From contig JAJEJD010000018.1 of assembly GCA_022828125.1 (NCBI GenBank), positions 124,001-188,000 of the forward strand: a stretch of DNA of 64,000 nucleotides, written 5' to 3'. The notes beneath the pieces are model-generated. The model ran no database searches and was not told where the DNA came from. It saw only the letters and a list, made by a program, of their open reading frames with translations. A program made the translations under genes and the position numbers. Positions 1 through 64,000 of this stretch are shown here, in pieces. Position 1 is the first letter of the stretch. The number at the start of each line of letters is the position of its first letter. Source of the DNA: a bacterium. GTDB lineage: Bacteria; UBA8248.

Positions 1-72
1 AAGCTGAGCGGACTGGTGAGACCATCGGGACGTTCCGCCGCGGTGGCGCTCACTGACTCTGCGGGGGACTGA
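1..72 (+). CDS. livH: C-terminal end of branched-chain amino acid ABC permease (LivH-like), partial
   Basis: The window opens inside a reading frame that ends at the TGA at 70-72. Only 23 residues are visible. They include LVRPSG, which resembles the LVRPxGLFG tail usual for LivH permeases. It lies 7 nt before livM, as expected for livH in a livHMGF operon. The last residues are unlike the family's usual ending, so the identification rests mostly on position. Confidence 0.5.
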   Translation, partial: KLSGLVRPSGRSAAVALTDSAGD

Positions 73-79
73 GGCGGAA

Positions 80-994
80 ATGGAATATCTCCTCACCGTC
101 ATGGTGCTCATCGGGATCAACGTGATCCTCGCTACGAGCTTCAACCTCATTCTGGGATACGGCGGGCTGATGAGCGTCGCCCATCCCATCTTCTACGCCA
201 TCGGAGCCTATTGCTCAGGACTTCTGGCGATTCACCTGCAGATACCGGTTCCGCTCTCTATCCTGATAGGAGCAGGAATCGCGATGGTGCTCTCGTTCGG
301 TGTGTCGCTGCCCTCGCTTCGCGTGTCGGGCGATTACCTCGTCATCGCCAGCATCGGGTTTCAGTTGGGTATCCTGCACGTTATCAACAACCTCGAATTC
401 ACCGGCGCGGCCGGCGGGCTGACCAACATTCCGGTGCTGAACGAAGGCCCGTCGAGAAGTCTCGTCTTCGTCTTGCTTATCGCGGTCGTCGCCGCCTGCG
501 CGGTTATGCTTGTGGGCTGGATCGTCGAAGGCGATTACGGGCGGGCCATCACCGCCATGCGCAACGACGAGGAAGCCTTCAGCGCCCTGGGCCGAAACGC
601 GATGAACATCAAGATTGTCCTGTTCGCCATCGGCTCGGGCATGGCCGGCCTCGCGGGCGCGCTGTATGCGCATTACTTCGCCTACGTCACGCCCGAGCAG
701 TTCGGCATATTCACTTCCGCAGCCCTGCTGACGATGGTGGTCGTGGGCGGCGCCGCCACGACGTGGGGCCCCCTGGTGGGTGCGGTGCTACTGACGACCC
801 TTCCGCAGGCCATCACGTTTCTCGGCTTGCCCGTCTCCATCATGGCGCCGCTTCAGGGCGTCATCTACACGACGCTCGTTATTTCCTTCCTCTTCGCGCG
901 ACCCCAGGGCCTGACGGGAGGCACCAGGGGCGGTGGAGGGCTCGAGGCCTGGAGCGCGAGCGCGGCCTTCAGGGCGAGGAGGAGAGCGGAATGA
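80..994 (+). CDS. livM: Branched-chain amino acid ABC transporter permease LivM
   Basis: This 304-residue polytopic inner-membrane protein is one of two permeases of a high-affinity branched-chain amino acid (or related amide/urea) importer. Hydrophobic segments run through almost the whole length. The N-terminal motif LATSFNLILGYGGLMSVAH and the cytoplasmic loop GRAITAMRNDEEAFSALG, which contacts the ATPases, are typical of LivM. The stop overlaps the livG start by 4 nt (ATGA at 991-994), indicating translational coupling. The C-terminal 25 residues are Gly/Arg-rich and less conserved. Actual substrate specificity cannot be read from the sequence. Confidence 0.93.
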   Translation: MEYLLTVMVLIGINVILATSFNLILGYGGLMSVAHPIFYAIGAYCSGLLAIHLQIPVPLSILIGAGIAMVLSFGVSLPSLRVSGDYLVIASIGFQLGILHVINNLEFTGAAGGLTNIPVLNEGPSRSLVFVLLIAVVAACAVMLVGWIVEGDYGRAITAMRNDEEAFSALGRNAMNIKIVLFAIGSGMAGLAGALYAHYFAYVTPEQFGIFTSAALLTMVVVGGAATTWGPLVGAVLLTTLPQAITFLGLPVSIMAPLQGVIYTTLVISFLFARPQGLTGGTRGGGGLEAWSASAAFRARRRAE

Positions 995-1761
995 GCGCAA
1001 TCGTCAGGGTCGAGGATCTGCACAAGAGCTTTGGCGGAATCGTGGTGGCGGACGACGTCAACCTGAGCTTCGAGGCGGGCGAGATCGTCGGCCTCATCGG
1101 TCCCAACGGCGCGGGCAAGACGTCTTTGTTCAACCTGATCTCGGGCGTCATTCCCCCCGATGCGGGAGCGATATTCGTGGAAAGCCATCGCGTGGATCAA
1201 CTACCCATGCACCACCGCGCACGGATCGGCCTTGCCCGAACCTGGCAGAACACACGCATGTTTCACTCCATGTCGGTGATAGACAACCTGCTGATAGCGA
1301 CGCGGCGCTACCCCGGAGAATCGCTGGCGCGCATTCTGTTCCGCCGCCGCTCGGTCGACGCCTTCCGCCAGGAAGCGACGGAAAAAGCGATGGTGCTTCT
1401 CGAGCGGGTGGGTCTCGCGGACAAGATGCACGAGATGGCGATCGAACTCTCCTACGGCCAGCAGAAGCGGATCGGCCTGGCCCGGGCGCTGATGAGCGAC
1501 GCGGCGTGCCTGTTGCTGGACGAACCCATGGCGGGGGTCGAAGGGCAGGCGTATGAAACGATCATTCGCGTTATCCGAGAAGAGGCCCAGGCCGGTCGCG
1601 CGGTCTGCGTGGTGGAGCACAATATTTCGTTTATCCGCGATATCAGCGATCGCACGGTTTTCATGTTCAACGGATGTGTTCTCGCCAGCGGCTCCGTCGA
1701 CGAACTGACGCGCGATTCGCAACTCACGGATCTGTACTTCGGCGGCGAACACCCGCAATAA
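991..1761 (+). CDS. livG: Branched-chain amino acid ABC transporter ATP-binding protein LivG
   Basis: ATPase subunit of 256 residues starting at the ATG that overlaps the livM stop. Walker A is GPNGAGKT (residues 37-44). The signature is LSYGQ, which is the usual LivG form rather than LSGGQ. Walker B is CLLLDEP, and the switch histidine lies in VVEHN. The end, with FMFNGCVLASGSVDEL, matches the LivG C-terminal region. The same frame is open for about 780 nt upstream, but that stretch overlaps livM and has no homology-like content, so the overlapping ATG is preferred. It works with LivF as a heterodimer on the cytoplasmic face. Confidence 0.93.
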   Translation: MSAIVRVEDLHKSFGGIVVADDVNLSFEAGEIVGLIGPNGAGKTSLFNLISGVIPPDAGAIFVESHRVDQLPMHHRARIGLARTWQNTRMFHSMSVIDNLLIATRRYPGESLARILFRRRSVDAFRQEATEKAMVLLERVGLADKMHEMAIELSYGQQKRIGLARALMSDAACLLLDEPMAGVEGQAYETIIRVIREEAQAGRAVCVVEHNISFIRDISDRTVFMFNGCVLASGSVDELTRDSQLTDLYFGGEHPQ

Positions 1762-1774
1762 TCGAGAGAGAACG

Positions 1775-2458
1775 ATGTTCGAAGTCCAAAACCTCACGGC
1801 CCGCTACGGGCCACTTGTAGCTGTGAACGACGTGTCGCTGTCTTTCGATACCGGTGTACGCATGGGAATTTTCGGTCACAATGGTTCGGGCAAGTCGACG
1901 CTTCTCAAATGCCTGGTCGGCGGCGTCAGGGATGTTTCCGGTGCGGTGGCTTTTGGTGGTTCACCGATTGTCGCCGATCAGGTTCACCGCAACGTCATGC
2001 TGGGAATCGGCTTCGTGCCGCAGGTCCAGAACGTTTTTCCGAATCTCACTGTCGAGCAGAATCTCCACATTGCGGGTTCGAAATCAGACTCCTCGTTTCT
2101 TGAGGAGGCTTATGCCCTTTTTCCGCTGCTGCGGGAACGCCAGGACCAGCTCGCAGGCGACATGAGCGGTGGAGAGCAGCAGATGCTCGCGGTCGCGCTG
2201 GCCTTGATGACGCGGCCGCAAGTCCTCCTGCTCGACGAACCGACGGCAGGTCTCGCTCCGGCAATCGTGAAGAACGTGCTGGGTTCTCTCTCGCGCATCA
2301 ACACGGAACTCGGCACCGGGCTGATCCTCGTCGAGCAGAACGTGCTCGCCGCCCTGGATGTCGTCGAGCGCGCCATCGTGCTCAAAGGCGGGCGCGTGGT
2401 GTTCGACGGCGCGAGCGAAGAGCTACGCGCAAAGGAAGATTTGTGGGCCTGGTTCTGA
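1775..2458 (+). CDS. livF: Branched-chain amino acid ABC transporter ATP-binding protein LivF
   Basis: Second ATPase of the importer, 227 residues, 13 nt downstream of livG with a GAGAGA ribosome-binding site. Walker A is GHNGSGKS (34-41), the signature is MSGGEQQ, Walker B is VLLLDEP and the H-loop region is LILVEQN, all as in LivF. It is the last gene of the operon. It converges with the minus-strand gene ending at 2489, and no strong hairpin is visible in the 30 nt between them. Confidence 0.93.
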   Translation: MFEVQNLTARYGPLVAVNDVSLSFDTGVRMGIFGHNGSGKSTLLKCLVGGVRDVSGAVAFGGSPIVADQVHRNVMLGIGFVPQVQNVFPNLTVEQNLHIAGSKSDSSFLEEAYALFPLLRERQDQLAGDMSGGEQQMLAVALALMTRPQVLLLDEPTAGLAPAIVKNVLGSLSRINTELGTGLILVEQNVLAALDVVERAIVLKGGRVVFDGASEELRAKEDLWAWF

Positions 2459-2488
2459 CCCCGCGAAACGTCGTCCTTGCCGTCTTCG

Positions 2489-3859
2489 TTATTTCACACC
2501 AATGGCGTCAATCTGGACCATCGCTTCCGCTACCGGGCCGGGGCCGTGCACGATCACGCACTCGAACGCGGGCAGATCCTCGTCGATGAAAGTTTCGCGA
2601 ACCGACTCATAGACCGCCAAGTCCGCCGGATCGGAAAGATACACCCTGGTCATGGCGATGTCTTCCAGTTCCATCCCCGCACCTGAAGCGCTCGCTCGCA
2701 GTTGCTCCCACGCCATCCAGCATTGCGCGGCGAGACCCGGCCGCCGCTCTATTTTTTCCATCGGCAAGACGGCGCGACGCCCCGCTTCGGGAAGGGAATC
2801 GGCGCCCTGGGCGATCGCTCCCGCGTCGTCGACGCCCACCATGCCCGATAAGTAACAAACCGGCCCCGCCTGCGTGACGGCAGGCGCCGCGAAGGGCGCC
2901 GTTCCCGGCCAGGGGAACGATTGGCGGGTGAGTCCGCTTTTTCGATCCATGGCGGTGATTTCTATCTCGATGCGCGTGCCGCGGTGGCCCACCTCGTCGA
3001 ATCCCATGACGCAAAGCGATGGCTGGACTGCGGCGAAGAAGTGGGTGTGCACCCGGTGGAACGTGGAGAAATCGCGCAGGTCGCTCAGGAAAATCGACAC
3101 GTTCACGACGTCTTCCATATCCATGCCGTTGCCTGTCAGCGTACGGCGCAATTCGTTGTAAACGTACCAGGTCTGCGATGCGATGGGGCCGTGGCGGCTG
3201 TCCGGGTGGCTCCGCCCCGTCGAGAGGAAACGACCTTCCTCCGGCACGTCGTCATAAGAGTTGACCAGCGGCTTTCCGGGTTCCGCCGTCTTGATCGGAA
3301 TGTGCCCGGCGAAGAAGGCGAACGGGCCCGAGCGTATCGCCTGGCAGTAATGCGAGGCCGCGGGCAGGTCGGCGTCGTAGACGTCGGTCATCACCTGGCG
3401 CTCGCCGAACACGCCGCCGGGTTGTATGCAGGCGGCGATGGCGTCCACCCCGATCCAGTGTCTGCCGCGTCCGATGACGTCCGTCACGCCCAGTCCGCTG
3501 CTGGGCGCGGGCGTCGGCTGCCAATGCACCCGGACGTGTTCGTAGCTGGGGAAATAGCGCTTGTCGCGCTGCCAGATGTGTTGGCGCAGCACCTGGTCGC
3601 GGTGCGTGCCCGCCGCGACGAGAATTTTTTCGAGGCTGTCGTGGACCGCCCAGGAGTCGGCGACAACCCTGCCTTCGGTGAGGTCGGCGAGCGGATAGCC
3701 CTGCATCTGCTCGCGGCCCGCTTCGGGCAGATCCGCGAAACCCGCCGGGCCGGCGGGCCTTAAACCCGAGACGAACAGAAGTTCGCCGGCCCTGACCGCC
3801 ACCGGGTAGGGCGGGAAAGCAGGGATGACATCCTCACAAACGACAGGGGTTTTCTTCAT
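2489..3859 (-). CDS. Protein with three tandem RidA (YjgF/YER057c/UK114)-like domains
   Basis: Starts at the ATG at 3859 with a GGAGG site about 12 nt upstream; the open frame extends 37 codons further without a comparable site. The 456-residue product has three consecutive RidA-like segments, roughly residues 15-145, 165-305 and 315-456. Each has the Chorismate-mutase-like pattern of a beta-strand FxSG/FFAGH element, a long helix and a valine-rich strand. RidA proteins deaminate reactive enamine/imine intermediates using an arginine in an RVEIE-type signature. Only domain 2 keeps it (TRIEIE, Arg296); domains 1 and 3 have GRHWIGVDA and EAMVQIDA. Single-domain RidA is about 130 residues, so this is a true multidomain fusion. 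It is next to an SDR and a hydrolase on the same strand, suggesting a small catabolic operon of unknown substrate. Confidence 0.85.
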   Translation of the reverse strand: MKKTPVVCEDVIPAFPPYPVAVRAGELLFVSGLRPAGPAGFADLPEAGREQMQGYPLADLTEGRVVADSWAVHDSLEKILVAAGTHRDQVLRQHIWQRDKRYFPSYEHVRVHWQPTPAPSSGLGVTDVIGRGRHWIGVDAIAACIQPGGVFGERQVMTDVYDADLPAASHYCQAIRSGPFAFFAGHIPIKTAEPGKPLVNSYDDVPEEGRFLSTGRSHPDSRHGPIASQTWYVYNELRRTLTGNGMDMEDVVNVSIFLSDLRDFSTFHRVHTHFFAAVQPSLCVMGFDEVGHRGTRIEIEITAMDRKSGLTRQSFPWPGTAPFAAPAVTQAGPVCYLSGMVGVDDAGAIAQGADSLPEAGRRAVLPMEKIERRPGLAAQCWMAWEQLRASASGAGMELEDIAMTRVYLSDPADLAVYESVRETFIDEDLPAFECVIVHGPGPVAEAMVQIDAIGVK

Positions 3860-3942
3860 TGCTCGATAAACCTCCGTGGGTTGGCGAATCGTGATGCTCT
3901 CGTTTGGATGGGGTATTCCTTTTCCCGGGGGTCGCAGTGAGG

Positions 3943-4704
3943 CTACATCGCCAGTGTGCCGCCGTCGCATGAGATGAAGGCGCCGTTCATGAAATCGTTC
4001 GCCTCTGAAACCATGAAGAGCGAGACTTCGGCCATCTCCTCGGGGGTCGCAAAGCGGTTCACCGGTATCCGGGGCAGTTTCGCCCTGGCGCGCTCGGGGT
4101 CGTTGACGTGGATTTCCTTCACGCGCTCGCTCTCGGTGGTTCCCGGCATGAGGCAGTTGACGCGAAGCCCGAGAGGGCCGAGTTCCACGGCCAAGGCGCG
4201 CGTCAGGTTGTGCATGGAGGTCTTCGTGGCGCAGTAGAGCGCGTTGCCGGGCACCCCGCGCTCCCCGTCGATGGAGCCTATCATCAGGATCTTTCCCTTG
4301 CCCTGGGGCGCCATGAGCCTAGCCGCCTCGCGCGTGGCGATGAACACGGATTTCGCGTTCACCTCATACAACTCGTCTATCTGCTCGTCGGTGAACTCCA
4401 AAAAACTCTTGTGTCCCCGCATGGCGGCGCAGTTCACCATGATGTCGAGACCGCCGAGGAATTGCGCGCCGTCGCTCATGAGGTCGTTCGCTTTTCTCGC
4501 GTCTCTCAAGTCGTAGCACCGTCCGTCGATTTTGCCGTCTCCCGCGCTGCAATCGGCGATGACTCCGTCGAGGCGCTCCTGGTTGAAGCCGCCCGCCGCC
4601 CAGATGGATGCGCCCTCCGCGCTGAATCTGCGCGCGATGGCCGCGCCGATGCCGGATGAGGCGCCCGTGATGATCGTTCTTTTTCCCTCCAGCTTGCCCG
4701 GCAT
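3943..4704 (-). CDS. SDR-family oxidoreductase
   Basis: Classical short-chain dehydrogenase/reductase of 253 residues. It has the glycine motif TGASSGIG (13-20), the NCAA motif in place of the usual NNAG (91-94), Asn115, catalytic Ser144, and Tyr157 and Lys161 in YCATK. The PG motif (LMPGTTESE) and the C-terminal SCDGGTLAM match the 3-oxoacyl-ACP reductase-like subgroup. It probably oxidises or reduces a hydroxyl/keto group with NAD(P)H; the substrate is not determinable. It sits between an alpha/beta hydrolase (22 nt away) and the RidA-like gene (about 80 nt), all on the minus strand. Confidence 0.9.
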   Translation of the reverse strand: MPGKLEGKRTIITGASSGIGAAIARRFSAEGASIWAAGGFNQERLDGVIADCSAGDGKIDGRCYDLRDARKANDLMSDGAQFLGGLDIMVNCAAMRGHKSFLEFTDEQIDELYEVNAKSVFIATREAARLMAPQGKGKILMIGSIDGERGVPGNALYCATKTSMHNLTRALAVELGPLGLRVNCLMPGTTESERVKEIHVNDPERARAKLPRIPVNRFATPEEMAEVSLFMVSEANDFMNGAFISCDGGTLAM

Positions 4705-4726
4705 GTCTTCTCCTTGATGTTAAATA

Positions 4727-5611
4727 CTATTCCTCATCCGGCAGGAGCGCGGATTCTCCCATCGAAAGCGGGTCGCGCGTCGGCCAGCGTCCGGCATCCA
4801 CCTCGGTGATGAACTCGAGAACGACCCGGTTGAACATGGCGGGTTCTTCGAGATTGATGAGGTGGCCGGAGTTGGGGAAGGTGACGAGGGCGGCCGTCTG
4901 GATGTTGCGCTTCATGAACAGTCCGGGTTCCAGGCAGGGAAAGTCTTCATCTCCGGTGAGAACGAGCGTGGGTACGGAGCAGTTCTTCATCTGTTCTTCG
5001 AGTTCATAGACCGAAGGTCTCGCGCTTTGCACCCCGCGCATCGTGTTGGCGCAACCCAGGGGAGAGTGGCTCATGAAGTGATCGATGAATTTCTGATAGC
5101 CGATCGCGTCTTTTCGTTTGAGCTGCATTCTTGTGGGACCGGCGGTGTAGACCGGGCCGAACTTCTCCATGCTCTCGTTCAGGAACCGGTCGGCCACTTC
5201 GTTCGCGTCTTTCTGGAATCGTTCGCGCTGATCCATCTCGGAGCCGTAGCCGCAACCGGCCACGACGATGGAGCGGGTAAGTTCGGGGTGCCGGAGGCCT
5301 AAATGGAGCGTCGCATAGCCGCCCATCGAAAGTCCCACGACGTGGGCGGGTGCGAGGCCCAGATCTTTGATGAGGCCGGCAAGATCGTTCACGGCGATGT
5401 CCTGGCTGTATTGCGATGGGTCTTCAGGCACCTCGGAGGGCGGGAACCCTCTCGCGTTGTAGGTGATGACCCTGTATCTGCGGTTGAAATAGCGAACCTG
5501 ATCCTCCCAGCTGCGGCAGTCGCCCGCGAATTCATGAACGAAGACGATGGGCGCACCCTCACCGCTGGTTTCGTAATACAGACTGACGCCGTTTGTTCTC
5601 ACTTCGGGCAT
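4727..5611 (-). CDS. Alpha/beta-fold hydrolase
   Basis: The ATG at 5611 is preceded by GAGGAG at suitable spacing and gives a 294-residue protein; the frame extends 30 codons further upstream but without a better start. The product begins like many 3-oxoadipate enol-lactonase/haloperoxidase relatives. The nucleophile elbow is GLSMGG (Ser95), the acid lies in TGDEDFP (Asp221 or Asp223), and the histidine is in NSGHLINLEEP (His250). The oxyanion-region motif is HEFAGD rather than the usual HGxG. It likely hydrolyses an ester, lactone or C-C bond. First gene of the minus-strand trio, so its upstream region probably holds the promoter. Confidence 0.88.
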   Translation of the reverse strand: MPEVRTNGVSLYYETSGEGAPIVFVHEFAGDCRSWEDQVRYFNRRYRVITYNARGFPPSEVPEDPSQYSQDIAVNDLAGLIKDLGLAPAHVVGLSMGGYATLHLGLRHPELTRSIVVAGCGYGSEMDQRERFQKDANEVADRFLNESMEKFGPVYTAGPTRMQLKRKDAIGYQKFIDHFMSHSPLGCANTMRGVQSARPSVYELEEQMKNCSVPTLVLTGDEDFPCLEPGLFMKRNIQTAALVTFPNSGHLINLEEPAMFNRVVLEFITEVDAGRWPTRDPLSMGESALLPDEE

Positions 5612-5940
5612 GGTGTTCTCCTCACGAGATGACGTGTGATGATGAAATTCGTTTCTTACGGGAGAATCGGCGAAATGACAATGCGAAGAGCGAATTCTCA
5701 CTCATTTTCAGGCGTCGCGTCCCTATGGCGGGCGTTGCTGAAGATTTGGTAAAGGTTCGTCGTCAGTGAGGCTGATTTCTTTTTGGAGGGCTTGATTTCT
5801 GCGTCGGTCTGGCTCATGATAACCACGATTCATCACAGTGTTCGAGTTTGATAAAAAATTGACTTGGCACATCGCCCGATCACATCAAAATTGAAACTTC
5901 GGGATTCCCTGAAAGATTGTTCAAAAATGGGAGAGAGAAC
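5612..5940. other. Divergent intergenic region between hydrolase and desaturase
   Basis: About 330 nt separate two divergently read genes. The half nearer the desaturase is AT-rich and contains TTGACT at 5859-5864, a good -35 for the plus strand, but there is no matching TATAAT at standard distance. No clear operator palindrome or RNA gene was recognised. Both flanking promoters probably lie here. Confidence 0.35.
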
Positions 5941-7347
5941 TTGTCTACGGCGCCGGAGAAGCCAAGGCTCGCTATTCACAGAAAATCTGAAAGAAAACTG
6001 CAGTGGGAGACAATCTTCGTCATCGGGATGATTCACCTGCTCGCCCTGATGGCTTTTGACCTGGACTATTTCAGCGTTTCCGGTCTCGTCGTGGGAATTG
6101 TCATGTATTTCGTCGCCGGAATGGTGGGCGTGACGATGGCCTACCACAGACTCCTGACGCACAGGAGTTTCCAGACGTATAAGCCGGTGGAGTATTTCCT
6201 GACTTTCTGCGCTTGCCAGGCGCTTCAGAGCGGGCCAATCGAGTGGGTGGCGATGCACCGCATTCACCACAAGGAGTCGGACGAGGAGCCCGACCCTCAT
6301 TCCCCGCTCGTGAATTTCCTGTGGGCGCACGCCGGATGGCTTTTCGTCAGCCTGCCGGACGCACACACCTACAATGAATATTCGCGCTTCGCGAAGGATT
6401 TGCACCGCGACAAGTGGCAGCGTTTTTTCGACATGTTCTTTTTCCCCATCTATGTCCTGACCGCAGTGGCCATTTACTTCGCCGGGGAAGTGTACGGCGG
6501 CCTGGGCATGTCCTGGCTCGTCTGGGGCGTATTCGTGCGCACGGTCGTTTTGTGGCACTGCACCTGGGCGGTGAATTCGGTGACGCACACCTTCGGCTAC
6601 CGCAACTACAACACGGACGAGGAGAGCACCAATAACTGGCTCGTCGCAATTTTCTCCTTCGGCGAGGGCTGGCACAACAACCACCATGCGGACCAGCGCT
6701 CGGCCGCTCACGGTCAGAGGTGGTTTGAGGTGGACATCACCTACCGGCTTATCAAGATCATGGAACTCTTCGGCCTTGTCTGGGGGGTGAGAGAGCCGAG
6801 CCAGCGGGTCGTGGCGAAAAGACTCGACATCATGGTGGACGAGGAGGGCTTGCGCGCCTCCGAGGCGAGAAGGTTGGATACAGAGGACGCCCGCGCCGAA
6901 GTACTCCACACGATGACCGACCCCACGATGCCGCTGGAAGTCCCCCGTATGCCCTCGCTGACCGAAGCAAGCGAGGCGGCGATGAAATCGGCCCGAAAGG
7001 CCATGGAATCGGTCAACACGGCGCTCGCGCACGCCTCTCACGCGCTTCGACACAAAGAGGATAATGCCGACCAGACCGTTCGCCAGGTGCTGGAAAAGGG
7101 CAAGGATACGGCGATGGCGGCCATCGAGCAGGCCAAGTACGCCGCGGCGGAAGCCGCTGAGTTCTCCGCACAGGCGAGCGCTTTTCTGGCGGATGCGAAA
7201 GACAAGGCGACGGAATCCGCCCACCAGGCGGCCGAAAGAGCGAAGTCGCTCGCACAAGAGGCGAGCGATGCGGCATCGAAAGCCGCCGATGAGATTGCAA
7301 CCGCGTTCAAGGGAATCGACAGGCCGGTCATCACCTCCGCGGTATAA
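5941..7347 (+). CDS. Acyl-CoA-type fatty acid desaturase with C-terminal LEA/apolipoprotein-like helical tail
   Basis: Starts at a TTG at 5941 preceded by GGGAGAGAG; another TTG at 5917 would add 8 residues. The 468-residue product has the three histidine boxes of membrane di-iron delta-9-type desaturases: HRLLTH (69-74), HRIHH (106-110) and HNNHH (245-249). Two hydrophobic hairpins lie around residues 25-65 and 165-210. This core ends near residue 300. Residues about 339-455 form a long, proline-free, Ala/Lys/Glu-rich helix with 11-residue periodicity (for example AKDKATESAHQAAERAK), resembling LEA group 3 or apolipoprotein amphipathic helices. Bacterial desaturases usually stop at 280-400 residues without it. 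Known role: introducing a cis double bond into acyl chains at the inner membrane with O2 and an electron donor. The tail may bind lipid or protect membranes (inference). Confidence 0.88.
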   Translation: MSTAPEKPRLAIHRKSERKLQWETIFVIGMIHLLALMAFDLDYFSVSGLVVGIVMYFVAGMVGVTMAYHRLLTHRSFQTYKPVEYFLTFCACQALQSGPIEWVAMHRIHHKESDEEPDPHSPLVNFLWAHAGWLFVSLPDAHTYNEYSRFAKDLHRDKWQRFFDMFFFPIYVLTAVAIYFAGEVYGGLGMSWLVWGVFVRTVVLWHCTWAVNSVTHTFGYRNYNTDEESTNNWLVAIFSFGEGWHNNHHADQRSAAHGQRWFEVDITYRLIKIMELFGLVWGVREPSQRVVAKRLDIMVDEEGLRASEARRLDTEDARAEVLHTMTDPTMPLEVPRMPSLTEASEAAMKSARKAMESVNTALAHASHALRHKEDNADQTVRQVLEKGKDTAMAAIEQAKYAAAEAAEFSAQASAFLADAKDKATESAHQAAERAKSLAQEASDAASKAADEIATAFKGIDRPVITSAV

Positions 7348-7361
7348 AAACGAATTCTAAC

Positions 7362-7392
7362 AAAGCCGGGGCGAATCGCTTCGGCTTTTTTG
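7362..7392 (+). terminator. Rho-independent terminator after the desaturase
   Basis: An AAAGCCG arm and a CGGCTTT arm flank a small inner GCG/CGC stem. The hairpin is followed directly by a run of T. It starts 14 nt after the desaturase stop codon. Confidence 0.8.
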
Positions 7393-7411
7393 CGTCTCTT
7401 TGGTTCTTGCA

Positions 7412-7452
7412 TGAAGAGCGAAACGCTCCCGACCGTGAGCGCGCGCTCTTCA
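7412..7452 (+). other. Two-tier hairpin in the 325-nt gap upstream of ilvC
   Basis: The outer arms TGAAGAGCG (7412-7420) and CGCTCTTCA (7444-7452) are perfect complements, and an inner CGCTC/GAGCG pair (7424-7428 and 7437-7441) continues the fold. No T-run follows, so it is not a simple terminator. It lies about 220 nt before ilvC and could belong to a leader RNA or small RNA. The rest of the gap shows no convincing gene; a 62-codon frame at 7454-7642 has no recognisable features. Confidence 0.4.
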
Positions 7453-7672
7453 CGTGGTGTTCTCGGAGGTCGTCGGGAGAGAGAAAAACCAGATGCTTTG
7501 GAATGTGTGGCATGATGCCCGGAGCGCCTTGACGCTCTCGCTTCCTGCTCCTAGATTATGGTCTCTTTTTCGGCGGGTTTCCCACGAGAAACCGGGTTTT
7601 CTTGTTAGGCGTTTTTTCGACCTATGCGGGTTTTATTTGTAGCGCGGCGAGGGCTGCGAATCTGGAGGGCCA

Positions 7673-8716
7673 ATGGCCATGAATGAAGTGAATGAAGAAC
7701 AACTATTAAAAGACCTGAAAATCTACTATGACGCCGATGCGGACCTGAATCTGCTGCAGAACAGAAAAATCGCCGTCATCGGCTACGGAAGCCAGGGGCG
7801 CGCCCATGCGCTGAACGCGCAGGACAGCGGAGCGGACGTCGTCGTGGGCTTGCGGAAATCCTCCCCGCGCTGGAAACAGGCCGAAGACGACGGCCTCGAG
7901 GTGATGGAGACGGCCGAGGCGGCCCAGGCGGGCGACATGGTGGTTATCCTGACGCAGGATCATCTGCAGCCCGCCATCTGGAATGCGGATATTGCGCCCA
8001 ACATGAAAGACGGCGACGCCCTGGTGGTCGCCCATGGCTTCAACCTGAATTACGGACAAATCATTCCCCCCGATAACATCGACGTCGTGATGATCGCGCC
8101 AAAAAGCCCGGGCCATACCATGCGGTTCCAGTACGAGGACGGACGCGGCGTGCCTGGGCTGGTGGCCGTCTTTCAGGACGCTACGGGAAAGGCGCAGGAG
8201 TACGCCCTGGCTTACGGCAAGGCGGTGGGCTGCGCCCGCGCCGGCATCATCGAGACGACCATCGAAGAGGAGACCGAGACGGACCTCTTCGGCGAGCAGG
8301 CGGTGCTGTGCGGCGGCATCACCGAGTTGATTCGCGTCGCGTTCGAAACCCTCGTGGAAGCGGGCTACCAGCCCGCACTGGCGTATTTCGAGTGTTTGCA
8401 CGAGGTGAAGCTGATCACCGACCTGATTTACCAGGGCGGCATCACCATGATGCGCTATTCGGTTTCCGACACCGCCGAGTACGGGGACATCACGCGGGGC
8501 AAGGTCGTCATCGACGATGCGACGCGCGAGCGGATGCGCGGAATCCTGCGTGACATCCAGACCGGGAGATTCGCCAGCGAGTGGATCAACGAGAACATGG
8601 TGAACCGGCCCACGTTCAACACGGTCGTGCGCAAGGAGAAAGAGCACGACATCGAGATCGTCGGCCGGCGTCTGCGCGCCATGATGCCCTGGATTGAGGA
8701 GCGCGAGGTGAAGTAA
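7673..8716 (+). CDS. ilvC: Ketol-acid reductoisomerase (class I)
   Basis: Catalyses the second common step of valine and isoleucine synthesis: Mg2+-dependent alkyl migration of acetolactate or acetohydroxybutyrate followed by NADPH reduction. The 347-residue length is that of the short class I enzyme with a slightly longer N terminus. Visible motifs are the Rossmann [12 protein letters not shown], the cofactor loop [14 protein letters not shown], the lysine in APKSPGH and the metal-binding [15 protein letters not shown] stands 3 nt before the first ATG, and a second ATG lies two codons later. It stands alone, with terminators on both sides; acetolactate synthase genes are not next to it. Confidence 0.97.
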
Positions 8717-8739
8717 CAGGGTATTTGGGAGACATCCCG

Positions 8740-8774
8740 ACCGGCGGAGTTCGTGCGGCTCCGCCGGTTTTTCT
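8740..8774 (+). terminator. Rho-independent terminator after ilvC
   Basis: A 10-bp perfect stem ACCGGCGGAG / CTCCGCCGGT with a short loop is followed by TTTTCTTT. It lies 23 nt after the ilvC stop. Confidence 0.92.
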
Positions 8775-8882
8775 TTGAAAAATGTTGAATTATTTGGGGG
8801 TTATGTTCTCGAACCGCTTGAAAGAAACGAAGGAGCGTCGTATTCTTGAAAGACGCCTTTCTTGGCCGCCGAGAGGGAATGG

Positions 8883-9359
8883 ATGAGCGTTCAGAAAATC
8901 AAATTTCTCATCGCAGGCGCAGTCATCCTGAGCGCGTTCGCCTATCTGGCCATCTCGGGTTTCCAGAGCGAGAATCTGGTGTATTTCCTGACCGTGGATG
9001 AGGTTTCCCGGAAGGCGCCGACCCTGGGCGGCCGCGGTATCAGGGTGCAGGGCAAGATCGTGCCCAGAACGCTTCAGAAAAATCCCGACGCCATGTTGCT
9101 CGCCTTCCATATACAGGGTGAGAAGGGGACTTTGCCCGTCAGCTACAAGGGGGTTCCCCCCGATCTGCTCGAAAACGGGTTTCCGGTCATTGCCGAGGGA
9201 AAACTGGACGCCAAGGGGGTCTTGGTGGCGAAGAACCTGATGGTCGCGTGCCCCTCGAAGTTCGAGGAGATGAAAGAGGCGGGCGAAAGCATGCCGACGG
9301 ATCACGAGGCCTTGATGGAAGAAGCCGCGAAGCGCAAGCAGATGTCAGAGGCCAGATAG
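8883..9359 (+). CDS. ccmE: Cytochrome c-type biogenesis haem chaperone CcmE, Cys-type variant
   Basis: CcmE carries haem covalently in the periplasm from CcmC to CcmF. The 158-residue protein has one N-terminal membrane anchor (about residues 7-26) and an OB-fold beta domain containing RVQGKIV, PVSYKGVPPDLL and VIAEGKL, as in the family. The usual haem-binding HxxxY motif is absent. At its place stands KNLMVACPSKF, so a cysteine (Cys123) replaces histidine, as in the known CxxxY-type CcmE of some deltaproteobacteria and archaea. Here even the tyrosine is Phe127. The ATG at 8883 is preferred over one seven codons upstream because GAGAGG precedes it. It is the first gene of the ccm cluster. Confidence 0.9.
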   Translation: MSVQKIKFLIAGAVILSAFAYLAISGFQSENLVYFLTVDEVSRKAPTLGGRGIRVQGKIVPRTLQKNPDAMLLAFHIQGEKGTLPVSYKGVPPDLLENGFPVIAEGKLDAKGVLVAKNLMVACPSKFEEMKEAGESMPTDHEALMEEAAKRKQMSEAR

Positions 9360-9432
9360 CTGAAAAACCCGCGAAAACGGCCCTTGTCTCTTATATCGTC
9401 TTGAGAATCCGCTCCACTCCGGGAGTTCTCAG

Positions 9433-11397
9433 TTGATTGCCATTCAGTTCGGACACTACAGTTTGTTGGCGTCGCTCGTCCTGGCGGTATTCGGGATCGG
9501 AGCTTCCATTTTCGGCGCTCAAAAGCGCAGGGCCGATCTCATCACGGCAGGCCGAAACGCCGCCGTCGGCGTTTTCTGGCTGGTGAGCGGCGCGAGTGCG
9601 TGTCTCGTTTATCTGCTCATGGTGCGCGACTACCGCGTGGAATACGTCGCGGGACACGTCAACAACACGCTGAACGGCTTTTACCGCTTCAGCGCTTTCT
9701 GGGGAGGGCAGGAGGGCAGCCTGCTGATGTGGCTCCTGCTCTTGTGCGTTTACGCGTACGTCGTCATCAGGCAAAACCGCGACAGGAACCTGGAATTGAT
9801 GCCGTATGTGACGTCCACGCTGATGGCCACGGCGCTGTTCTTCCTGGTGATCCTGAATTTCGTCACCCCGCCCTTCGACACGCTCGCCGCCCCGCCTGCG
9901 GACGGACGTGGCCTGAACCCGCTGCTGCAGGACTGGGGGATGGTGATTCACCCGCCCAACCTGTACCTGGGCTATGTGGGTTTCGCCGTTCCATTCGCCT
10001 TTTGCATCGGCGCTCTGGCGAGCGGAAAGCTCGACACCGACTGGATCACCTCGACGCGCCGATGGACGCTGTTCGCCTGGTTCTTCAACGGGGTCGGCAT
10101 CCTGCTCGGCGGCGCATGGGCCTACAAGGAACTCGGCTGGGGTGGATACTGGGCGTGGGACCCGGTGGAGAACGCGAGCCTCATGCCCTGGCTGGTGGGA
10201 ACCGCTTTTCTCCATTCGGTGATGATTCAGGAAAAACGCGGGATGCTGAAGGTCTGGAACGTCTCGCTCATCATCATCACCTACGCGCTCACGATTTTTG
10301 GCACTTTCCTCACGAGAAGCGGCGTCATATCGAGCGTGCACGCCTTTGCGAACTCATCGTTCGGCTGGGCGTTTCTGGTCTACTTGCTGGTGGCCCTCGT
10401 CATCTCCTTCGCGCTGATGATCTGGCGTCTGCCCCAACTCCAGAGCGAACACGAGATGGAGAGCTTCTTCTCGCGCGAAGCGAGCTTTCTGCTGAACAAC
10501 GTCGTGCTCGTCGGCATCACGTTCGCCGTCTTCTGGGGGACGATTTTCCCGGTCGTCTCGGAAGCCGTGAAGGGCGTCAAGGTTACCGTGGGTCCGCCGT
10601 TCTTCAATCAGGTGAACGTGCCGATAGGGCTTTTGCTCATTTTGCTTTGCGGCGCAGGCCCCCTTTTCGCATGGCGCAGGACGTCTCGAAAGCAGATGAA
10701 CAGGAGTTTCGTCTATCCCTCCGTGGTGGCGTTGGGCGCTCTTCTCGTCCTGGTGCTCTTCGGCGTACATCACGTCTATGCGGCGCTCGCGTTCGGGCTT
10801 TGTGCGTTCGTAGTGGGAACGATCTTTTTGGAATACTGGAGGGGCATCTCCTCGCGTGTGCGTCACCAGGGGGAGCGCATCGCCCGGGCCGCATGGGAGC
10901 TCACCATGCGCAACAAGAGGCGCTTCGGCGGCTACATCGTTCACCTGGGGATGGCGATCCTGTTCGTGGGGGTGGCGGCGTCCTCCGCCTATCAGGAAGT
11001 GGGCGAGGTGCGCCTGCGCCTGGGCGAGAGCTTCGCGTTAAACGGCGTGCGGATGCGCTATGAAGGGATTCGCGAGAGCGCGACGCCGCAATACCGCTCC
11101 GCCTTCGCGCGCCTGGGCGTATACCGGGCGGGATATCGCATCGGGGAGGTGGAGCCCGAGAAGAGGCTCTATTTCACGCCGCCGCAGCCGACGACGGAAC
11201 CCGGCATCCGCCGGGGGGCTCGTTCGGACATCTACGCCGTCTTCGCCGAGGCGGACCCGGACGGCACCGCCACGTTCAAGTTCATGGTCAACCCGTTGGT
11301 GAACTGGGTGTGGGCGGGGGGCGTCGTCTTCACGCTCGGTTCCATCGTCTGTTTCCTGCCGGAGCGCTGGGGTAGGCGAAAGAAAAAGAAGGCTTAG
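9433..11397 (+). CDS. ccmF: Haem lyase / cytochrome c-type biogenesis protein CcmF
   Basis: Large polytopic inner-membrane protein of 654 residues that attaches haem from CcmE to apocytochrome c together with CcmH. The WWD domain, with GYWAWDPVENASLMPWLVG, is preceded by conserved sequence containing IHPPNLYLGYVGF. The C-terminal part has a periplasmic beta domain and a final membrane segment. The start is TTG (9433) with GGGAG seven nt upstream. A long minus-strand frame opposite this gene is a shadow. Confidence 0.95.
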   Translation: MIAIQFGHYSLLASLVLAVFGIGASIFGAQKRRADLITAGRNAAVGVFWLVSGASACLVYLLMVRDYRVEYVAGHVNNTLNGFYRFSAFWGGQEGSLLMWLLLLCVYAYVVIRQNRDRNLELMPYVTSTLMATALFFLVILNFVTPPFDTLAAPPADGRGLNPLLQDWGMVIHPPNLYLGYVGFAVPFAFCIGALASGKLDTDWITSTRRWTLFAWFFNGVGILLGGAWAYKELGWGGYWAWDPVENASLMPWLVGTAFLHSVMIQEKRGMLKVWNVSLIIITYALTIFGTFLTRSGVISSVHAFANSSFGWAFLVYLLVALVISFALMIWRLPQLQSEHEMESFFSREASFLLNNVVLVGITFAVFWGTIFPVVSEAVKGVKVTVGPPFFNQVNVPIGLLLILLCGAGPLFAWRRTSRKQMNRSFVYPSVVALGALLVLVLFGVHHVYAALAFGLCAFVVGTIFLEYWRGISSRVRHQGERIARAAWELTMRNKRRFGGYIVHLGMAILFVGVAASSAYQEVGEVRLRLGESFALNGVRMRYEGIRESATPQYRSAFARLGVYRAGYRIGEVEPEKRLYFTPPQPTTEPGIRRGARSDIYAVFAEADPDGTATFKFMVNPLVNWVWAGGVVFTLGSIVCFLPERWGRRKKKKA

Positions 11398-11402
11398 GGC
11401 CG

Positions 11403-12011
11403 ATGGAGATAGTGGGGAGCATCATCGCATTAGGAGCTGTCGGCGCGGCTTTCTTCTATACTATCTGGCCTATCATGCGCCCTCAGGCGGCACAAGGCAT
11501 CTTGCCGGATGAGGATAGCGCGCAGCCGCTTTCGAACCGCGAGTTGACACGGCTGTTGATGGAACGCGAGCAAGCCTACAAGAACATCATGGACATCGAG
11601 TTCGACAAGGAAATGGGAAAGCTCTCGGATGAAGACTACGCCCAGATGATGGCGCCCGCCCGGGCACAGGCGGTGGAGGTGCTGAGACGCCTCGACGCCA
11701 GAGGGGTGAAAGAGGGGATGGTGCCCCTGCAGATGAACGAGCGAGAGGCGGCTGATGCAGCGGCTCGGCTCGAAACAAAACGCCCGCCTTCCGAGAAAGC
11801 CGCAGTTGAGAAACCCCCCACGCTCGATGAGCGGTTGGAAGCGGAAATCCTGCGCTACAGAAAAAATGTGGGCAAATCGCAGGATGAATCAGCCGAATCG
11901 TCATTGGATGAGGAAGCGAAAGGCGAGACACCCCGGTTTTGCGCTTCTTGCGGAAACGCGGTTGAAGAAGCAGACAATTTCTGCGCCGCCTGTGGGCGCC
12001 GGCTAAATTGA
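11403..12011 (+). CDS. Membrane-anchored CcmI-like protein with C-terminal zinc ribbon
   Basis: This 202-residue protein has one N-terminal membrane segment (about 4-24). A soluble part resembles the helical region of CcmI/CycH-like proteins in ccm clusters (REQAYKNIMDIEFDKEMGKL). Next comes a low-complexity linker rich in Ala/Glu/Lys. The C terminus has a CxxC-x10-CxxC zinc ribbon (Cys180, Cys183, Cys194, Cys197). It lies 5 nt after ccmF and overlaps the next gene by 4 nt, so it is part of the operon. A role in apocytochrome handling is inferred from position only; the tetratricopeptide domain of true CcmI is missing. Confidence 0.75.
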   Translation: MEIVGSIIALGAVGAAFFYTIWPIMRPQAAQGILPDEDSAQPLSNRELTRLLMEREQAYKNIMDIEFDKEMGKLSDEDYAQMMAPARAQAVEVLRRLDARGVKEGMVPLQMNEREAADAAARLETKRPPSEKAAVEKPPTLDERLEAEILRYRKNVGKSQDESAESSLDEEAKGETPRFCASCGNAVEEADNFCAACGRRLN

Positions 12012-12910
12012 AACGCCTCGGGTTCGCTCGACCCCTTATTTTTCTAAGCCTGTTTCTTGTTTGTTCCTCACCCCTCCTTTCATACGCAGGGACGGCGAAG
12101 CTCCAGGCTGCGCCGCCCAAAACGAAAACCGCAGTCTCGGGTCCCACGACGACGGACCTCTCCCGGCTCAAGCTCAAGCGCAACATCCTTACAATCCGGC
12201 TGGAAAAGGGTTTTTTCGAATTCGTGGAGATGATGGATTTCGAGAACGAGGGCAGCGCCACCATCATCTCGAAAGGCGGCGCTCCCACACTGCGCTTCGT
12301 TCTGCCGAAGAGCAGTAACATCAGAAACCCCCGCGCGCGCTGGGGCGCAGCGCCCGCCGGAGTCGATCCTAAATTTCTCGCTACGGTGGGGGATGAGCTC
12401 CGCACGAGCGAACCCATTCCGCCGGGGCGGAAATTCATCGTCCTGCTCTATCGCCTCGAGGACGAATTCGGCGGCATACGGGTCGAAAAGCCGATTCTCT
12501 ACGACACGCCGAGTTTGGCCGTCCTGCCGGAGAAAGACCGCGTGCAGGCGCAGGCTATCGGTTTCGCCGCGCAGCCGGCCGTCGAGTTTCAGAGCCGCGA
12601 ATACAACCGTTTCGTGGGGACGGCCAGAGCGGGTACCGTGGTGCGCATCGACATGCAGGCGCCCGATTCGATGGGCGGCCTCGGAGTATTCTACGTCGTA
12701 GGAGGCGTCATGGTCGTCTTGAGTCTGGGGCTTGGGCTTTACATCCGCAAAAGAAGGAACACGGCCTACTCCGCTCAGGTGGAGCGCGAGGAGATATTGC
12801 GCGCCATCGCTTTACTCGACGACAGGCTCGCGGCGGGAGAGATATCCACCGATGAGCATGTCCGCGAACGCACCTCGCGCTTCGAGCGCCTGAAAGAACT
12901 TTCCGACTAA
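12008..12910 (+). CDS. Exported, membrane-anchored protein of unknown function in the ccm operon
   Basis: Starts with TTG overlapping the previous stop (TTGA). The 300-residue product has a signal sequence (about 1-27, cut probably after SYA) and a beta-rich periplasmic domain of about 180 residues. One transmembrane segment lies near 221-243, followed by a basic stop-transfer (RKRRN). The short cytoplasmic helix contains LDDRLAAGEISTDEHVRERT, which resembles the short tails seen in CcmH/SHOCT-like proteins. I do not recognise the periplasmic domain. Placement between the CcmI-like gene and ccmA suggests a haem or apocytochrome accessory role. Confidence 0.7.
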   Translation: MKRLGFARPLIFLSLFLVCSSPLLSYAGTAKLQAAPPKTKTAVSGPTTTDLSRLKLKRNILTIRLEKGFFEFVEMMDFENEGSATIISKGGAPTLRFVLPKSSNIRNPRARWGAAPAGVDPKFLATVGDELRTSEPIPPGRKFIVLLYRLEDEFGGIRVEKPILYDTPSLAVLPEKDRVQAQAIGFAAQPAVEFQSREYNRFVGTARAGTVVRIDMQAPDSMGGLGVFYVVGGVMVVLSLGLGLYIRKRRNTAYSAQVEREEILRAIALLDDRLAAGEISTDEHVRERTSRFERLKELSD

Positions 12911-12923
12911 GAGGGCGGGTGCC

Positions 12924-13628
12924 ATGCTGGAGGCTCTCGGCGTATCCAGACGTTACGGGTGGAGGTGGGCGCTCAAGAATTTGTCCATTGCCGTCTCCCC
13001 TGGCGAGACGCTCGCTCTCCTCGGCAAGAACGGCTCGGGCAAGACCACGCTTCTCAAATCTTTTGCGGGTCTGCTCAGGCCGACCGAAGGAGCAGTGCAT
13101 GTAAATGGCGAGCCGCTCTCCCGCGAGGCGAGGGGCAGAATCGGCCTGCTCTCGCACGAACCCATGCTTTATGCGGGCTTGACGATACGTGAAAACCTCG
13201 GTTATTTCGCCAAGCTCTTTGGCATGGAAAGCGGAGAAATATCGGCGCGGGTGAGGCTTCTGGCGGAGACGCTCGACATCGGGGAGCTTCTCGACGAACC
13301 CGTGCGCGTCTTGAGCCAGGGTCTCAGGCAGCGCGCAGCACTTGCGCGCTCGCTTTTACACGATCCCGAGGTCGTATTGCTCGATGAGCCTTTCTCCGGC
13401 CTCGACCCGGATGCCGCCGAACGCCTGGAAAACGTCGTGCGCGCCCTTTGCGAGGGTCGAGAACGAATCGTGGTGTTCACGACGCACGACCTGTCAAAAG
13501 CCTTCGACATGGCGGGCAAAATCACTGTTTTGGCCGGGGGCAGGCTGGCCTATGAGAGGAGTGCTGAAAATTCAAGCGAAGAAGAAGTGCTCGCCGCGTT
13601 CGATGAATCCCCTGGAGACGCGGCATGA
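12924..13628 (+). CDS. ccmA: Haem exporter/chaperone-release ABC ATP-binding protein CcmA
   Basis: ATPase of the CcmABCD complex that releases holo-CcmE from CcmC. It has 234 residues: Walker A LGKNGSGKTT, signature LSQGLRQR (the Q form typical of CcmA), Walker B VVLLDEPFSGLD and an H-loop histidine in FTTHD. The start ATG at 12924 follows GAGGGCGGG. The end overlaps ccmB by 4 nt (ATGA). Confidence 0.93.
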   Translation: MLEALGVSRRYGWRWALKNLSIAVSPGETLALLGKNGSGKTTLLKSFAGLLRPTEGAVHVNGEPLSREARGRIGLLSHEPMLYAGLTIRENLGYFAKLFGMESGEISARVRLLAETLDIGELLDEPVRVLSQGLRQRAALARSLLHDPEVVLLDEPFSGLDPDAAERLENVVRALCEGRERIVVFTTHDLSKAFDMAGKITVLAGGRLAYERSAENSSEEEVLAAFDESPGDAA

Positions 13629-14314
13629 GGCGCTTTTTCTCCGTGCTCTCAGCGGTGGTCGAAAAAGATTTGCGCCTCGAATGGCGGACGAAGGAAAGCC
13701 TCCTCGTCATGGTGGTTTTCGCGCTCTTGGTGCTCACACTGTTCAGCTTCGCCTTTGGCCCCGGAGGCGGAAGTGGAGAGAACGCCCGATCCCTCCAGGC
13801 GGGAATCTTGTGGGTATCGTTCTTGTTCGCCTGCGTCATCGGGTTGTCCCGCACCATGGGCGTGGAGCGTGAGAGCGCGGGTTTTTCTGCCATGTGCGCG
13901 AGTCCGGCGGACCCTTCCGCTTTGTATCTGGGCAAAGTGGTGTCCGCGGCCGTTTTGATGGGAATCATGGAGTTGGTGGGCTTCGCCGTTCTGGCGGTTC
14001 TCTATCAGGTGGATGTGTGGAAATCGGCCGGTGCGCTGGCGCTCATCGCCATCTCCGCCACGGTTGGAATCGCGGCCGCCGGCTCCTTGTTCGCCTCTAT
14101 GAGCGCTCGTACGCGAACGCGAGAGGTTTTGCTGCCCGTATTGATGTTTCCCGTTCTCGTGCCCGTTCTGATCGCCGCCGTCAAGGCGACCGAGGCGCAT
14201 CTCGGCGGCGGCGGATGGGCGGATTCGAAGGATTGGATTCGCTTGATGTTGGTGTATGATGTGATATTCTTGGTGGCCGCCTCTCTGTTGTTTGAATATA
14301 TATTAGAAGAATAA
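13625..14314 (+). CDS. ccmB: Haem exporter permease CcmB
   Basis: The 229-residue, six-helix inner-membrane protein is the permease partner of CcmA. The opening KDLRLEWRTKESL and the VERESAGFSAMCASPADPSA region are diagnostic for CcmB. It is translationally coupled to ccmA. The stop is followed by 79 nt of strikingly AT-rich spacer before ccmC, unlike the tight packing elsewhere in the cluster, which could hold an internal promoter. Confidence 0.93.
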   Translation: MRRFFSVLSAVVEKDLRLEWRTKESLLVMVVFALLVLTLFSFAFGPGGGSGENARSLQAGILWVSFLFACVIGLSRTMGVERESAGFSAMCASPADPSALYLGKVVSAAVLMGIMELVGFAVLAVLYQVDVWKSAGALALIAISATVGIAAAGSLFASMSARTRTREVLLPVLMFPVLVPVLIAAVKATEAHLGGGGWADSKDWIRLMLVYDVIFLVAASLLFEYILEE

Positions 14315-14393
14315 TATCAATGAATTATATCCATATATTTATGAAAATACTTTATGCTCTGCCGCCGCTCCGGATCGTTAGGGAGGTTGCCTG

Positions 14394-15089
14394 ATGGACC
14401 ATAACGAGCGGAGAGCGTTCGGGTGGTTGCCGATTCTCACCCTGGTCATTCTTGCTTTTGCCATTTTTGCGAATTTTTTCATCGCAGGAACCGACAGGCT
14501 CCAGGGACCGCCGCAGCGGATTTTCTACATCCACGTGCCATCGGCCTGGGTGGCGTTTTTCGCCTTTTTCCTGGTGTTCATTTTTTCGATTAAATATCTG
14601 GCGAAAAGGAATCCAGACGACGACATCCGCGCGCACGCCTGCGCGGAGGCGGGAGTGGTCTTCTGCACACTGGTGCTTATCACCGGGCCCATCTGGGCGC
14701 GTCCGGTATGGGGCGTATGGTGGACGTGGGACGCGCGCCTCACCACCACGCTCATTCTGTGGATGATTTACGTGGGCTATCTCATGCTGCGCGCTTACAT
14801 GACCGAACCCGAGCAAAGGGCGCGATTCGCCGCCGTGATGGGGATCATCGGCTTTTTGAACGTGCCCATCGTGCACATGTCCGTAGAATGGTGGCGTACG
14901 CTCCATCCCAAACCCGTGGTGATGCGCTCGGGCGGGTTGAGAGATCTGCCCGATTCCATGCACGTCGCGTTGTGGAGCTCCTTGTTGGCTTTTACGCTCC
15001 TGTTCGTGTGTTTCGCCAGAAAGCGCGCGCAAATCGAGCGCCTGAACGCGCGGGTGGAAGAGGCGCGCGCCGCGCGGGAGGGAGGATGA
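14394..15089 (+). CDS. ccmC: Haem delivery protein CcmC
   Basis: This 231-residue membrane protein of six helices presents haem to CcmE. The WWD motif reads WGVWWTWDARLTTTLILW, with flanking histidine regions FYIHVPSAWV and PIVHMSVEWWRTLH that supply the axial ligands. The basic C terminus overlaps ccmD by 4 nt. Confidence 0.96.
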   Translation: MDHNERRAFGWLPILTLVILAFAIFANFFIAGTDRLQGPPQRIFYIHVPSAWVAFFAFFLVFIFSIKYLAKRNPDDDIRAHACAEAGVVFCTLVLITGPIWARPVWGVWWTWDARLTTTLILWMIYVGYLMLRAYMTEPEQRARFAAVMGIIGFLNVPIVHMSVEWWRTLHPKPVVMRSGGLRDLPDSMHVALWSSLLAFTLLFVCFARKRAQIERLNARVEEARAAREGG

Positions 15090-15220
15090 TGGGCTACGTG
15101 GCAGCGGCGTACATCGTCGTTCTGGGCGGATTCGCGCTTTACTGGTGGACTCTCAAGGCGCGGATGGATATTTTGATCGAGGAGGAGGAGAAAATGAACC
15201 CTAGGGGAGACTCCCCATGA
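15086..15220 (+). CDS. ccmD: Small haem-complex protein CcmD
   Basis: A 44-residue frame starts at the ATG overlapping the ccmC stop, with GGAGG immediately upstream. It ends in an ATGA overlap with ccmH. It has one transmembrane helix (about residues 4-24) and a charged cytoplasmic tail (EEEEK), which fits CcmD, a poorly conserved subunit needed to release holo-CcmE. Identification is by size, topology and position. Confidence 0.85.
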   Translation: MMGYVAAAYIVVLGGFALYWWTLKARMDILIEEEEKMNPRGDSP

Positions 15221-15705
15221 CGCGCATTTGGCTTGCCTTGTGTCTCGTGATCGCATTGTATCCGGATCCAGCGGCCCAGGCCGCCTCGCCGGGCGCCAAG
15301 ACCACCTTCTCAGAAGTTGCGGGCGCCCTCATGAGTCCGGTGTGTCCCGGGAAACTGCTGCACGATTGTCCTAGCAGCGAAGGAGCGCAATTACGCGAAC
15401 TCGTACGCCGCAAGATATTCGCCGGGGAGTCGAAAGAGCAGATCGTCCGGTATTTCGTCGAAGTGTACGGCAGGGATGTTTTGCCGAAACCCCCGGCGGA
15501 GGGTTTTTATCTCACGGCATGGCTTCTTCCTTTCGGGGGGGTGCTGGCGGGTTTCGGCGTGGTCTTCGTCCTCGTGAGGTCGTGGACGAAGCGTCCCGAC
15601 GACGCCGGGCAGAGCGAGGAAATGGGAGAAGTCTCACAAGACGCCGCCTCGGATGACCCCCTGGAAAATCGCCTCAAACGCGAACTTGGTGATTTCGAGG
15701 GCTGA
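15217..15705 (+). CDS. ccmH: Cytochrome c-type biogenesis protein CcmH, variant Cys motif
   Basis: A 162-residue thiol-active protein with signal peptide (cut near AQA), the CcmH domain (EVAGALMSPVCPGKLLHDC, then AQLRELVRRKIFAGESKEQIVRYFVEVYG) and one C-terminal membrane helix (about 98-121). CcmH normally keeps apocytochrome cysteines reduced with an LRCxxC motif. Here the first cysteine is Ser40 (AGT), leaving Cys43 and Cys51, a spacing of seven residues. The rest of the domain is well conserved. The cytoplasmic tail is acidic. Confidence 0.9.
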   Translation: MTRIWLALCLVIALYPDPAAQAASPGAKTTFSEVAGALMSPVCPGKLLHDCPSSEGAQLRELVRRKIFAGESKEQIVRYFVEVYGRDVLPKPPAEGFYLTAWLLPFGGVLAGFGVVFVLVRSWTKRPDDAGQSEEMGEVSQDAASDDPLENRLKRELGDFEG

Positions 15706-15736
15706 GCCGCCATACTTCGCAAGTCGAGAGTTTTTA

Positions 15737-16420
15737 ATGAACTATAATCCGAAAAGTGAACTCGGCAGAAATCTCGATGGATTCTCCCCACAACGCCGGA
15801 GCATCAAGTGGCGGTTGATTGGGATGGTCATCAGCCTCGTCCTGGTTGTCTGGATGATCGTTCATTTCGGCAATCAAGTAGAGCAGCCTGCGCAAGAGGC
15901 GGAGAAAAAGCAGACGCAGCTAACGCCGAAAGAGAGCGAAGGGGATGATGACGCCCTGTACCGCGACATGATTTTTCTCAAACAGGTCAAGCGCGCCGAT
16001 GCCCCGGGCGTAATGCTCAAGACCCTGGACGGGCAGAATCATTCCCTCACGCAGCATGCGGGAAAACTCGTTCTGGTGAATTTCTGGGCGACGTGGTGCC
16101 AGCCGTGCATCCGGGAAATGCCCTCGATGGAGCGGCTTTATGCGAAGTACAAGTCGAGTGGTCTCGAGATCGTGGCGATATCGCTGGACCAGGGCAATGA
16201 AGATGATGTGCGCGAGTTCGTCGCGAAGCTGAAACTGACTTTCCCCATCGTGCTGGATCCCGATCACAAGGCGAAGGCGCTCTACAAGGTGCGGGGTCTG
16301 CCGACAACATATCTCCTGGACAGGCAAGGCCAGGTAGTGGGCTACGGCGTGGGGCCTCGCGAATGGGACAGCGAGGCCGCCTTTGCCCTGGTTGGACATC
16401 TGCTCGATGAGAAAAGCTGA
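15737..16420 (+). CDS. Membrane-anchored TlpA/CcmG-type thioredoxin
   Basis: The 227-residue protein starts at the ATG at 15737. It has an N-terminal membrane anchor (about 27-45) and a periplasmic thioredoxin fold with the active site WCQPC (Cys121, Cys124) and a cis-proline in GLPTTYLLD. Such proteins reduce CcmH or apocytochrome c disulfides, and position downstream of ccmH supports this. The next gene encodes a second, similar protein, so one may act in Ccm and the other elsewhere. Confidence 0.9.
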   Translation: MNYNPKSELGRNLDGFSPQRRSIKWRLIGMVISLVLVVWMIVHFGNQVEQPAQEAEKKQTQLTPKESEGDDDALYRDMIFLKQVKRADAPGVMLKTLDGQNHSLTQHAGKLVLVNFWATWCQPCIREMPSMERLYAKYKSSGLEIVAISLDQGNEDDVREFVAKLKLTFPIVLDPDHKAKALYKVRGLPTTYLLDRQGQVVGYGVGPREWDSEAAFALVGHLLDEKS

Positions 16421-16424
16421 AAGC

Positions 16425-17012
16425 ATGGACGCTTCGAAGAGTTCGAACCCTGACCAGCGAAAGGCCAAGCGGCTGGCCCTTTCGTTCATCCTGGCCCCGG
16501 TGCTGCTGACGCTGCTCTGGGCGGTGGGCGAGCGCCTGACGACGGAGCGAGTCGAAGAAGCGCCCGTGGTTAATCTCGAAAGCGGTGCCCGGGTTCCTCC
16601 TTTTGAATATCCCCTGCTGGGCGGGGGGAGTTCCTCCTTGGCGAGTCAGAAGAACAAGGTGGTTCTCATCAACGTGTGGGCCACGTGGTGCGTCCCGTGC
16701 CTGGATGAGATGCCGGATTTGCAGCGCCTCTACGCCCGGATGAAAAAAGACGGCGCGCCGTTCGAGATACTGGCGGTGAGCATCGACGCCTTGGGAGCGG
16801 ACGCCGTCCGGAAGTTCGTCGATCGTTTCGGCCTCACGTTCCCGATTCTGCTCGACCCGCGCGGGAGCATCAAGAAGCTCTACCGTACGACCGGCGTGCC
16901 GGAGACGTTCATCGTGGACCGCCAGGGCCGCCTCCTGCAAAAAATCATCGGCGCCCGCAAATGGGATGCTCCCGCGATTGTCGAATACCTCAAGCGAGCG
17001 GTTCGCTCCTGA
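16425..17012 (+). CDS. Second membrane-anchored TlpA-type thioredoxin
   Basis: The 195-residue protein begins at the ATG at 16425, 5 nt after the preceding stop; an in-frame ATG at 16407 would overlap that gene, and neither has a strong Shine-Dalgarno. It has an anchor helix at about 17-34, a redox motif WCVPC (Cys89, Cys92) and the cis-proline loop GVPETFIVD. It is similar in layout to the preceding gene and probably arose by duplication. It is the last gene of the ccm cluster and converges with the minus-strand gene ending at 17048. Confidence 0.88.
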   Translation: MDASKSSNPDQRKAKRLALSFILAPVLLTLLWAVGERLTTERVEEAPVVNLESGARVPPFEYPLLGGGSSSLASQKNKVVLINVWATWCVPCLDEMPDLQRLYARMKKDGAPFEILAVSIDALGADAVRKFVDRFGLTFPILLDPRGSIKKLYRTTGVPETFIVDRQGRLLQKIIGARKWDAPAIVEYLKRAVRS

Positions 17013-17047
17013 CGAACCACATAAGCATCTCTGGAGCTTTCAAAGCA

Positions 17048-18145
17048 TCAAAGTTCGAAACCGAGTTCGAGTTCCTCGTTCAGCCTTTGCATCTGCTCCA
17101 GAACGGCAGGGGTGATGGGCACACCGATGCGCCTGTTCTCCTCCTCGGCGATCGCCTCCGGTTCTCCGTGGATGTAGATGCGGTCGTGTCCCGGCGCCTT
17201 CTTCGCGCCCCGGATGGTGTCGAAGAGTTTTCCCATGTCGCCGAACATGGCGGACAAGTCCCTGAATCCCGACATCTTGATCGCGCCCATGAAGTGGCCC
17301 GTGGCGGATTTCGCCGTTCCCGCAGCGCCCGCCAGGCGGCTCTCCAGGCCCGCGCCCGAAAGCACGCCGCACAGAAGCTCGATCATGAGCTGTAGACCAT
17401 AGCCCTTGTGGCCGCCGTTCTCGTCTCCCTCGCCGCCCAGGGGCGCGAGCGGCACCTCGTAATTCAGGATGCTCTTCTCGTTCAATGTGGGCTTTCCCAG
17501 CGAGGAAAGCACCCATCCCTTGGGGATTTCCCGGCCCTCGCGCAGGGCCGTCTCGATTTTGCCCACGGCGGTCACGGCGGTGGCCATGTCGAGGTGAAAG
17601 TCGGTTCCTGCCGGCCCGCCGGGTATCGCCACGCTCATCGGATTCGTGCCGAAAAGCGCCTCCCCCCCGAAAGTGGGGGCAGTGCGGCGTCCGCCGTTCG
17701 TCATGCTGATGCCGATGAAGCCCGCCTCCATCGCCTTTTGGGCCCAATAGCCCGCGTAGCCGAAGTGGCTGCTGTTGCGCACGGTCACGAAACCCGAACC
17801 GTGCCTTTCCGCCATGGCGAGAGCTTCGTCCATCGCGCGGTTCGAGGCGACGATGCCGATGGCGTCGTCCGCGTCGAGAAGGCCGGTGGTATCGCTGCCC
17901 TTGTAGAACTTCATGTCGGGCCGGTTGTTGAGCACGCCGTTTTCGAGGCGAACCATGAAGAAGGTCAGCCGCGCCGCCCCGTGGCTGCGGATGCCTCTCA
18001 AATCGGCGCTGACCAATACTTTCGCCACGAGGCGGGCGTCGTCCTCGGGCACGTCCTTGTTGCGGAAGATGGTATAGACGAACTCTTCGATGACTTCTGC
18101 AGGAAAGCGCACCGTGCCTTCGGGCAGGGGACCGGACTCGACCAT
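17048..18145 (-). CDS. Ldh-family (malate/L-lactate/ureidoglycolate dehydrogenase-type) oxidoreductase
   Basis: This 365-residue NAD(P)H-dependent dehydrogenase belongs to the type-2 malate/lactate dehydrogenase fold, not the Rossmann LDH family. Motifs are DLRGIRSHG, VRNSSHFGYAGYW, ISMTNGGR, TNPMSVAIPG and GGHKGYGLQLMIELL. The natural substrate could be malate, lactate, sulfolactate, ureidoglycolate or similar. It is transcribed divergently from the isopropylmalate-type dehydrogenase at 18317, and the 171 nt between them should contain both promoters. Confidence 0.92.
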   Translation of the reverse strand: MVESGPLPEGTVRFPAEVIEEFVYTIFRNKDVPEDDARLVAKVLVSADLRGIRSHGAARLTFFMVRLENGVLNNRPDMKFYKGSDTTGLLDADDAIGIVASNRAMDEALAMAERHGSGFVTVRNSSHFGYAGYWAQKAMEAGFIGISMTNGGRRTAPTFGGEALFGTNPMSVAIPGGPAGTDFHLDMATAVTAVGKIETALREGREIPKGWVLSSLGKPTLNEKSILNYEVPLAPLGGEGDENGGHKGYGLQLMIELLCGVLSGAGLESRLAGAAGTAKSATGHFMGAIKMSGFRDLSAMFGDMGKLFDTIRGAKKAPGHDRIYIHGEPEAIAEEENRRIGVPITPAVLEQMQRLNEELELGFEL

Positions 18146-18316
18146 GAAAATCTCCTAAGAAAATGTTGATTTGGCGCTGCGAGAAAGTTGCGCCATCTTA
18201 GCCCGTCTTTGCGCTTTTCGGGAAGTCGCGCCGGGCTGCGGCTCGCCTTGCGGGTTGCGTCCGCCTTTTGTCAAAATGCGCTTCTTTTCGGGAATGCTGT
18301 CTGGAACAGGGGAGAG

Positions 18317-19372
18317 ATGAGAGTGGCTCGCATAGCGGTGGTGCGCGGAGACGGAATCGCGAACGAGGTCATGCCCGAGGCGGAGGAGACGCTCCGGGCG
18401 GCGGCGGAGGCGGCCTCGTTTCCGGTCGAGTTCGAATACTTCGACTGGGGGAGCGATCGGTATCTGGAACAGGGCAGGGGGATGCCCGAAGACGGCTGCG
18501 ACACCCTTCGGGCGGGTTTCGACGCCGTTTTTCAAGGGGCCATCGGCGACCCGAGGGTTCCCGGCTCTATCGTGCAGGAAGAGGTGATTCTGGGGGTGCG
18601 CTTCGGGCTCGATCTCTACGCCAACATCCGCCCCTGCAGGCTCTACCATGAGGATTTGACACCCCTCAAGAATAAAGCTGCGGGAGAGGTCGACCACGTC
18701 GTCGTGCGCGAGAACACCGAAGGCTTGTTCGTGAACGTGGGCGGATTCTTCAAGCAGGGGACGAAAGACGAGGTTGCCCTGCAGGAAGAAGTCCACACCT
18801 ACAAGGGGGTGGAGCGCGTCATCCGGGCGTCGTTCGAGTTCGCGAGGCGCCACAAGCGCAGAAAAGTCACCATGGCCGACAAGGCGAGCGGGCTTCGCTA
18901 CGCAGGCGGAATCTGGCGTCGCGTGTTCGATGAGGTGCGCGCGGATTTCGAGGACGTCGAGTCCGAGGCCAAGCACATCGACGCGGTGGCGATGGAGGTG
19001 ATTCAGCACCCGGCGGAATTCGACGTCATCGTCACCAACAACATGTTCGGCGACATTCTGAGCGATATCACATCCGGCCTCGTGGGCGGGCTGGGCCTGG
19101 CGCCTTCCGCGAACGTGAATCTCGAGGGCGTCTCGATGTTCGAGCCTGTCCACGGCACGGCGCCCGACATCTACGGGCGCGGTATCGCCAACCCGATGGC
19201 GGCCATTTTGACGGGTGCTCTCTTGCTGGATCATCTGGGTTGCGGAGCGGGTGGAGCCGCCATCCGGCGCGCCGTGGAAGAAGCCATCGCGCACGGGGAG
19301 CGCACTGGAGATATCGGGGGAAAATTGACTACGAAAGAATGCGGCGACGCCGTAAGAAACAGACTAAAATAG
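18317..19372 (+). CDS. Isocitrate/isopropylmalate dehydrogenase-family protein (tartrate dehydrogenase-like)
   Basis: Begins at the ATG at 18317 after GGGGAGAG; a longer frame upstream lacks family similarity. The 351-residue product is an NAD-dependent beta-decarboxylating dehydrogenase: GDGIANEVM at the N terminus, substrate arginines in ANIRPCRL, VRENTEGLF, KASGLRYAGGIW, NNMFGDILSDI and PVHGTAPDIYG. The position of the usual catalytic tyrosine (ENTEGLY) is Phe138. A leuB role is unlikely because leuCD are not nearby. Together with the divergent Ldh-type enzyme and the following cupin it may oxidise a hydroxy-acid. Confidence 0.85.
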   Translation: MRVARIAVVRGDGIANEVMPEAEETLRAAAEAASFPVEFEYFDWGSDRYLEQGRGMPEDGCDTLRAGFDAVFQGAIGDPRVPGSIVQEEVILGVRFGLDLYANIRPCRLYHEDLTPLKNKAAGEVDHVVVRENTEGLFVNVGGFFKQGTKDEVALQEEVHTYKGVERVIRASFEFARRHKRRKVTMADKASGLRYAGGIWRRVFDEVRADFEDVESEAKHIDAVAMEVIQHPAEFDVIVTNNMFGDILSDITSGLVGGLGLAPSANVNLEGVSMFEPVHGTAPDIYGRGIANPMAAILTGALLLDHLGCGAGGAAIRRAVEEAIAHGERTGDIGGKLTTKECGDAVRNRLK

Positions 19373-19416
19373 AATCACTTGCATGAAATTATTCAAGTAA
19401 AATATAGGAGAATGGA

Positions 19417-19776
19417 ATGCCGGAGAAATCAGTAGTGGACGTTCAGAAAGCGGCTTTCAAACCCGTGGATTGGGGCCAGACGAAAATCCTGGTCAGCCCG
19501 ACCGCGAACGGCTCCGAGCACGTGCGCGTGGGGCTCACCGAGTACGACCCGGCGACCCCGCACGAGCCGCACGCGCACCCCGGACAGGAGGAAGTCATCT
19601 GGGTGCTGAGCGGCCGGGGCTATACGGAGACGCACGGCGAGAAAATCGACCTTTATCCAGGCGCGGTGGCGTTCATCCCCGCAGGGATGGAGCACAAGAC
19701 GGCGGCCGTGGATGACAAGATGCAGGCCATCATCATCAAGGGGCCGGTTCGCGACGCCGACGGGGTGTTGAGTTAG
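19417..19776 (+). CDS. Single-domain cupin protein
   Basis: The 119-residue protein forms one cupin barrel. The first metal motif is PHEPHAHPGQEEVIWVLSGRG and the second includes GAVAFIPAGMEHKTAA. The histidines and glutamate for a divalent metal are intact. The start is preceded by AGGAGA. It follows the dehydrogenase by 44 nt and may belong to the same transcript. Function could be an isomerase, dioxygenase or small-molecule binder. Confidence 0.85.
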   Translation: MPEKSVVDVQKAAFKPVDWGQTKILVSPTANGSEHVRVGLTEYDPATPHEPHAHPGQEEVIWVLSGRGYTETHGEKIDLYPGAVAFIPAGMEHKTAAVDDKMQAIIIKGPVRDADGVLS

Positions 19777-19837
19777 AAATATCCTGCAAGGCAAAGCTCG
19801 GCCGGTGGTGCTGTCGATATTCGCGGGGGATTGATGC

Positions 19838-20884
19838 TTACGGTGCGGAAATCAGCGCCCGATCGCCCTGAACTTCCATGCTCGTTCCGAAGGGCTCGTT
19901 CAGCGCGTTCATCACATCGACGATTCGGCGGCCCTCGCCCCGCCTGGGAGAATGGAGCCTGGGCTTGGAGAATACCCCGGCCGTTACGGGCATGAGGTAG
20001 GGCTCTCTCACTCCCTTTTTGGTCAAGGTGCAGCCGAACAGGAAGGTGTCGTGCGTCTCGTCGGTGAAAAACGGGATATCGAAGTCGAATATCAGGTTTC
20101 CCATGCTGTAGACGATGGGCGCGCCCTTGTGGAATTCGACAGCCTGCAGGACGTGCGGGTGCCCGCCTAAAACGAGGTCTGCACCAGCATCGACGCTCGC
20201 GTGGGCGATTTCGCGCTCGAAAGCCATCACCTCGTGCGTCATGCTCGTTCCCCAGTGGTGGTTCACTACGACCAGATCCGCTTTTTTCTTCAAATTCCTG
20301 ATGTCGCGCTTCATGCGCGCGAGGTGGGAGGGTTCCGCCCAGGTGTCGATTCGCGGAGGAGTGCCCGGGTATTCGGAGAGGTCGCGCCAGGGGCGGTAGG
20401 CCGTGTGGACGCGTATGGGGTTCACGCCGGGATCACTTGCCGTGGCCTCGAACCCCCTCGGGATGACGGAGCAATACGCGAGAAAACCGACCCTGAGGCC
20501 TCCGCGCTCGATGAGTGCCGGCTTCCTGGCCTGTGCGAGGTTCATTCCGCCGCCCACGAGCGCAACGCCGAGGGAATCCATGAGCGACATGGTTTCTGCA
20601 AAGGCGTCTTCCCCGTAGTCGAGCACATGGTTGTTCGCGAAGGCCATGACGTCGAAGCCAGCCTCGGTGAGGGCGCCTGCCATCTCCGGCGCGCCGCGAA
20701 GGAGAATTTTCTCTGGTGCGGGTTTTCCGTCGTGGGAGAGGGGTAGTTCCAGGTTGGCGAAAGAGACGTCCGCTTCTCTGAGCAGGGGAATCAGCCTGCC
20801 GAAAGCGCCTTTCGCCTCCGCGCGGTTGATGGCGATGTCCCCTCCCGCCAGGAGTCTGGGGCCGGTCTGAGAGCGGGGGGGCAT
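19838..20884 (-). CDS. CapA-family protein (poly-gamma-glutamate synthesis enzyme-like metallophosphoesterase fold)
   Basis: The 348-residue product has a calcineurin-like core of the CapA/PgsA family: LAGGDIAINR, FANLELPL, FANNHVLDYGEDA, VVNHHWG, GGHPHVLQ and YSMGNLIFD. No signal peptide or membrane anchor is visible, unlike CapA proteins of capsule operons. It starts 3 nt after the stop of the upstream ATPase gene, so it appears to be the last gene of the ABC transporter operon. Its biochemical role here is unknown. Confidence 0.88.
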   Translation of the reverse strand: MPPRSQTGPRLLAGGDIAINRAEAKGAFGRLIPLLREADVSFANLELPLSHDGKPAPEKILLRGAPEMAGALTEAGFDVMAFANNHVLDYGEDAFAETMSLMDSLGVALVGGGMNLAQARKPALIERGGLRVGFLAYCSVIPRGFEATASDPGVNPIRVHTAYRPWRDLSEYPGTPPRIDTWAEPSHLARMKRDIRNLKKKADLVVVNHHWGTSMTHEVMAFEREIAHASVDAGADLVLGGHPHVLQAVEFHKGAPIVYSMGNLIFDFDIPFFTDETHDTFLFGCTLTKKGVREPYLMPVTAGVFSKPRLHSPRRGEGRRIVDVMNALNEPFGTSMEVQGDRALISAP

Positions 20885-20887
20885 GGG

Positions 20888-21985
20888 TTATTCAGTCAGA
20901 CACAAGCCGTGGTCGGGCGTGAAGGAGAGATACACCTTCTGGCCGGTGTCAAGTTCCTCGAAGTGGTCGATCTGCACGCCCACCTCGTGCGGGCCGACCT
21001 GGACCTGGCAGTCGAGGAAGTTGCCCAGATAGACGGTGTCGATCACCTCGCCTTCGATGAGGTTCATCGCCTCGGCCGGTTTCTCGAGATGCAGCAGGAT
21101 GTCCTCCGGGCGAATGCTGAGGATAATTTTCGCCCCTACGGGCGCTCCCTCCGCGCCGGTGGCTCTGAGGCGGATGGGGGCGCGGCCGTCGCCCAGGGGA
21201 ATTTCCAGGTCCGTCAGCTCCCCGTCGTGGCCGAGCAGCTTGCCCTCCATGAGGTTGGCCACGCCGATGAAATTCGCCACGAATGCGTTCGTGGGTTCGG
21301 CGTAGATGGATTCGGGGTCGCCGATTTGCTGGATGACGCCCTTGTCCATCACCACGACCCTGTCGCTCATGACGAGCGCCTCGGTCTGGTCGTGCGTGAC
21401 GTAGATCGAGGTGATGCCCACGTCGTGCTGCAGGCGCGTGAGTTCGATGCGCATGTGTTCGCGCAGCTTGGCGTCGAGGTTGCTCAGGGGCTCGTCGAAG
21501 AGCACCACCTTGGGGTTATAGACGATGGCGCGGGCCAGGGCGACGCGCTGGCGCTGTCCGCCGGATAGCTTGGTGGCGTAGCGCTCGGCGAGGTGGCCCA
21601 GACCCACGAGGTCGAGCGCCTTCGTCGTTTTCTCCTTGATGGCGGCCCTGGTTTCGCGCCGTATTCTCAGGCCGTAGGCCACGTTGTCGAAGACGGTCAT
21701 GTGCGGCCAGACGGCGTAGCTCTGGAACACCATGCCCAGGTTTCTCTCTTCGGGCGTCAGGAAAACCTCGTTCGACACGGATGTGACGTAGTCTCCTTCG
21801 ATTTGAATGTCGCCGCTGTCGGGATGCTCGAGGCCGGCGATGCACCTGAGCGTCGTGGTTTTTCCGCAGCCAGAAGGCCCCAGCAGGGTGACGAACTCCC
21901 CCTGTTCGACGGAGAGGTCGATGCCCGCCACCGCCACTTCGGGCCCGAATGATTTCACCAGTTTTTTGATTTCGACGAATGACAC
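20888..21985 (-). CDS. ABC transporter ATP-binding protein (FbpC/PotA type), copy 2
   Basis: The 365-residue ATPase of the iron(III)/polyamine/thiamine CUT1-like group has Walker A GPSGCGKT, signature LSGGQRQR, Walker B VVLFDEP and switch histidine YVTHDQ. A C-terminal TOBE-type regulatory region follows (about 240-365, with ILSIRPEDI). It is a close paralogue of the gene at 21998-23095, of exactly the same length, and the two lie 12 nt apart. Confidence 0.92.
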   Translation of the reverse strand: MSFVEIKKLVKSFGPEVAVAGIDLSVEQGEFVTLLGPSGCGKTTTLRCIAGLEHPDSGDIQIEGDYVTSVSNEVFLTPEERNLGMVFQSYAVWPHMTVFDNVAYGLRIRRETRAAIKEKTTKALDLVGLGHLAERYATKLSGGQRQRVALARAIVYNPKVVLFDEPLSNLDAKLREHMRIELTRLQHDVGITSIYVTHDQTEALVMSDRVVVMDKGVIQQIGDPESIYAEPTNAFVANFIGVANLMEGKLLGHDGELTDLEIPLGDGRAPIRLRATGAEGAPVGAKIILSIRPEDILLHLEKPAEAMNLIEGEVIDTVYLGNFLDCQVQVGPHEVGVQIDHFEELDTGQKVYLSFTPDHGLCLTE

Positions 21986-21997
21986 GCTATGTATCCT

Positions 21998-23095
21998 CTA
22001 GGGCTTGACGGCCAGCGTATGGTCGGGGTCGAGGCGCACGTACACCTTTTCGCCCACGCGCAGGCGTTCTCTCGAATGCGCGAGCACCTTCCACTCGAAT
22101 TCCCCCCACTTCACGCGGCAATCGAGGCAGTTGCCCAGAAATACCGATTGAATGACCTCGCCCTCGATCCTGGGGCCGTCCATGGGCTCGCGCGAGGCGT
22201 CCACGTTCTCGGGGCGAACGGAGAGATAGGCCTCGTCGCCTTCCGAGAGGCCGTCGGCGAGCAGGCAGGGCAGTTGTACGTTCTCACCCCCCTGGGATAT
22301 CTCGATGGTCCCGGTGCCCCCGCCGCCGTTTCCGACGATACGGCCTTCGGTCAGGTTCGCCACGCCGATGAAATTGCTCACGAACTGATTGACGGGCCGT
22401 GCGTAGATGTTATGGGGGCCGCCGGTTTGTTCGATGTGTCCCTTGCTCATCACGATAATTTCGTCGCTCATCACGAGGGCTTCCGCCTGGTCGTGCGTCA
22501 CGTAGATCGAGGTGATGCCGATTTCGTGCTGGATACGCTTGAGTTCGACGCGCATCTGCTCCCTGAGTTTCAGGTCCAGATTGCTGAGCGGCTCGTCGAA
22601 GAGCAGAAGGCGCGGCCGGAAAACCATCGCGCGCGCGAGGGCCGCCCTTTGCTGCTGGCCGCCCGAGAGCTGCGTGGCGTTTTTGTCCGCCATGTCGGTG
22701 AGGCCGACGATCTTGAGCGCCTCGGCAACGCGATCGTCGATCTCGGATTGCGCCATGTTGCGTATCTCGAGCGGGTAGGCCACGTTCTGGGTTACGTCCA
22801 TGTGCGGCCAGATGGCGTAGCTCTGGAACACCATGCCGATGTTGCGTTTTTCAGGCGCGGTGTTGATGCGTTTTTCTATCGAGGTCACCGGGTCCGAGCC
22901 GATGCGAATCTCGCCCGCATCCGGCTTGTGGAGGCCGGCGATGCACATGAGCGTCGTGGTCTTCCCGCAGCCCGAAGGGCCGAGCAGGGTCAGGAATTTC
23001 CCTTCCGGAATGCCGAAGGAAATGCCGTCCACGGCGCGGTCGTCGCCGAAATATTTGACGAGATGGTTTACCTGGAGATAATTATTATCGCTCAT
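21998..23095 (-). CDS. ABC transporter ATP-binding protein (FbpC/PotA type), copy 1
   Basis: The 365-residue ATPase has Walker A GPSGCGKT, signature LSGGQQQR, Walker B LLLFDEP, YVTHDQAEALVMS and a TOBE-type tail (AYLSVRPENV). It follows the permease gene by 3 nt. Two adjacent, distinct ATPases with one fused permease suggest a heterodimeric motor, which is uncommon for this transporter class. Confidence 0.92.
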   Translation of the reverse strand: MSDNNYLQVNHLVKYFGDDRAVDGISFGIPEGKFLTLLGPSGCGKTTTLMCIAGLHKPDAGEIRIGSDPVTSIEKRINTAPEKRNIGMVFQSYAIWPHMDVTQNVAYPLEIRNMAQSEIDDRVAEALKIVGLTDMADKNATQLSGGQQQRAALARAMVFRPRLLLFDEPLSNLDLKLREQMRVELKRIQHEIGITSIYVTHDQAEALVMSDEIIVMSKGHIEQTGGPHNIYARPVNQFVSNFIGVANLTEGRIVGNGGGGTGTIEISQGGENVQLPCLLADGLSEGDEAYLSVRPENVDASREPMDGPRIEGEVIQSVFLGNCLDCRVKWGEFEWKVLAHSRERLRVGEKVYVRLDPDHTLAVKP

Positions 23096-23098
23096 TGT

Positions 23099-24847
23099 CT
23101 ATGCGGTTAGGGCCTCTTTTCCGGCGACTTTCCTGAATATGACGATGCATATCAACAGCGCGACCGTCTGCGCGATGGAAAGAGCCGAAGTCATGGGTTC
23201 GTTCTCGAAGTTCGAGAGATAATATACGCCGACGGAGAGCGTCTCCGTTCCGGCGGAATACAGTATGATGGAGATGGAGAGTTCCCTCAAGAAAATGACG
23301 AACAGCAGAATCCACCCGGCGAAGATGCCCGGCTTGAGCAGCGGGATGGTGATTCTGCGCAGCGTCGTAAGCCAAGAGGCCCCTGCCATGCGCGAGCTCT
23401 GGTCGAGTTCCTCGGATACGGCCATCATGATGGAGGAGATGTTCCGCTGCCCGTACGGGAAGAAGCGCGTGATGTAGCCGAGCAGCAGTATCCACAGCGT
23501 GGCGTAGATGGGCGTCCTGATGTAGGTGACGAGAACGCCCATCGCCAAGACGATGCCCGGGAAGCCGATGGGGATCACGCTCAGGAAATCTAGCAGACGC
23601 GCGCCGAAGCCCTTCGTGCGGTGGATCATGTAGCTCACGATGATGGCCACCACCATTGCGATGGAAGCGCCGCCGAACGCGAGGATGAAGCTGTTGATGA
23701 TGCCGTTGGTGGCCGCCTGGATACTCTCGGGCCACCAGAAGAAGAGCACCTTCTGGTAGTTCCAGAACGTGAGTTCCGACCAGATGATTCTGCCGGACCA
23801 GATTTTGTGCAGGCTCACGAAGAAAAGGCAGATGATTGGAAGGAACACGGCGACGCATACGTAGAGCATGTTGTAGGTGAAGGCAAGCCACTTCCATCCG
23901 CCCAGGTCGATGAGGTTCGGCCTGAAACCCTTGCCGGTCACCGTCGTGTAGGAGCGCGGCGCGATGATTCTGTGCTGGACCCAGATGAAGAACGCCGTCA
24001 CCACGCCCACTACCATGCTCATGGCGGCGCCGAGGTAGTGGTTCGCGTCGTCTCCCACCGCTTTGGTGAATATCTGCGTCGTCAGCGTCTCCCACCCGAA
24101 GGGGGCGGAGAGCTTGAAGGGGACGCCGAATTCACCTGCCGTCGTCACGAACACGATGATGGCGCCCGAGAGGATCGCGGGCGTCACCAAGGGCAGGGTG
24201 ATGGTCATGGTGGTGCGGAACAGACCCGCTCCCGTCGTCCGCGCGCTGTCTTCAAGCGATGGGTCCATGCGCCTGAGCGAACCGACCACGAACAGGTAGA
24301 CGAGGGGCGCGAAGAAAATGCCCGTCACCCAGATGACGCCCCACAGGTTGTTGACGTTGAACAGTGGAAAGGAAATGCCGAAAATGCTTTTCGCCATGTT
24401 GTTCAGCAGGCCGACTTTCGGGGAGGCCAGGTTGTGCCAGGCGATGGCGCCCACGAAAGGGCTCAGGAAGAACGGGATGAGGTTGAAGGGTTCGAGCTTC
24501 TCTCTGAACGGGCAGTTTGTCCTCGCGTTGATCCACGCGAGCGAAACGCCGAGCAACGTAGCCAGAATGGTGCAGCCCGTGCTGATGATGGCGGTATTGA
24601 TGAGGGCTTTTCTGATGACGCGGCCCTGGAATACCTCCCTGTAGTTCTGAAGCCCCCACTCGGTGTCGAAGCCCAGGTCGTCGAGCACCAGAAAGCTGTT
24701 GATGACGAGCGCGATCAACGGCACGATGACCGCCACCGCCACGATGAGGCCGACGATGGTCGTGATGATGTTTTCCTGCGTGAACCAGGTGCGCCAGCCG
24801 CGCGGTGGAGCGACGTCGATTTGAGGTGCTGCGGTGTCCGTAGCCAT
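23099..24847 (-). CDS. Fused ABC transporter permease (FbpB type, two permease halves)
   Basis: The 582-residue inner-membrane protein has about twelve hydrophobic segments in two homologous halves, about 30-300 and 310-580. Each half carries an EAA-like loop contacting an ATPase: SARTTGAGLFRTTMTITLPL in the first, and SSRMAGASWLTTLRRITIPL in the second. This is the layout of Fe3+ (FbpB/SfuB), thiamine and related importers. The operon order is binding protein, permease, ATPase, ATPase, CapA-like. Confidence 0.93.
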   Translation of the reverse strand: MATDTAAPQIDVAPPRGWRTWFTQENIITTIVGLIVAVAVIVPLIALVINSFLVLDDLGFDTEWGLQNYREVFQGRVIRKALINTAIISTGCTILATLLGVSLAWINARTNCPFREKLEPFNLIPFFLSPFVGAIAWHNLASPKVGLLNNMAKSIFGISFPLFNVNNLWGVIWVTGIFFAPLVYLFVVGSLRRMDPSLEDSARTTGAGLFRTTMTITLPLVTPAILSGAIIVFVTTAGEFGVPFKLSAPFGWETLTTQIFTKAVGDDANHYLGAAMSMVVGVVTAFFIWVQHRIIAPRSYTTVTGKGFRPNLIDLGGWKWLAFTYNMLYVCVAVFLPIICLFFVSLHKIWSGRIIWSELTFWNYQKVLFFWWPESIQAATNGIINSFILAFGGASIAMVVAIIVSYMIHRTKGFGARLLDFLSVIPIGFPGIVLAMGVLVTYIRTPIYATLWILLLGYITRFFPYGQRNISSIMMAVSEELDQSSRMAGASWLTTLRRITIPLLKPGIFAGWILLFVIFLRELSISIILYSAGTETLSVGVYYLSNFENEPMTSALSIAQTVALLICIVIFRKVAGKEALTA

Positions 24848-25094
24848 AGTCTTGTTGTTGCAACCTTTCCTGCGAACGCTGGTCTTTTCGGAAATTCAAG
24901 AATTTGAATATAAAGAACGCCGTTTCCAAAAGCAACACGCCCGCGAACCGTCGTGCCGATTCGCGGGGGGAACTCGCTTAATAAAAAAGCTCTGTGCGCG
25001 CTACATAGAGAAGGCTCCGCATCGTTTGGCTTGAATGGCGATTACGTCGGAACCTTCCCGGCATGGCGCGCCGTGGTATTTCTGGTTTCATACA

Positions 25095-25131
25095 GGAAGG
25101 GTGGGGGCCCATCGTGGACTCCCACCCTTCC
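25095..25131 (-). terminator. Strong hairpin between binding-protein and permease genes
   Basis: An 11-bp perfect inverted repeat, GGAAGGGTGGG (25095-25105) with CCCACCCTTCC (25121-25131), lies 21 nt past the binding-protein stop. There is no T-run after it on the minus strand. It probably stabilises the upstream message or partly attenuates transcription, giving more binding protein than permease. The remainder of the 305-nt gap shows no gene. Confidence 0.6.
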
Positions 25132-25152
25132 CAGCAACAATCGATAATCGCC

Positions 25153-26259
25153 CTACTTGAAGCGCTTGATGAATTCGGCGCGTGTCGCCTTGAACTTCTT
25201 CTGCGCTGCCACCCAGTCCTTGAGACCCAGCAGCTTGTGCTTGCTCAGGTCGAGAAGATAGGGAGCCACGACCGCGGGCGGCTTGTAGCCGGCGCGGAAG
25301 CTGTAGACGGCCTCGCCTTCCACGTATACGTCGGTGCCCTCTTTGGTGAGGAGGAATTCAACCAACAGTTTGGCCGCGTTGGGATTCGGCGCGCCTTTGA
25401 GAGCGACCGCCTGGTTGCCCAGCATGACCTGGCCTTCTTTGTAGTAGCCGGTCCTGAGGACTTTGGCGAGGTCGGGTTTCTTGAGGACGTTCTGATACAC
25501 ACGGCCCGTAATGTTCCAGGGGTCGAGGCCGCGCTCGCAGTTGATGAGAACCTGCATCTTCGGCTCGGTGCGGAACATGACGACGGGCTTCGTAGCCTTC
25601 AAGGCATCCCAGTACTTGTTCATGTCCATGCCGTTCTCGATGAGCGAGATGACGGTGTTGGTGTAGGTGAAGCTCTTGGTGATGTCGCCGGCGATGGTCT
25701 GACCCATCACCTTTTTGGAGATCGTGTCGGCGTAGGACGTGACGTTGAGGTCCTTCATGCCCTTGCAGGCGGTGTTCCACACCGGCTGGAAGGTGTAGGC
25801 CAGAGGTGTCACGACGTAGGGGTAGTTCGCGTACTGGCCGGCTTTCTTGATCACATCCGCGAAGTTTTTGTTCCACTCGGCGCTGTCGAGCTTCTGGAAT
25901 GCGCCGCGCTTATGGGCCGCTGCGAAGAAGCCGGGCGCGCTCACTACGTGGACGTCGACGGTGAATTTGTTGGCCTTGATCTCCTGGGTCACCTGGGCGA
26001 CGGTGGAGCCGGTGCCCTTGCGCAGGTTGCGGAACTTGAAGCCGTCGCCGAGGCCGTAGTACTTGGCGAAGGCCGGGCCCATGCGCTTGGCGGTGCGGTC
26101 GCTGAACAGCGGGTTGATGATGGTGACGGCGCCCTCTTTTTTCGCAGCGCGCACGAGCTCTTTCTGGTTTTTCATCATCGCTTCGGACACGAGCGCGCCC
26201 GATGCGAAGACGGCCAGAGCCGCGAGGGCGGCGACGAAGTAACGGATACGGGGTTTCAT
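25153..26259 (-). CDS. Extracellular solute-binding protein of the Fbp-type ABC transporter
   Basis: The 368-residue periplasmic protein starts at the ATG at 26259 with GAGGAG 7 nt before it; an ATG at 26274 would add five residues. The signal peptide lies at about 1-27 (ending near VSEA) with no lipobox. The mature part has the type-2 periplasmic binding fold of the iron/2-aminoethylphosphonate/thiamine group: EGAVTIINPL, a central YVVTPLAYTFQPVWNT and a C-terminal PNPNAAKLLVEFLLTKEG. Iron-coordinating twin tyrosines are not obvious, so an organic ligand is quite possible. Confidence 0.9.
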   Translation of the reverse strand: MKPRIRYFVAALAALAVFASGALVSEAMMKNQKELVRAAKKEGAVTIINPLFSDRTAKRMGPAFAKYYGLGDGFKFRNLRKGTGSTVAQVTQEIKANKFTVDVHVVSAPGFFAAAHKRGAFQKLDSAEWNKNFADVIKKAGQYANYPYVVTPLAYTFQPVWNTACKGMKDLNVTSYADTISKKVMGQTIAGDITKSFTYTNTVISLIENGMDMNKYWDALKATKPVVMFRTEPKMQVLINCERGLDPWNITGRVYQNVLKKPDLAKVLRTGYYKEGQVMLGNQAVALKGAPNPNAAKLLVEFLLTKEGTDVYVEGEAVYSFRAGYKPPAVVAPYLLDLSKHKLLGLKDWVAAQKKFKATRAEFIKRFK

Positions 26260-26559
26260 TGAAAATCTCCTCATGCAGGAATAGAGTGGAGGCCAAGCCC
26301 CCGGTTATAAGAGTCAATCTATCTCGCTTGTCGCAACACTACCCGTGCAGGCGAAGAAAACGATGTGCCAGGTGCTTGTTTTCTTTGTCATGAACGGAGT
26401 AATGTACAGGTGAAAAATAAAGAGATTTTTCGAATCTGTCAATGCTGCTTTCTCCGGCCGGCGCGAAAATCCAGGGCGATGATTATTTCGCTTTTCTCCA
26501 CCGTGAGAGATGTCGAAGAGAAACATCTATCCTGAAATGATCGGACTAATGAAACTCCG
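26260..26559. other. Divergent intergenic region upstream of the ABC operon and the MBL gene
   Basis: About 300 nt with lower GC than the flanks. Reading the minus strand, TATAAC at 26309-26304 could be a -10 box for the transporter operon, about 45 nt before its start, but the -35 is poor. No clear operator palindrome was identified. Confidence 0.3.
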
Positions 26560-27459
26560 GTGATTCATCTGGTCGGCAGAATGGCGCGCATATCTCCGCT
26601 AGGAGAGATTCATGGCGAGGATTTTTTCTTGAACGCGCAATCGACCGGTTCGCCACTCATCCGGAGCCACCGGCTGGAAGCCCCCCGGGGTTCGTTCATG
26701 GAGCACGTGGAGGTGATCCTCATCGGGGATGGACCTTACGTTCTTTTCGATGCGGGCTATCCAGAGTGCATTCCCGAGTTGCTCTCCTGGGTGGAGGCCC
26801 GCGCCGGGGATGGACTCGATAAACTTGTTCTGACCCACCACCACTTCGACCACTCCGGCGGCGCGGAGGCGGTGTGCGACCGTTTCGGCGTCAAGGCCTA
26901 CGCCCACCCCCTGGAGATGCGTTTACTGGAGGAGGAGCGGCCGAGTCTACCGGTCCTACCCATCAAAGAGGGGGAATTCGTCGATTTGGGAGAAATGCGT
27001 TTCGAAGCCATTCTGACGCCAGGCCATTCGCCCGGGCATCTTTCTTTCTGGTGGGAGGAGGAAAGGATTCTTTTGGGGGGCGACAACGTTTTGCTCCCTT
27101 CGACGACGGCGGTGACCGCTCCCAAGGGAAATCTGGGGGACTACCTCGAATCGCTCGAGAAGGTGAAGAAACTCGCGCCTCGCCTTATCTACCCCGGTCA
27201 CGGCCCGGTGATCGAAGACCCGATCGGTAGGATTGACGAGCTGATCGAACACCGCAAGATGCGCGATGCGCAGTATCTTGAGGCGTTGGAAGAGGGCCAC
27301 GACACGCCGGCCAAAATAGCGGAACTGATATATCAGGATTTGCCGGAGCGCCAGAGAAAGCTGGGCGCCAGTGTAATAGAGCTGCACCTCGAAAGGTTCG
27401 TGAAATCCGGAGAAGTCGCGTGCGATGATGGACGCTATTCATTGGTAAGTTCGCTTTAG
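26560..27459 (+). CDS. MBL-fold metallo-hydrolase
   Basis: A metallo-beta-lactamase-fold hydrolase of up to 299 residues. The zinc-binding motif is THHHFDHSGG, with further ligands in TPGHSPGHLSFW and GGDN and the late histidine in YPGHGPVI. The C-terminal helical extension (DELIEHRKMRDAQYLEAL onward) is like that of LACTB2/glyoxalase II-like hydrolases. The first possible start is GTG at 26560; the ATG at 26581 is an alternative, and neither has a good Shine-Dalgarno. It precedes the unknown gene at 27472 by 12 nt. Confidence 0.88.
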   Translation: MIHLVGRMARISPLGEIHGEDFFLNAQSTGSPLIRSHRLEAPRGSFMEHVEVILIGDGPYVLFDAGYPECIPELLSWVEARAGDGLDKLVLTHHHFDHSGGAEAVCDRFGVKAYAHPLEMRLLEEERPSLPVLPIKEGEFVDLGEMRFEAILTPGHSPGHLSFWWEEERILLGGDNVLLPSTTAVTAPKGNLGDYLESLEKVKKLAPRLIYPGHGPVIEDPIGRIDELIEHRKMRDAQYLEALEEGHDTPAKIAELIYQDLPERQRKLGASVIELHLERFVKSGEVACDDGRYSLVSSL

Positions 27460-27471
27460 GGGAGAGGGCTT

Positions 27472-28281
27472 TTGCTCACCAACTGCCACACGCTGGTTCT
27501 GCGGGCGCTGCTGGAACGCCACCCCGAGATGCCCCACCCGGGAGAGGACGCCTATGTCTACAACGTGGCGCCCGATTCTCTGCCCCTCTCAGGGGAATTC
27601 AAGCCCAGGGAAACCCACCGCTTCGCCCCTCCGGCAGGCGTGATGGAGCGATTCCCGAAACTATTGTGGGTGAAATGCCATCTGGTGGTCGACAACCTCT
27701 GCCACTACGGGAGCGTCGCCAAGGAAAAGAGCGGATTGTCTCCCTCTCAAAAGCAGGGCTACACCTACCGCAAAGGGGTCGAACTCATTCCTTTGATGCG
27801 CGAATTCACGCAGGAAGTGGGTGTTGCGCCCGATGATGCGAGCCTCCACTACCTCGCGCACGTTCTGGTGGAAATCGCAGTCGACTACGCCATACATCTC
27901 GATGACGGGACGGTGGGTGAGCAGCTTCGCGATGCCCAGGACGCGATGACGGAAGCGCAAAAACGCGAATACGCCGAGGGTCTCGGCGCCTTGTATGGAT
28001 GCGCTCCCGAGAAAGTCGCGCGGGCGCGCGGCGCGCCCAAAAAGTTTTATGGCGATTGGCACGACGTGGAGCATCTCTTCGTGAATGGCCGGACGAAAAT
28101 CGTCCTGAGGAAGCTCGGGCTGCCCTTCAGCGAGGAGAACACGGAGCGGACGTGCCGCCTCATCGAAGAGGGGGCGCGTATCACGAGCGATTATATGGAT
28201 TTCATCGACGAGTCCGTGGATGCGCTCTCGGATTGGGCAACTTGGGAAGGAGAGGTCGCCATAGACGGCGTGATTCGATAA
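27472..28281 (+). CDS. Conserved-looking helical protein with His/Asp residues, unknown function
   Basis: The 269-residue protein starts with TTG preceded by GGGGAGAG, 12 nt after the MBL gene. It is mostly helical and has metal-site-like residues: CHTLVLRALL near the N terminus, KCHLVVDNLCHYG, LAHVLVEIAVDYAIHLDDG, and WHDVEHLF. The arrangement recalls zinc-dependent phospholipase C / S1-P1 nuclease-type helical hydrolases, but the match is only in style. No signal peptide or membrane segment is visible. Being coupled to a metallo-hydrolase suggests a shared pathway. Confidence 0.7.
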   Translation: MLTNCHTLVLRALLERHPEMPHPGEDAYVYNVAPDSLPLSGEFKPRETHRFAPPAGVMERFPKLLWVKCHLVVDNLCHYGSVAKEKSGLSPSQKQGYTYRKGVELIPLMREFTQEVGVAPDDASLHYLAHVLVEIAVDYAIHLDDGTVGEQLRDAQDAMTEAQKREYAEGLGALYGCAPEKVARARGAPKKFYGDWHDVEHLFVNGRTKIVLRKLGLPFSEENTERTCRLIEEGARITSDYMDFIDESVDALSDWATWEGEVAIDGVIR

Positions 28282-28327
28282 TTCCTGTCTCTTATTCCTG
28301 ACTGCATCTCAGAATGGCCAATATCGA

Positions 28328-28367
28328 TTTCATCAAGGGCCGGAAGCATGCTGGCCCTTTGATGAAA
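28328..28367 (+). terminator. Long inverted repeat after the 27472-28281 gene
   Basis: The arm TTTCATCAAGGGCC and its near-perfect complement GGCCCTTTGATGAAA (one extra base) flank a loop of about 11 nt. It is 46 nt past the stop and lacks a T-run on the plus strand. It could act as a transcript end or stabiliser. The rest of the gap to 28530 holds nothing I recognise. Confidence 0.5.
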
Positions 28368-28530
28368 TACGAGTTGAGACGCAATACCGTCGCCAGGCCG
28401 CCATCCGGGCAAACCTATCCACCCATTCGGGTACCCCCTGAAACCTTTTTGTCTACGGCGCGGGGCTATCCCGTATCTAGGCGTTCTTTGCGAACCAAGC
28501 CGATTATTCCGGCCGTCAGGATTACGAGTT

Positions 28531-28803
28531 CTAGTTCACGGAGGCCTTGAGGCCCGCTCCCGCCTTGAACTTCGGCACGGTGGCCGCCGCCACCATAATC
28601 TCCTCGCCCGTTCGCGGGTTACGCGCCTTGCGGGCCGCCCGCTGTGAGACGCTGAACGTGCCGAAACCCGTGAGCGTCACCTTGTCTCCGCTCTTGAGCG
28701 CCGAGGTCACGGCTCCCACGAATGCGTCGACTACGCCCTGGGCGCTCGACTTGCTCAGGTTCGCCTGTGCGGCGATGGCGTCTGCGAGTTCACCTTTGTT
28801 CAT
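28531..28803 (-). CDS. hup: HU-family DNA-binding protein
   Basis: A 90-residue histone-like protein. MNKGELADAIAAQANLSKSSAQ forms the N-terminal helices. GFGTFSVSQRAARKARNPRTGEE is the conserved saddle and DNA-bending arm with the RNPxTG motif (RNPRTG). The C-terminal PKFKAGAGLKASVN is also typical. It bends and compacts DNA as a dimer. It has a clear promoter at 28958-28986 and a leader of about 150 nt. Confidence 0.97.
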   Translation of the reverse strand: MNKGELADAIAAQANLSKSSAQGVVDAFVGAVTSALKSGDKVTLTGFGTFSVSQRAARKARNPRTGEEIMVAAATVPKFKAGAGLKASVN

Positions 28804-28957
28804 TTTCTTCTTCTCCTCTTTCGCCCTGAGCGGCGCGCGGGCGGTGCGTGCGCGCTCACGCCTACTCTGTTCGTTGAAGCAACCTCCAACAACAGAAATC
28901 CAAAATGTTTTAGGCGGAAATGAAATACGGGGCGGGTAATTCCTTAACTACAAGCGA

Positions 28958-28986
28958 ATTATAGCTATCTGCGCCATTACTTGCAA
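28958..28986 (-). promoter_or_regulatory. Sigma70-type promoter of the HU gene
   Basis: On the minus strand TTGCAA (28986-28981) and a perfect TATAAT (28963-28958) are separated by exactly 17 nt. Transcription should start near 28951, leaving an untranslated leader of about 150 nt before the HU start at 28803. Confidence 0.8.
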
Positions 28987-29023
28987 GCGCAAAACGCTTG
29001 TCTGGCAAGGGATGGCGCTGAAA

Positions 29024-30262
29024 TCACCGGACGGGGAATTTCCACATCGCATCGTTCCCGACCATCTGATCGTAGGAGAAAAGCGCGACGCCATCGGCGC
29101 CGGCCGTTCGGGCTGCGCGCCATTCGCGCCACAGGCCTGCCGGGTTATTGGTGAACAGGTATGCGCCCAGGCCGATGACGACTCCGGGCGCGTGCGGATT
29201 CGAGGTTTTCACTTTCTTGGCGGCGAGTACGCTTCGGCTGATTTGAGCGGCCAGGTGCACGTCTCTCGTATAATTCATCACGACCGCCTTATCGAGAAAC
29301 CCGCCTTCCAGCCAGCCGCGCCAATCCTGAAACGCAGAGAGATAGGCCCGCTCCGCCCAGGAAAGAACTGCTGCAGAAACAACAACTTGTCTCCTCAAAC
29401 CTGTGGTTGTTTCATGAACGCCGCGAACCGCAGCGGTGACTTGCTTGCGCCTCCAGGCATCCCACGCCGCTGCGTCGACGCGCATTGCGCTTGCGCGCGG
29501 CGCGGTTTTCCGGGTCTCCTGCGCGAAACGGGCGACCGAGGCCTCGTTGTAGCCGAAATCGAGACGCGAGGAGAAATGCGACCCCGGCGATATGGGAAGC
29601 GCGTAGGGGTAGCGGATGAAATCGAGGTGGATGCCTGCAAGACGCGGATAGTTCCGCACGAGATGCGCCGCGACGTCCGTGATGCGTTTTCGTACTCCCA
29701 AGTTGCCTGGATCGAGAAAAATTCCCGGTGTTCCGAGACCGAAGCCTTTCGCCCAAGCGGGTTTTCCCGACAGGGGATATTCGAGCAGAGAGCGCCCGTA
29801 TTGATCCCTGAGAACGGCTTCTTTCCCGAGTTCACGGATGATGGGCGCATTTTTGTTTCTCGCAAGCGCGAATGCGTTTATCCACGCGTGGACCCTGATG
29901 GGACGCTCGGATTCCTCGCCTCGGGAGGCCAGATCGAGCAGCAAGGCCAGAGGGTCCTGCCCGGCGCGTTTTGAGGGAGAGTCATCGGCCAGCTTCGTGG
30001 GAAACCACGCACGGCCCGAGCGGTAGACCTGCGCGTAGATGTCCGTAACGCCGGCGGCGCGCGCGCGCTTTACCAGCGCCTTGATTTTATCTGCGCTGTC
30101 CAGGGTTCTGTTCGCGCCTTCCGCCTGCACCCAAAGGCCGACCTCGAAGGATTTGGGCGCGAAGAGGCGCACGAGAAAATTCTCGTGAAACGAGGAGCAT
30201 CCTGAGATCAGGAGCGCGATGAGCAGGAGACAGGGCGCGCCTGTGCGGGGGAATCGATTCAT
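29024..30262 (-). CDS. Putative glycoside hydrolase-like lipoprotein (GHL10/DUF4015-type TIM barrel)
   Basis: Starts at the ATG at 30262, giving 412 residues. A lipoprotein signal with lipobox LLISGC points to anchoring in the envelope. The mature protein looks like a TIM barrel of the glycosyl-hydrolase-like group: GLWVQAEGANRT, VTDIYAQVYRSG, RVHAWINAF, IFLDPGN, LAGIHLDFIRYPY, VVMNYTRD and GLGAYLF. The LDFIRYP segment is a hallmark of GHL10/DUF4015. The substrate is not evident. The gene is followed by HU on the same strand about 220 nt away, which has its own promoter. Confidence 0.82.
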   Translation of the reverse strand: MNRFPRTGAPCLLLIALLISGCSSFHENFLVRLFAPKSFEVGLWVQAEGANRTLDSADKIKALVKRARAAGVTDIYAQVYRSGRAWFPTKLADDSPSKRAGQDPLALLLDLASRGEESERPIRVHAWINAFALARNKNAPIIRELGKEAVLRDQYGRSLLEYPLSGKPAWAKGFGLGTPGIFLDPGNLGVRKRITDVAAHLVRNYPRLAGIHLDFIRYPYALPISPGSHFSSRLDFGYNEASVARFAQETRKTAPRASAMRVDAAAWDAWRRKQVTAAVRGVHETTTGLRRQVVVSAAVLSWAERAYLSAFQDWRGWLEGGFLDKAVVMNYTRDVHLAAQISRSVLAAKKVKTSNPHAPGVVIGLGAYLFTNNPAGLWREWRAARTAGADGVALFSYDQMVGNDAMWKFPVR

Positions 30263-30351
30263 GCGGGATTTCCCGCGGGCGGGAACAGATGCACACAAAC
30301 TACACTTTGCGCCGGGGGGAGGTCAACGGAAAAGAAAAATGCGTCCCACTC

Positions 30352-30661
30352 GGGGTTGTTGAAAAAGACCTTTTCATGATTCCACGTATGGAGCCGACCA
30401 TGGAGGGATGAAACTTTAATCCTTTCTTGCAGAGCGCCAATCAACCACTCCTCCCTTGAGGGGGAGTCGCAGAAGCCGAGCGTTTTTTGCGAAGGCTGAT
30501 GCGGTGGGGGGGAGAATGCGCTTTATCGCCATTCCGGATTATCCCCCCACCGATTCGCTTGCGGGCTTACGCCCTTAGCTCATCGTCGAGCTTTCCCCTC
30601 GGGAAGCTCGACCCTCAAGGGGGGAGTGATTCCTCTCTCCTCGGGCTTTTTCAACAGCCCC
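30352..30661. mobile_element. MITE-like element, copy A
   Basis: A 310-bp non-coding segment bounded by inverted ends. The left end reads GGGGTTGTTGAAAAAGACC (30352-30370); the reverse complement of the right end reads GGGGCTGTTGAAAAAGCCC (30643-30661). It contains internal palindromes, for example GTCGAGCTTTCC with its partner near 30590-30612. It has no transposase. The same ends recur at 40969-41146 and 63845. It fills most of the 492-nt gap between two minus-strand genes. Confidence 0.7.
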
Positions 30662-30754
30662 TCCTCGGTCGGCATTGATTGTCGGAATGCCGATGGCGGT
30701 CAATTCCGACCGAGGATGACTTTTCCAGCAGACCCCACTCGGGCCGTATTCTCG

Positions 30755-31315
30755 CTATTCGGTGCTAAGCGCTCTTTTCGTCGTCAGGGCGGCTTCGGCC
30801 AGCGCCGCCTCCTCCATCTCCCGCATGGCCTCTTCCTTTATTTCGCGGTACGCCTCGATGGCGTTTTGGGTCGATATCCCTCCCTCCAACGCTTCCCAGC
30901 CGGCCAGCGCCGCGCCCAGATGCGCCGCCTCGTGCGCTGCGGCGTGCTTCGAGGCGATGGCGTCGACGTCCACCGAGGCGATGCGGATATCGCGGCTTTC
31001 GATAACACTCATTGTGTTGAGGACGAGGACGCCGCCTGGCTTGAGGGCGCCCCCCATCGGGGGCACGACGGCGAGGAGGGGGTCGCAGACGATTTCAAGG
31101 TCGTACTCCGCCGGGATGGCGAGGTCGGTGAGTTGTTCGCGTGAAATTTTCACCACCGCCCTGTCGGGCGAGCCCGGGGGAGAGGGAAAGCCGGGTGTGC
31201 GCACCTGGGCGGAGAACCCGGCCTGGTTGGCTGCGGCGGCGAAGATGCGCGCTGCGCTCAGGAAGAGGGCCTCCCCGCCGATTTCGCGTCTTCCATGAAA
31301 ACAAACCACGCGCAT
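30755..31315 (-). CDS. Lone 2-oxoacid:acceptor oxidoreductase gamma-type subunit
   Basis: The 186-residue protein matches the gamma domain of pyruvate/2-oxoacid:ferredoxin oxidoreductases. It opens with VVCFHGRREIGGEALFLSAA where the family has a GRGGQG motif. It continues with AQVRTPGFPSPPGSPDRAVVKIS, DPLLAVVPPMGGALKPGGVLVLN and the late DVDAIASKHAA and GWEALEGG. No alpha, beta or delta subunit genes are nearby, so it is either a stray subunit or has another role. It is divergent from miaB. Confidence 0.78.
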   Translation of the reverse strand: MRVVCFHGRREIGGEALFLSAARIFAAAANQAGFSAQVRTPGFPSPPGSPDRAVVKISREQLTDLAIPAEYDLEIVCDPLLAVVPPMGGALKPGGVLVLNTMSVIESRDIRIASVDVDAIASKHAAAHEAAHLGAALAGWEALEGGISTQNAIEAYREIKEEAMREMEEAALAEAALTTKRALSTE

Positions 31316-31509
31316 GTTGTCTTCCCGTTCCCGAGGAGAAAAACCACAAACCCTTCAACTGCCATATCAGATACGAAGGTTCTTTTCCATGTTTCAAGTT
31401 GACATCGAAAACGCGCGCTCGCAATATGGCCCCAGGAAATTTCCCCAGGACCTGCGCCGCCCGAGTGTTCCGATGAGTCGATGTCCGGGCAGATGATGGA
31501 GAGTGCGTT

Positions 31510-32904
31510 TTGAGCAGGAAGTTCAAGATATTCACATACGGCTGCCAGATGAACCGCTACGATACCGAAACGATTACCGGGTATCTGGAAGCCGAAGGGT
31601 ATGAGGAGACCGAATCGAACGAAGCGGCCGACCTCATCCTGCTGAACACCTGCTCGATTCGCGACAAGGCGGAGCAGAAGGTCTATAGCCAGATCGGGCG
31701 CCTCGACAAGCTCAAAAAATCGAATCCCGGTCTCAAGGTCGGCGTGTGCGGCTGTTTCGCCACGCGCGACGGGGAGGCGATTGCGAAGCGTGGCAAGGCG
31801 GTCGACCTCGTCTTCGGCACCCAGAATATCGCCAAGCTCCCGGTGCTGCTCGAGGAGATGGAAGAGCGCCGGGTGGTCGATACCGAACCTGTCGCGCCTG
31901 ATTTCACCGAACTCGCTCCCATGGTGCGCGGCGGCGGCCTGAACGCCTTCGTGAGCATCGCGCGCGGCTGCGATAATTTCTGCACCTTCTGCGTCGTGCC
32001 CTACACGCGCGGACCCGAGTGGAGCAAGCCGAGCGAACTCATCGTAGACGAAGTCGAGCGCGCGGTGGGGGAGGGTTTCCGCGAGGTAACCCTCCTCGGC
32101 CAGAACGTGAACTCCTACGGCCGCAAATCCCCGGATGAGCTCACTTTCGGCGGCCTGCTGAGGCGCCTGGACGATGTGGAGGGCCTCGAGCGCATCCGCT
32201 TCATGACGTCGCACCCCAAGGATTGCGATGAGGACATGGTCGACGCGATGGGGGAATCCCCCAAAGTGTGCGAGCATCTCCATCTTCCGGTTCAATCGGG
32301 TGCGGACGCGGTGCTCGCGCGCATGGAGCGCGGCTACACGGCGGAGGAATATCTCGAAAAGGTTTCGCTCTTCAGGGAGCGCGTGAAGGACGGCGTGTTG
32401 ACTTCCGACGTCATCATCGGCTTCCCCGGCGAGCGGGATGCCGATTTCGAGGATACGCTGCGCGTCCTGCGCGAGGCGCGCTACGACAACATCTACATGT
32501 TCAAATACTCCCCCCGGCCCGGTACGCCCGCGTTCGCGATGGAAGACACCCTGCCCGAAGAGGTGCTCACCGAGCGCTTCGATGAGGCCAGCCGGGTGCA
32601 GCGCGAGGTGACGGAGAACCTGCATGCGGAGCTCGTCGGGAGCATCCAGCAGGTGATGGTCGAGAGCGCGGTGAAGCCCAAGAGCGCGCCCGCCGGATGC
32701 GCGGGCTGCCCGGATTTTGCGGATGAATCGGACTCGAACTGGTTTGCGGGTCGCAGCCGGGGCAATCACAGGGTACAATTATACGCGGAGGGTTTTACGC
32801 CAGAGCCTGGAGACGTGGTCGAGGTGAAAATCATGCGGGGCGGGGTTCACTCTCTGGCGGGCGTCTCGCCGCCGAGCGCCGTGGCGATGGAGGAAGACGA
32901 ATGA
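31510..32904 (+). CDS. miaB: tRNA-2-methylthio-N6-dimethylallyladenosine synthase MiaB
   Basis: Radical-SAM methylthiotransferase that modifies i6A37 of tRNAs. The TTG start has GGAGAG upstream. The MTTase domain holds Cys12, Cys48 and Cys82 for one 4Fe-4S cluster, and CDNFCTFC (Cys154, 158, 161) binds the SAM cluster. The C-terminal TRAM domain (about 385-455) is interrupted or preceded by an unusual stretch, SAPAGCAGCPDFADESD, with a CxxC pair. Length is 464 residues, slightly over the norm. The stop overlaps the next gene by 4 nt. Confidence 0.95.
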   Translation: MSRKFKIFTYGCQMNRYDTETITGYLEAEGYEETESNEAADLILLNTCSIRDKAEQKVYSQIGRLDKLKKSNPGLKVGVCGCFATRDGEAIAKRGKAVDLVFGTQNIAKLPVLLEEMEERRVVDTEPVAPDFTELAPMVRGGGLNAFVSIARGCDNFCTFCVVPYTRGPEWSKPSELIVDEVERAVGEGFREVTLLGQNVNSYGRKSPDELTFGGLLRRLDDVEGLERIRFMTSHPKDCDEDMVDAMGESPKVCEHLHLPVQSGADAVLARMERGYTAEEYLEKVSLFRERVKDGVLTSDVIIGFPGERDADFEDTLRVLREARYDNIYMFKYSPRPGTPAFAMEDTLPEEVLTERFDEASRVQREVTENLHAELVGSIQQVMVESAVKPKSAPAGCAGCPDFADESDSNWFAGRSRGNHRVQLYAEGFTPEPGDVVEVKIMRGGVHSLAGVSPPSAVAMEEDE

Positions 32905-33464
32905 TGATCGAGATGAAAGTCAAGGGCCTCACGCTCGATCCGCACACCAACGTGCCGATTGTGGTGCTGCGCGAGACCGAGGGAGATCGCGCGCTGCCCA
33001 TCTGGGTGGGCATTTTCGAGGCGCACGCCATCGCGCGCGAGATCGAGAGCTTCGAGACGCCGCGTCCGATGACCCACGATCTGATCAAGAACATGATCAA
33101 CGACTTGAAGGGCCGGGTCGATAGGATCCTCATCAACGATCTGAAAGACAACACTTTTTTCGCCGAAATACATCTTTCCGTGAACGGATCGGAAATCGTC
33201 GTCGATTCGAGGCCCTCCGACGCCATCGCGGTGGCCCTTCGCATGGGCAGCCCCATTTTCGTGGAGGAGAAGGTGCTCGAGGAGGCGAAGAGCATCCAGT
33301 TCAACGAAGAGGAAGTGAAAGAGGGCGTTTCCGGGATGGAGCCGGGCAGCGGTGAAGACGCGCCCCCCGAGTCGGAAAAGCCATTGGAGGAAGAGCCCGA
33401 GGACATCAAGGAATGGCTCAAGGACCTCAAGCCCGATGATTTCCTGAAAGAGGACAACAACTAA
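32901..33464 (+). CDS. Bifunctional nuclease family (DUF151) protein
   Basis: The 187-residue protein opens with the BFN/DUF151 domain: VPIVVLRETEGDRALPIWVGIFEAHAIA, RPMTHDLIKNMI, RVDRILINDLKDNTFFAEI and DSRPSDAIAVALRMGSPIFV. The C-terminal 55 residues are acidic and Pro/Glu-rich with a terminal helix (DIKEWLKDLKPDDFLKE), as often seen in this family. The start overlaps the miaB stop (ATGA), and linkage of miaB to this family is common. RNase and DNase activity has been reported for a plant member; the bacterial role is open. Confidence 0.92.
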   Translation: MMIEMKVKGLTLDPHTNVPIVVLRETEGDRALPIWVGIFEAHAIAREIESFETPRPMTHDLIKNMINDLKGRVDRILINDLKDNTFFAEIHLSVNGSEIVVDSRPSDAIAVALRMGSPIFVEEKVLEEAKSIQFNEEEVKEGVSGMEPGSGEDAPPESEKPLEEEPEDIKEWLKDLKPDDFLKEDNN

Positions 33465-33499
33465 GGCGAGGCTCGCCCGGGCGTCGCCCCCACCGGAGT

Positions 33500-34156
33500 T
33501 TGAACGCTTTGCTTCTCTATCTCTTGCGACACGGTGAGACGGACTGGAACGTCGAACAGCGCATCCAGGGTGTCTCCGATACGGCGCTCAACGAGGTAGG
33601 CGTCGCGCAGGCCGAGGCGCTCGCCTGCGCGCTGCGCGGACGCCCTATCGCCTGCGTCTACGCGAGTCCGCTCAGGCGCGCGAGGCGCACCGCCGAAATC
33701 GTCGCGCAAGCTCTCGACGCGCCCCTGTTCGAGGAGGCGGGCATCGCCGAGTTGAACCAGGGCGAACTCGAGGGAGAACCGTTCCGGCGGCTTCCCGAGA
33801 CGCACCCCGATTTCATGCGCGTATGGCGGAACCATCCCGCCCGCGCGCGCATGCCGGGCGGCGAGACGCTCGCGGAATTGCAGGAGAGGGCCTGGGCGGC
33901 GGTGGAACGCTTCCTCGCGGCGCATGAGGATGAAGTCATCGCGGCGGTGAGCCACAATCTGGCGATCATCATGATCCTGTGCAGGATTCTGGGCGTGGAA
34001 CTCGACGGCTTCCGGCGGATACGACAGCACAACGCCGCCATGAACATCATCGAGCATTCGCCCGAGCGGGGCTGGAGCGTCGTGACGATGAACTCCCTGG
34101 CGCACCTTCAGGACGCGCCCGTCTCGGAGCGGAATCCCTATCAGCCCTATATCTGA
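33500..34156 (+). CDS. Histidine phosphatase family protein (phosphoglycerate mutase-like)
   Basis: The 218-residue phosphatase has the catalytic motif LRHGETDWN near the N terminus. It also has SPLRRARRTAEIVAQ, the acid in LNQGELEGEPF, and the second histidine in AAVSHNLAI. It starts with TTG at 33500, or a second TTG three codons later with better ribosome-site spacing. It could be an alpha-ribazole phosphatase or a general small-molecule phosphatase; no cobalamin genes are nearby. Confidence 0.9.
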   Translation: MNALLLYLLRHGETDWNVEQRIQGVSDTALNEVGVAQAEALACALRGRPIACVYASPLRRARRTAEIVAQALDAPLFEEAGIAELNQGELEGEPFRRLPETHPDFMRVWRNHPARARMPGGETLAELQERAWAAVERFLAAHEDEVIAAVSHNLAIIMILCRILGVELDGFRRIRQHNAAMNIIEHSPERGWSVVTMNSLAHLQDAPVSERNPYQPYI

Positions 34157-34198
34157 GGTCGCGGCCGGTGAGGTCGCGCCGCGGGGTAACTGCGCGGC

Positions 34199-34390
34199 TC
34201 AGTCGTAGTCCTTGCCCTCGGGGTCGGAGACGTTCCGGTAGTAGTCCTGGATGTCGTCGACGAGGCGGTCGACATCGCTTTTCGGTTTTTTCCGCTTGGA
34301 CGCCATGCAGCGGTGCAGCAGATAGAAGGCGATGAACCCCAGGAAAAAACCCAGGGCCGCGCCGTCCAGGAATGTCTGGTATCCGCCCAT
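34199..34390 (-). CDS. Small single-helix membrane protein
   Basis: A 63-residue protein with one hydrophobic segment (about 8-26, with GFFLGFIAFYLL). A charged cytoplasmic tail follows (KRKKPKSDVDRLVDDIQ). The ATG has GGAG eight nt upstream. It is read divergently from the helicase gene at 34544. No family recognised, but the ribosome site and sensible topology support a real gene. Confidence 0.6.
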   Translation of the reverse strand: MGGYQTFLDGAALGFFLGFIAFYLLHRCMASKRKKPKSDVDRLVDDIQDYYRNVSDPEGKDYD

Positions 34391-34543
34391 CGGAACGCTC
34401 CAGCCTGTGATTTGGTGTATGGACTTACCTTAGCTTCGGGGGCGTTCGCCTGTCAACTGAACGGACGGTTAGGCCAATGCGCCGAGAAGCGTTAAGGTGC
34501 TGAAATGTAGCGATGAAGAACTTTATCCGCAGCGAGTATTAAA

Positions 34544-36679
34544 ATGAGCGCGCGAGAGCACAGGACATACACGATCAAGCGGCCCGCGATTTCTCCCGCG
34601 CGGCGCAAGGCGTATGAGGATAAGCTCAACCCCCAGCAATTAGAGGTCGTGATGGCGGGCGGGGGGCCGCTGCTCGTCATCGCGGGCGCGGGCAGCGGCA
34701 AGACGCACACCATCACCTACCGCCTCGCGCGCCTGGTGGAAGACGGCGTCGCGCCCGAATCCATCCTCCTCGTAACTTTCACGAACAAGGCCGCGCGAGA
34801 GATGCTCCACCGGGTCGCCTCCTTGATCCAGACCGACGCGCGGCGCGTCTGGGGCGGTACGTTCCACCACGTGGGGAATCTGATACTCAGGCGATACGGT
34901 AACCTCATCGGCTACGGGCCGAATTTCACCATCCTGGACCGCGAGGACGCGGCCGATCTGGTCACCGAGTGCATCCGCCTCGCGGGGTTCGACCCCAAGG
35001 AGAAGTATTTCCCGAGAGGCCGCGTTCTGGAGTCAATCTTTGCTCTCGCCGCCGATACCGATCGGGGCGTCGCGGAGACGGTGCTGAATCGCTTCTCATA
35101 CCTGGCGGACCGCGTGGGCGAGATGGAGCAAATCGCCGCCCGATACGAAGAGCGGAAGAAAGAGCTTCAGGCCGTGGATTTCTCGGGCCTCCTCTCCCTC
35201 ACGCGGGATTTGCTCACCGAAAACGAAGAGGTGCGGCGGGAACTCCAGGCGCGCTTTCGCTACATCCTCGTGGATGAATACCAGGATACGAACAAAGTGC
35301 AGGCCGACCTGGTGGACCTGTTGGCCGGTGAGCAGAGAAACGTCACCGTGGTGGGGGACGATGCACAGAGCATCTACAGCTTCCGGGGTGCTCATTTCGA
35401 GAACATCATCACCTTTCCCGAGCGATACCCCGACGCCAGGCTCTTCCGCCTGGAGGAGAACTACAGGAGCACGGCCAACATCCTGACGCTCGCCAACGCC
35501 TCCATCGCCCACAACAGGCGCCAGTTCAAGAAAAACCTCAAGACCACGCGCGGCGAGGGGATGAAACCCGCCCTCGTGGCCGCGCGCGACGCCATGCAGC
35601 AGGCGGACTTCGTGGTCGACCGCACGCTCGCGCTGCGCGATGAGGAGGACGTGCCGCTCTCCCAGATCGCGGTGCTCTACCGGGCGCACTACCACTCGAT
35701 GGAACTTCAGATGGAGCTCACCCGCCGGGGCATTCCCTTCGAGATCAGGAGCGGGCTTCGCTTTTTCGAGCAGCGCCACATCAAGGACGTCACTGCGTTC
35801 CTGAGGCTCGTGAGTTCGCCTGCGGACGAACTGGCCTGGAAGCGCGCGCTCAAGCTCCTGCCCGGCGTGGGAGACGTGACGGCGCACAGGATCTGGGAGC
35901 AGGTGAAGATATGGGAGGAGCCCTTCTCCTTTCTGGAGAGTGGAGAGGTGAGTTTCGTCCCCGGGAACGCGCGCGCGAGTTTCGAGATTTTCAGAAAGCT
36001 TGTCGTCGAGCTGACGGGCGCGCCCCGCGCCGCCGCTGGGGAGAAGCCGTCCGTCCTCCCGCCGACGGAGATGATCAACCTCGTGCTGGACAGGTTTTAT
36101 CAGGAATACGTCGAGAACACCTTCGAGGACGCGCCGACGCGCATCGAGGACGTGCGCCAGCTCGCGGAATACGCGGTGCAGTACGACGGGGCGGCGGCGT
36201 TTCTCTCCGAACTCGCGCTCATGGGAACGGCCGCAGCAGCAGGACCCGCGGCTTCGGGCGAGCGAGACGAGCCGGACGAGTCGATGGTCCTGACCTCGGT
36301 TCACCAGGCGAAAGGTCTGGAGTGGAAGGTGGTGTTTCTTATCTGGCTCACCGACACACGCTTCCCCTCGACGCGCTCCCTGACGGACCCAGAGGGCGAG
36401 GAGGAGGAGAGGCGGCTTTTCTACGTCGCCCTCACGCGGGCGAAGGATGAACTCTACATGTGCCAGCCCATGCTCGAGAGCGAGAAGTGGAACATGGGTG
36501 CGTTCTCACGTCTTTCGAGATACGTGGAGGAGTTGCCGGGTGAACTCTATGAGCGCTGGCTGCTGGAGGAGGAGGCGATAGGGGCGCCGCAGGATGAAGA
36601 TGCCCAAGGTCCTGTTTCTCGCCCCGCCGATCCCGATGAGCCCGACGGCCTGCGCTATGAATACGATGCGGATGCTTGA
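34544..36679 (+). CDS. UvrD/Rep/PcrA-type ATP-dependent DNA helicase
   Basis: The 711-residue superfamily 1A helicase moves 3'-5' on single-stranded DNA in repair or replication restart. It carries the Q-motif LNPQQLEVV, Walker A GAGSGKT, motif Ia TFTNKAAREM, motif II DEYQDTNK, motif III GDDAQSIYSFRGA, motif IV (FRLEENYRST) and motif VI (RRLFYVALTRAKDEL). The HQAKGLEW of motif V is intact. It is somewhat shorter than PcrA, lacking a long C-terminal RNA-polymerase-binding region. The upstream 150 nt is shared with the divergent small membrane protein. Confidence 0.93.
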   Translation: MSAREHRTYTIKRPAISPARRKAYEDKLNPQQLEVVMAGGGPLLVIAGAGSGKTHTITYRLARLVEDGVAPESILLVTFTNKAAREMLHRVASLIQTDARRVWGGTFHHVGNLILRRYGNLIGYGPNFTILDREDAADLVTECIRLAGFDPKEKYFPRGRVLESIFALAADTDRGVAETVLNRFSYLADRVGEMEQIAARYEERKKELQAVDFSGLLSLTRDLLTENEEVRRELQARFRYILVDEYQDTNKVQADLVDLLAGEQRNVTVVGDDAQSIYSFRGAHFENIITFPERYPDARLFRLEENYRSTANILTLANASIAHNRRQFKKNLKTTRGEGMKPALVAARDAMQQADFVVDRTLALRDEEDVPLSQIAVLYRAHYHSMELQMELTRRGIPFEIRSGLRFFEQRHIKDVTAFLRLVSSPADELAWKRALKLLPGVGDVTAHRIWEQVKIWEEPFSFLESGEVSFVPGNARASFEIFRKLVVELTGAPRAAAGEKPSVLPPTEMINLVLDRFYQEYVENTFEDAPTRIEDVRQLAEYAVQYDGAAAFLSELALMGTAAAAGPAASGERDEPDESMVLTSVHQAKGLEWKVVFLIWLTDTRFPSTRSLTDPEGEEEERRLFYVALTRAKDELYMCQPMLESEKWNMGAFSRLSRYVEELPGELYERWLLEEEAIGAPQDEDAQGPVSRPADPDEPDGLRYEYDADA

Positions 36680-36800
36680 GCGCTTGTTCGCCGCCGCCGC
36701 TTCGCGCTATGATTTTCCCCCGAATCCCAGTCATGATTTACCGTCATATATAGGATAGAAATTCGTATCATTCGCCGTCATAAATGGAGGAATGAAATTC

Positions 36801-37607
36801 GTGTCTGAAACGAAGGAATACGCGCCGGGAAGTTTCTGCTGGGCCGATCTGGTGGCGAAAGAAGTGGGCGTCGCCAAGGATTTCTACACGTCCCTGTTCG
36901 GCTGGACGTTTGAGGATAGGCCCGTGATGGAGGAAGCCGTCTACACGATCTTCTCGAAAGAGGGAAAACAGGTCTGCGCCATGTTCGAGATGTTTTCGGG
37001 AATGCTCGAAAGCGGCCACCCCTCTTTCTGGCAGAGCTACGTGTCGGTCGAGAACGTGGATGAGACCGTAAAAAGAGCGGCCGAACTCGGCGGCCAGACC
37101 GCCCAGGAGCCTTGCGACGTGTTCGACGCGGGCCGCATGGCGATGATCCGCGATCCGGGCGAGGCGTTCCTGTGCCTCTGGCAGCCGAAGGCGCACAAGG
37201 GCGCCGACGTCATGGGCGAGCCGGACGCGCTCAACTGGAACGAACTGCTCACGAAAGACGTTGTGCGTACGGGCGCTTTCTATGCCGACCTGTTCGGCTG
37301 GACGAGCACGGTGATGCCCAACCCAGCAGGTGGGGACTACACGGTGTTCATGAGCGGCGAGGAGCCGCGCGCCGGGATGCTCGAACTCACGCCCGAGATG
37401 GGCGAAATGCCCCCACACTGGGGGGTGTATTTCGGGGTGGAGAACTTCGACGCTGCGCTTGAAAAGGCAATCGGCCTGGGCGGGCAGGGCACGTTTCCCC
37501 CGATGGATATTCCCGACGTGGGCAGAATCGGCGGGATCATGGACCCGCAGGGGGCGTGCTTCACGGCGATGGAATCGGCGATGGCGTCTGCGGATTATGG
37601 CGTTTGA
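36801..37607 (+). CDS. Tandem VOC (glyoxalase/bleomycin resistance-like) protein
   Basis: Two homologous VOC domains, about residues 8-125 and 135-262, each with a glyoxalase-like opening: CWADLVAKEVGVAKDFYTSLFGW and NELLTKDVVRTGAFYADLFGW. Members of this two-domain group are often annotated as hydroxylase-like or antibiotic-binding proteins. The GTG at 36801 is spaced 10 nt from GGAGG; the ATG at 36792 sits almost on top of it, so the GTG is preferred (268 residues). Activity unknown. Confidence 0.88.
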   Translation: MSETKEYAPGSFCWADLVAKEVGVAKDFYTSLFGWTFEDRPVMEEAVYTIFSKEGKQVCAMFEMFSGMLESGHPSFWQSYVSVENVDETVKRAAELGGQTAQEPCDVFDAGRMAMIRDPGEAFLCLWQPKAHKGADVMGEPDALNWNELLTKDVVRTGAFYADLFGWTSTVMPNPAGGDYTVFMSGEEPRAGMLELTPEMGEMPPHWGVYFGVENFDAALEKAIGLGGQGTFPPMDIPDVGRIGGIMDPQGACFTAMESAMASADYGV

Positions 37608-37687
37608 TTCTTATGGCCTTGAAACGCCCGCCATCAACGGCGCAAGGACGCGCTAAACGGCTTATTTCGACAGGAGCATGAAAACGC

Positions 37688-38332
37688 ATGAACTATAAAA
37701 CCATCGACCCCGCCGACAACCACTGGCGGCAGAACTACCGCCTGCTCGTCGGCTCCGTCGTGCCGAGGCCCATCGCCTGGGTGAGCACCATAAGTGCGGA
37801 CGGCTACGCGAACCTCGCCCCTTTCAGCTTCTTCACCTGCGTGGGCCACGACCCGCCCCTGCTCTCGATATCGGTGGGCGTGCGCGAAAGTTCCTACAAG
37901 GACACGGCGCGCAACATCATGGAGACGCAGGGCTACGTCATCCACACAGTGGTGGACGGCCTGGAGGAGCAGATGAACATCTGCGCGGACGACTACCCCT
38001 TCGAGGTGAGCGAGTTCGAAGAGGCGGGCCTGACGCCGGTAGATTCCGACCTCGTGAAGGCGCCCCGCATCGCGGAGGCCCCCGTGGCCATGGAGTGCCA
38101 GTTCCGCCACCTCATCACGAACGGGCGCGAGCACCTGACGAACGTCATCATCGGCGAGGTGGTGCGCTGGCACGTTCGCGAGGACGTGATGATCGAGGAG
38201 GGGAAATACATCGACCCCGTGTTGCTCCGGCCCGTGGGCAGGCTCGCGGGCAACGGGTATTGCCGCTCGCATGACGTGTTCGACATGCAGCGGCCCGACA
38301 GGAAGGCGACGCAGTTCAGCCCCAAAGGCTGA
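37688..38332 (+). CDS. Flavin reductase-family protein (FMN-binding split barrel)
   Basis: The 214-residue protein has the flavin-reductase-like pattern VVPRPIAWVSTISADGYANLAPFSFF and DPPLLSISVG. It also has KDTARNIMETQGYVIHTV. Such proteins bind FMN and may supply reduced flavin to a monooxygenase or reduce substrates directly. It lies upstream of a zinc alcohol dehydrogenase and a MetE-like gene on the same strand, with spacing of 45-75 nt, so a common transcript is possible. Confidence 0.9.
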   Translation: MNYKTIDPADNHWRQNYRLLVGSVVPRPIAWVSTISADGYANLAPFSFFTCVGHDPPLLSISVGVRESSYKDTARNIMETQGYVIHTVVDGLEEQMNICADDYPFEVSEFEEAGLTPVDSDLVKAPRIAEAPVAMECQFRHLITNGREHLTNVIIGEVVRWHVREDVMIEEGKYIDPVLLRPVGRLAGNGYCRSHDVFDMQRPDRKATQFSPKG

Positions 38333-38377
38333 GCCGGAATCATACCGATATCCTCTTAAGCGAAGGAGGGGAGTGAG

Positions 38378-39448
38378 ATGAGCGATATTCCAGAAACCAT
38401 GAAGGCCGCGGTCACGCACGGCGCGCACGAGGTGCGCATCGAGCAGATTGCCGTACCCGATTACGAACCCGATCAGGTGCTGGTCAAGGTCGCCGCCTGC
38501 GGCATCTGCGGCACGGACATCCATATCTACGAGGGGCACATGCGCCCGATGTGGCCGCCGTTTTATCCCTTCATCCAGGGGCACGAGTGGGCGGGGGTAG
38601 TGGCCGCCATCGGAAGCGGCGCGAAAACCGACCTCCAAGTGGGCGATCGCGTCATCATGGAGCCGACGGTCGGCTGCGGCGCCTGCGCCACCTGCATACG
38701 GGGCGACTACCACATCTGCGAGAACGCCGCGAAGCCGGACGGCGGCTACAAGCTCCTCGGCCATACGGCGAACGGCGCTTTCAGCGAATACGGCCTGGCG
38801 CCCCCGAACAACCTCCACAAGATGCCCGACTCCATGAAATGGGAGGACGCGGTGATCGTGAACCAGGTCGTCATCGCGCTCCACGCGCTGGAGCGCGGGG
38901 GCGTGGAGCCGGCCGACACCGTGGCGATTCTGGGCCCCGGCCTGCTGGGCCTCGCCGTCCTCCAGCTCGTCAAGATGATGGGCGCGTCCAAGACCTTCAT
39001 CACCGGACGCGGCTACCGGCTGGGAATCGCGGAGGAACTCGGCGCGGACCGCACCATCGACATCACGAAGGAAGACCCCGTCGAGGTCGTGATGAATGAG
39101 ACGGACGGCCGCGGGGTGGACCTCGTCATCGAGTGCGCTGGCCCGCCCGAGGTGATGCGCCAGGCGGTGGACATGGCGCGGCGCGGCGGGCGTGTGGTGC
39201 TCGAGGGCATCAACGGCGGCCAGGAGACGGCTTTCAACACGGATCGCATCGTGCTCGACGAGATCGCCATATTCGGCGGGCGCGGTTCGCCCAACTGCTA
39301 CCCGCGGGCGATCCAGATTATCGCCGACGGTCACATCGCCATCGACAAGATGCTCACGCACTCGTTCGCGCTCGATGACTTCAACGAGGCGATGCGCATG
39401 TTCAAGGCGCGCGAAGACGGCGTGATGCGCGTGATGCTGACGCCGTAA
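38378..39448 (+). CDS. Zinc-dependent medium-chain alcohol/polyol dehydrogenase
   Basis: The 356-residue MDR protein follows a strong GGAGGGGAG site. Catalytic zinc ligands lie in CGICGTD (Cys44) and GHEWAG (His69, Glu70). The structural zinc site is Cys100, Cys103, Cys106 and Cys114. The nucleotide motif ILGPGLLGLAVL indicates NAD(P). The sequence style resembles threonine/sorbitol/erythritol-type dehydrogenases; the substrate is open. Confidence 0.93.
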   Translation: MSDIPETMKAAVTHGAHEVRIEQIAVPDYEPDQVLVKVAACGICGTDIHIYEGHMRPMWPPFYPFIQGHEWAGVVAAIGSGAKTDLQVGDRVIMEPTVGCGACATCIRGDYHICENAAKPDGGYKLLGHTANGAFSEYGLAPPNNLHKMPDSMKWEDAVIVNQVVIALHALERGGVEPADTVAILGPGLLGLAVLQLVKMMGASKTFITGRGYRLGIAEELGADRTIDITKEDPVEVVMNETDGRGVDLVIECAGPPEVMRQAVDMARRGGRVVLEGINGGQETAFNTDRIVLDEIAIFGGRGSPNCYPRAIQIIADGHIAIDKMLTHSFALDDFNEAMRMFKAREDGVMRVMLTP

Positions 39449-39523
39449 AATTCACCGCGCAACTTTCAAGACGCGCGACCGGGCCGCCGGGCCCTGTTTC
39501 AGCGATATGAGGAGATGATACAG

Positions 39524-40573
39524 ATGACCGAGAAACTCCTGCCCACCACCGTCGTGGGCAGCTACACCCAGCCCGACTGGCTCATCGACCGAGAGAATCT
39601 CACCACGCGGCTCCCCCCTCGAGTGCGGGTTCAGGAGATATGGCGCATCCCGCCCGAGTATCTGGAAGCCGCGCAGGACGATGCCACCCTCCTCGCCATC
39701 CGCGACATGGAGCGCGCGGGAATCGACATCATCTCGGACGGCGAGGTGCGCCGCGAGAGCTATTCGAACCGCGTCGCCACGGCCCTGGGCGGCATCGACA
39801 CCGAGAACCACGGCTATGCGAAAGACCGCTCGGGCCGGGACAATCCCGTCCCCCGCGTGATGGGCAAGATCCACCGCCCCAAGCCCATCGAGGTGAGCGA
39901 CGTGGAGTTTCTGCGCGCCAACACGGACCGGCGGATCAAGATCACCCTGCCGGGGCCGTTCACCATGACGCAACAGGCGCAGGATGATTATTACGGGGGC
40001 GATCAGCGCGCGATGGCACTCGACTACGCCCGCGCGGTGAACGAGGAGGTGAAGGACATGTTCGCCGCGGGCGCCGACGTGGTGCAGATAGACGAGCCCT
40101 ACATGCAGGCGCGCGCGGAGATAGCCAGGGAGTTCGCCCTGGAGGTGATCGCCGAGGCCTTGAAGGGTGTCGAGGGCACGACCGCTCTCCACATGTGCTT
40201 CGGCTACGCGGCCATCCATGCCTGGCAGGGACTGGGAAAACCCGACGCCTATTCCTTCCTGCCCGAGCTCAACGAGAGCGACATCGACCAGATATCCATC
40301 GAGGCGGCCCAGCCGCGCATCGACCTCGCCGTTCTGGAGAAGCTGCCGGACAAGACCATCATCCTGGGCGTCATCGACAACGACGACCCCGAGATCGAAT
40401 CGCCCGAAACCGTCGCCGCGCGCATCCGGGCGGCGCTCGAGCACATATCGCCCGAGCGGCTCATCCTGGCGCCCGATTGCGGCATGAAGTACATGCACCG
40501 CGACGTCGCCTTCGGCAAGCTCAAGTCCATGGCCGAGGGCGCGGCCATCGTGCGCCAGGAGATTGGGGGGTAG
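39524..40573 (+). CDS. MetE C-terminal-like (cobalamin-independent methionine synthase family) protein
   Basis: Starts at the ATG at 39524, nine nt after GAGGAG; an ATG at 39515 sits directly on that site. The 349-residue protein resembles only the C-terminal catalytic barrel of MetE: TTVVGSYTQPDWL, SDGEVRRESY, LPGPFTM, VVQIDEPY, HMCFGY and LAPDCGMKYM. The zinc ligands His and Cys of HMC and the Cys of DCGM are present. Such short forms can use other thiol methyl acceptors or donors. Full MetE is about 750 residues, so this is not the standard enzyme. Confidence 0.9.
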   Translation: MTEKLLPTTVVGSYTQPDWLIDRENLTTRLPPRVRVQEIWRIPPEYLEAAQDDATLLAIRDMERAGIDIISDGEVRRESYSNRVATALGGIDTENHGYAKDRSGRDNPVPRVMGKIHRPKPIEVSDVEFLRANTDRRIKITLPGPFTMTQQAQDDYYGGDQRAMALDYARAVNEEVKDMFAAGADVVQIDEPYMQARAEIAREFALEVIAEALKGVEGTTALHMCFGYAAIHAWQGLGKPDAYSFLPELNESDIDQISIEAAQPRIDLAVLEKLPDKTIILGVIDNDDPEIESPETVAARIRAALEHISPERLILAPDCGMKYMHRDVAFGKLKSMAEGAAIVRQEIGG

Positions 40574-40588
40574 GGGGGCCGGCTGAAG

Positions 40589-40897
40589 TCAATCCGCGTT
40601 GTTGCCGAACGCGGTTTCGCGCAAGGCGGTGTTGATGCGGGACTGCCACCCCTTGCCGCCTTCTTTGAAGTGGGCTACTACGTCCGCATCGAGTCGAATG
40701 GTGGTCTGCACCTTGGTGGTTTTTTTCTGCGGACCGCGAAATCGGCGGGGCGCGTTCCCTGACAATTCTCCCCGTGCGTGGGCCGCGACGACCTCGGGCA
40801 CGACTTCCGAGGCCGGGCGCATCTTGGCCAGCATCTCCTTGGACAAGGGACGATCCTCCGGCTCCATCGGTGCGTTGTTCCTTCGTTTTCTCGCCAT
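40589..40897 (-). CDS. BrnA-family antitoxin, orphan
   Basis: A 102-residue protein with a basic N terminus and a ribbon-helix-helix C terminus: KVQTTIRLDADVVAHFKEGGKGWQ, ending in INTALRETAF. This is the pattern of BrnA/CopG-like antitoxins. BrnA is normally downstream of brnT; here the upstream side (40898 onward) contains only a short spacer and a MITE-like element, and no BrnT is visible. It could be a relic, or serve as a stand-alone repressor. Confidence 0.8.
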   Translation of the reverse strand: MARKRRNNAPMEPEDRPLSKEMLAKMRPASEVVPEVVAAHARGELSGNAPRRFRGPQKKTTKVQTTIRLDADVVAHFKEGGKGWQSRINTALRETAFGNNAD

Positions 40898-40968
40898 TTT
40901 CACTCCTTCGTTCTGTCTCTTTTGTGCAACACGGCAGATCGTAATAACAATCAGCGCGGAGCACAATC

Positions 40969-41146
40969 GGGGTCGTTGAAAAAGCCCTTGCCAAAGGAGC
41001 AACCCCCCCTACCCCCCCTTGACAGGGGGGTATAAAAAGGCGACGCCCGCCGCCGTTAGAGGGGGTTTTGATTTTTCTGGCCCCCCTGATAAGGGGGGGT
41101 AGGGGGGGTTGCCTTGATCCCCTGACAAGGGGGCTTTTTCAACCCC
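40969..41146. mobile_element. MITE-like element, copy B
   Basis: A 178-bp non-coding element. The left end is GGGGTCGTTGAAAAAGCCC (40969-40987) and the right end GGGCTTTTTCAACCCC (41131-41146). Inside are C-run/G-run palindromes (CCCCCCCTACCCCCC and its mirror) and the module GGCGACGCCCGCCGCC, also present inverted in the copy at the window's right end. No coding capacity. Confidence 0.75.
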
Positions 41147-41269
41147 TCAATCGCTTCGCCCGGCCAAAGCGCACCATCGCTATTCTGCGTCTGTGGATTG
41201 GTGGCTCAGGCTCCCGGTTGTGGTATGGTGTCCGCATCATCCGCCCACCGAAGCGTTTCGGATACCCAC

Positions 41270-42109
41270 ATGGCAACAAGCACGAAAGCGCAAGTGCGCA
41301 AACCGGACCTCACAACCCATAATGAAAAACTGACGCCCCCTCTCAAGTGGGCGGGCGGCAAGCGGTGGCTCATACCGCACATTCAACCCTACTGGGACAA
41401 ACACAGTGAGCGCCGTCTCGTCGAGCCTTTCTGCGGCGGGCTGGCGGTCGCGCTGGGACTCAACCCCGAACGGGCGCTTTTGAACGACATCAACGCCCCC
41501 CTCATGAACTTCTACGCCTGGCTGAAGAAGGGCCTTTCGCGCGCCCGGCTCGACATGCGAAACGACGCGGATACCTACTACGCCCACAGGGAGCGGTTCA
41601 ACGCGCTTCTCATGAGCGGACGAGGGCGCAACAAGGAGGCGGCGGAGCTTTTCTATTACCTCAACCGCACGGGCTACAACGGGCTTTGCCGCTTCAACGG
41701 CAAGGGGGAGTTCAACGTCCCCTTCGGACGCTACAAGCGCATCAACTACGTGAAAAATTTCAGCGCTTACCAGGAGATATTCGAAGGCTGGGAGTTTCTG
41801 CGCCGGGACTTCGAGACGCTCCCCATGAAGCCCGATGATTTCATCTACGCGGACCCGCCTTATGACGTAGAGTTCACCAAATACGCCAAGGAGGATTTCT
41901 CCTGGGCGGATCAGGTGCGCCTCGCGGAATTTCTCGCCGCGCACGGAGGCCCCGTCGTCCTCTCGAACCAAGCGACAGAGAGAATCGTGGAACTGTATGA
42001 GGAAAAGGGATTCGCCCTTCAGTTCTTGGAAGGTCCGCGCCGGATCAGTTGCACCGGCGATCGCTCTCCTGCGCGAGAGGTTTTGGCGGTGCGGGGGATT
42101 GAGAAATGA
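41270..42109 (+). CDS. Dam-family adenine-specific DNA methyltransferase (class D12)
   Basis: The 279-residue N6-adenine methyltransferase of the alpha group begins with PLKWAGGKRWLIPHI (SAM-binding FxGxK motif, about 24-38). It continues with EPFCGGLAVALGL and LNDINAPLMNFY. The catalytic motif is YADPPYDV (DPPY at 195-198). Recognition of GATC or a similar site is typical. An in-frame GTG lies 24 codons upstream, but the ATG at 41270 aligns with family N termini. It overlaps the nuclease gene by 4 nt. Confidence 0.93.
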   Translation: MATSTKAQVRKPDLTTHNEKLTPPLKWAGGKRWLIPHIQPYWDKHSERRLVEPFCGGLAVALGLNPERALLNDINAPLMNFYAWLKKGLSRARLDMRNDADTYYAHRERFNALLMSGRGRNKEAAELFYYLNRTGYNGLCRFNGKGEFNVPFGRYKRINYVKNFSAYQEIFEGWEFLRRDFETLPMKPDDFIYADPPYDVEFTKYAKEDFSWADQVRLAEFLAAHGGPVVLSNQATERIVELYEEKGFALQFLEGPRRISCTGDRSPAREVLAVRGIEK

Positions 42110-42528
42110 GTGCTGCACGCAATACGCGAACTGGCAGCGTCTTGGAAGCAATGGTACTGCCTGCGCTAGCGAATGGGGGATATCGTTATCAAACACAAGT
42201 GCGTATTGGTGAAAGGCCGAATGGAAGGCGTCATTACTTGGATGTCTTGGCGAATGACGATGATGACAATGAATATCTCATCTCACTCAAATGGCAACAG
42301 GTTTCCGGTACCGCCGAGCAGAAAGTTCCCTATGAAATAATATGTCTCGCCGAAGCGATACAGAAAGGTAGCGCCACAAAAGCATATCTTGTCCTTGGTG
42401 GTTCCGGGTGGAGTCTGCGCGATTATTATTTAAGTGGCGGCTTGAACCATCATTTAGTACATGCGGAATTAGTCACCATAACCGACTTGGAAAATTTCGT
42501 CGCTATAGCGAATCAAGGCAAGTTATGA
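42106..42528 (+). CDS. PD-(D/E)XK-type nuclease, probable restriction endonuclease
   Basis: The 140-residue protein has a helix glutamate (Glu14), then RRHYLDVLAND with Asp46, and a strand ending in ISLKWQQVSGTAEQKVPYE (Lys62). This arrangement fits the PD-(D/E)XK fold with a variant SxK in place of ExK. The 4-nt overlap with the Dam-type methylase strongly suggests a type II restriction-modification pair. Its size is at the lower end for type II enzymes. Cleavage specificity would match the methylase. Confidence 0.72.
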   Translation: MSAARNTRTGSVLEAMVLPALANGGYRYQTQVRIGERPNGRRHYLDVLANDDDDNEYLISLKWQQVSGTAEQKVPYEIICLAEAIQKGSATKAYLVLGGSGWSLRDYYLSGGLNHHLVHAELVTITDLENFVAIANQGKL

Positions 42529-42722
42529 AAAAGGGAGAGGCGTTGAGACAAATCATCATCAAACGTGGAAAGGATGGTTTCTGGGTCGCCGAGTGCCCCA
42601 GCCTGCCCGGCTGTATCAGCCAGGGTCAATCCAAGAAAGAGGCCGTTCAAAATATCCGAGAAGCCATCGAGGGCTATATCGAGGTTTTGGAGGAGGAAGG
42701 AGAGCCGATACCTTTGGCATAG
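42525..42722 (+). CDS. HicB-like antitoxin-type protein
   Basis: The 65-residue protein reads RQIIIKRGKDGFWVAECP and SLPGCISQGQSKKEA, then IREAIEGYIEVLEEEGEPIP. This is the partial RNase H-like fold of HicB, without the C-terminal DNA-binding part of full antitoxins. The ATG overlaps the nuclease stop; a TTG six codons later follows GGGAGAGG and is an alternative start. No hicA-like frame is present before or after it. It may be an orphan or part of the restriction module. Confidence 0.8.
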   Translation: MKKGEALRQIIIKRGKDGFWVAECPSLPGCISQGQSKKEAVQNIREAIEGYIEVLEEEGEPIPLA

Positions 42723-42733
42723 TTCTATTTTGA

Positions 42734-42760
42734 AAAAAAGGGGCGCATATATGCGCCCCC
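42734..42760 (-). terminator. Palindromic terminator downstream of the AhpD-like gene
   Basis: GGGGCGCATATATGCGCCCC (42740-42759) is a perfect palindrome. On the minus strand it is followed by CTTTTTTT, making a Rho-independent terminator for the gene ending at 42792. The plus-strand side ends in CCCTACAATT, like the palindromic repeats around 43.6 and 44.3 kb. It may also stop the restriction module transcript. Confidence 0.75.
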
Positions 42761-42791
42761 TACAATTCCTTCCGATTGGATTTGTTTCCCC

Positions 42792-43454
42792 CTACTCACC
42801 ACCCTCCTGAAACGCGATGCGCTCGCCGGGAGGCTCCACGACGAGGTGGAGTGCCTCGGCCACCCGGCCCGTCAGGTTCCACAGCCCGCATATGAGAGTA
42901 AGCGAAACGAGTTGTTCGGTGGAGAAATGTTTTTGCATGGCCGCGAACGCCGCGTCGTTATTCTTCGCCGTTAAATTTGTGACTTCCTCCGCCCAGCAGA
43001 CCGCGGCTTTTTCTTTCTCGTTAAAGAGGTCGCTCTCCCGCCAGCCGTCCCCCTCCAATAGATTGATTTTCTCCTGCGAGATGCCATGAGCCCGACCGAG
43101 CTCGACGTTGTGCCCGAGTCAGTTGTTGCACTCGGTCAAGATGGCCGTCTTGATGATGACGAGCTGGGCCATGTGGATGTATTCGGGGTCGGTGTCCCGG
43201 TGCTGGACTCTCAGTTTTCCGTCCATGATCTGCCAGCCCTCGACGAAGCCGGGCGCCCAGCCGAGCAGGCGCAGGAAGCGCGACACCTTGCCCCAGCGCT
43301 TCACGCCGCGCTCATAGAGGGGCGCCAGTTCATCGGCCAGGTGCTCGGGGATGTCGTCCGGGTCGATGAGCGGTACGCGGGGGAGGGGGCAGGCCATCAT
43401 CTCCTCGGTGACGCCCATATCCTGAGAGAGGCCGGTGGCTTCGTTTATCGGCAT
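42792..43454 (-). CDS. AhpD/carboxymuconolactone decarboxylase-like protein, probable selenoprotein with in-frame UGA (Sec112)
   Basis: Reading from the ATG at 43454, 111 codons are followed by TGA at 43121-43119. The same frame then stays open for 108 more codons to 42792, with no frameshift. Read through, it gives 220 residues. N-terminal part: DIPEHLADELAPLYERGVKRW. Central part: IHMAQLVIIKTAILTECNN, then the UGA, then LGHNVELGRAHGISQEK. C-terminal part: NEKEKAAVCWAEEVT and STEQLVSLTLICGLWNLTGR. This is a full carboxymuconolactone decarboxylase domain. The UGA is exactly where the second Cys of the CxxC...H redox motif belongs, making Cys109-x-x-Sec112-x-x-His115. A SECIS-like hairpin follows. 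AhpD-like selenoproteins are known as a family. Likely role: thiol/peroxide redox chemistry. A nonsense mutation is the main alternative. Confidence 0.78.
43088..43121 (-). promoter_or_regulatory. Candidate bacterial SECIS element downstream of the in-frame UGA
   Basis: On the minus strand the UGA (43121-43119) is followed by 15 nt, then GAGCUC-GGUC-GGGCUC (43103-43088). It folds as a six-base-pair stem (one U-G pair) with a four-base GGUC loop. The GGUC loop is the same as that of the E. coli fdhF SECIS, and the first loop G lies 22 nt after the UGA, within the range known for bacterial SECIS elements. Such hairpins recruit SelB with Sec-tRNA. Confidence 0.7.
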
Positions 43455-43592
43455 GGTGAAATCCTTTTCTGATGATGCGTGAACGGTTAAGAGTGAACGG
43501 GCGTATTCTCGCGTAATGCTGGGGGTGGGATCAACGGGGGAGTGGATTGCAGGAAGAAATAAGAACCATGAACAAGAAGGAAATTGCCTGCC

Positions 43593-43670
43593 GTAGGGAC
43601 AGGTCGCGACCTGTCCCTACAATCTTGGAGCTCTTATGCCGCGCTCATCCGGGCGATTCACGAATCGCCC
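43593..43670. repeat. Pair of palindromic repeats left of the GNAT gene
   Basis: Two perfect hairpins occur. GTAGGGACAGGTCG with its complement spans 43593-43620 and is followed by AATC. GGGCGATTC-AC-GAATCGCCC spans 43651-43670. They belong to a set of GC-rich palindromes ending CCTACAAT or CCCCTAC that cluster between 42.7 and 44.3 kb. Confidence 0.75.
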
Positions 43671-43709
43671 CTGTTCCCTATAAGATACGAACGAGGAGAC
43701 GACGACAAG

Positions 43710-44177
43710 ATGCCCGAATTCATCATCGCGCAGACAGTAGAAGACTACCGGGAGGCTCGAACCTTGCTGCGCGAGTACGAGGCCGCGAGCGAGGTGGACC
43801 TGTGCTTTCAGGGTTTCGAGGAGGAAGTCGAGACCCTGGAGCGAATGTACGGCCCGCCGGGGGGAAAGTTTCTCTTGGTGCGCACAGGAGACGCCACAGC
43901 GGGCGGCGTTGCGCTTCGGGATTTGGGCGGCGGAATCTGCGAGATGAAGCGGCTTTATCTAAGGCCCGGTTTCAGGGGGTGCGGCCTGGGGAGAAGGTGT
44001 GCGGAGCGGATCGTCCGGGAAGCGCGGGAGATGGGCTACGCCTCGATGCGGCTCGATACGCTTCCCTCCATGCAGGAGGCCATCGCGCTTTACCGCTCGA
44101 TGGGTTTTGTGGAGATAGACCCGTATACCGATAACCCCGTTCTGGGCGCGCTCTTCATGGAGTTGGTGTTGGGGTAA
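43710..44177 (+). CDS. GNAT-family N-acetyltransferase
   Basis: Start at the ATG at 43710, preceded by GAGGAG; longer frames run into the palindromic repeats. The 155-residue protein has the acetyl-CoA motif LYLRPGFRGCGLGRRCAERI and the late ALYRSMGFVEIDPY typical of GNATs. The acceptor is unknown. It is a single gene enclosed between two pairs of palindromic repeats. Confidence 0.9.
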   Translation: MPEFIIAQTVEDYREARTLLREYEAASEVDLCFQGFEEEVETLERMYGPPGGKFLLVRTGDATAGGVALRDLGGGICEMKRLYLRPGFRGCGLGRRCAERIVREAREMGYASMRLDTLPSMQEAIALYRSMGFVEIDPYTDNPVLGALFMELVLG

Positions 44178-44253
44178 ATAGTGCGCGAGATTCTTTGTCC
44201 GAGTCGCATACCTGCGCCCCGTTTCCGGGGCAAAGTGAGGGATGTATAAAACC

Positions 44254-44322
44254 GTAGGGGCGATTCGCGAACCGCCCCTACAATTTTCTGCAAGAAAGCA
44301 GGGCGGACACAGGGGTCCGCCC
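44254..44322. repeat. Pair of palindromic repeats right of the GNAT gene
   Basis: GTAGGGGCGATTCGCG with its near-complement spans 44254-44281 and is followed by CAATTTT. GGGCGGAC-ACAGG-GGTCCGCCC spans 44301-44322 and is followed by CTACAG. These mirror the pair on the other side of the GNAT gene. Confidence 0.75.
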
Positions 44323-44359
44323 CTACAGCAACGAGACTTGCCTCTTCAACCGGGGCCGG

Positions 44360-44770
44360 CTACACGCCCAGCGCTCTCTTGGCCTTGCCGTGATCCTTGG
44401 GATTCACCCAGAAGATGGCGCCGTAGCGCTTCCTGCCCGCGGCGATGGCCGTGATGGCGGTGATGTTGATGCCGGCGTCACCGAGCTTGGTGAAAATCGG
44501 CAGCAGCGCTCCCGTGCGGTCCGTGCCCTCGACGAGGAAGGCCTTTTTCCGCGGGCTGAGCTTGATCTTCGCCTTGCGCGCGAAGGAGGTGAAGGCGCGA
44601 GCGTCCTCGGGCACGATGTCGACCTGAACGCGCCTGCGCTCGGGGAATGCGTGCACCGCCAGCAGGCTGACGCCGGCATCCTTCAGCATGGAGGCGAGGG
44701 CGGCGCCCTCTCCCGGTTTGTTGGAAGCGGTCATGTAATAGTAGGGTACTTCACGAACTGTCTCGGCCAT
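44360..44770 (-). CDS. Tandem ACT-domain protein
   Basis: The 136-residue protein consists of two ACT-like repeats (about 8-65 and 75-130), seen in NKPGEGAALASMLKDAGVSLLAVHAF and GTDRTGALLPIFTKLGDAGINITAI. ACT domains bind amino acids or similar ligands and regulate enzymes. It is a stand-alone sensor without a catalytic domain. It is separated from the E2 gene by more than 600 nt of repeat-rich sequence. Confidence 0.85.
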   Translation of the reverse strand: MAETVREVPYYYMTASNKPGEGAALASMLKDAGVSLLAVHAFPERRRVQVDIVPEDARAFTSFARKAKIKLSPRKKAFLVEGTDRTGALLPIFTKLGDAGINITAITAIAAGRKRYGAIFWVNPKDHGKAKRALGV

Positions 44771-45396
44771 TGCCTGTCTCCTGATTGACCCGGCGTCGCC
44801 GGGGGGCGGTTATTCTCGAATCATGGGCCGCAACTGAGCGCGCGCCTCAATATAAACAATCATACAACACGAGGCGAGGGCAGGGAAACGGGGGAAATCC
44901 CGAGCGAGGGGGGAGGATCGTGCTGATCCATACGGCGTGATTGTTCCGCCCTGGAAGCAGGGAAACACCGCTTCGCAATTTCCGGGAAAACGGAAGCTCT
45001 CGCTCATCGGTCGAAGCGGGTATCACGCGCCGTCCGCGCGCTTCGAAAGATGGGAAATCCACTCGTCCACGGGCTCCGCAATCACGCGCGCATTTCCCCG
45101 CATTTGCCGCCGGCGGTTTTTCGACGGGATGGGCGAGAATCCCTCGCGCGACAGCGCGTGTTCTCATGGGTGGGAGCAGGGGGAGAAAATGGAAGGGCGA
45201 TTCGGCATCGGGTCGGAGGCGCAGCGATTTTTTCAGCCGGGACGAGTGGCCTCTCCCCGGATCAGTGAATCGTTTTCGAACCCGAGTAGGGGCCGTCAGG
45301 AATTCCCGAAAAATACGATAAAATTCGATAAATAACTGAAAATATAAACTGGATGAATAATCCGTTTTAAGTTGCTGATATCAAAAGGTTTGACTC
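44771..45396. other. Repeat-containing intergenic region
   Basis: This 626-nt stretch has no credible gene; a 132-codon frame in it lacks domain-like features. It contains TTCCCCGCATTTGCCGCC (45094-45111), identical to 63464-63481, and an AT-rich run with CGATAAAATTCGATAAA (about 45312-45332) resembling the inverse of 63640-63680. It appears to be a dispersed repeat accumulation site. Confidence 0.6.
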
Positions 45397-46656
45397 TTAA
45401 GCAGGCATCACCTTGGGGTGTTCGAGCATCTCCTTGAGGGTGGAAAGGAATTCGGCCGCCGGCGCGCCGTCCACCACGCGGTGGTCGGCGTTGATGCCGA
45501 CGAAGGCCGTCGTCCGGGCGACGACCTCGCCGTTTCGCACCACGGCGCGCTCTCGCGCCGCCCCCACCGATAGGATGGCGGATTCGGGGTGGTTGATGAT
45601 GGCGCTGAAATGGTCGACTCCGTAAGCGCCCAGGTTCGAGACCGTGAAGGTGCCGCCCTCGAGCGCATCGAGGCCTAAAGCGCCCGCGCGGGCCGCTTCG
45701 GCCAGCGCTCGCGACTCGCGCGAGATGGCGTCGATGGATTTCTGGTCGGCGCCCCGGATGACGGGGACCATCAGTCCCTGTTCGACGGCTACGGCCACCC
45801 CGATGTTCACGTCCTGCATTTGCTCCAGGGCGTTTTCGGTGAGGCGAACGTTCACGGCCGGACAGCGGCGCACGGCGCGGGCGGTGTAGAAGAGAATGAG
45901 ATCGTTGATGGATACCTTGACGCCGAGGTCGTTTTCCCACGCCTGGCGGCTGGCCTCGCGTACGGCCAGGAGATTCGTGAGGTCCACCTCGGCCTGCATC
46001 GTGATGCGCGGAACCTGGGACCAGCTGGAGAGCATGCGCTCGGCGATGATTTTCCGCATGCCGGCCAGGGGCGTGGAACCCGCCACGGCCGCGGGGCCGC
46101 TCGCTGTTGCCGCCGGCGCGGCGGGAATGCCCGATGCCGCCGCCGCTCTCACGTCGGCCTGCACGATTCTGCCGCCCGGACCCGAGCCCTTGAGAGTGCG
46201 ATAATCTATACCCAACTCGCGGGCCACGCGCCTGGCGGCCGGACTGGCGAAAACGCGGCCTTCAGGCGCCGGCTGAGCAGAGGCAGGGGCAACCGGAGCA
46301 GGTGTTGGTGCCGGGGCGGGTGGCGGTGTCGGGGGTGTGGACGCATCAGCCGCTGCAGGTTCGGTCGCTGCCACGGGAGCCTTGGCTGGCGCGCTTCCGA
46401 AACCGCTGATGTCCTCTCCCGCCTCGCCGATGACGGCGATATCCGTGCCGCAGGGAATGACGTCTCCCTCTCCCGCCAGCGTTTTGAGCAGAAGACCACC
46501 ATCCGGCGATTCGACTTCGTATTCGACCTTGTCGGTCTGAATGTCGAGTATGATCTCGCCTTTTTCGACCGCTTCACCCTCGTCCTTTCGCCACTTGAGG
46601 ATTGTTCCTTCTTCCATGGTAAGGCCGAGTTTAGGCATCGGGAGAGGGGTGGCCAT
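45397..46656 (-). CDS. 2-oxoacid dehydrogenase E2, dihydrolipoamide acyltransferase
   Basis: The 419-residue core enzyme has one N-terminal lipoyl domain (about 3-78; lipoyl lysine Lys43 in QTDKVEYE). An Ala/Pro/Thr linker follows, then a peripheral-subunit-binding domain (ASPAARRVARELGIDY, about 143-178). The C-terminal acyltransferase domain has the active-site HRVVDG (His392, Asp396). The lipoyl and catalytic sequence resemble pyruvate/acetoin dehydrogenase E2. AGGAG precedes the start. It is the third gene of an E1alpha-E1beta-E2 operon, with no E3 in the window. Confidence 0.95.
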   Translation of the reverse strand: MATPLPMPKLGLTMEEGTILKWRKDEGEAVEKGEIILDIQTDKVEYEVESPDGGLLLKTLAGEGDVIPCGTDIAVIGEAGEDISGFGSAPAKAPVAATEPAAADASTPPTPPPAPAPTPAPVAPASAQPAPEGRVFASPAARRVARELGIDYRTLKGSGPGGRIVQADVRAAAASGIPAAPAATASGPAAVAGSTPLAGMRKIIAERMLSSWSQVPRITMQAEVDLTNLLAVREASRQAWENDLGVKVSINDLILFYTARAVRRCPAVNVRLTENALEQMQDVNIGVAVAVEQGLMVPVIRGADQKSIDAISRESRALAEAARAGALGLDALEGGTFTVSNLGAYGVDHFSAIINHPESAILSVGAARERAVVRNGEVVARTTAFVGINADHRVVDGAPAAEFLSTLKEMLEHPKVMPA

Positions 46657-46691
46657 GAATCTGTGCTCCTACTATTGAAAAAGCGTTGAAG

Positions 46692-47672
46692 TTATACCGT
46701 CTCTAACATACCACGAACACCGGCGATTACGTCATCTTTGCCGGGAATGACGTAGGATTCGAGTTTGGGTGAAAAGGGCACCGGTGTTTCCTTGGCGCAG
46801 ACGCGCTCAATGGGCGCGTCCAGGTAATCAAAAGCGTCTTTTGCGGCCAAGGCGGCGATTTCCGCTCCCCAACCGCAACGCTGCACCGCCTCATGGGTGA
46901 TGAGGAGCCGGCCCGTCTTGCGTATAGAAGCAAGAATCGTCTCCGTGTCCAGCGGGAAAAGCGTTCTGGGATCGATGATCTCGCAGCTTACACCCTCTTT
47001 TTCAAGTTCCTCCGCCGCGGCGAGCGATTTTCCCACCATCGAGGAAGTGGCGACAATGGTGAGGTCGCCTCCCTCTCTTTTCACTTCGGCGACACCGATG
47101 GGTATGATTTCTTCCTCTTCGGGGACCGCGCCTTTTTCCAGATACAGAAGTTTGTGCTCGATAAAAAATACAGGGTCATCATCCCGTATGGACGCTTTCA
47201 AGAGGCCCTTGGCGTCACGCGCGCTGGAGGGCATGACTACCTTGAGGCCCGGCACGTGAACGAACCATGCTTCCAGGCTTTGCGCATGCTGGGCCGCGGA
47301 ACTGCGCCCTGCGCCACCCTGGGTTCTGATGACGAGCGAGGTATTCGCCTTGCCACCGAACATGTAACGGACCTTGGCGACCTGGTTGACGATTTGATCC
47401 ATGGCGACGGCGGAAAAATCAATATACATCAACTCCGCCACGGGCCGCATGCCAACGAGTGCCGCTCCCAAGGCCGCGCCGATGATGCCCTGCTCGGATA
47501 TAGGCGTGTTTCTGACCCGCTCAGCGCCGTATTTATCCAGAAGCCCCACGGTCGTCTTGTAGGATCCGCCGAACTCCGCGATGTCCTCTCCAAGCAGAAA
47601 AACCGAGTCATCCCTCGCCATTTCCTCATCCAGGGCCTCGATGATGGCTTCTCGGTATAAAATCTCTCGCAT
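46692..47672 (-). CDS. 2-oxoacid dehydrogenase E1 component, beta subunit
   Basis: The 326-residue transketolase-like beta subunit pairs with E1alpha to bind thiamine diphosphate. Typical segments: REALDEEMARDDSVFLLGEDIAEFGG is represented by MARDDSVFLLGEDIAEFGG, then RVRNTPISEQGIIGAALGAA, IDFSAVAMDQIVNQVAK and the C-terminal half with IDPRTLFPLD. The start follows GGGAAAGGGAA. It sits 11 nt after E1alpha and 35 nt before E2. Confidence 0.95.
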   Translation of the reverse strand: MREILYREAIIEALDEEMARDDSVFLLGEDIAEFGGSYKTTVGLLDKYGAERVRNTPISEQGIIGAALGAALVGMRPVAELMYIDFSAVAMDQIVNQVAKVRYMFGGKANTSLVIRTQGGAGRSSAAQHAQSLEAWFVHVPGLKVVMPSSARDAKGLLKASIRDDDPVFFIEHKLLYLEKGAVPEEEEIIPIGVAEVKREGGDLTIVATSSMVGKSLAAAEELEKEGVSCEIIDPRTLFPLDTETILASIRKTGRLLITHEAVQRCGWGAEIAALAAKDAFDYLDAPIERVCAKETPVPFSPKLESYVIPGKDDVIAGVRGMLETV

Positions 47673-47683
47673 TTCCCTTTCCC

Positions 47684-48655
47684 CTATACGGTCGCGTAGA
47701 TATCAGTCATGGCGTCGTCAAGCTCGGGTTCCGGGCTTTTCCGGGCGAATTCGATGGCTTCTTCCATTTCCTTGTTCACTTTCTCATGGATGGCGTCGAT
47801 ACTTTTTTTGCTCAACCATTTTTTCTTCTCGAGTGTTTCGGCGAAAGTAATGAGCGGGTCGCGTTTGAGCCACTTGCCCACCTCTTTGTCGTGCCCGTAA
47901 GCGGTGCCGGGATCGCCCACGTAATGGCCCAGAAAGCGCATTGTTTTCGCTTCGATCAGCGTAGGCCCACGTCCTTTGCGGGCGTGCGCAATCGCTTCGC
48001 CCGCCGCTTCGAATACGGCCTGAGGGTCCATGCCATCGACGACGATTCCGGGGATTCCATAAGCCTTAGCCCGGTCGGCAATGTCCTGAACTGCCTGATG
48101 AGTAGCACGAGGCGTACTTTCAGCAAACCCGTTGTTCTCGCAGACAAATACCGCAGGAAGCTTCCAGGTGGCGGCGATGTTGATGCCCTCGTGGAAAGCA
48201 CCTTCATTGCTGGCCCCATCGCCGAAAAAACTCACAACAACGTGATTTTCTCCCTTTAGCTTGAGCCCCAAAGCAGCGCCGGCGGCGATTGGAATGCCCC
48301 CGCCCACGATGCCATTCGCTCCCAAAGCCCCAAGGTCCTGATCGGCGATATGCATGGAGCCTCCTTTTCCTTTGCAATAACCGGTCGCGCGAGCGTATAA
48401 CTCGGCGAACATGCCCTTGTAGTGGAGACCCTTGGCGATCATGTGTCCATGGCCGCGGTGTGTGGATGTGATTTGGTCTTTAGGGGTTAGGTGAGCACAT
48501 ACCCCCGCGGCGACGGCCTCTTCGCCAATATAGGCATGGAGAAAACCCGGCAATTCCCCTGCCTGGAATAGCTCAATGGAACGCTCCTCGAACCGTCGAA
48601 TGCGGACCATGGTTTCGTAAATCCAGAGGGCTTTAGCCTTTGTCAATCGAATCAT
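47684..48655 (-). CDS. 2-oxoacid dehydrogenase E1 component, alpha subunit
   Basis: The 323-residue subunit starts at the ATG at 48655 after GAGGT; an upstream in-frame ATG would add 11 residues. The thiamine-diphosphate motif GDGASNEGAFHEGINIAA is intact, as are YRGHGH-like STHRGHGHMIAKG and the phosphorylation-loop-like region of acetoin/pyruvate dehydrogenase E1alpha. It forms the first gene of the operon. Whether the substrate is pyruvate, acetoin or a branched 2-oxoacid is not decidable here. Confidence 0.95.
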   Translation of the reverse strand: MIRLTKAKALWIYETMVRIRRFEERSIELFQAGELPGFLHAYIGEEAVAAGVCAHLTPKDQITSTHRGHGHMIAKGLHYKGMFAELYARATGYCKGKGGSMHIADQDLGALGANGIVGGGIPIAAGAALGLKLKGENHVVVSFFGDGASNEGAFHEGINIAATWKLPAVFVCENNGFAESTPRATHQAVQDIADRAKAYGIPGIVVDGMDPQAVFEAAGEAIAHARKGRGPTLIEAKTMRFLGHYVGDPGTAYGHDKEVGKWLKRDPLITFAETLEKKKWLSKKSIDAIHEKVNKEMEEAIEFARKSPEPELDDAMTDIYATV

Positions 48656-48867
48656 GGATCTACCTCTTCGGTGGTGATTGCGCCCCAACCAAGAGGCGAC
48701 TCAATCTTTTGGCAAGGAAACTCGCAGCGTTTCTTCGAGGATAACGCTAAACGGATTTGCCGTTCGTTATGTTTCAAGATAGTTTGTCCGCTCAATCCGG
48801 CAAAATCTAGCACGTCGAATTTCTTCGAGCAAGAATGTCCTTGTGTTTTAGAAAGGAGCTAATACAC

Positions 48868-48896
48868 TTGCGCTTTGCCTTAATGGCGATTAAAGT
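48868..48896 (+). promoter_or_regulatory. Candidate promoter of the rimP-nusA-infB operon
   Basis: TTGCGC (48868-48873) and TAAAGT (48891-48896) are 17 nt apart. They lie just upstream of the rimP leader hairpin, so a start near 48903 would include that hairpin. The boxes are weak matches. Confidence 0.3.
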
Positions 48897-48922
48897 ATCG
48901 GTGATTTTGACTGTTGCGTAAG

Positions 48923-48949
48923 TGGGTCAATTGATGGCCCATTTTTTTA
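48923..48949 (+). ncRNA. rimP leader-type hairpin with T-run
   Basis: TGGGTC-AATTGAT-GGCCCA forms a six-pair stem (one G-U) followed by seven T. It stands 20 nt before rimP. A short terminator-like hairpin of the GTGGG...CCCAC-TTTTT kind is known in front of rimP in many bacteria (the rimP leader motif) and may attenuate the operon. Confidence 0.6.
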
Positions 48950-48969
48950 TTCGCCCTTGGCGTAAAGTT

Positions 48970-49467
48970 ATGGTGGCAATTGATGTTGGTGATCAAATTT
49001 GGACCATTGCCCAGGAGGTAGTTTCTGACCTCGGGTATGAATTGGTTGACATTGAACTGACCGGTAATCGTAGTCAGCAGGTAATTCGGGTATATATTGA
49101 AAAGCCAGAAGGTATACTTCTCGCTGATTGTGTGGCCGTAAGCCGAAAACTCGGAGAATGTCTCGATGAGAAGGACGTTATTGATAATTCCTATCGTCTG
49201 GAAATATCTAGTCCTGGAATCGAGAGGCCCCTGCGAAAAATCCAGGATTATGAACGTTATGTTGGGCGTCGGGTGAGGATACGTCTTAAAGGCGGGCGGA
49301 AGAGACAGCGGAGAATTGTAGGGAAGATAGACGGGGTTGATGAAAATAATATCCGTATTCTTTCAAAGGATGGGGAGACAGTTTCGTTTCCACTGACCGA
49401 TATTGCAAAAGCGAACTTGGATGTGGATTGGGATAAGGAGTTTCAGGGCCCGAGGAACACGAAATAG
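48970..49467 (+). CDS. rimP: Ribosome maturation factor RimP
   Basis: A 165-residue protein for 30S subunit maturation. The N-terminal domain contains GYELVDIELTG, the central region SYRLEISSPGIERPL (the family hallmark), and the C-terminal SH3-like domain VGRRVRIRLK. The ATG at 48970 is preferred because an upstream ATG at 48922 lies within the leader hairpin. It heads the rimP-nusA-ylxR-infB-DUF503-rbfA-truB-rpsO-pnp cluster. Confidence 0.95.
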   Translation: MVAIDVGDQIWTIAQEVVSDLGYELVDIELTGNRSQQVIRVYIEKPEGILLADCVAVSRKLGECLDEKDVIDNSYRLEISSPGIERPLRKIQDYERYVGRRVRIRLKGGRKRQRRIVGKIDGVDENNIRILSKDGETVSFPLTDIAKANLDVDWDKEFQGPRNTK

Positions 49468-49500
49468 TTTCAACTCAATCCATCATAGAGGAGTAGTTTT

Positions 49501-50850
49501 GTGAGTCAAGAATTGATTGCTGTCCTGACACAATTAGAACGCGAACGGGGTGTCTCCAAAGATGTGTTGCTCGACACCCTCAAGGTCGCGATGGCGTCGG
49601 CTGCGAAGAAGCAATACGGTTTGGGTAAAAATGTAGACGTATCGTTTGATGAACAAACCGGTGAAATTGACGTCAAAGCAGCGAAAGAAGTCGTCAGGAT
49701 CATTCAGAACCCCCAGAGTGAAATCCTTTTAGATGAAGCGCGCAAGGCAAACCCTGATATCCAGGTTGGTGATTTTCTGTCACAAGGTGTCGAAACAGAG
49801 GGATTGGGCAGGATTGCCGCTCAAATCGCTAAACAAGTGATATTGCAGCGAGTAAGAGAGGCAGAGCGTGCGAATATTTATCAAGAATTCAAGGAACGTG
49901 AAGGCGATTTGATTACAGGGTCAGTCTCCCAAGTGGAACGCGGGAATATCTATGTAGATATTGGCCGAACTGAGGCGATCCTCCCTCGGCGGGAGCAAAT
50001 ATTCAGAGAGGTATATAAGCGTGGAGATCGTATCCGCGCCTATATAATGGAAGTGCGCGAAATAACAAAAGGTCCTCAAATCGTTCTCAGTAGAACACAT
50101 CCTGGATTGCTAATTCGTTTATTCGAAATGGAAGTGCCCGAAATTTATGACGGGATAGTGGCGATAAAAGGTTGCGTCAGAGAGCCTAGTGGACGTTCCA
50201 AAGTATCCGTTGTAAGTCATGAGCGAGACATTGACCCCGTAGGCGCATGCGTAGGGACACGGGGCAGCCGAGTGCAATCGATTGTCCAAGAGCTTAGGGG
50301 AGAGAAGATTGATATCATTTCGTGGAGTGACGATATACGCACCTATGCGGCAAACGCGCTCAGCCCTGCGAAAATTCAGCACATTACTTTATTTGAAGAA
50401 GAAGGCAGAATGGAGGTGTTGGTGCCTGACGACCAGCTTTCCCTGGCGATTGGGAAAGGCGGCCAAAACGTTCGTTTGGCGGCAAAACTCCTGGGCTGGA
50501 AAATCGATCTGAAAGGCGAGGGGGAGTATCGACGCATTATCGCGGAACAGGCATTTTCGAGCGATGAACGAGAAGAGAACGGTGCTGGTGTGGAGGAGCA
50601 AGACGAGAGTATTCAGCCTGCTGAGGTTGATGGAGGATCTTCCGGCGAATTAGTAGAACTGGAGCTTGTCGGCGAGAAAATGGCGCGGCTTTTAGCGGAC
50701 AACGGTTTTTCTACAATTTCGGCGATTAGCGCCGCTTCGACGGATGAATTGTGTGAGGTTCCAGGGATTGGGCCGAAGAGAGCCGAACTACTCATTGAAG
50801 CTGCCCGAGCTCATGAAAAAGCAACTGGATCGGAGCCTCATGAGTCATAA
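49501..50850 (+). CDS. nusA: Transcription termination/antitermination factor NusA
   Basis: The 449-residue RNA polymerase-binding factor starts with GTG after GAGGAG. The N-terminal polymerase-binding domain is followed by S1 (GDLITGSVSQVERGNIYVDIG), KH1 (GACVGTRGSRVQSIVQEL) and KH2 (SLAIGKGGQNVRLAAKL). The C terminus has an acidic linker and a helix-hairpin-helix type repeat (CEVPGIGPKRAELL). Confidence 0.97.
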   Translation: MSQELIAVLTQLERERGVSKDVLLDTLKVAMASAAKKQYGLGKNVDVSFDEQTGEIDVKAAKEVVRIIQNPQSEILLDEARKANPDIQVGDFLSQGVETEGLGRIAAQIAKQVILQRVREAERANIYQEFKEREGDLITGSVSQVERGNIYVDIGRTEAILPRREQIFREVYKRGDRIRAYIMEVREITKGPQIVLSRTHPGLLIRLFEMEVPEIYDGIVAIKGCVREPSGRSKVSVVSHERDIDPVGACVGTRGSRVQSIVQELRGEKIDIISWSDDIRTYAANALSPAKIQHITLFEEEGRMEVLVPDDQLSLAIGKGGQNVRLAAKLLGWKIDLKGEGEYRRIIAEQAFSSDEREENGAGVEEQDESIQPAEVDGGSSGELVELELVGEKMARLLADNGFSTISAISAASTDELCEVPGIGPKRAELLIEAARAHEKATGSEPHES

Positions 50851-50861
50851 GGAATGGCGGT

Positions 50862-51425
50862 TTGCCAGACAGAACATGTATCGCTTGTCGGAATAAAGGA
50901 AATGCGAACATTCTTTTTAGGATGGTAATAAGCCCCGTTGGGAGTATCGTTTGCGAGCTAGGAAGAAAATTGCCGGGAAGAGGGGCACATTGTTGTTTTG
51001 ACATGAATTGCATTTCAAAGCTTGTTTCTTCGAATCGCTTGGAAATTGCGTTGAAAGGAAGGCATTTCAAGATTGACTCGGACGAATTGCTTCAGAATGT
51101 GAGAATACTTCTTCGGAGAAACCTCGAAGGTATGTTGATTGCTTCTAAGAGAAAGGGTGTACTTACCTTTGGGAAAGAGGCGGTATTTAAGAAGGTAAAA
51201 CTCTCGAAAGTGGGAAAACCGTTTGTTTCCAAAGATATATCACCCAATAATTTGATGAACTTGAAACGGATTTCCGAAGAATTTTATGTGCTCCCTTTTG
51301 TTATGAATGAACTCGGGGAGTTTTTTGATCGCAGACCGACTGGCGTGTTATTTATAAATGACGCTCTTCTTGTAAACAGCATCTGCTTACGCTTGATACA
51401 GGAAAGAGCCATTAGTAATGGTTGA
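50862..51425 (+). CDS. ylxR: YlxR (DUF448) and L7Ae-like fusion protein
   Basis: The 187-residue protein starts with TTG after AAGGA. Residues 1-75 are a YlxR/DUF448 domain (DRTCIACRNKG, LPGRGAHCCFDMNCI). Residues about 80-187 resemble an L7Ae/YlxQ RNA-binding domain (LLRRNLEGMLIASKRKG, VSKDISPNNLMNL). In many bacteria these are two genes between nusA and infB; a fused form is known in alphaproteobacteria. Likely RNA- or nucleoid-binding. Confidence 0.82.
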   Translation: MPDRTCIACRNKGNANILFRMVISPVGSIVCELGRKLPGRGAHCCFDMNCISKLVSSNRLEIALKGRHFKIDSDELLQNVRILLRRNLEGMLIASKRKGVLTFGKEAVFKKVKLSKVGKPFVSKDISPNNLMNLKRISEEFYVLPFVMNELGEFFDRRPTGVLFINDALLVNSICLRLIQERAISNG

Positions 51426-51504
51426 AGCAAGGAATGCGGCGGGGTTCATCTTGGGTTTCTTATTGACCGGACAATGGATGTGAATCATCTGCAGTGGAGG
51501 TTTC

Positions 51505-53763
51505 ATGGCAAGCGTACGAGTATACCAACTGGCTAAAAATCTCGGGTATGACAGCAAAACGTTTGTTGAGGAATTGGCCAGGGAAGGAATCGTAGTTAAA
51601 AGCCATATGAGTACCGTGGATGATGAAACAGCTGAGCTTGTTATGGCGCTTTTTTCTCAGGAAGCACTCCAAGAGGAAAAAGAAGATCCGGTAAGCAAGA
51701 CCGAAAAAAAAGTTGCCGTAAAAACAAAAGCTGAAACGCCGAAAAAAGCAAGTGAGCCCACCTCGGAAGATGTAGAATCCCAGGAAGTGTCAACAGTCTC
51801 TCCTGCCACTCAAGAAGCAGCAGTTCAAATGAAAGTTACACCAGAAGATGCAGCTGTTGACGAAAAGCCAAGTGCGGGAAAAGACAAGACTGGCACAGAC
51901 GAACGAACAGTTTCAGAGCACGCAGCACCGTTGCCTGAAGATAACGTCCTCACACCATCACCAAGTTCCAAAGTTGCTCGAGATGTCAGCACAGAGAAAC
52001 CTTCTCGCCGACATGGAGGGCGTGTACGTATCGCAGAAACAATTACGGTGAAAGAACTCGCTGAGAAAATTAACGTGAAGGCGACGGAAGTTATCAAGGA
52101 ATTAATGAAAAAAGGCCAGATGACGACTATCAATCAAATGATCGATCACAACACGGCTACCGATATATCTGAAACCTTCGGCTATGAAGTTGAAATATCC
52201 AAAGACAATATTGAAGATCTGCTGATTCAGGAAGAGGATAGAGAAGAAGACCTTTTGCCCAGGTCTCCTGTTATAACCATTATGGGTCATGTTGATCATG
52301 GAAAAACGAGGCTTCTCGACGCCATCCGCAAAGCCAACGTGATGGAAGGCGAAGCAGGCGGGATCACTCAGCATATTGGCGCCTATCGAGTCACTACGGA
52401 CAAGGGGACGGCTGTATTTTTAGATACCCCGGGGCACGAAGCCTTTACAGCGATGAGGGCGCGCGGGGCACAAGTAACAGATTTGGTAATCATCGTAGTG
52501 GCGGCGAATGAAGGCGTTATGCCTCAAACTCGAGAGGCAATCGATCATGCGAAAGCCGCCGGCGTTCCGATTATGGTGGCGATGAATAAAATGGACTTGG
52601 CAGACGCTAACCCCGACAGAGTAAAACAGCAACTCTCGACATTGGATTTAATCCCGGAAGATTGGGGTGGGGATACGGTTTATTCTGAAATTTCCGCAAA
52701 AGAGAACATTGGAATTGATGATCTTTTGGACCTCGCCATTTTGCAGGCTGAACTCATGGAGTTGAAGGCCAACCCGAGCCGGCTCGCCAGCGGCGTTGTT
52801 GTGGAAGCGAAGCTAGATAGGGGCCGTGGGCCAGTAGCTACTGTTTTAGTTCAACGAGGTACTCTGAATGTGAGTGATAATTTTGTGGCCGGTAAATGGA
52901 ATGGCAAGGTTCGCGCGCTCTTGGATGATCAGGGGCGAAAGTTGAAGCTCGCAGGACCTTCTACGCCGGTGGAAATTTTGGGATTTGCCGGTGTTCCGGA
53001 GGCTGGTGACACATTTACGGTTTTAGAAGATGAGAAGATGACGAGAGAGATAAGCGCAAGGCGGCAACAACGTGAACGTATGGCGGCGCTTATGGCTTCT
53101 GCACGTGTTTCTTTGGAAAGTTTCATGGAAAACGTAAAAGAAGGGCAAGTGAAAGAGTTGAGCTTAATCTTGAAGGCGGATGTTCAGGGAAGCATAGAAG
53201 CATTGAAAGAATCTTTGGGCAAGCTGGGGAATGAGGAAGTAGGAGTTAAGGTGCTGCATAGTGCGGTAGGCGGCATCACAGAAACCGACGTGATGCTTGC
53301 AGCTGCCTCGGCAGCCGTAATCGTAGGTTTTAACGTTCGTCCGACGCCAGGGGCTAGAGAAGTCGCGAAACATGAAAAAGTAGACATTCGATTATATTCT
53401 GTCATCTATGACGCTATTGATGAAATCAAATCGGCTCTTGAGGGCATACTCGAGCCCGTTCAGCGAGAAGTAGTACGTGGGCACGCAGAAATCCGGGAAC
53501 TATTCCATGTGCCCAATGTGGGAACCATAGCGGGTTGTTATGTCACTGACGGAAATATCAACAGAAATTCGGATGTGCGTCTCATCCGGGATAATGTAGT
53601 TATATATACGGGCAAAATTTCATCTTTGAGGCGTTTCAAAGATGATGTAAACGAGGTCCAATCCGGTTATGAATGTGGAATCGGAATTGAGAATTATAAC
53701 GACATCAAGCAAGGCGATATCATAGAACCATATGTTACGGAAGAAGTATCTCGGACGCTTTAG
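51505..53763 (+). CDS. infB: Translation initiation factor IF-2
   Basis: The 752-residue GTPase recruits fMet-tRNA to the 30S subunit. GGAGG precedes the start. It opens with the IF2-N motif [20 protein letters not shown], followed by a charged, low-complexity linker to about residue 160. A second IF2-N-like segment follows ([20 protein letters not shown]). The G-domain has GHVDHGKT (261-268), DTPGHEAF and NKMD. Domains II-IV are complete. The linker is shorter than in E. coli. Confidence 0.97.
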
Positions 53764-53799
53764 GTTGATTTATTTGGACTTTTCTGAAATCTTCACTCC

Positions 53800-54084
53800 A
53801 TGCCTGTTGTTGGTCTTCTGAAAATCGATGTTCAGATACCTGAATGCCGTTCGCTCAAAGCAAAGCGTAAAATAGTTCGGTCGATCACAACACGCTTGCG
53901 TCAACGGTTTAATGTATCTGTCGCTGAGGTCGATTTCCAGGACAAGTGGCAGAGATGTCGTATCGGCGTAAGTATCGTAAGCAATGACAGTCGGTTTGTA
54001 GATAGCCAGCTTAGAAAAGTGCTGAATTGTCTTGAGGGAATGGGTTTAACAAATGTATTGGATTTTGATATCGAGATTTTTTGA
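53800..54084 (+). CDS. DUF503-family protein
   Basis: The 94-residue protein has the DUF503 pattern: VGLLKIDVQIPECRSLKAKR, RQRFNVSVAEVD and QDKWQRCRIGVSIVSND. It is commonly found between infB and rbfA. Function is uncertain; a role linked to ribosome assembly is inferred from position. Confidence 0.9.
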   Translation: MPVVGLLKIDVQIPECRSLKAKRKIVRSITTRLRQRFNVSVAEVDFQDKWQRCRIGVSIVSNDSRFVDSQLRKVLNCLEGMGLTNVLDFDIEIF

Positions 54085-54108
54085 AATCCATGGAGAGTAA
54101 TCGAAAAC

Positions 54109-54462
54109 ATGAGCAATTCTCGCATGCTGCGCGTAGCGGAACTTATACAATCCGAAATCGCGAATATGGTGATGAGGGATGTGAAGGATCCGCGTGTGCA
54201 GCATGTTGTGATTACTCGAGTAGAAGTGTCCCCGGATTTGAGAGTAGCGAAGGTCTACTTTAGCCGATACGGTGAAAATCAAGGAAATGCTGAAGAGATG
54301 GAAGAAGGATTCAAGGGACTCGAACGCGCCGGTGGATTCTTGCAGAGGAAACTTGCCGAACGTTTGCAATTGAAAAGTACGCCCAGGCTAAAATTCTTCT
54401 TCGATCACAGTTTGGCATACAGCGCCGAGATTGAACGCTTGTTATCCGATGTAAGGAGATAA
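54109..54462 (+). CDS. rbfA: Ribosome-binding factor A
   Basis: A 117-residue KH-fold protein for late 16S rRNA maturation. Motifs: RVAELIQSEIANMVMRDVKDPR at the N terminus, SPDLRVAKVYFS, and the C-terminal LKFFFDHSLAYSAEIERLL. GGAGAG precedes the start at suitable distance. It lies 17 nt before truB. Confidence 0.96.
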   Translation: MSNSRMLRVAELIQSEIANMVMRDVKDPRVQHVVITRVEVSPDLRVAKVYFSRYGENQGNAEEMEEGFKGLERAGGFLQRKLAERLQLKSTPRLKFFFDHSLAYSAEIERLLSDVRR

Positions 54463-54479
54463 GTTCGAGAAAGGATTGG

Positions 54480-55409
54480 ATGTTGGAAATATCGGGTGTT
54501 TTGAATCTGCAGAAGCAGCATGGTCCTACTTCACACGATATGGTTGATGAAGTGAGAAGGCTGCTTCCCGGAAAAATAAAAGTGGGGCATGCAGGTACGC
54601 TTGACCCTATGGCTGAAGGGGTATTACCGATTTGCATCGGCCCTTCAACGAAATTGTTCTCATATTTTTTGGAGTGCAAGAAAACGTATCGGGCTGTCAT
54701 GTTGTTTGGGCGAGTCACGGACACCCAGGACATAACGGGAAAATTATTGGCCGAATCTGAGCCTGGGGATATTACACTATCTCAAGCTCAAGAGCTTCTG
54801 AATGCAATGCTGGGAAAGACAAAGCAGATGCCCCCGATGTATTCTGCTTTGAAAGCGAATGGAAAGCGCCTGCATGAGTTAGCGCGCTCCGGCAAGGAAA
54901 TTGAAAGAGAAAAGCGACCTATCGAGGTATTCAGGATTAAGGCAGTCGGTATAGACGGGCCACAACTAACTTTTGATGTTACATGTTCTCGGGGAACGTA
55001 TATTCGCTCCATTTGTCATGATGTTGGTGCCAATCAAGGATCCGGCGGATGTTTGCAAGCACTCACGCGAACTGCTCTGGGCCCGTTTGAACTCTCGGAT
55101 TCGGTTTCTCTCGAAGATGCTCGGCAACATTCTAAAGAAAGACGCCTTCAAGATATTCTGATGAGTCCGGCACAGGCTCTCGCACATTTGCCTGCCATTT
55201 ATGTTCGCCCGAGAGCAGAGGTGCGGGTATTGAATGGTGCTATGATCAGGTTCGAAGATGTTCGGGAAGTCGTTGATTTGCCGGTGGATACTCGTGTCCG
55301 TATGCTGAATGAACCGGGTGAGCTATTGGCAGTCGGAAAATTGGTACATGAAAACAAACGAAAACGAAGTCAGGGGTTTGTCGCCCCTGAAAAAGTGTTT
55401 GTCGCCTAG
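54480..55409 (+). CDS. truB: tRNA pseudouridine(55) synthase TruB
   Basis: The 309-residue enzyme forms pseudouridine 55 in tRNA. The catalytic motif is HAGTLDPMAEGVLPICIG (catalytic Asp in GTLDP). Also seen are KTYRAVMLFGRVTDTQDITG, KQMPPMYSALKANGKRLHELARSG and RGTYIRSICHDVG. A C-terminal PUA-like part (about 240-309) completes it. Confidence 0.97.
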   Translation: MLEISGVLNLQKQHGPTSHDMVDEVRRLLPGKIKVGHAGTLDPMAEGVLPICIGPSTKLFSYFLECKKTYRAVMLFGRVTDTQDITGKLLAESEPGDITLSQAQELLNAMLGKTKQMPPMYSALKANGKRLHELARSGKEIEREKRPIEVFRIKAVGIDGPQLTFDVTCSRGTYIRSICHDVGANQGSGGCLQALTRTALGPFELSDSVSLEDARQHSKERRLQDILMSPAQALAHLPAIYVRPRAEVRVLNGAMIRFEDVREVVDLPVDTRVRMLNEPGELLAVGKLVHENKRKRSQGFVAPEKVFVA

Positions 55410-55543
55410 ATTCAAGAGAATATCTGCTCCGTATTTACATTGATGGAAAAGTCGTATAGGATCCGCCCGCTTTCGTGAAGTTACGCTAATGGAATTCAGC
55501 AGGTTCGAGTGTGACATTATAAGCAGTGGAGGAAGTGATAGAA

Positions 55544-55813
55544 ATGCCCCTAGCAAAGGAGCGAAAATCGGAAGTTATCGGAAAATTTCGCACACATGAC
55601 ACCGATACCGGTTCACCAGAAGTGCAGGTAGCTATTCTGACCGAGCGTATTACCTACCTCACAGACCATTTCAAGACCCACAAGAAAGATCATCATTCCC
55701 GAAGAGGTCTATTGAAACTCGTGGGTCAGCGGCGTCGCCTCCTTGATTATCTGAAAGAGAAGGACATCAACCGCTACCGCGCGATAATTCAGGATCTTGG
55801 CCTGCGTCGTTAG
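55544..55813 (+). CDS. rpsO: 30S ribosomal protein S15
   Basis: The 89-residue primary 16S rRNA-binding protein has the S15 signature [19 protein letters not shown], preceded by [19 protein letters not shown]. The ATG at 55544 is used because GGAGG lies 11 nt upstream; an ATG six codons earlier sits on that site. The 134-nt gap from truB may hold its own promoter. Confidence 0.97.
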
Positions 55814-55845
55814 ATGTGGGCCTTGCCTCAGAGGGAAGCAATCTA

Positions 55846-57981
55846 ATGCCACCATATCGTAAAGACATTTCCATCAACGGTTATACACTTGCATTCGAAA
55901 CGGGGGAGATAGCCAAGCAAGCCGGTGGCGCCGTAATGATGCATTATGGTGAAACCAGTGTGCTGTGTACGGCTTGCGCCTCGCACTCTACGCGTGAGGG
56001 GATAGATTTTTTCCCGCTTACCGTTGACTACCGAGAATTTTTCTATGCCGCAGGAATTATTCCCGGCAACTTTTTCCGGCGCGAAGCGAAACCTGGCGAG
56101 AGGGAAACATTAACTTGTCGTTTAATCGATAGGCCGATTCGTCCTCTGTTTCCGAAAGAATTTCGTTGCGAGACGATGATACAGGTCATGGTCATGTCCT
56201 ACGACAAGTTGAATGATTCCGACATTTTGGCGATCAACGGGACCTCTGCCGCCCTCCACATTTCGGATATCCCATTCGCCGGTCCTATTGGTGCTGTTCG
56301 CGTTGGGCGAATTGATGGCGGAATTATTGTCAATCCGACGGTCGAACAGCAAATTGACAGCGATCTGAATTGTGTGATGGCTGGAACTGCGGACGCGATA
56401 GTCATGGTGGAAGCCGGCAGCTTTGAAGTTTCCGAAGACGTCTACATGGAAGCGTTTGAGCAGGGCCATTCTGTGATTCAAGAGTTGTGCGCTATGCAGG
56501 ATGAGCTAAGAGCGGAATGTGGAAAGACAAAACGCGTCGTCGAGCCTGAAGAAGAAAATGCAGAACTCATGGAGAAGGTTCGTGAAATTGTTGTTCCAAA
56601 ATTAAAAGCGGCTGCCGAGATTCACGACAAAATGGGACAATATGGCGCAATTGATGAGGCGAAAACTGCTGCAATTGATTCTCTTTGCAGAGACGAAGAG
56701 GGGGCTCCCGATGGGGGCGTTGTCTCTGAGTATTTTGGCAAAATCGAAAAAGAAGTTTTCCGTGGATTGATTCTAGATGATGGCAAACGTTCGGATGGGC
56801 GGGGGCTCCGCGATGTCAGGCCGATCACCATCAGGATATCGCCCCTTGCCAGACCTCATGGTAGCGCGCTGTTCACGCGAGGTGAGACCCAGGCGCTGGT
56901 GACAGTAACACTCGGAACTGCCTCCGAAGCGCAATTGATAGACAGCCTGGACGGGAAAGCCGACAGGACTTTTCTGCTGCACTATAATTTTCCCGGATTC
57001 AGCGTTGGTGAAGCGAAACCGAACCGCGGTCCCGGCCGCCGCGAGATTGGACATGGTGCGCTGGCTTCTCGCGCTGTGCAGGCGATATTGCCTGAGCAGG
57101 AAAATTTTCCTTACACGATTCGCGTGGTTTCAGACATCACGGAAAGTAATGGCAGTTCATCCATGGCGAGCATCTGCGGCGCCAGCCTGGCCTTGATGAA
57201 TGCGGGCGTGCCAATAACCTCTCCGGTCGCCGGCATTGCCATGGGTTTGATTAGTGAAGAATCGACCGGGAGAACGGCAATACTGACCGACATCCTCGGT
57301 CTTGAAGATCATTTGGGAGATATGGACTTCAAAGTCGGTGGTACGCGTCACGGTATTACCGCCCTTCAGATGGATATCAAAATCAAAGGGTTGCAGTTGA
57401 ATCTCGTAAGAGAGGCTTTGGCGCAGGCCAACGATGCGAGGATGCACGTCCTGGATCAAATGGACAAGGTGATTTCCCGGCCAAGCGAAGAGATTTCTCC
57501 CTACGCGCCCAGAATCATGACGATGCAAGTTTCCAAGGACCGTGTGAGGGATGTCATTGGGCCTGGTGGAAAGGTGATTCGAGGCATTGTCGAAGAGACT
57601 GGAGCAGATGTAGATATTGAGGACGATGGAACCATCTTCATCTCATCCACGGATGAAGCAGCTGCCCTGAGGGCGATTGAAATCATTCGTGAACTTACCC
57701 AGGAAGCAGAGAAGGGAACGATTTACTACGGAACAGTCCGAAAAATTATGGATTTCGGAGCATTCGTCGAAATTTTCCCGGGAACGGATGGTCTTTGCCA
57801 TATCAGCATGATTGCGAAGAAGAGAATCGGTTCAGTGAGTGATGTCCTGAAAGAAGGCCAGAAAGTCTTGGTGAAGTGTATTGAAGTGGAAGGCAACGGG
57901 AGAATTCGCCTCTCAATGAAAGATGTTACAGAAGAAGAGTTGCCCGAAGAATGGAAGCAATTCTATGCGCCTGTGACTTGA
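55846..57981 (+). CDS. pnp: Polyribonucleotide nucleotidyltransferase (PNPase)
   Basis: The 711-residue 3'-5' phosphorolytic exoribonuclease starts at the ATG at 55846 after AGAGGGA; an upstream in-frame ATG next to the rpsO stop is less likely. Two RNase PH-like domains flank a helical middle. The second contains GRREIGHGALASRA and TESNGSSSMASICG (catalytic face). The KH domain (VIGPGGKVIRGIVEETG) and S1 domain (YYGTVRKIMDFGAFVEI) follow. The rpsO-pnp order is the standard one. Confidence 0.97.
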   Translation: MPPYRKDISINGYTLAFETGEIAKQAGGAVMMHYGETSVLCTACASHSTREGIDFFPLTVDYREFFYAAGIIPGNFFRREAKPGERETLTCRLIDRPIRPLFPKEFRCETMIQVMVMSYDKLNDSDILAINGTSAALHISDIPFAGPIGAVRVGRIDGGIIVNPTVEQQIDSDLNCVMAGTADAIVMVEAGSFEVSEDVYMEAFEQGHSVIQELCAMQDELRAECGKTKRVVEPEEENAELMEKVREIVVPKLKAAAEIHDKMGQYGAIDEAKTAAIDSLCRDEEGAPDGGVVSEYFGKIEKEVFRGLILDDGKRSDGRGLRDVRPITIRISPLARPHGSALFTRGETQALVTVTLGTASEAQLIDSLDGKADRTFLLHYNFPGFSVGEAKPNRGPGRREIGHGALASRAVQAILPEQENFPYTIRVVSDITESNGSSSMASICGASLALMNAGVPITSPVAGIAMGLISEESTGRTAILTDILGLEDHLGDMDFKVGGTRHGITALQMDIKIKGLQLNLVREALAQANDARMHVLDQMDKVISRPSEEISPYAPRIMTMQVSKDRVRDVIGPGGKVIRGIVEETGADVDIEDDGTIFISSTDEAAALRAIEIIRELTQEAEKGTIYYGTVRKIMDFGAFVEIFPGTDGLCHISMIAKKRIGSVSDVLKEGQKVLVKCIEVEGNGRIRLSMKDVTEEELPEEWKQFYAPVT

Positions 57982-58004
57982 TGTTTCCAGAATTTAATGT
58001 ATGC

Positions 58005-58033
58005 GCCGGTCTCCTTTTGGAGGCCGGTTTTTT
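58005..58033 (+). terminator. Rho-independent terminator after pnp
   Basis: CCGGTCTCC-TTTT-GGAGGCCGG forms a nine-pair stem followed by six T, about 25 nt past the pnp stop. It ends the long translation operon. Confidence 0.93.
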
Positions 58034-58120
58034 GGTTTCTTCCTGGTGAAATGAGATGCAGTGTGCTTCTTGGCTTGCTTGTGTCACTAGATAACACTTC
58101 ATGAAAATCCAGAGGGTAAA

Positions 58121-59209
58121 ATGAGCAAAAAGTCACTAGGTGTGGGTGTTGTAGGTTCGGGCAGAATCGGGACTTTGCGGGCGAATCTGGTCTCGCATCA
58201 CCCGTCTCTTGAGTTTCTGGCGGTATCTGACATCGATCAAGACCGCGCGAAAGAATTGGGAGAGCAGGTAGGCGCTCAACTTGCTACCGGGAAAAATGAG
58301 GAAGTAATCGAACATCCGGATGTCACGACTGTCATCGTATCCACGCCCGAACATGACCACGCCGATTCCATCATCCATGCCCTGGAATTAGGCAAGCCCG
58401 TGCTGGTGGAAAAACCCATTTCCCTGACTTTGGAGGATTCCGACCGCATACTCTCGGTTGTTGAGAGAACGGGCACCGAACTCAGGGTAGGTTATGCCCA
58501 GCGATTCAAACGTCGTTACCAGTTGGCGAAAGAACAAATCGTGCAAGGAAGGCTGGGGGAAATTCTCGCAGGCACGGGCCGGACCTGTAACACGCGCGCC
58601 CAGGGACTGCAGATTCTCAAGCGCTCTCCGCATGCAACGCCGGTTCTCGACGTGCTCACATATTGGGTAGATATGTCCTGCTGGTTCCTGGAGGGCCATC
58701 GACCGGTGGAAGTGGTCGCCCGGGGAAACGGGAAAATATATAAAGAACACGGCTATTCGGCGAACGATGTCACCTGGTCGATTGTCACCTTCGATAACGG
58801 GGCTGTGATGAATCTGGGCGTTTTTTATGCCCTGCCTGCGAAATATCCGGCTCTGGGCCAAAGTGTGAGGATGGAGATTTACGGTACGGACGGCGTTTTG
58901 ATGCTGGATGAAGACCATAAGGATGAGATGCTCTACACCGACAAGGGAATTCCCCACACGTATATTCCCGACCATCACATCAACACGGCATTCTTGAGCA
59001 GTACGACTCCCGGCGACTGGGCGGCGGGTGATTATTGGGGGCCATTGGGTGATGAAACAAGGAGTTGGCTGGATCATGTCATCAACGGGAGGCCGACAAC
59101 GCATGCCACGGCTGAGGATGCGCGCCAAACCCTGGAGGTGACGATAGCGATGGAACTGTCTTCCCAAACGGGTGAAGCCGTGCAATTGCCCTTGGGGGAG
59201 GGGCATTAA
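58121..59209 (+). CDS. Gfo/Idh/MocA-family oxidoreductase
   Basis: The 362-residue NAD(P)-dependent sugar or polyol dehydrogenase has an N-terminal Rossmann motif GVVGSGRIGTLRANLV. It continues with VSDIDQDRA, STPEHDHADSIIHALELGKPVLVEKP (EKP motif with the catalytic-region lysine) and a C-terminal alpha/beta domain. It resembles inositol 2-dehydrogenases. It has its own short upstream region after the pnp terminator, so it is a separate transcription unit. Confidence 0.92.
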   Translation: MSKKSLGVGVVGSGRIGTLRANLVSHHPSLEFLAVSDIDQDRAKELGEQVGAQLATGKNEEVIEHPDVTTVIVSTPEHDHADSIIHALELGKPVLVEKPISLTLEDSDRILSVVERTGTELRVGYAQRFKRRYQLAKEQIVQGRLGEILAGTGRTCNTRAQGLQILKRSPHATPVLDVLTYWVDMSCWFLEGHRPVEVVARGNGKIYKEHGYSANDVTWSIVTFDNGAVMNLGVFYALPAKYPALGQSVRMEIYGTDGVLMLDEDHKDEMLYTDKGIPHTYIPDHHINTAFLSSTTPGDWAAGDYWGPLGDETRSWLDHVINGRPTTHATAEDARQTLEVTIAMELSSQTGEAVQLPLGEGH

Positions 59210-59323
59210 GAAATACGAGCGGATAGAGATATCCCCCTATGGTGTCGCTCCGTTGGGTGCATTTCGCACGACTCGGATTTGGACTTGCAAACACCAGTAA
59301 ATCAACGACATCCTCTGTTTCAT

Positions 59324-60325
59324 CTAGGCATTTTCTTTTAGCGCGGTATAATCCTTCGTGTAGTTGGGAACCGGGGTTGCTCCCTGTCCCTGGATAATGT
59401 GAATTTTTCCTTCGGTGCGGTCGGCGTTTCTGAATCCGCGCTGCACGCCGGTGGGCACCCAGCAGGCATCCCATGGGTCGAGAACGGCCTGGTGGATACT
59501 CCCCCGCTCGTCAGCCCAGTAGACGACCCATCTGCCTTCCAGCGGGATAAAAAGTTCTTCGCATGGGTGGTCATGAAGCGGGGCGCCCCGGCCATTGCCG
59601 CATTCCACCATCGCGTACCCAATCTCTCCCTCGGAGAGAGAAGGCGGTGGTCCGTCCTCCCTGTCCCCGGAAACGCCGCCGATATAGCGCCTGAGCGAAC
59701 GAACTCCTTCAGGGAGCGAGGCTTCGTAGTAAACGTTCCAGTTGCGAGGACATTCCTCAAAACGGACTAACTGGGTGGCGGGATCATAGGCGGGTTGTTT
59801 GACGTAAGCTTCCGTCCGGGCGTCATCGGGCAACCCCTCCTGCAGCGATTCATGGTAGACGGGATATTGGTAGTCGCCTTGACCATGGATGAAATGAATA
59901 AACCCGTCATCTTTGCCGACGTTTCTGAACCCGCGCATGATGCCCGATGGTACGCGGATGAGGTCGTATTTGCCCAGTATGACGTTTTTAAGTGCTTTGG
60001 TTTCAAAGTCTTCCCAGTAAATCTCAAATTCGCCTTCCCAGACCATGAAAATCTCTTCATCCGGATGATCGTGAAGCGGAGCGCCGTTATTGGGAGGCGT
60101 CATCGCGATCCCGCAGGTAAATTCCCAGCCGGGTAGAGGGGAACGCAGATCTTGGCCGGAAATGCCGCCGATGTAGCGGTAAATCGCGCGGTGATTCCCC
60201 TCGCCGAGCGATTCGTGATATTCCCCCCAATCGGGAATCATTTCACCGAAGCGAATGACCGTAACCGGCGCCACCGTAGTTTTGGGCTTGAGGGTTTGCT
60301 GGTTTGAATTATTGGAAGCATTCAT
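59324..60325 (-). CDS. Bicupin protein
   Basis: The 333-residue protein starts at the ATG at 60325 after GAGGAG. It consists of two homologous cupin halves (about 15-165 and 175-333), each with an intact metal motif: GAPLHDHPDEEIFMVWEGEF and GAPLHDHPCEELFIPLEGRW. Each half ends with a similar segment containing GxxRGFRN. It may be a ring-cleaving dioxygenase or isomerase; the activity is not evident. It converges with the Gfo/Idh/MocA gene. Confidence 0.85.
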   Translation of the reverse strand: MNASNNSNQQTLKPKTTVAPVTVIRFGEMIPDWGEYHESLGEGNHRAIYRYIGGISGQDLRSPLPGWEFTCGIAMTPPNNGAPLHDHPDEEIFMVWEGEFEIYWEDFETKALKNVILGKYDLIRVPSGIMRGFRNVGKDDGFIHFIHGQGDYQYPVYHESLQEGLPDDARTEAYVKQPAYDPATQLVRFEECPRNWNVYYEASLPEGVRSLRRYIGGVSGDREDGPPPSLSEGEIGYAMVECGNGRGAPLHDHPCEELFIPLEGRWVVYWADERGSIHQAVLDPWDACWVPTGVQRGFRNADRTEGKIHIIQGQGATPVPNYTKDYTALKENA

Positions 60326-60365
60326 TCTTGGTTCTCCTCGATAGTGAGAATTACCATTTCTCCAA

Positions 60366-60377
60366 CCCCGCATTTGC
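60366..60377. repeat. CCCCGCATTTGC repeat unit
   Basis: The 12-mer CCCCGCATTTGC occurs here (followed by another GCATTTGC) in the 170-nt divergent gap before the amidohydrolase. It recurs at 45096, 63466 and 63552. No gene is visible in the gap. Confidence 0.45.
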
Positions 60378-60495
60378 TCGCATTTGCTGTAAATGGCGAT
60401 CAAGGTGAATATGTTATCACCACCTTGGGAGTATTGCTATCCTTGGCTTTAGGGTGGATTGTAAAGAGTGGATTCTAGATTCAGAGGGTAATCAT

Positions 60496-62172
60496 ATGGT
60501 TCTGAGAAGTATGGTATTCGCTATCATTTTTCTGGTACTGGGAATCCTCCCGCTTTTTGCATTTGCCGGGTCGGCCGATATCGTCTTGATAAACGGGAAA
60601 GTACTAACCGTCGATGCGAGTTTTTCCACCCGACAGGCAGTGGCTGTCCGGGGTGAACGCATCTTGTCTGTGGGGGATAATTCTGAGGTAAAGCAACTTA
60701 TCGATTCTGATACGAAAGTGATTGATCTGAAAGGAAATACGCTTATTCTCGGCCTGATAGACAACCATGTGCACTTCATCCGCCACGCGCTGCGCTGGGA
60801 GCACGAAGCGAGAATCGACGGGGTAACATCGCGCAAAAAAGCGCTGGCCATCATCTCCGCCAAGGCGAAGTTGCTCAAACGCGGAGAATGGGTGCTCATG
60901 GTTGGCGGCTGGAGCCCGGGGCAATTTCACGACAAGCCGGGGTTGTTCACGAAAGCGGAGTTGGACTCCGCCGCCCCGAACAACCCCGTGTTCATTCAGC
61001 AATCGTATCGACTCATGATTCTGAACAGCCTGGCCCTCGAGAAGGCGGGAATCGATGAGAATTTCGAAGCGCCGCGAGGCTGGCGGATAGCCAGAAACGA
61101 GTCCGGCGCTCCCACGGGCGTCATTCATGGCCGCCGGGCCATTTTCCGGTTCTGGCGGCGTGTACTGCCGAAAATTACGGACGACAAAACCATATCCGGT
61201 CTCAAGAAGCTGATGGCGGATTTCAACCGTGCCGGCGTGACGAGTGTATTCGAAGTAGGCGGTGGCGGGGTAAGGGATGCGACATACGAACTGATCAGGA
61301 GAAGACTGGCGCAAAAAAACGGCCTCACGCTGAGGATATTTCACACCCCTCGCTTCCGGGTTCGAACGCCTGAGGCAAACAAAAGAGTGATAGAGAGAAT
61401 TCGAAACTCCCGCCCGGATAAATCCGCGAAGATGATGGGGAATATCGCGCTCGGGGAGCATATGTATGCACCCATCCACGATTCGGCGTTCAGGCCCTCC
61501 AGGTTCCCGGATGAGGCTTATGATGAATTCAGGAAAGTTTCCGAGGCGGCGGCGGATGGGGGATGGACGATTCACGAACATGCTTTTCGCGATACGACGA
61601 TCACGCGGTATCTGGACATTTTCGAGAAGATAAATCAGGGAAAAGACATCACGAAACTTCGCTGGTCGATTCACCACGCGGATTTCATTTCACGGAAAAA
61701 TATCGAGCGCGTAAAAGCCCTCGGGATGACTCTGGCACTGCACAGCAAAATGACGATTCTGGGTTCCGCCCTGAGGCGACGATATGGCGAGCGCGCACTC
61801 TCGCTGCCGCCGCTTCGGACGGTCCAGAATAGCGGGGTTATCTGGGGGCTCGGCACGGATGCCGGAGTCGTGGCCCCGTATCCGCCCATGCTATCGCTTT
61901 GGTGGGCCGTGACGGGCATGGATTTGGGCGGGGAGCGTGCGCTTTCGCAGGCCGAGACCGTTTCGAGAAAACAAGCGTTAATCGCCCACACGCGCTCGAA
62001 CGCGTACCTGCTTTTCAAGGAAAACGAGCTGGGCTCCATCGAGAAGGGCAAGCTGGCCGACCTCGTCGTGCTCGACCGCGATTACATGACGATTCCTGCG
62101 GATCAAATCAAGGACATCAAGCCTCTCCTCACGATGGTCGGGGGAAGGGTGGTGTTCCGTTCGGGAATATGA
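60496..62172 (+). CDS. Exported amidohydrolase (amidohydrolase 3-like)
   Basis: The ATG at 60496 follows AGAGGG and gives 558 residues; the frame extends 14 codons upstream. The signal peptide is at about 1-26 (FAFAGSAD). The metal-dependent hydrolase domain is of the YtcJ/amidohydrolase 3 type: ADIVLINGKVLTVDASFSTR, GNTLILGLIDNHVHFIRHAL (HxH metal site), IHEHAF, WSIHHADF and GLGTDAGVVAPYPPM. The end ENELGSIEKGKLADLVVLDRDY is the usual beta-sandwich return. Substrate unknown; secretion suggests a scavenging role. Confidence 0.9.
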   Translation: MVLRSMVFAIIFLVLGILPLFAFAGSADIVLINGKVLTVDASFSTRQAVAVRGERILSVGDNSEVKQLIDSDTKVIDLKGNTLILGLIDNHVHFIRHALRWEHEARIDGVTSRKKALAIISAKAKLLKRGEWVLMVGGWSPGQFHDKPGLFTKAELDSAAPNNPVFIQQSYRLMILNSLALEKAGIDENFEAPRGWRIARNESGAPTGVIHGRRAIFRFWRRVLPKITDDKTISGLKKLMADFNRAGVTSVFEVGGGGVRDATYELIRRRLAQKNGLTLRIFHTPRFRVRTPEANKRVIERIRNSRPDKSAKMMGNIALGEHMYAPIHDSAFRPSRFPDEAYDEFRKVSEAAADGGWTIHEHAFRDTTITRYLDIFEKINQGKDITKLRWSIHHADFISRKNIERVKALGMTLALHSKMTILGSALRRRYGERALSLPPLRTVQNSGVIWGLGTDAGVVAPYPPMLSLWWAVTGMDLGGERALSQAETVSRKQALIAHTRSNAYLLFKENELGSIEKGKLADLVVLDRDYMTIPADQIKDIKPLLTMVGGRVVFRSGI

Positions 62173-62337
62173 ATCGGAACAATCCCTGTATCTATTTGAA
62201 AATAAATCTATTACAATTAACGTCTCCGGCAATGGAAAAATGCAATTTGACGGCAAGAATCGGATAGAAGGCTCCCGGCGTAGCGGTTACATTACCGATG
62301 AATATGTAATTGCTCATGCCTTTTGGGAGGTTGGAAA

Positions 62338-63381
62338 ATGAACTCGAACGCTCGATGGGAAGCGATTCTCAAGCGCGACGCCAGGGCGGATGGACATTTC
62401 GTATACGCTGTCCGCTCCACCGGGATTTACTGCCGCCCTTCCTGTGCAAGCCGTAAGCCCAGGAAAAATAACGTGTTGATATTCAAATTCCCGGAAATGG
62501 CGGAAGCGCGCGGCTTCAGGCCCTGCCTGCGGTGCGCTCCGCAGGATGCGGGCTACGACCCTCGTCTCGACAAGGTGAGAAAAACGGTTCGCTATCTCGA
62601 AGAACATGCCGATGAAAGCCCGACTCTCGCGGAGTTGGGGCGAATGGTGCGCCTGAGCCCCTATCACCTTCAGCGAAGCTTCAAGAGAGCTTTGGGCGTG
62701 AGTCCCCGCCGGTATCTCGAATCTCTTAAAGCACAGAAATACAAGGAGTTGCTCAAAAGCGGGCGCGACCTGGCGGGCGCCGGCTACGAGGCCGGCTACG
62801 GCTCGAGCAGGGGGATGTACGAGGGCGCATCGCGCTATCTGGGCATGACGCCGGCGACCTACAAAAAGGGTGGGGAGGGCGTCTCGATTCGCTACGGAAT
62901 CGCCTCTTGCAGACTGGGGCGGCTGCTGGTGGCGGCCACCGAAAAGGGCGTGTGCCGCGTGAGCATCGCCGATACTGTCGGCGAACTCGCTCAGGATATT
63001 GAAAATGAGTATCCTCATGCGAATCTGAGTCGTAGCGATGATGAATTAAAGGAATACTTGAGAATTGTCACGACTCTCGCCGAGGGGGAGCAAACTTCCG
63101 AATCCTTGCCGCTCGACGTGCGCGCCAGCGCTTTCCAGTGCCGCGTGTGGGAGCGGCTGAAGGCCATTCCTCACGGAAAAACAATGACTTATAAAGATAT
63201 TGCCGAAGACTTGGGATTGCCGAACGGCGCGCGGGCGGTGGGAAGCGCGTGCGCAAAGAACCCGGTGGCGCTGCTGGTGCCCTGCCACAGGGCGGTTCGG
63301 GCCGACGGCGGCCTCGCGGGCTATCGCTGGGGCGTGGAGCGCAAGAGAAAACTCCTGGAGATGGAGAAGAAACAAAAGTAA
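62338..63381 (+). CDS. ada: Ada-type bifunctional DNA repair methyltransferase and regulator
   Basis: The 347-residue protein starts at the ATG at 62338 after GGGAGG. The N-terminal zinc domain holds Cys32, Cys36, Cys63 and Cys66 (YCRPSC, RPCLRC); Cys32 is the methylphosphotriester acceptor and activates the protein. An AraC-type helix-turn-helix follows (LAELGRMVRLSPYHLQRSFK). The O6-methylguanine methyltransferase domain has Cys316 in VPCHR. This is the full E. coli-like architecture, so it probably regulates its own adaptive response. Confidence 0.95.
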   Translation: MNSNARWEAILKRDARADGHFVYAVRSTGIYCRPSCASRKPRKNNVLIFKFPEMAEARGFRPCLRCAPQDAGYDPRLDKVRKTVRYLEEHADESPTLAELGRMVRLSPYHLQRSFKRALGVSPRRYLESLKAQKYKELLKSGRDLAGAGYEAGYGSSRGMYEGASRYLGMTPATYKKGGEGVSIRYGIASCRLGRLLVAATEKGVCRVSIADTVGELAQDIENEYPHANLSRSDDELKEYLRIVTTLAEGEQTSESLPLDVRASAFQCRVWERLKAIPHGKTMTYKDIAEDLGLPNGARAVGSACAKNPVALLVPCHRAVRADGGLAGYRWGVERKRKLLEMEKKQK

Positions 63382-63843
63382 TTTCAACGGGTTGCCGGAT
63401 AAAACGAATCGAACGCATGAGCGAGTTCCGGAGTATCGGGCGGCGCCCCGATCAAGCGCGCAATTCCCCGCATTTGCCGCCGCGCGCACGCCTCCCGCAG
63501 CGTGTTATCCTCACGAAGTTTCTGGGGAGGGGGATTTTCACCCGCGCAACTCCCCGCATTTGCGCACGTTCAGGCCCCGAATTTCCCCGCAACTTCCTGC
63601 ATTTCCCCTGAAAAATTTTCAGCAATTTATCGAAAAACCCCGTGAATTTATCGATATTTATCGAATTTTTCGGAAATTCCCTCGGCTCCGTACGGGCCGG
63701 ATTGCGCCATCGCCATGCCGGTCGCGACCGGCTTCCGGCAAGCGCAAATGCGGGCAATTGCGGAGTCGATTACGAAGGAAGCAGGAATCGGTTTGCATAT
63801 GAGTGGAACGAGAGAACGGTTTTTGCAGGGTCGGGCATACATG
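63382..63843. other. Repeat-rich non-coding region after ada
   Basis: No credible gene is seen. It contains TTCCCCGCATTTGCCGCC (63464-63481), TCCCCGCATTTGC (63551-63563), and an AT-rich run with repeated ATCGA elements (about 63645-63675). These match elements in the 44.8-45.4 kb gap. Confidence 0.55.
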
Positions 63844-63844
63844 C

Positions 63845-64000
63845 GGGGCTGTTGAGAAAGTCATCCTTGCGAGGGGGCAAAGGCAACCCCCCCTACCCCC
63901 CCTTATCAGGGGGGCAAGAAAACGCAAACCCCCTAGCCCGGCAGCGGGCAGAAAAAAGCAAAGCCTCTCCGCCCGGCGGCGGGCGTCGCCTTTTTTCATA
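63845..64000. mobile_element. MITE-like element, copy C (cut by the window edge)
   Basis: Begins with GGGGCTGTTGAGAAAG, as the other copies do. It continues with the same C-run/G-run palindrome seen in copy B (AACCCCCCCTACCCCCC) and carries GGCGGCGGGCGTCGCC near the end, the reverse complement of a copy B module. The far end lies outside the window. Confidence 0.65.

Follow-up and report, generated by a model that had tools for sequence, protein, structure and literature searches.

A predicted AhpD-like selenoprotein gene with an in-frame UGA codon and a SECIS-like hairpin, and its paralogues in a bacterial lineage that is probably phylum UBA8248

The window, the whole stretch of 64,000 nucleotides analysed here, corresponds to positions 124001-188000 of contig C21 in a 3.92-Mb genome (G000), from an uncultured bacterium of marine type, that is 97% complete. 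Does the TGA at positions 43121-43119 of its minus strand interrupt a gene, or does it encode selenocysteine (Sec)? The minus-strand frame from 43454 to 42792 contains this single TGA and ends with TAG, and its translation, MPINEATGLSQ...TECNN-U-LGHNVELGRAHG...FQEGGE, gives a protein of 220 residues with the UGA at residue 112. The ribosome binding site AAAGGA (43462..43467) is located upstream of the ATG, where the orthologues are also rich in purines. The list of open reading frames made with translation table 11 splits the gene (42792..43454) into two pieces, 43454-43119 and 43058-42792, as an earlier sequence-only reading of this locus had expected; the frame, the motif and all the coordinates given in that reading proved exact when the strand was re-read. 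The predicted Sec112 (43119..43121) lies in the motif C109-N-N-U112-L-G-H115. Cys109 (43128..43130) is the putative partner thiol of the CxxU pair, and His115 (43110..43112), at +3 from Sec, belongs to a CxxUxxHN motif seen both in the sequence and in the family.

The conservation of the TGA should be noted, since it bears directly on whether the gene is intact. Family members are present in all 17 related genomes. Direct orthologues with 76-97% identity were found in nine other genomes and all keep the single TGA, and the UGA is also kept in nearly all paralogues in the genomes of the family. The dN/dS values are about 0.1 (0.04-0.15) upstream and downstream of the TGA alike, and this equal purifying selection past the TGA rules out a decaying 3' half. 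In the alignment, homologues carry Sec or Cys at residue 112, as the sequence-only reading had anticipated, and the column of Cys109 is nearly invariant, with Ser in the G016 orthologue group. A nonsense mutation or a base-call error as the origin of the TGA, with only an N-terminal fragment of 111 residues being made, would agree with the two fragments of standard annotation, but it is refuted by the conserved TGA (in all ten orthologues compared, from separate assemblies, and in ancient paralogues) with purifying selection past it, and also conflicts with the covariation of the hairpin described below, so that its probability is negligible.

The decoding machinery is present in the genome. 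The sequence-only reading had named selA, selB, selC and selD as the genes to look for, and selA, selB, selD and a tRNA-SeC were all found. The selA gene (508.6 bits with Pfam SelA) and the selB gene (384.5 bits) are in one gene cluster, in which an alpha/beta hydrolase-like gene lies between them and a class-V aminotransferase gene follows selB. The tRNA-SeC has the anticodon tca and scores 75.9 bits. The selD gene (334.9 bits) carries its own in-frame TGA at the active-site position (GG-U-GSK), which independently supports the reading of UGA as Sec. Among 11 sister genomes, tRNA-SeC scores above the family cut-off in all and selB is found in 10. Decoding of the UGA as Trp, Gly or Cys through a reassigned code or a suppressor would equally leave the frame open through the TGA. 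However, TGA is the ordinary stop of 21 of the 44 confident genes checked in the genome, indicating no global reassignment of the code, and the TGA recurs at the redox position together with a SECIS-like hairpin in a genome with complete Sec machinery. Decoding as an ordinary amino acid is thus highly improbable.

The UGA and the SECIS-like element occupy 43088..43121 on the minus strand. The stem of 6 bp (43103-43098 paired with 43093-43088) follows a spacer of 15 nt and closes a GGUC loop (43097-43094) that starts 22 nt after the UGA. This is the GAGCUC-GGUC-GGGCUC hairpin pointed out in the sequence-only reading, and it begins exactly where that reading placed it. A hairpin soon after the UGA with a G in a small apical loop is the arrangement by which bacterial selenoprotein genes are recognized. 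In 50 genes of the clade, the loop starts with GG in all and is GGTC in 40. Among 34 distinct sequences, 82.8% of the cells are paired, compared with 68.2% in shuffled alignments and 29-60% in slid controls, and the covariation score is 0.472 compared with 0.253 after shuffling; neither the score nor the pairing was reached in any of 500 shuffles. The closing base pair is C-G in 17 sequences and U-A in 14. A Leu codon alternates silently, CTC in some sequences and CTT in others, and a change between Arg (CGN) and Gln (CAA) accompanies it; this coupling preserves the closing pair. When synonymous codons are shuffled, 1.5% of the trials produce the 6-bp stem seen in the window gene; for the nine paralogues of this genome, the observed sum of stem lengths is reached in 0 of 3000. 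The hairpin is more than a chance structure, and the encoded amino acids do not by themselves account for it.

The hairpin is absent from the nine Cys-type homologues checked, including two SxxC domains born inside the Sec clade, and in Sec homologues from other phyla hairpins occur at almost the same position, with different loops. RNAalifold alone yields just three pairs with a consensus energy near zero, and the window RNA, when folded as a single sequence, favors another fold. The claim for the hairpin therefore rests on the covariation and on the shuffling of synonymous codons, and folding energy is no part of it. With the machinery, the conserved TGA, the dN/dS values and the covarying hairpin, the proposal that UGA encodes Sec has stood, and we encountered neither a lack of the sel genes, nor homologues without Cys or Sec at residue 112, nor an orthologue with TGC or TGT in place of TGA. 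We consider it nearly certain, judging from these comparisons of sequences, that this is an intact gene of an AhpD-like selenoprotein whose UGA112 is read as Sec. SelB carrying Sec-tRNA(SeC) would recognize the GGUC-loop hairpin past UGA112, leading to insertion of Sec.

The AF2 model, in which Cys is substituted for Sec, has a pLDDT of 88.5. Foldseek with the model and a profile-to-PDB search give 2gmy, PA0269, Bmp8 and AhpD proteins as the best neighbors. The complete carboxymuconolactone decarboxylase (CMD) domain described in the sequence-only reading is borne out by the all-helical CMD fold in the model, in Foldseek and in the profile, but not by Pfam CMD, which scores 20.4 bits, just under its cut-off of 23 bits. 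That reading had also treated the His residue as the classical AhpD one, which does not hold: the classical motif CxxCxxxH has His at +4, whereas here His is at +3 and Asn at +4, and N116 is the residue that aligns with the classical His of 2gmy. TIGR00777 (AhpD sensu stricto) gives no match to the window protein. From these features of the sequence, the protein is classified as AhpD-like, not as a strict AhpD, and the proton relay of AhpD should not be assumed for it.

None of the curated models tested gives the window protein a score above its cut-off. The protein has no match at E 0.001 to TIGR01926 (cut-off 81.8 bits; paralogues, 29.8-74.1 bits) or to NF041238 AhpD_rel_CFYUT (cut-off 175; paralogues, 20-49.3 bits), and it scores 44.6 bits against the cut-off of 310 for NF053654 GroundWater_YciW. 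NF053654 and NF041238, both "(seleno)protein" models, are the closest curated Sec-aware ones, with the core domain matched (only in the paralogues for NF041238). The best matches in both sequence and fold are the Cys-type AhpD-like proteins Atu0492 of Agrobacterium (2gmy) and PA0269 (2ijc/2o4d/7xw1), which differ from the window protein in having CxxCxxxH, where Cys takes the place of Sec and His is at +4, and in being without the N-terminal extension.

AhpD-like proteins with CxxU are, as the sequence-only reading stated, a known bacterial family, recognized since 2005 in the Sargasso Sea and GOS data and listed in recent reviews (PMC9312934, PMC13188914). The accessible text of the metagenome reports gives 27 sequences from the Sargasso Sea (PMC1088965) and 299 and 70 sequences from GOS (PMC2398784), divided into COG2128/YciW "AhpD-like 1" and pfam02627 "AhpD-like 2" (PMC1088965, PMC2398784). 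As far as that text goes, these proteins likewise have the CMD/AhpD fold, CxxU, a SECIS element right after the UGA, and Cys homologues; it counts reads and families, and many paralogues per genome are not described in it (PMC1088965, PMC2398784).

What reaction would such a protein catalyze? In the model, Cys109 and the residue at the Sec112 position are placed at the start of a helix in the all-helical fold. By inference from the family, Sec112 would most likely attack as a selenolate and so reduce a peroxide or another oxidized substrate, Cys109 would resolve it to give a selenenylsulfide, and recycling would fall to a thiol system of the cell. The order PDH genes - ACT - GNAT - gene - Dam - MetE-like is conserved in the genus but not beyond it. 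The conserved neighbors (GNAT, ACT, PDH and Dam) provide no functional or operon clue, and no ahpC gene or AhpC-type partner was found beside the window gene. One paralogue has peroxiredoxin and superoxide dismutase genes in its neighborhood, 2-3 kb away, and this setting fits peroxidase-type chemistry.

A selenoprotein of this fold may instead not be a peroxidase at all, and might abstract halogen with its selenol as a Sec version of the tetrabromopyrrole debrominase Bmp8 (6ohi/6ohj), acting on halogenated marine compounds. Bmp8 has the CMD fold in common with the window protein and a similar length, ranks with the best matches in both the fold and the profile searches, and has a PDB entry in which its C82A mutant is bound to tribromopyrrole. 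Sec is the residue with which human thyroid deiodinase carries out reductive dehalogenation, and among the named relatives are metagenome-assembled genomes (MAGs) that look as if they were derived from sponges. Against this, Bmp8 is a Cys enzyme with a dehalogenation substrate and only 14-18% identity to the window protein, 2gmy, a putative antioxidant protein, scores above it, and no gene cluster for brominated compounds was seen beside the gene. Dehalogenation is accordingly regarded as improbable.

Another possibility is that the selenoprotein functions as a disulfide reductase or isomerase, or as a catabolic CMD-type enzyme. Several paralogues adjoin catabolic genes, namely those of TctA transporters, a CoA ligase and aldehyde oxidoreductases, and the CMD superfamily includes non-redox decarboxylases. 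The CxxU pair is, however, nearly invariant here, and to our knowledge non-redox CMD enzymes need no CxxC or CxxU pair. This alternative is unlikely, though it keeps appreciably more weight than dehalogenation. Peroxidase-type chemistry, by analogy with the family, is the reading that we moderately favor.

The gene is not alone in the genome. The CxxUxxHN codon pattern has nine matches, all of which are family members, and the reversed pattern has none; the sequence-only reading was right about the gene itself but missed the eight further paralogues. A scan for coding read-through over the window and eleven other loci flagged eight TGAs: that of the window gene, those of six paralogues and a single false positive. 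The false positive (40591-40589) was rejected because it is the normal stop of a BrnA-like gene followed by an antisense shadow frame. In G009, G012 and G003, matches to the CxxUxxHN pattern that fall outside the family are not in family frames and were taken as chance.

A CMD search gave three more distant Sec-CMD candidates in the genome, each with an in-frame TGA at CxxU and outside the CxxUxxHN clade: C22:353726-353953 (L163, motif CDYUIDSH), C19:195864-196037 (L162, CNYUGNVR) and C5:117712-117894 (L161, CQPUVGRR). Their assignment, made from motif, frame and a local hairpin only, is less certain.

A tree built by maximum likelihood places 42 domains from the lineage in one group (92/86 support), 40 of them with Sec, and many ancient paralogue branches are common to several genera. 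The CxxUxxHN paralogues would have arisen before the genera of the family split and kept Sec, probably with differing substrates or partners. Outside the lineage, Sec forms with CxxUxxxH occur in G102, G370 and G224, and Cys forms in G348 and, with CxxCxxHN, in G193. The relatives that carry a name are MAGs labelled "Nitrospinota" or "Tectomicrobia", and one of them is isolate UBA8248. UBA8248 is treated by GTDB as its own phylum (PMC10839748), and the lineage is probably this phylum; we found no literature on selenoproteins of Tectomicrobia or Nitrospinota.

Sec is missing from two clade domains, both with the motif SxxC and both forming the second half of a two-domain fusion in G012. Each fusion is a single frame, on the reverse strand from 1020 in L111 and from 687 in L116, in which a CxxU domain is followed by the SxxC domain. 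Having lost both Sec and its partner Cys, the second domain is possibly a regulatory or structural half. These two domains, arisen inside the family, are natural before/after pairs. In the L033 orthologue group (G016 and relatives), SxxU replaces CxxU, so that Sec is kept and the partner Cys is lost, implying that this group may recycle by a different route.

AhpD-like selenoproteins themselves are already known; the surprising point is the size of the Sec-keeping paralogue family, about a dozen per genome. Ancient paralogues that keep Sec run counter to the common replacement of Sec by Cys. Automatic annotation would break at least nine genes of this genome, plus their counterparts in the lineage, at the UGA, and recognizing these split genes alters the redox biology predicted for an uncultured phylum. 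We tentatively suggest, as a reading that has a real chance but falls short of an even one, that in this lineage a single AhpD-like selenoprotein radiated into about a dozen Sec-keeping paralogues at 23-60% identity, together with the fusions of CxxU and SxxC domains and an unnamed partner family of small proteins, and that its members act on different peroxides or halogenated compounds. If so, the family would represent a radiation of Sec-based enzymes rather than a lone antioxidant gene. Selenoprotein-rich bacteria are mainly anaerobic according to a review (PMC13188914), in which the richest have 57-63 Sec genes, and a lineage with superoxide dismutase and many Sec proteins is a useful test case.

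A family of proteins of about 245 residues (MDRxIWAxWYDLPEE...WLHxxHI...RPGxLWAAHY) directly adjoins three of the nine Sec paralogues of this genome, and paralogues in G012 and G003 as well. Its members are L063:4569-5318(-), L064:3211-3948(+) and L065:4490-5212(+), with others in L105, L106 and L098. The family has no Pfam match, and the one member compared with NCBIfam has none there. Judged by eye, it looks like an EthD-type dimeric barrel, and it is a candidate partner of the Sec paralogues. Degenerate proteins of the AhpD-like type that lack the redox pair (DTYFANLRSE) also adjoin Sec copies, in L109 (reverse strand, 425-1030) and in L162 (reverse strand, 2483 onward).
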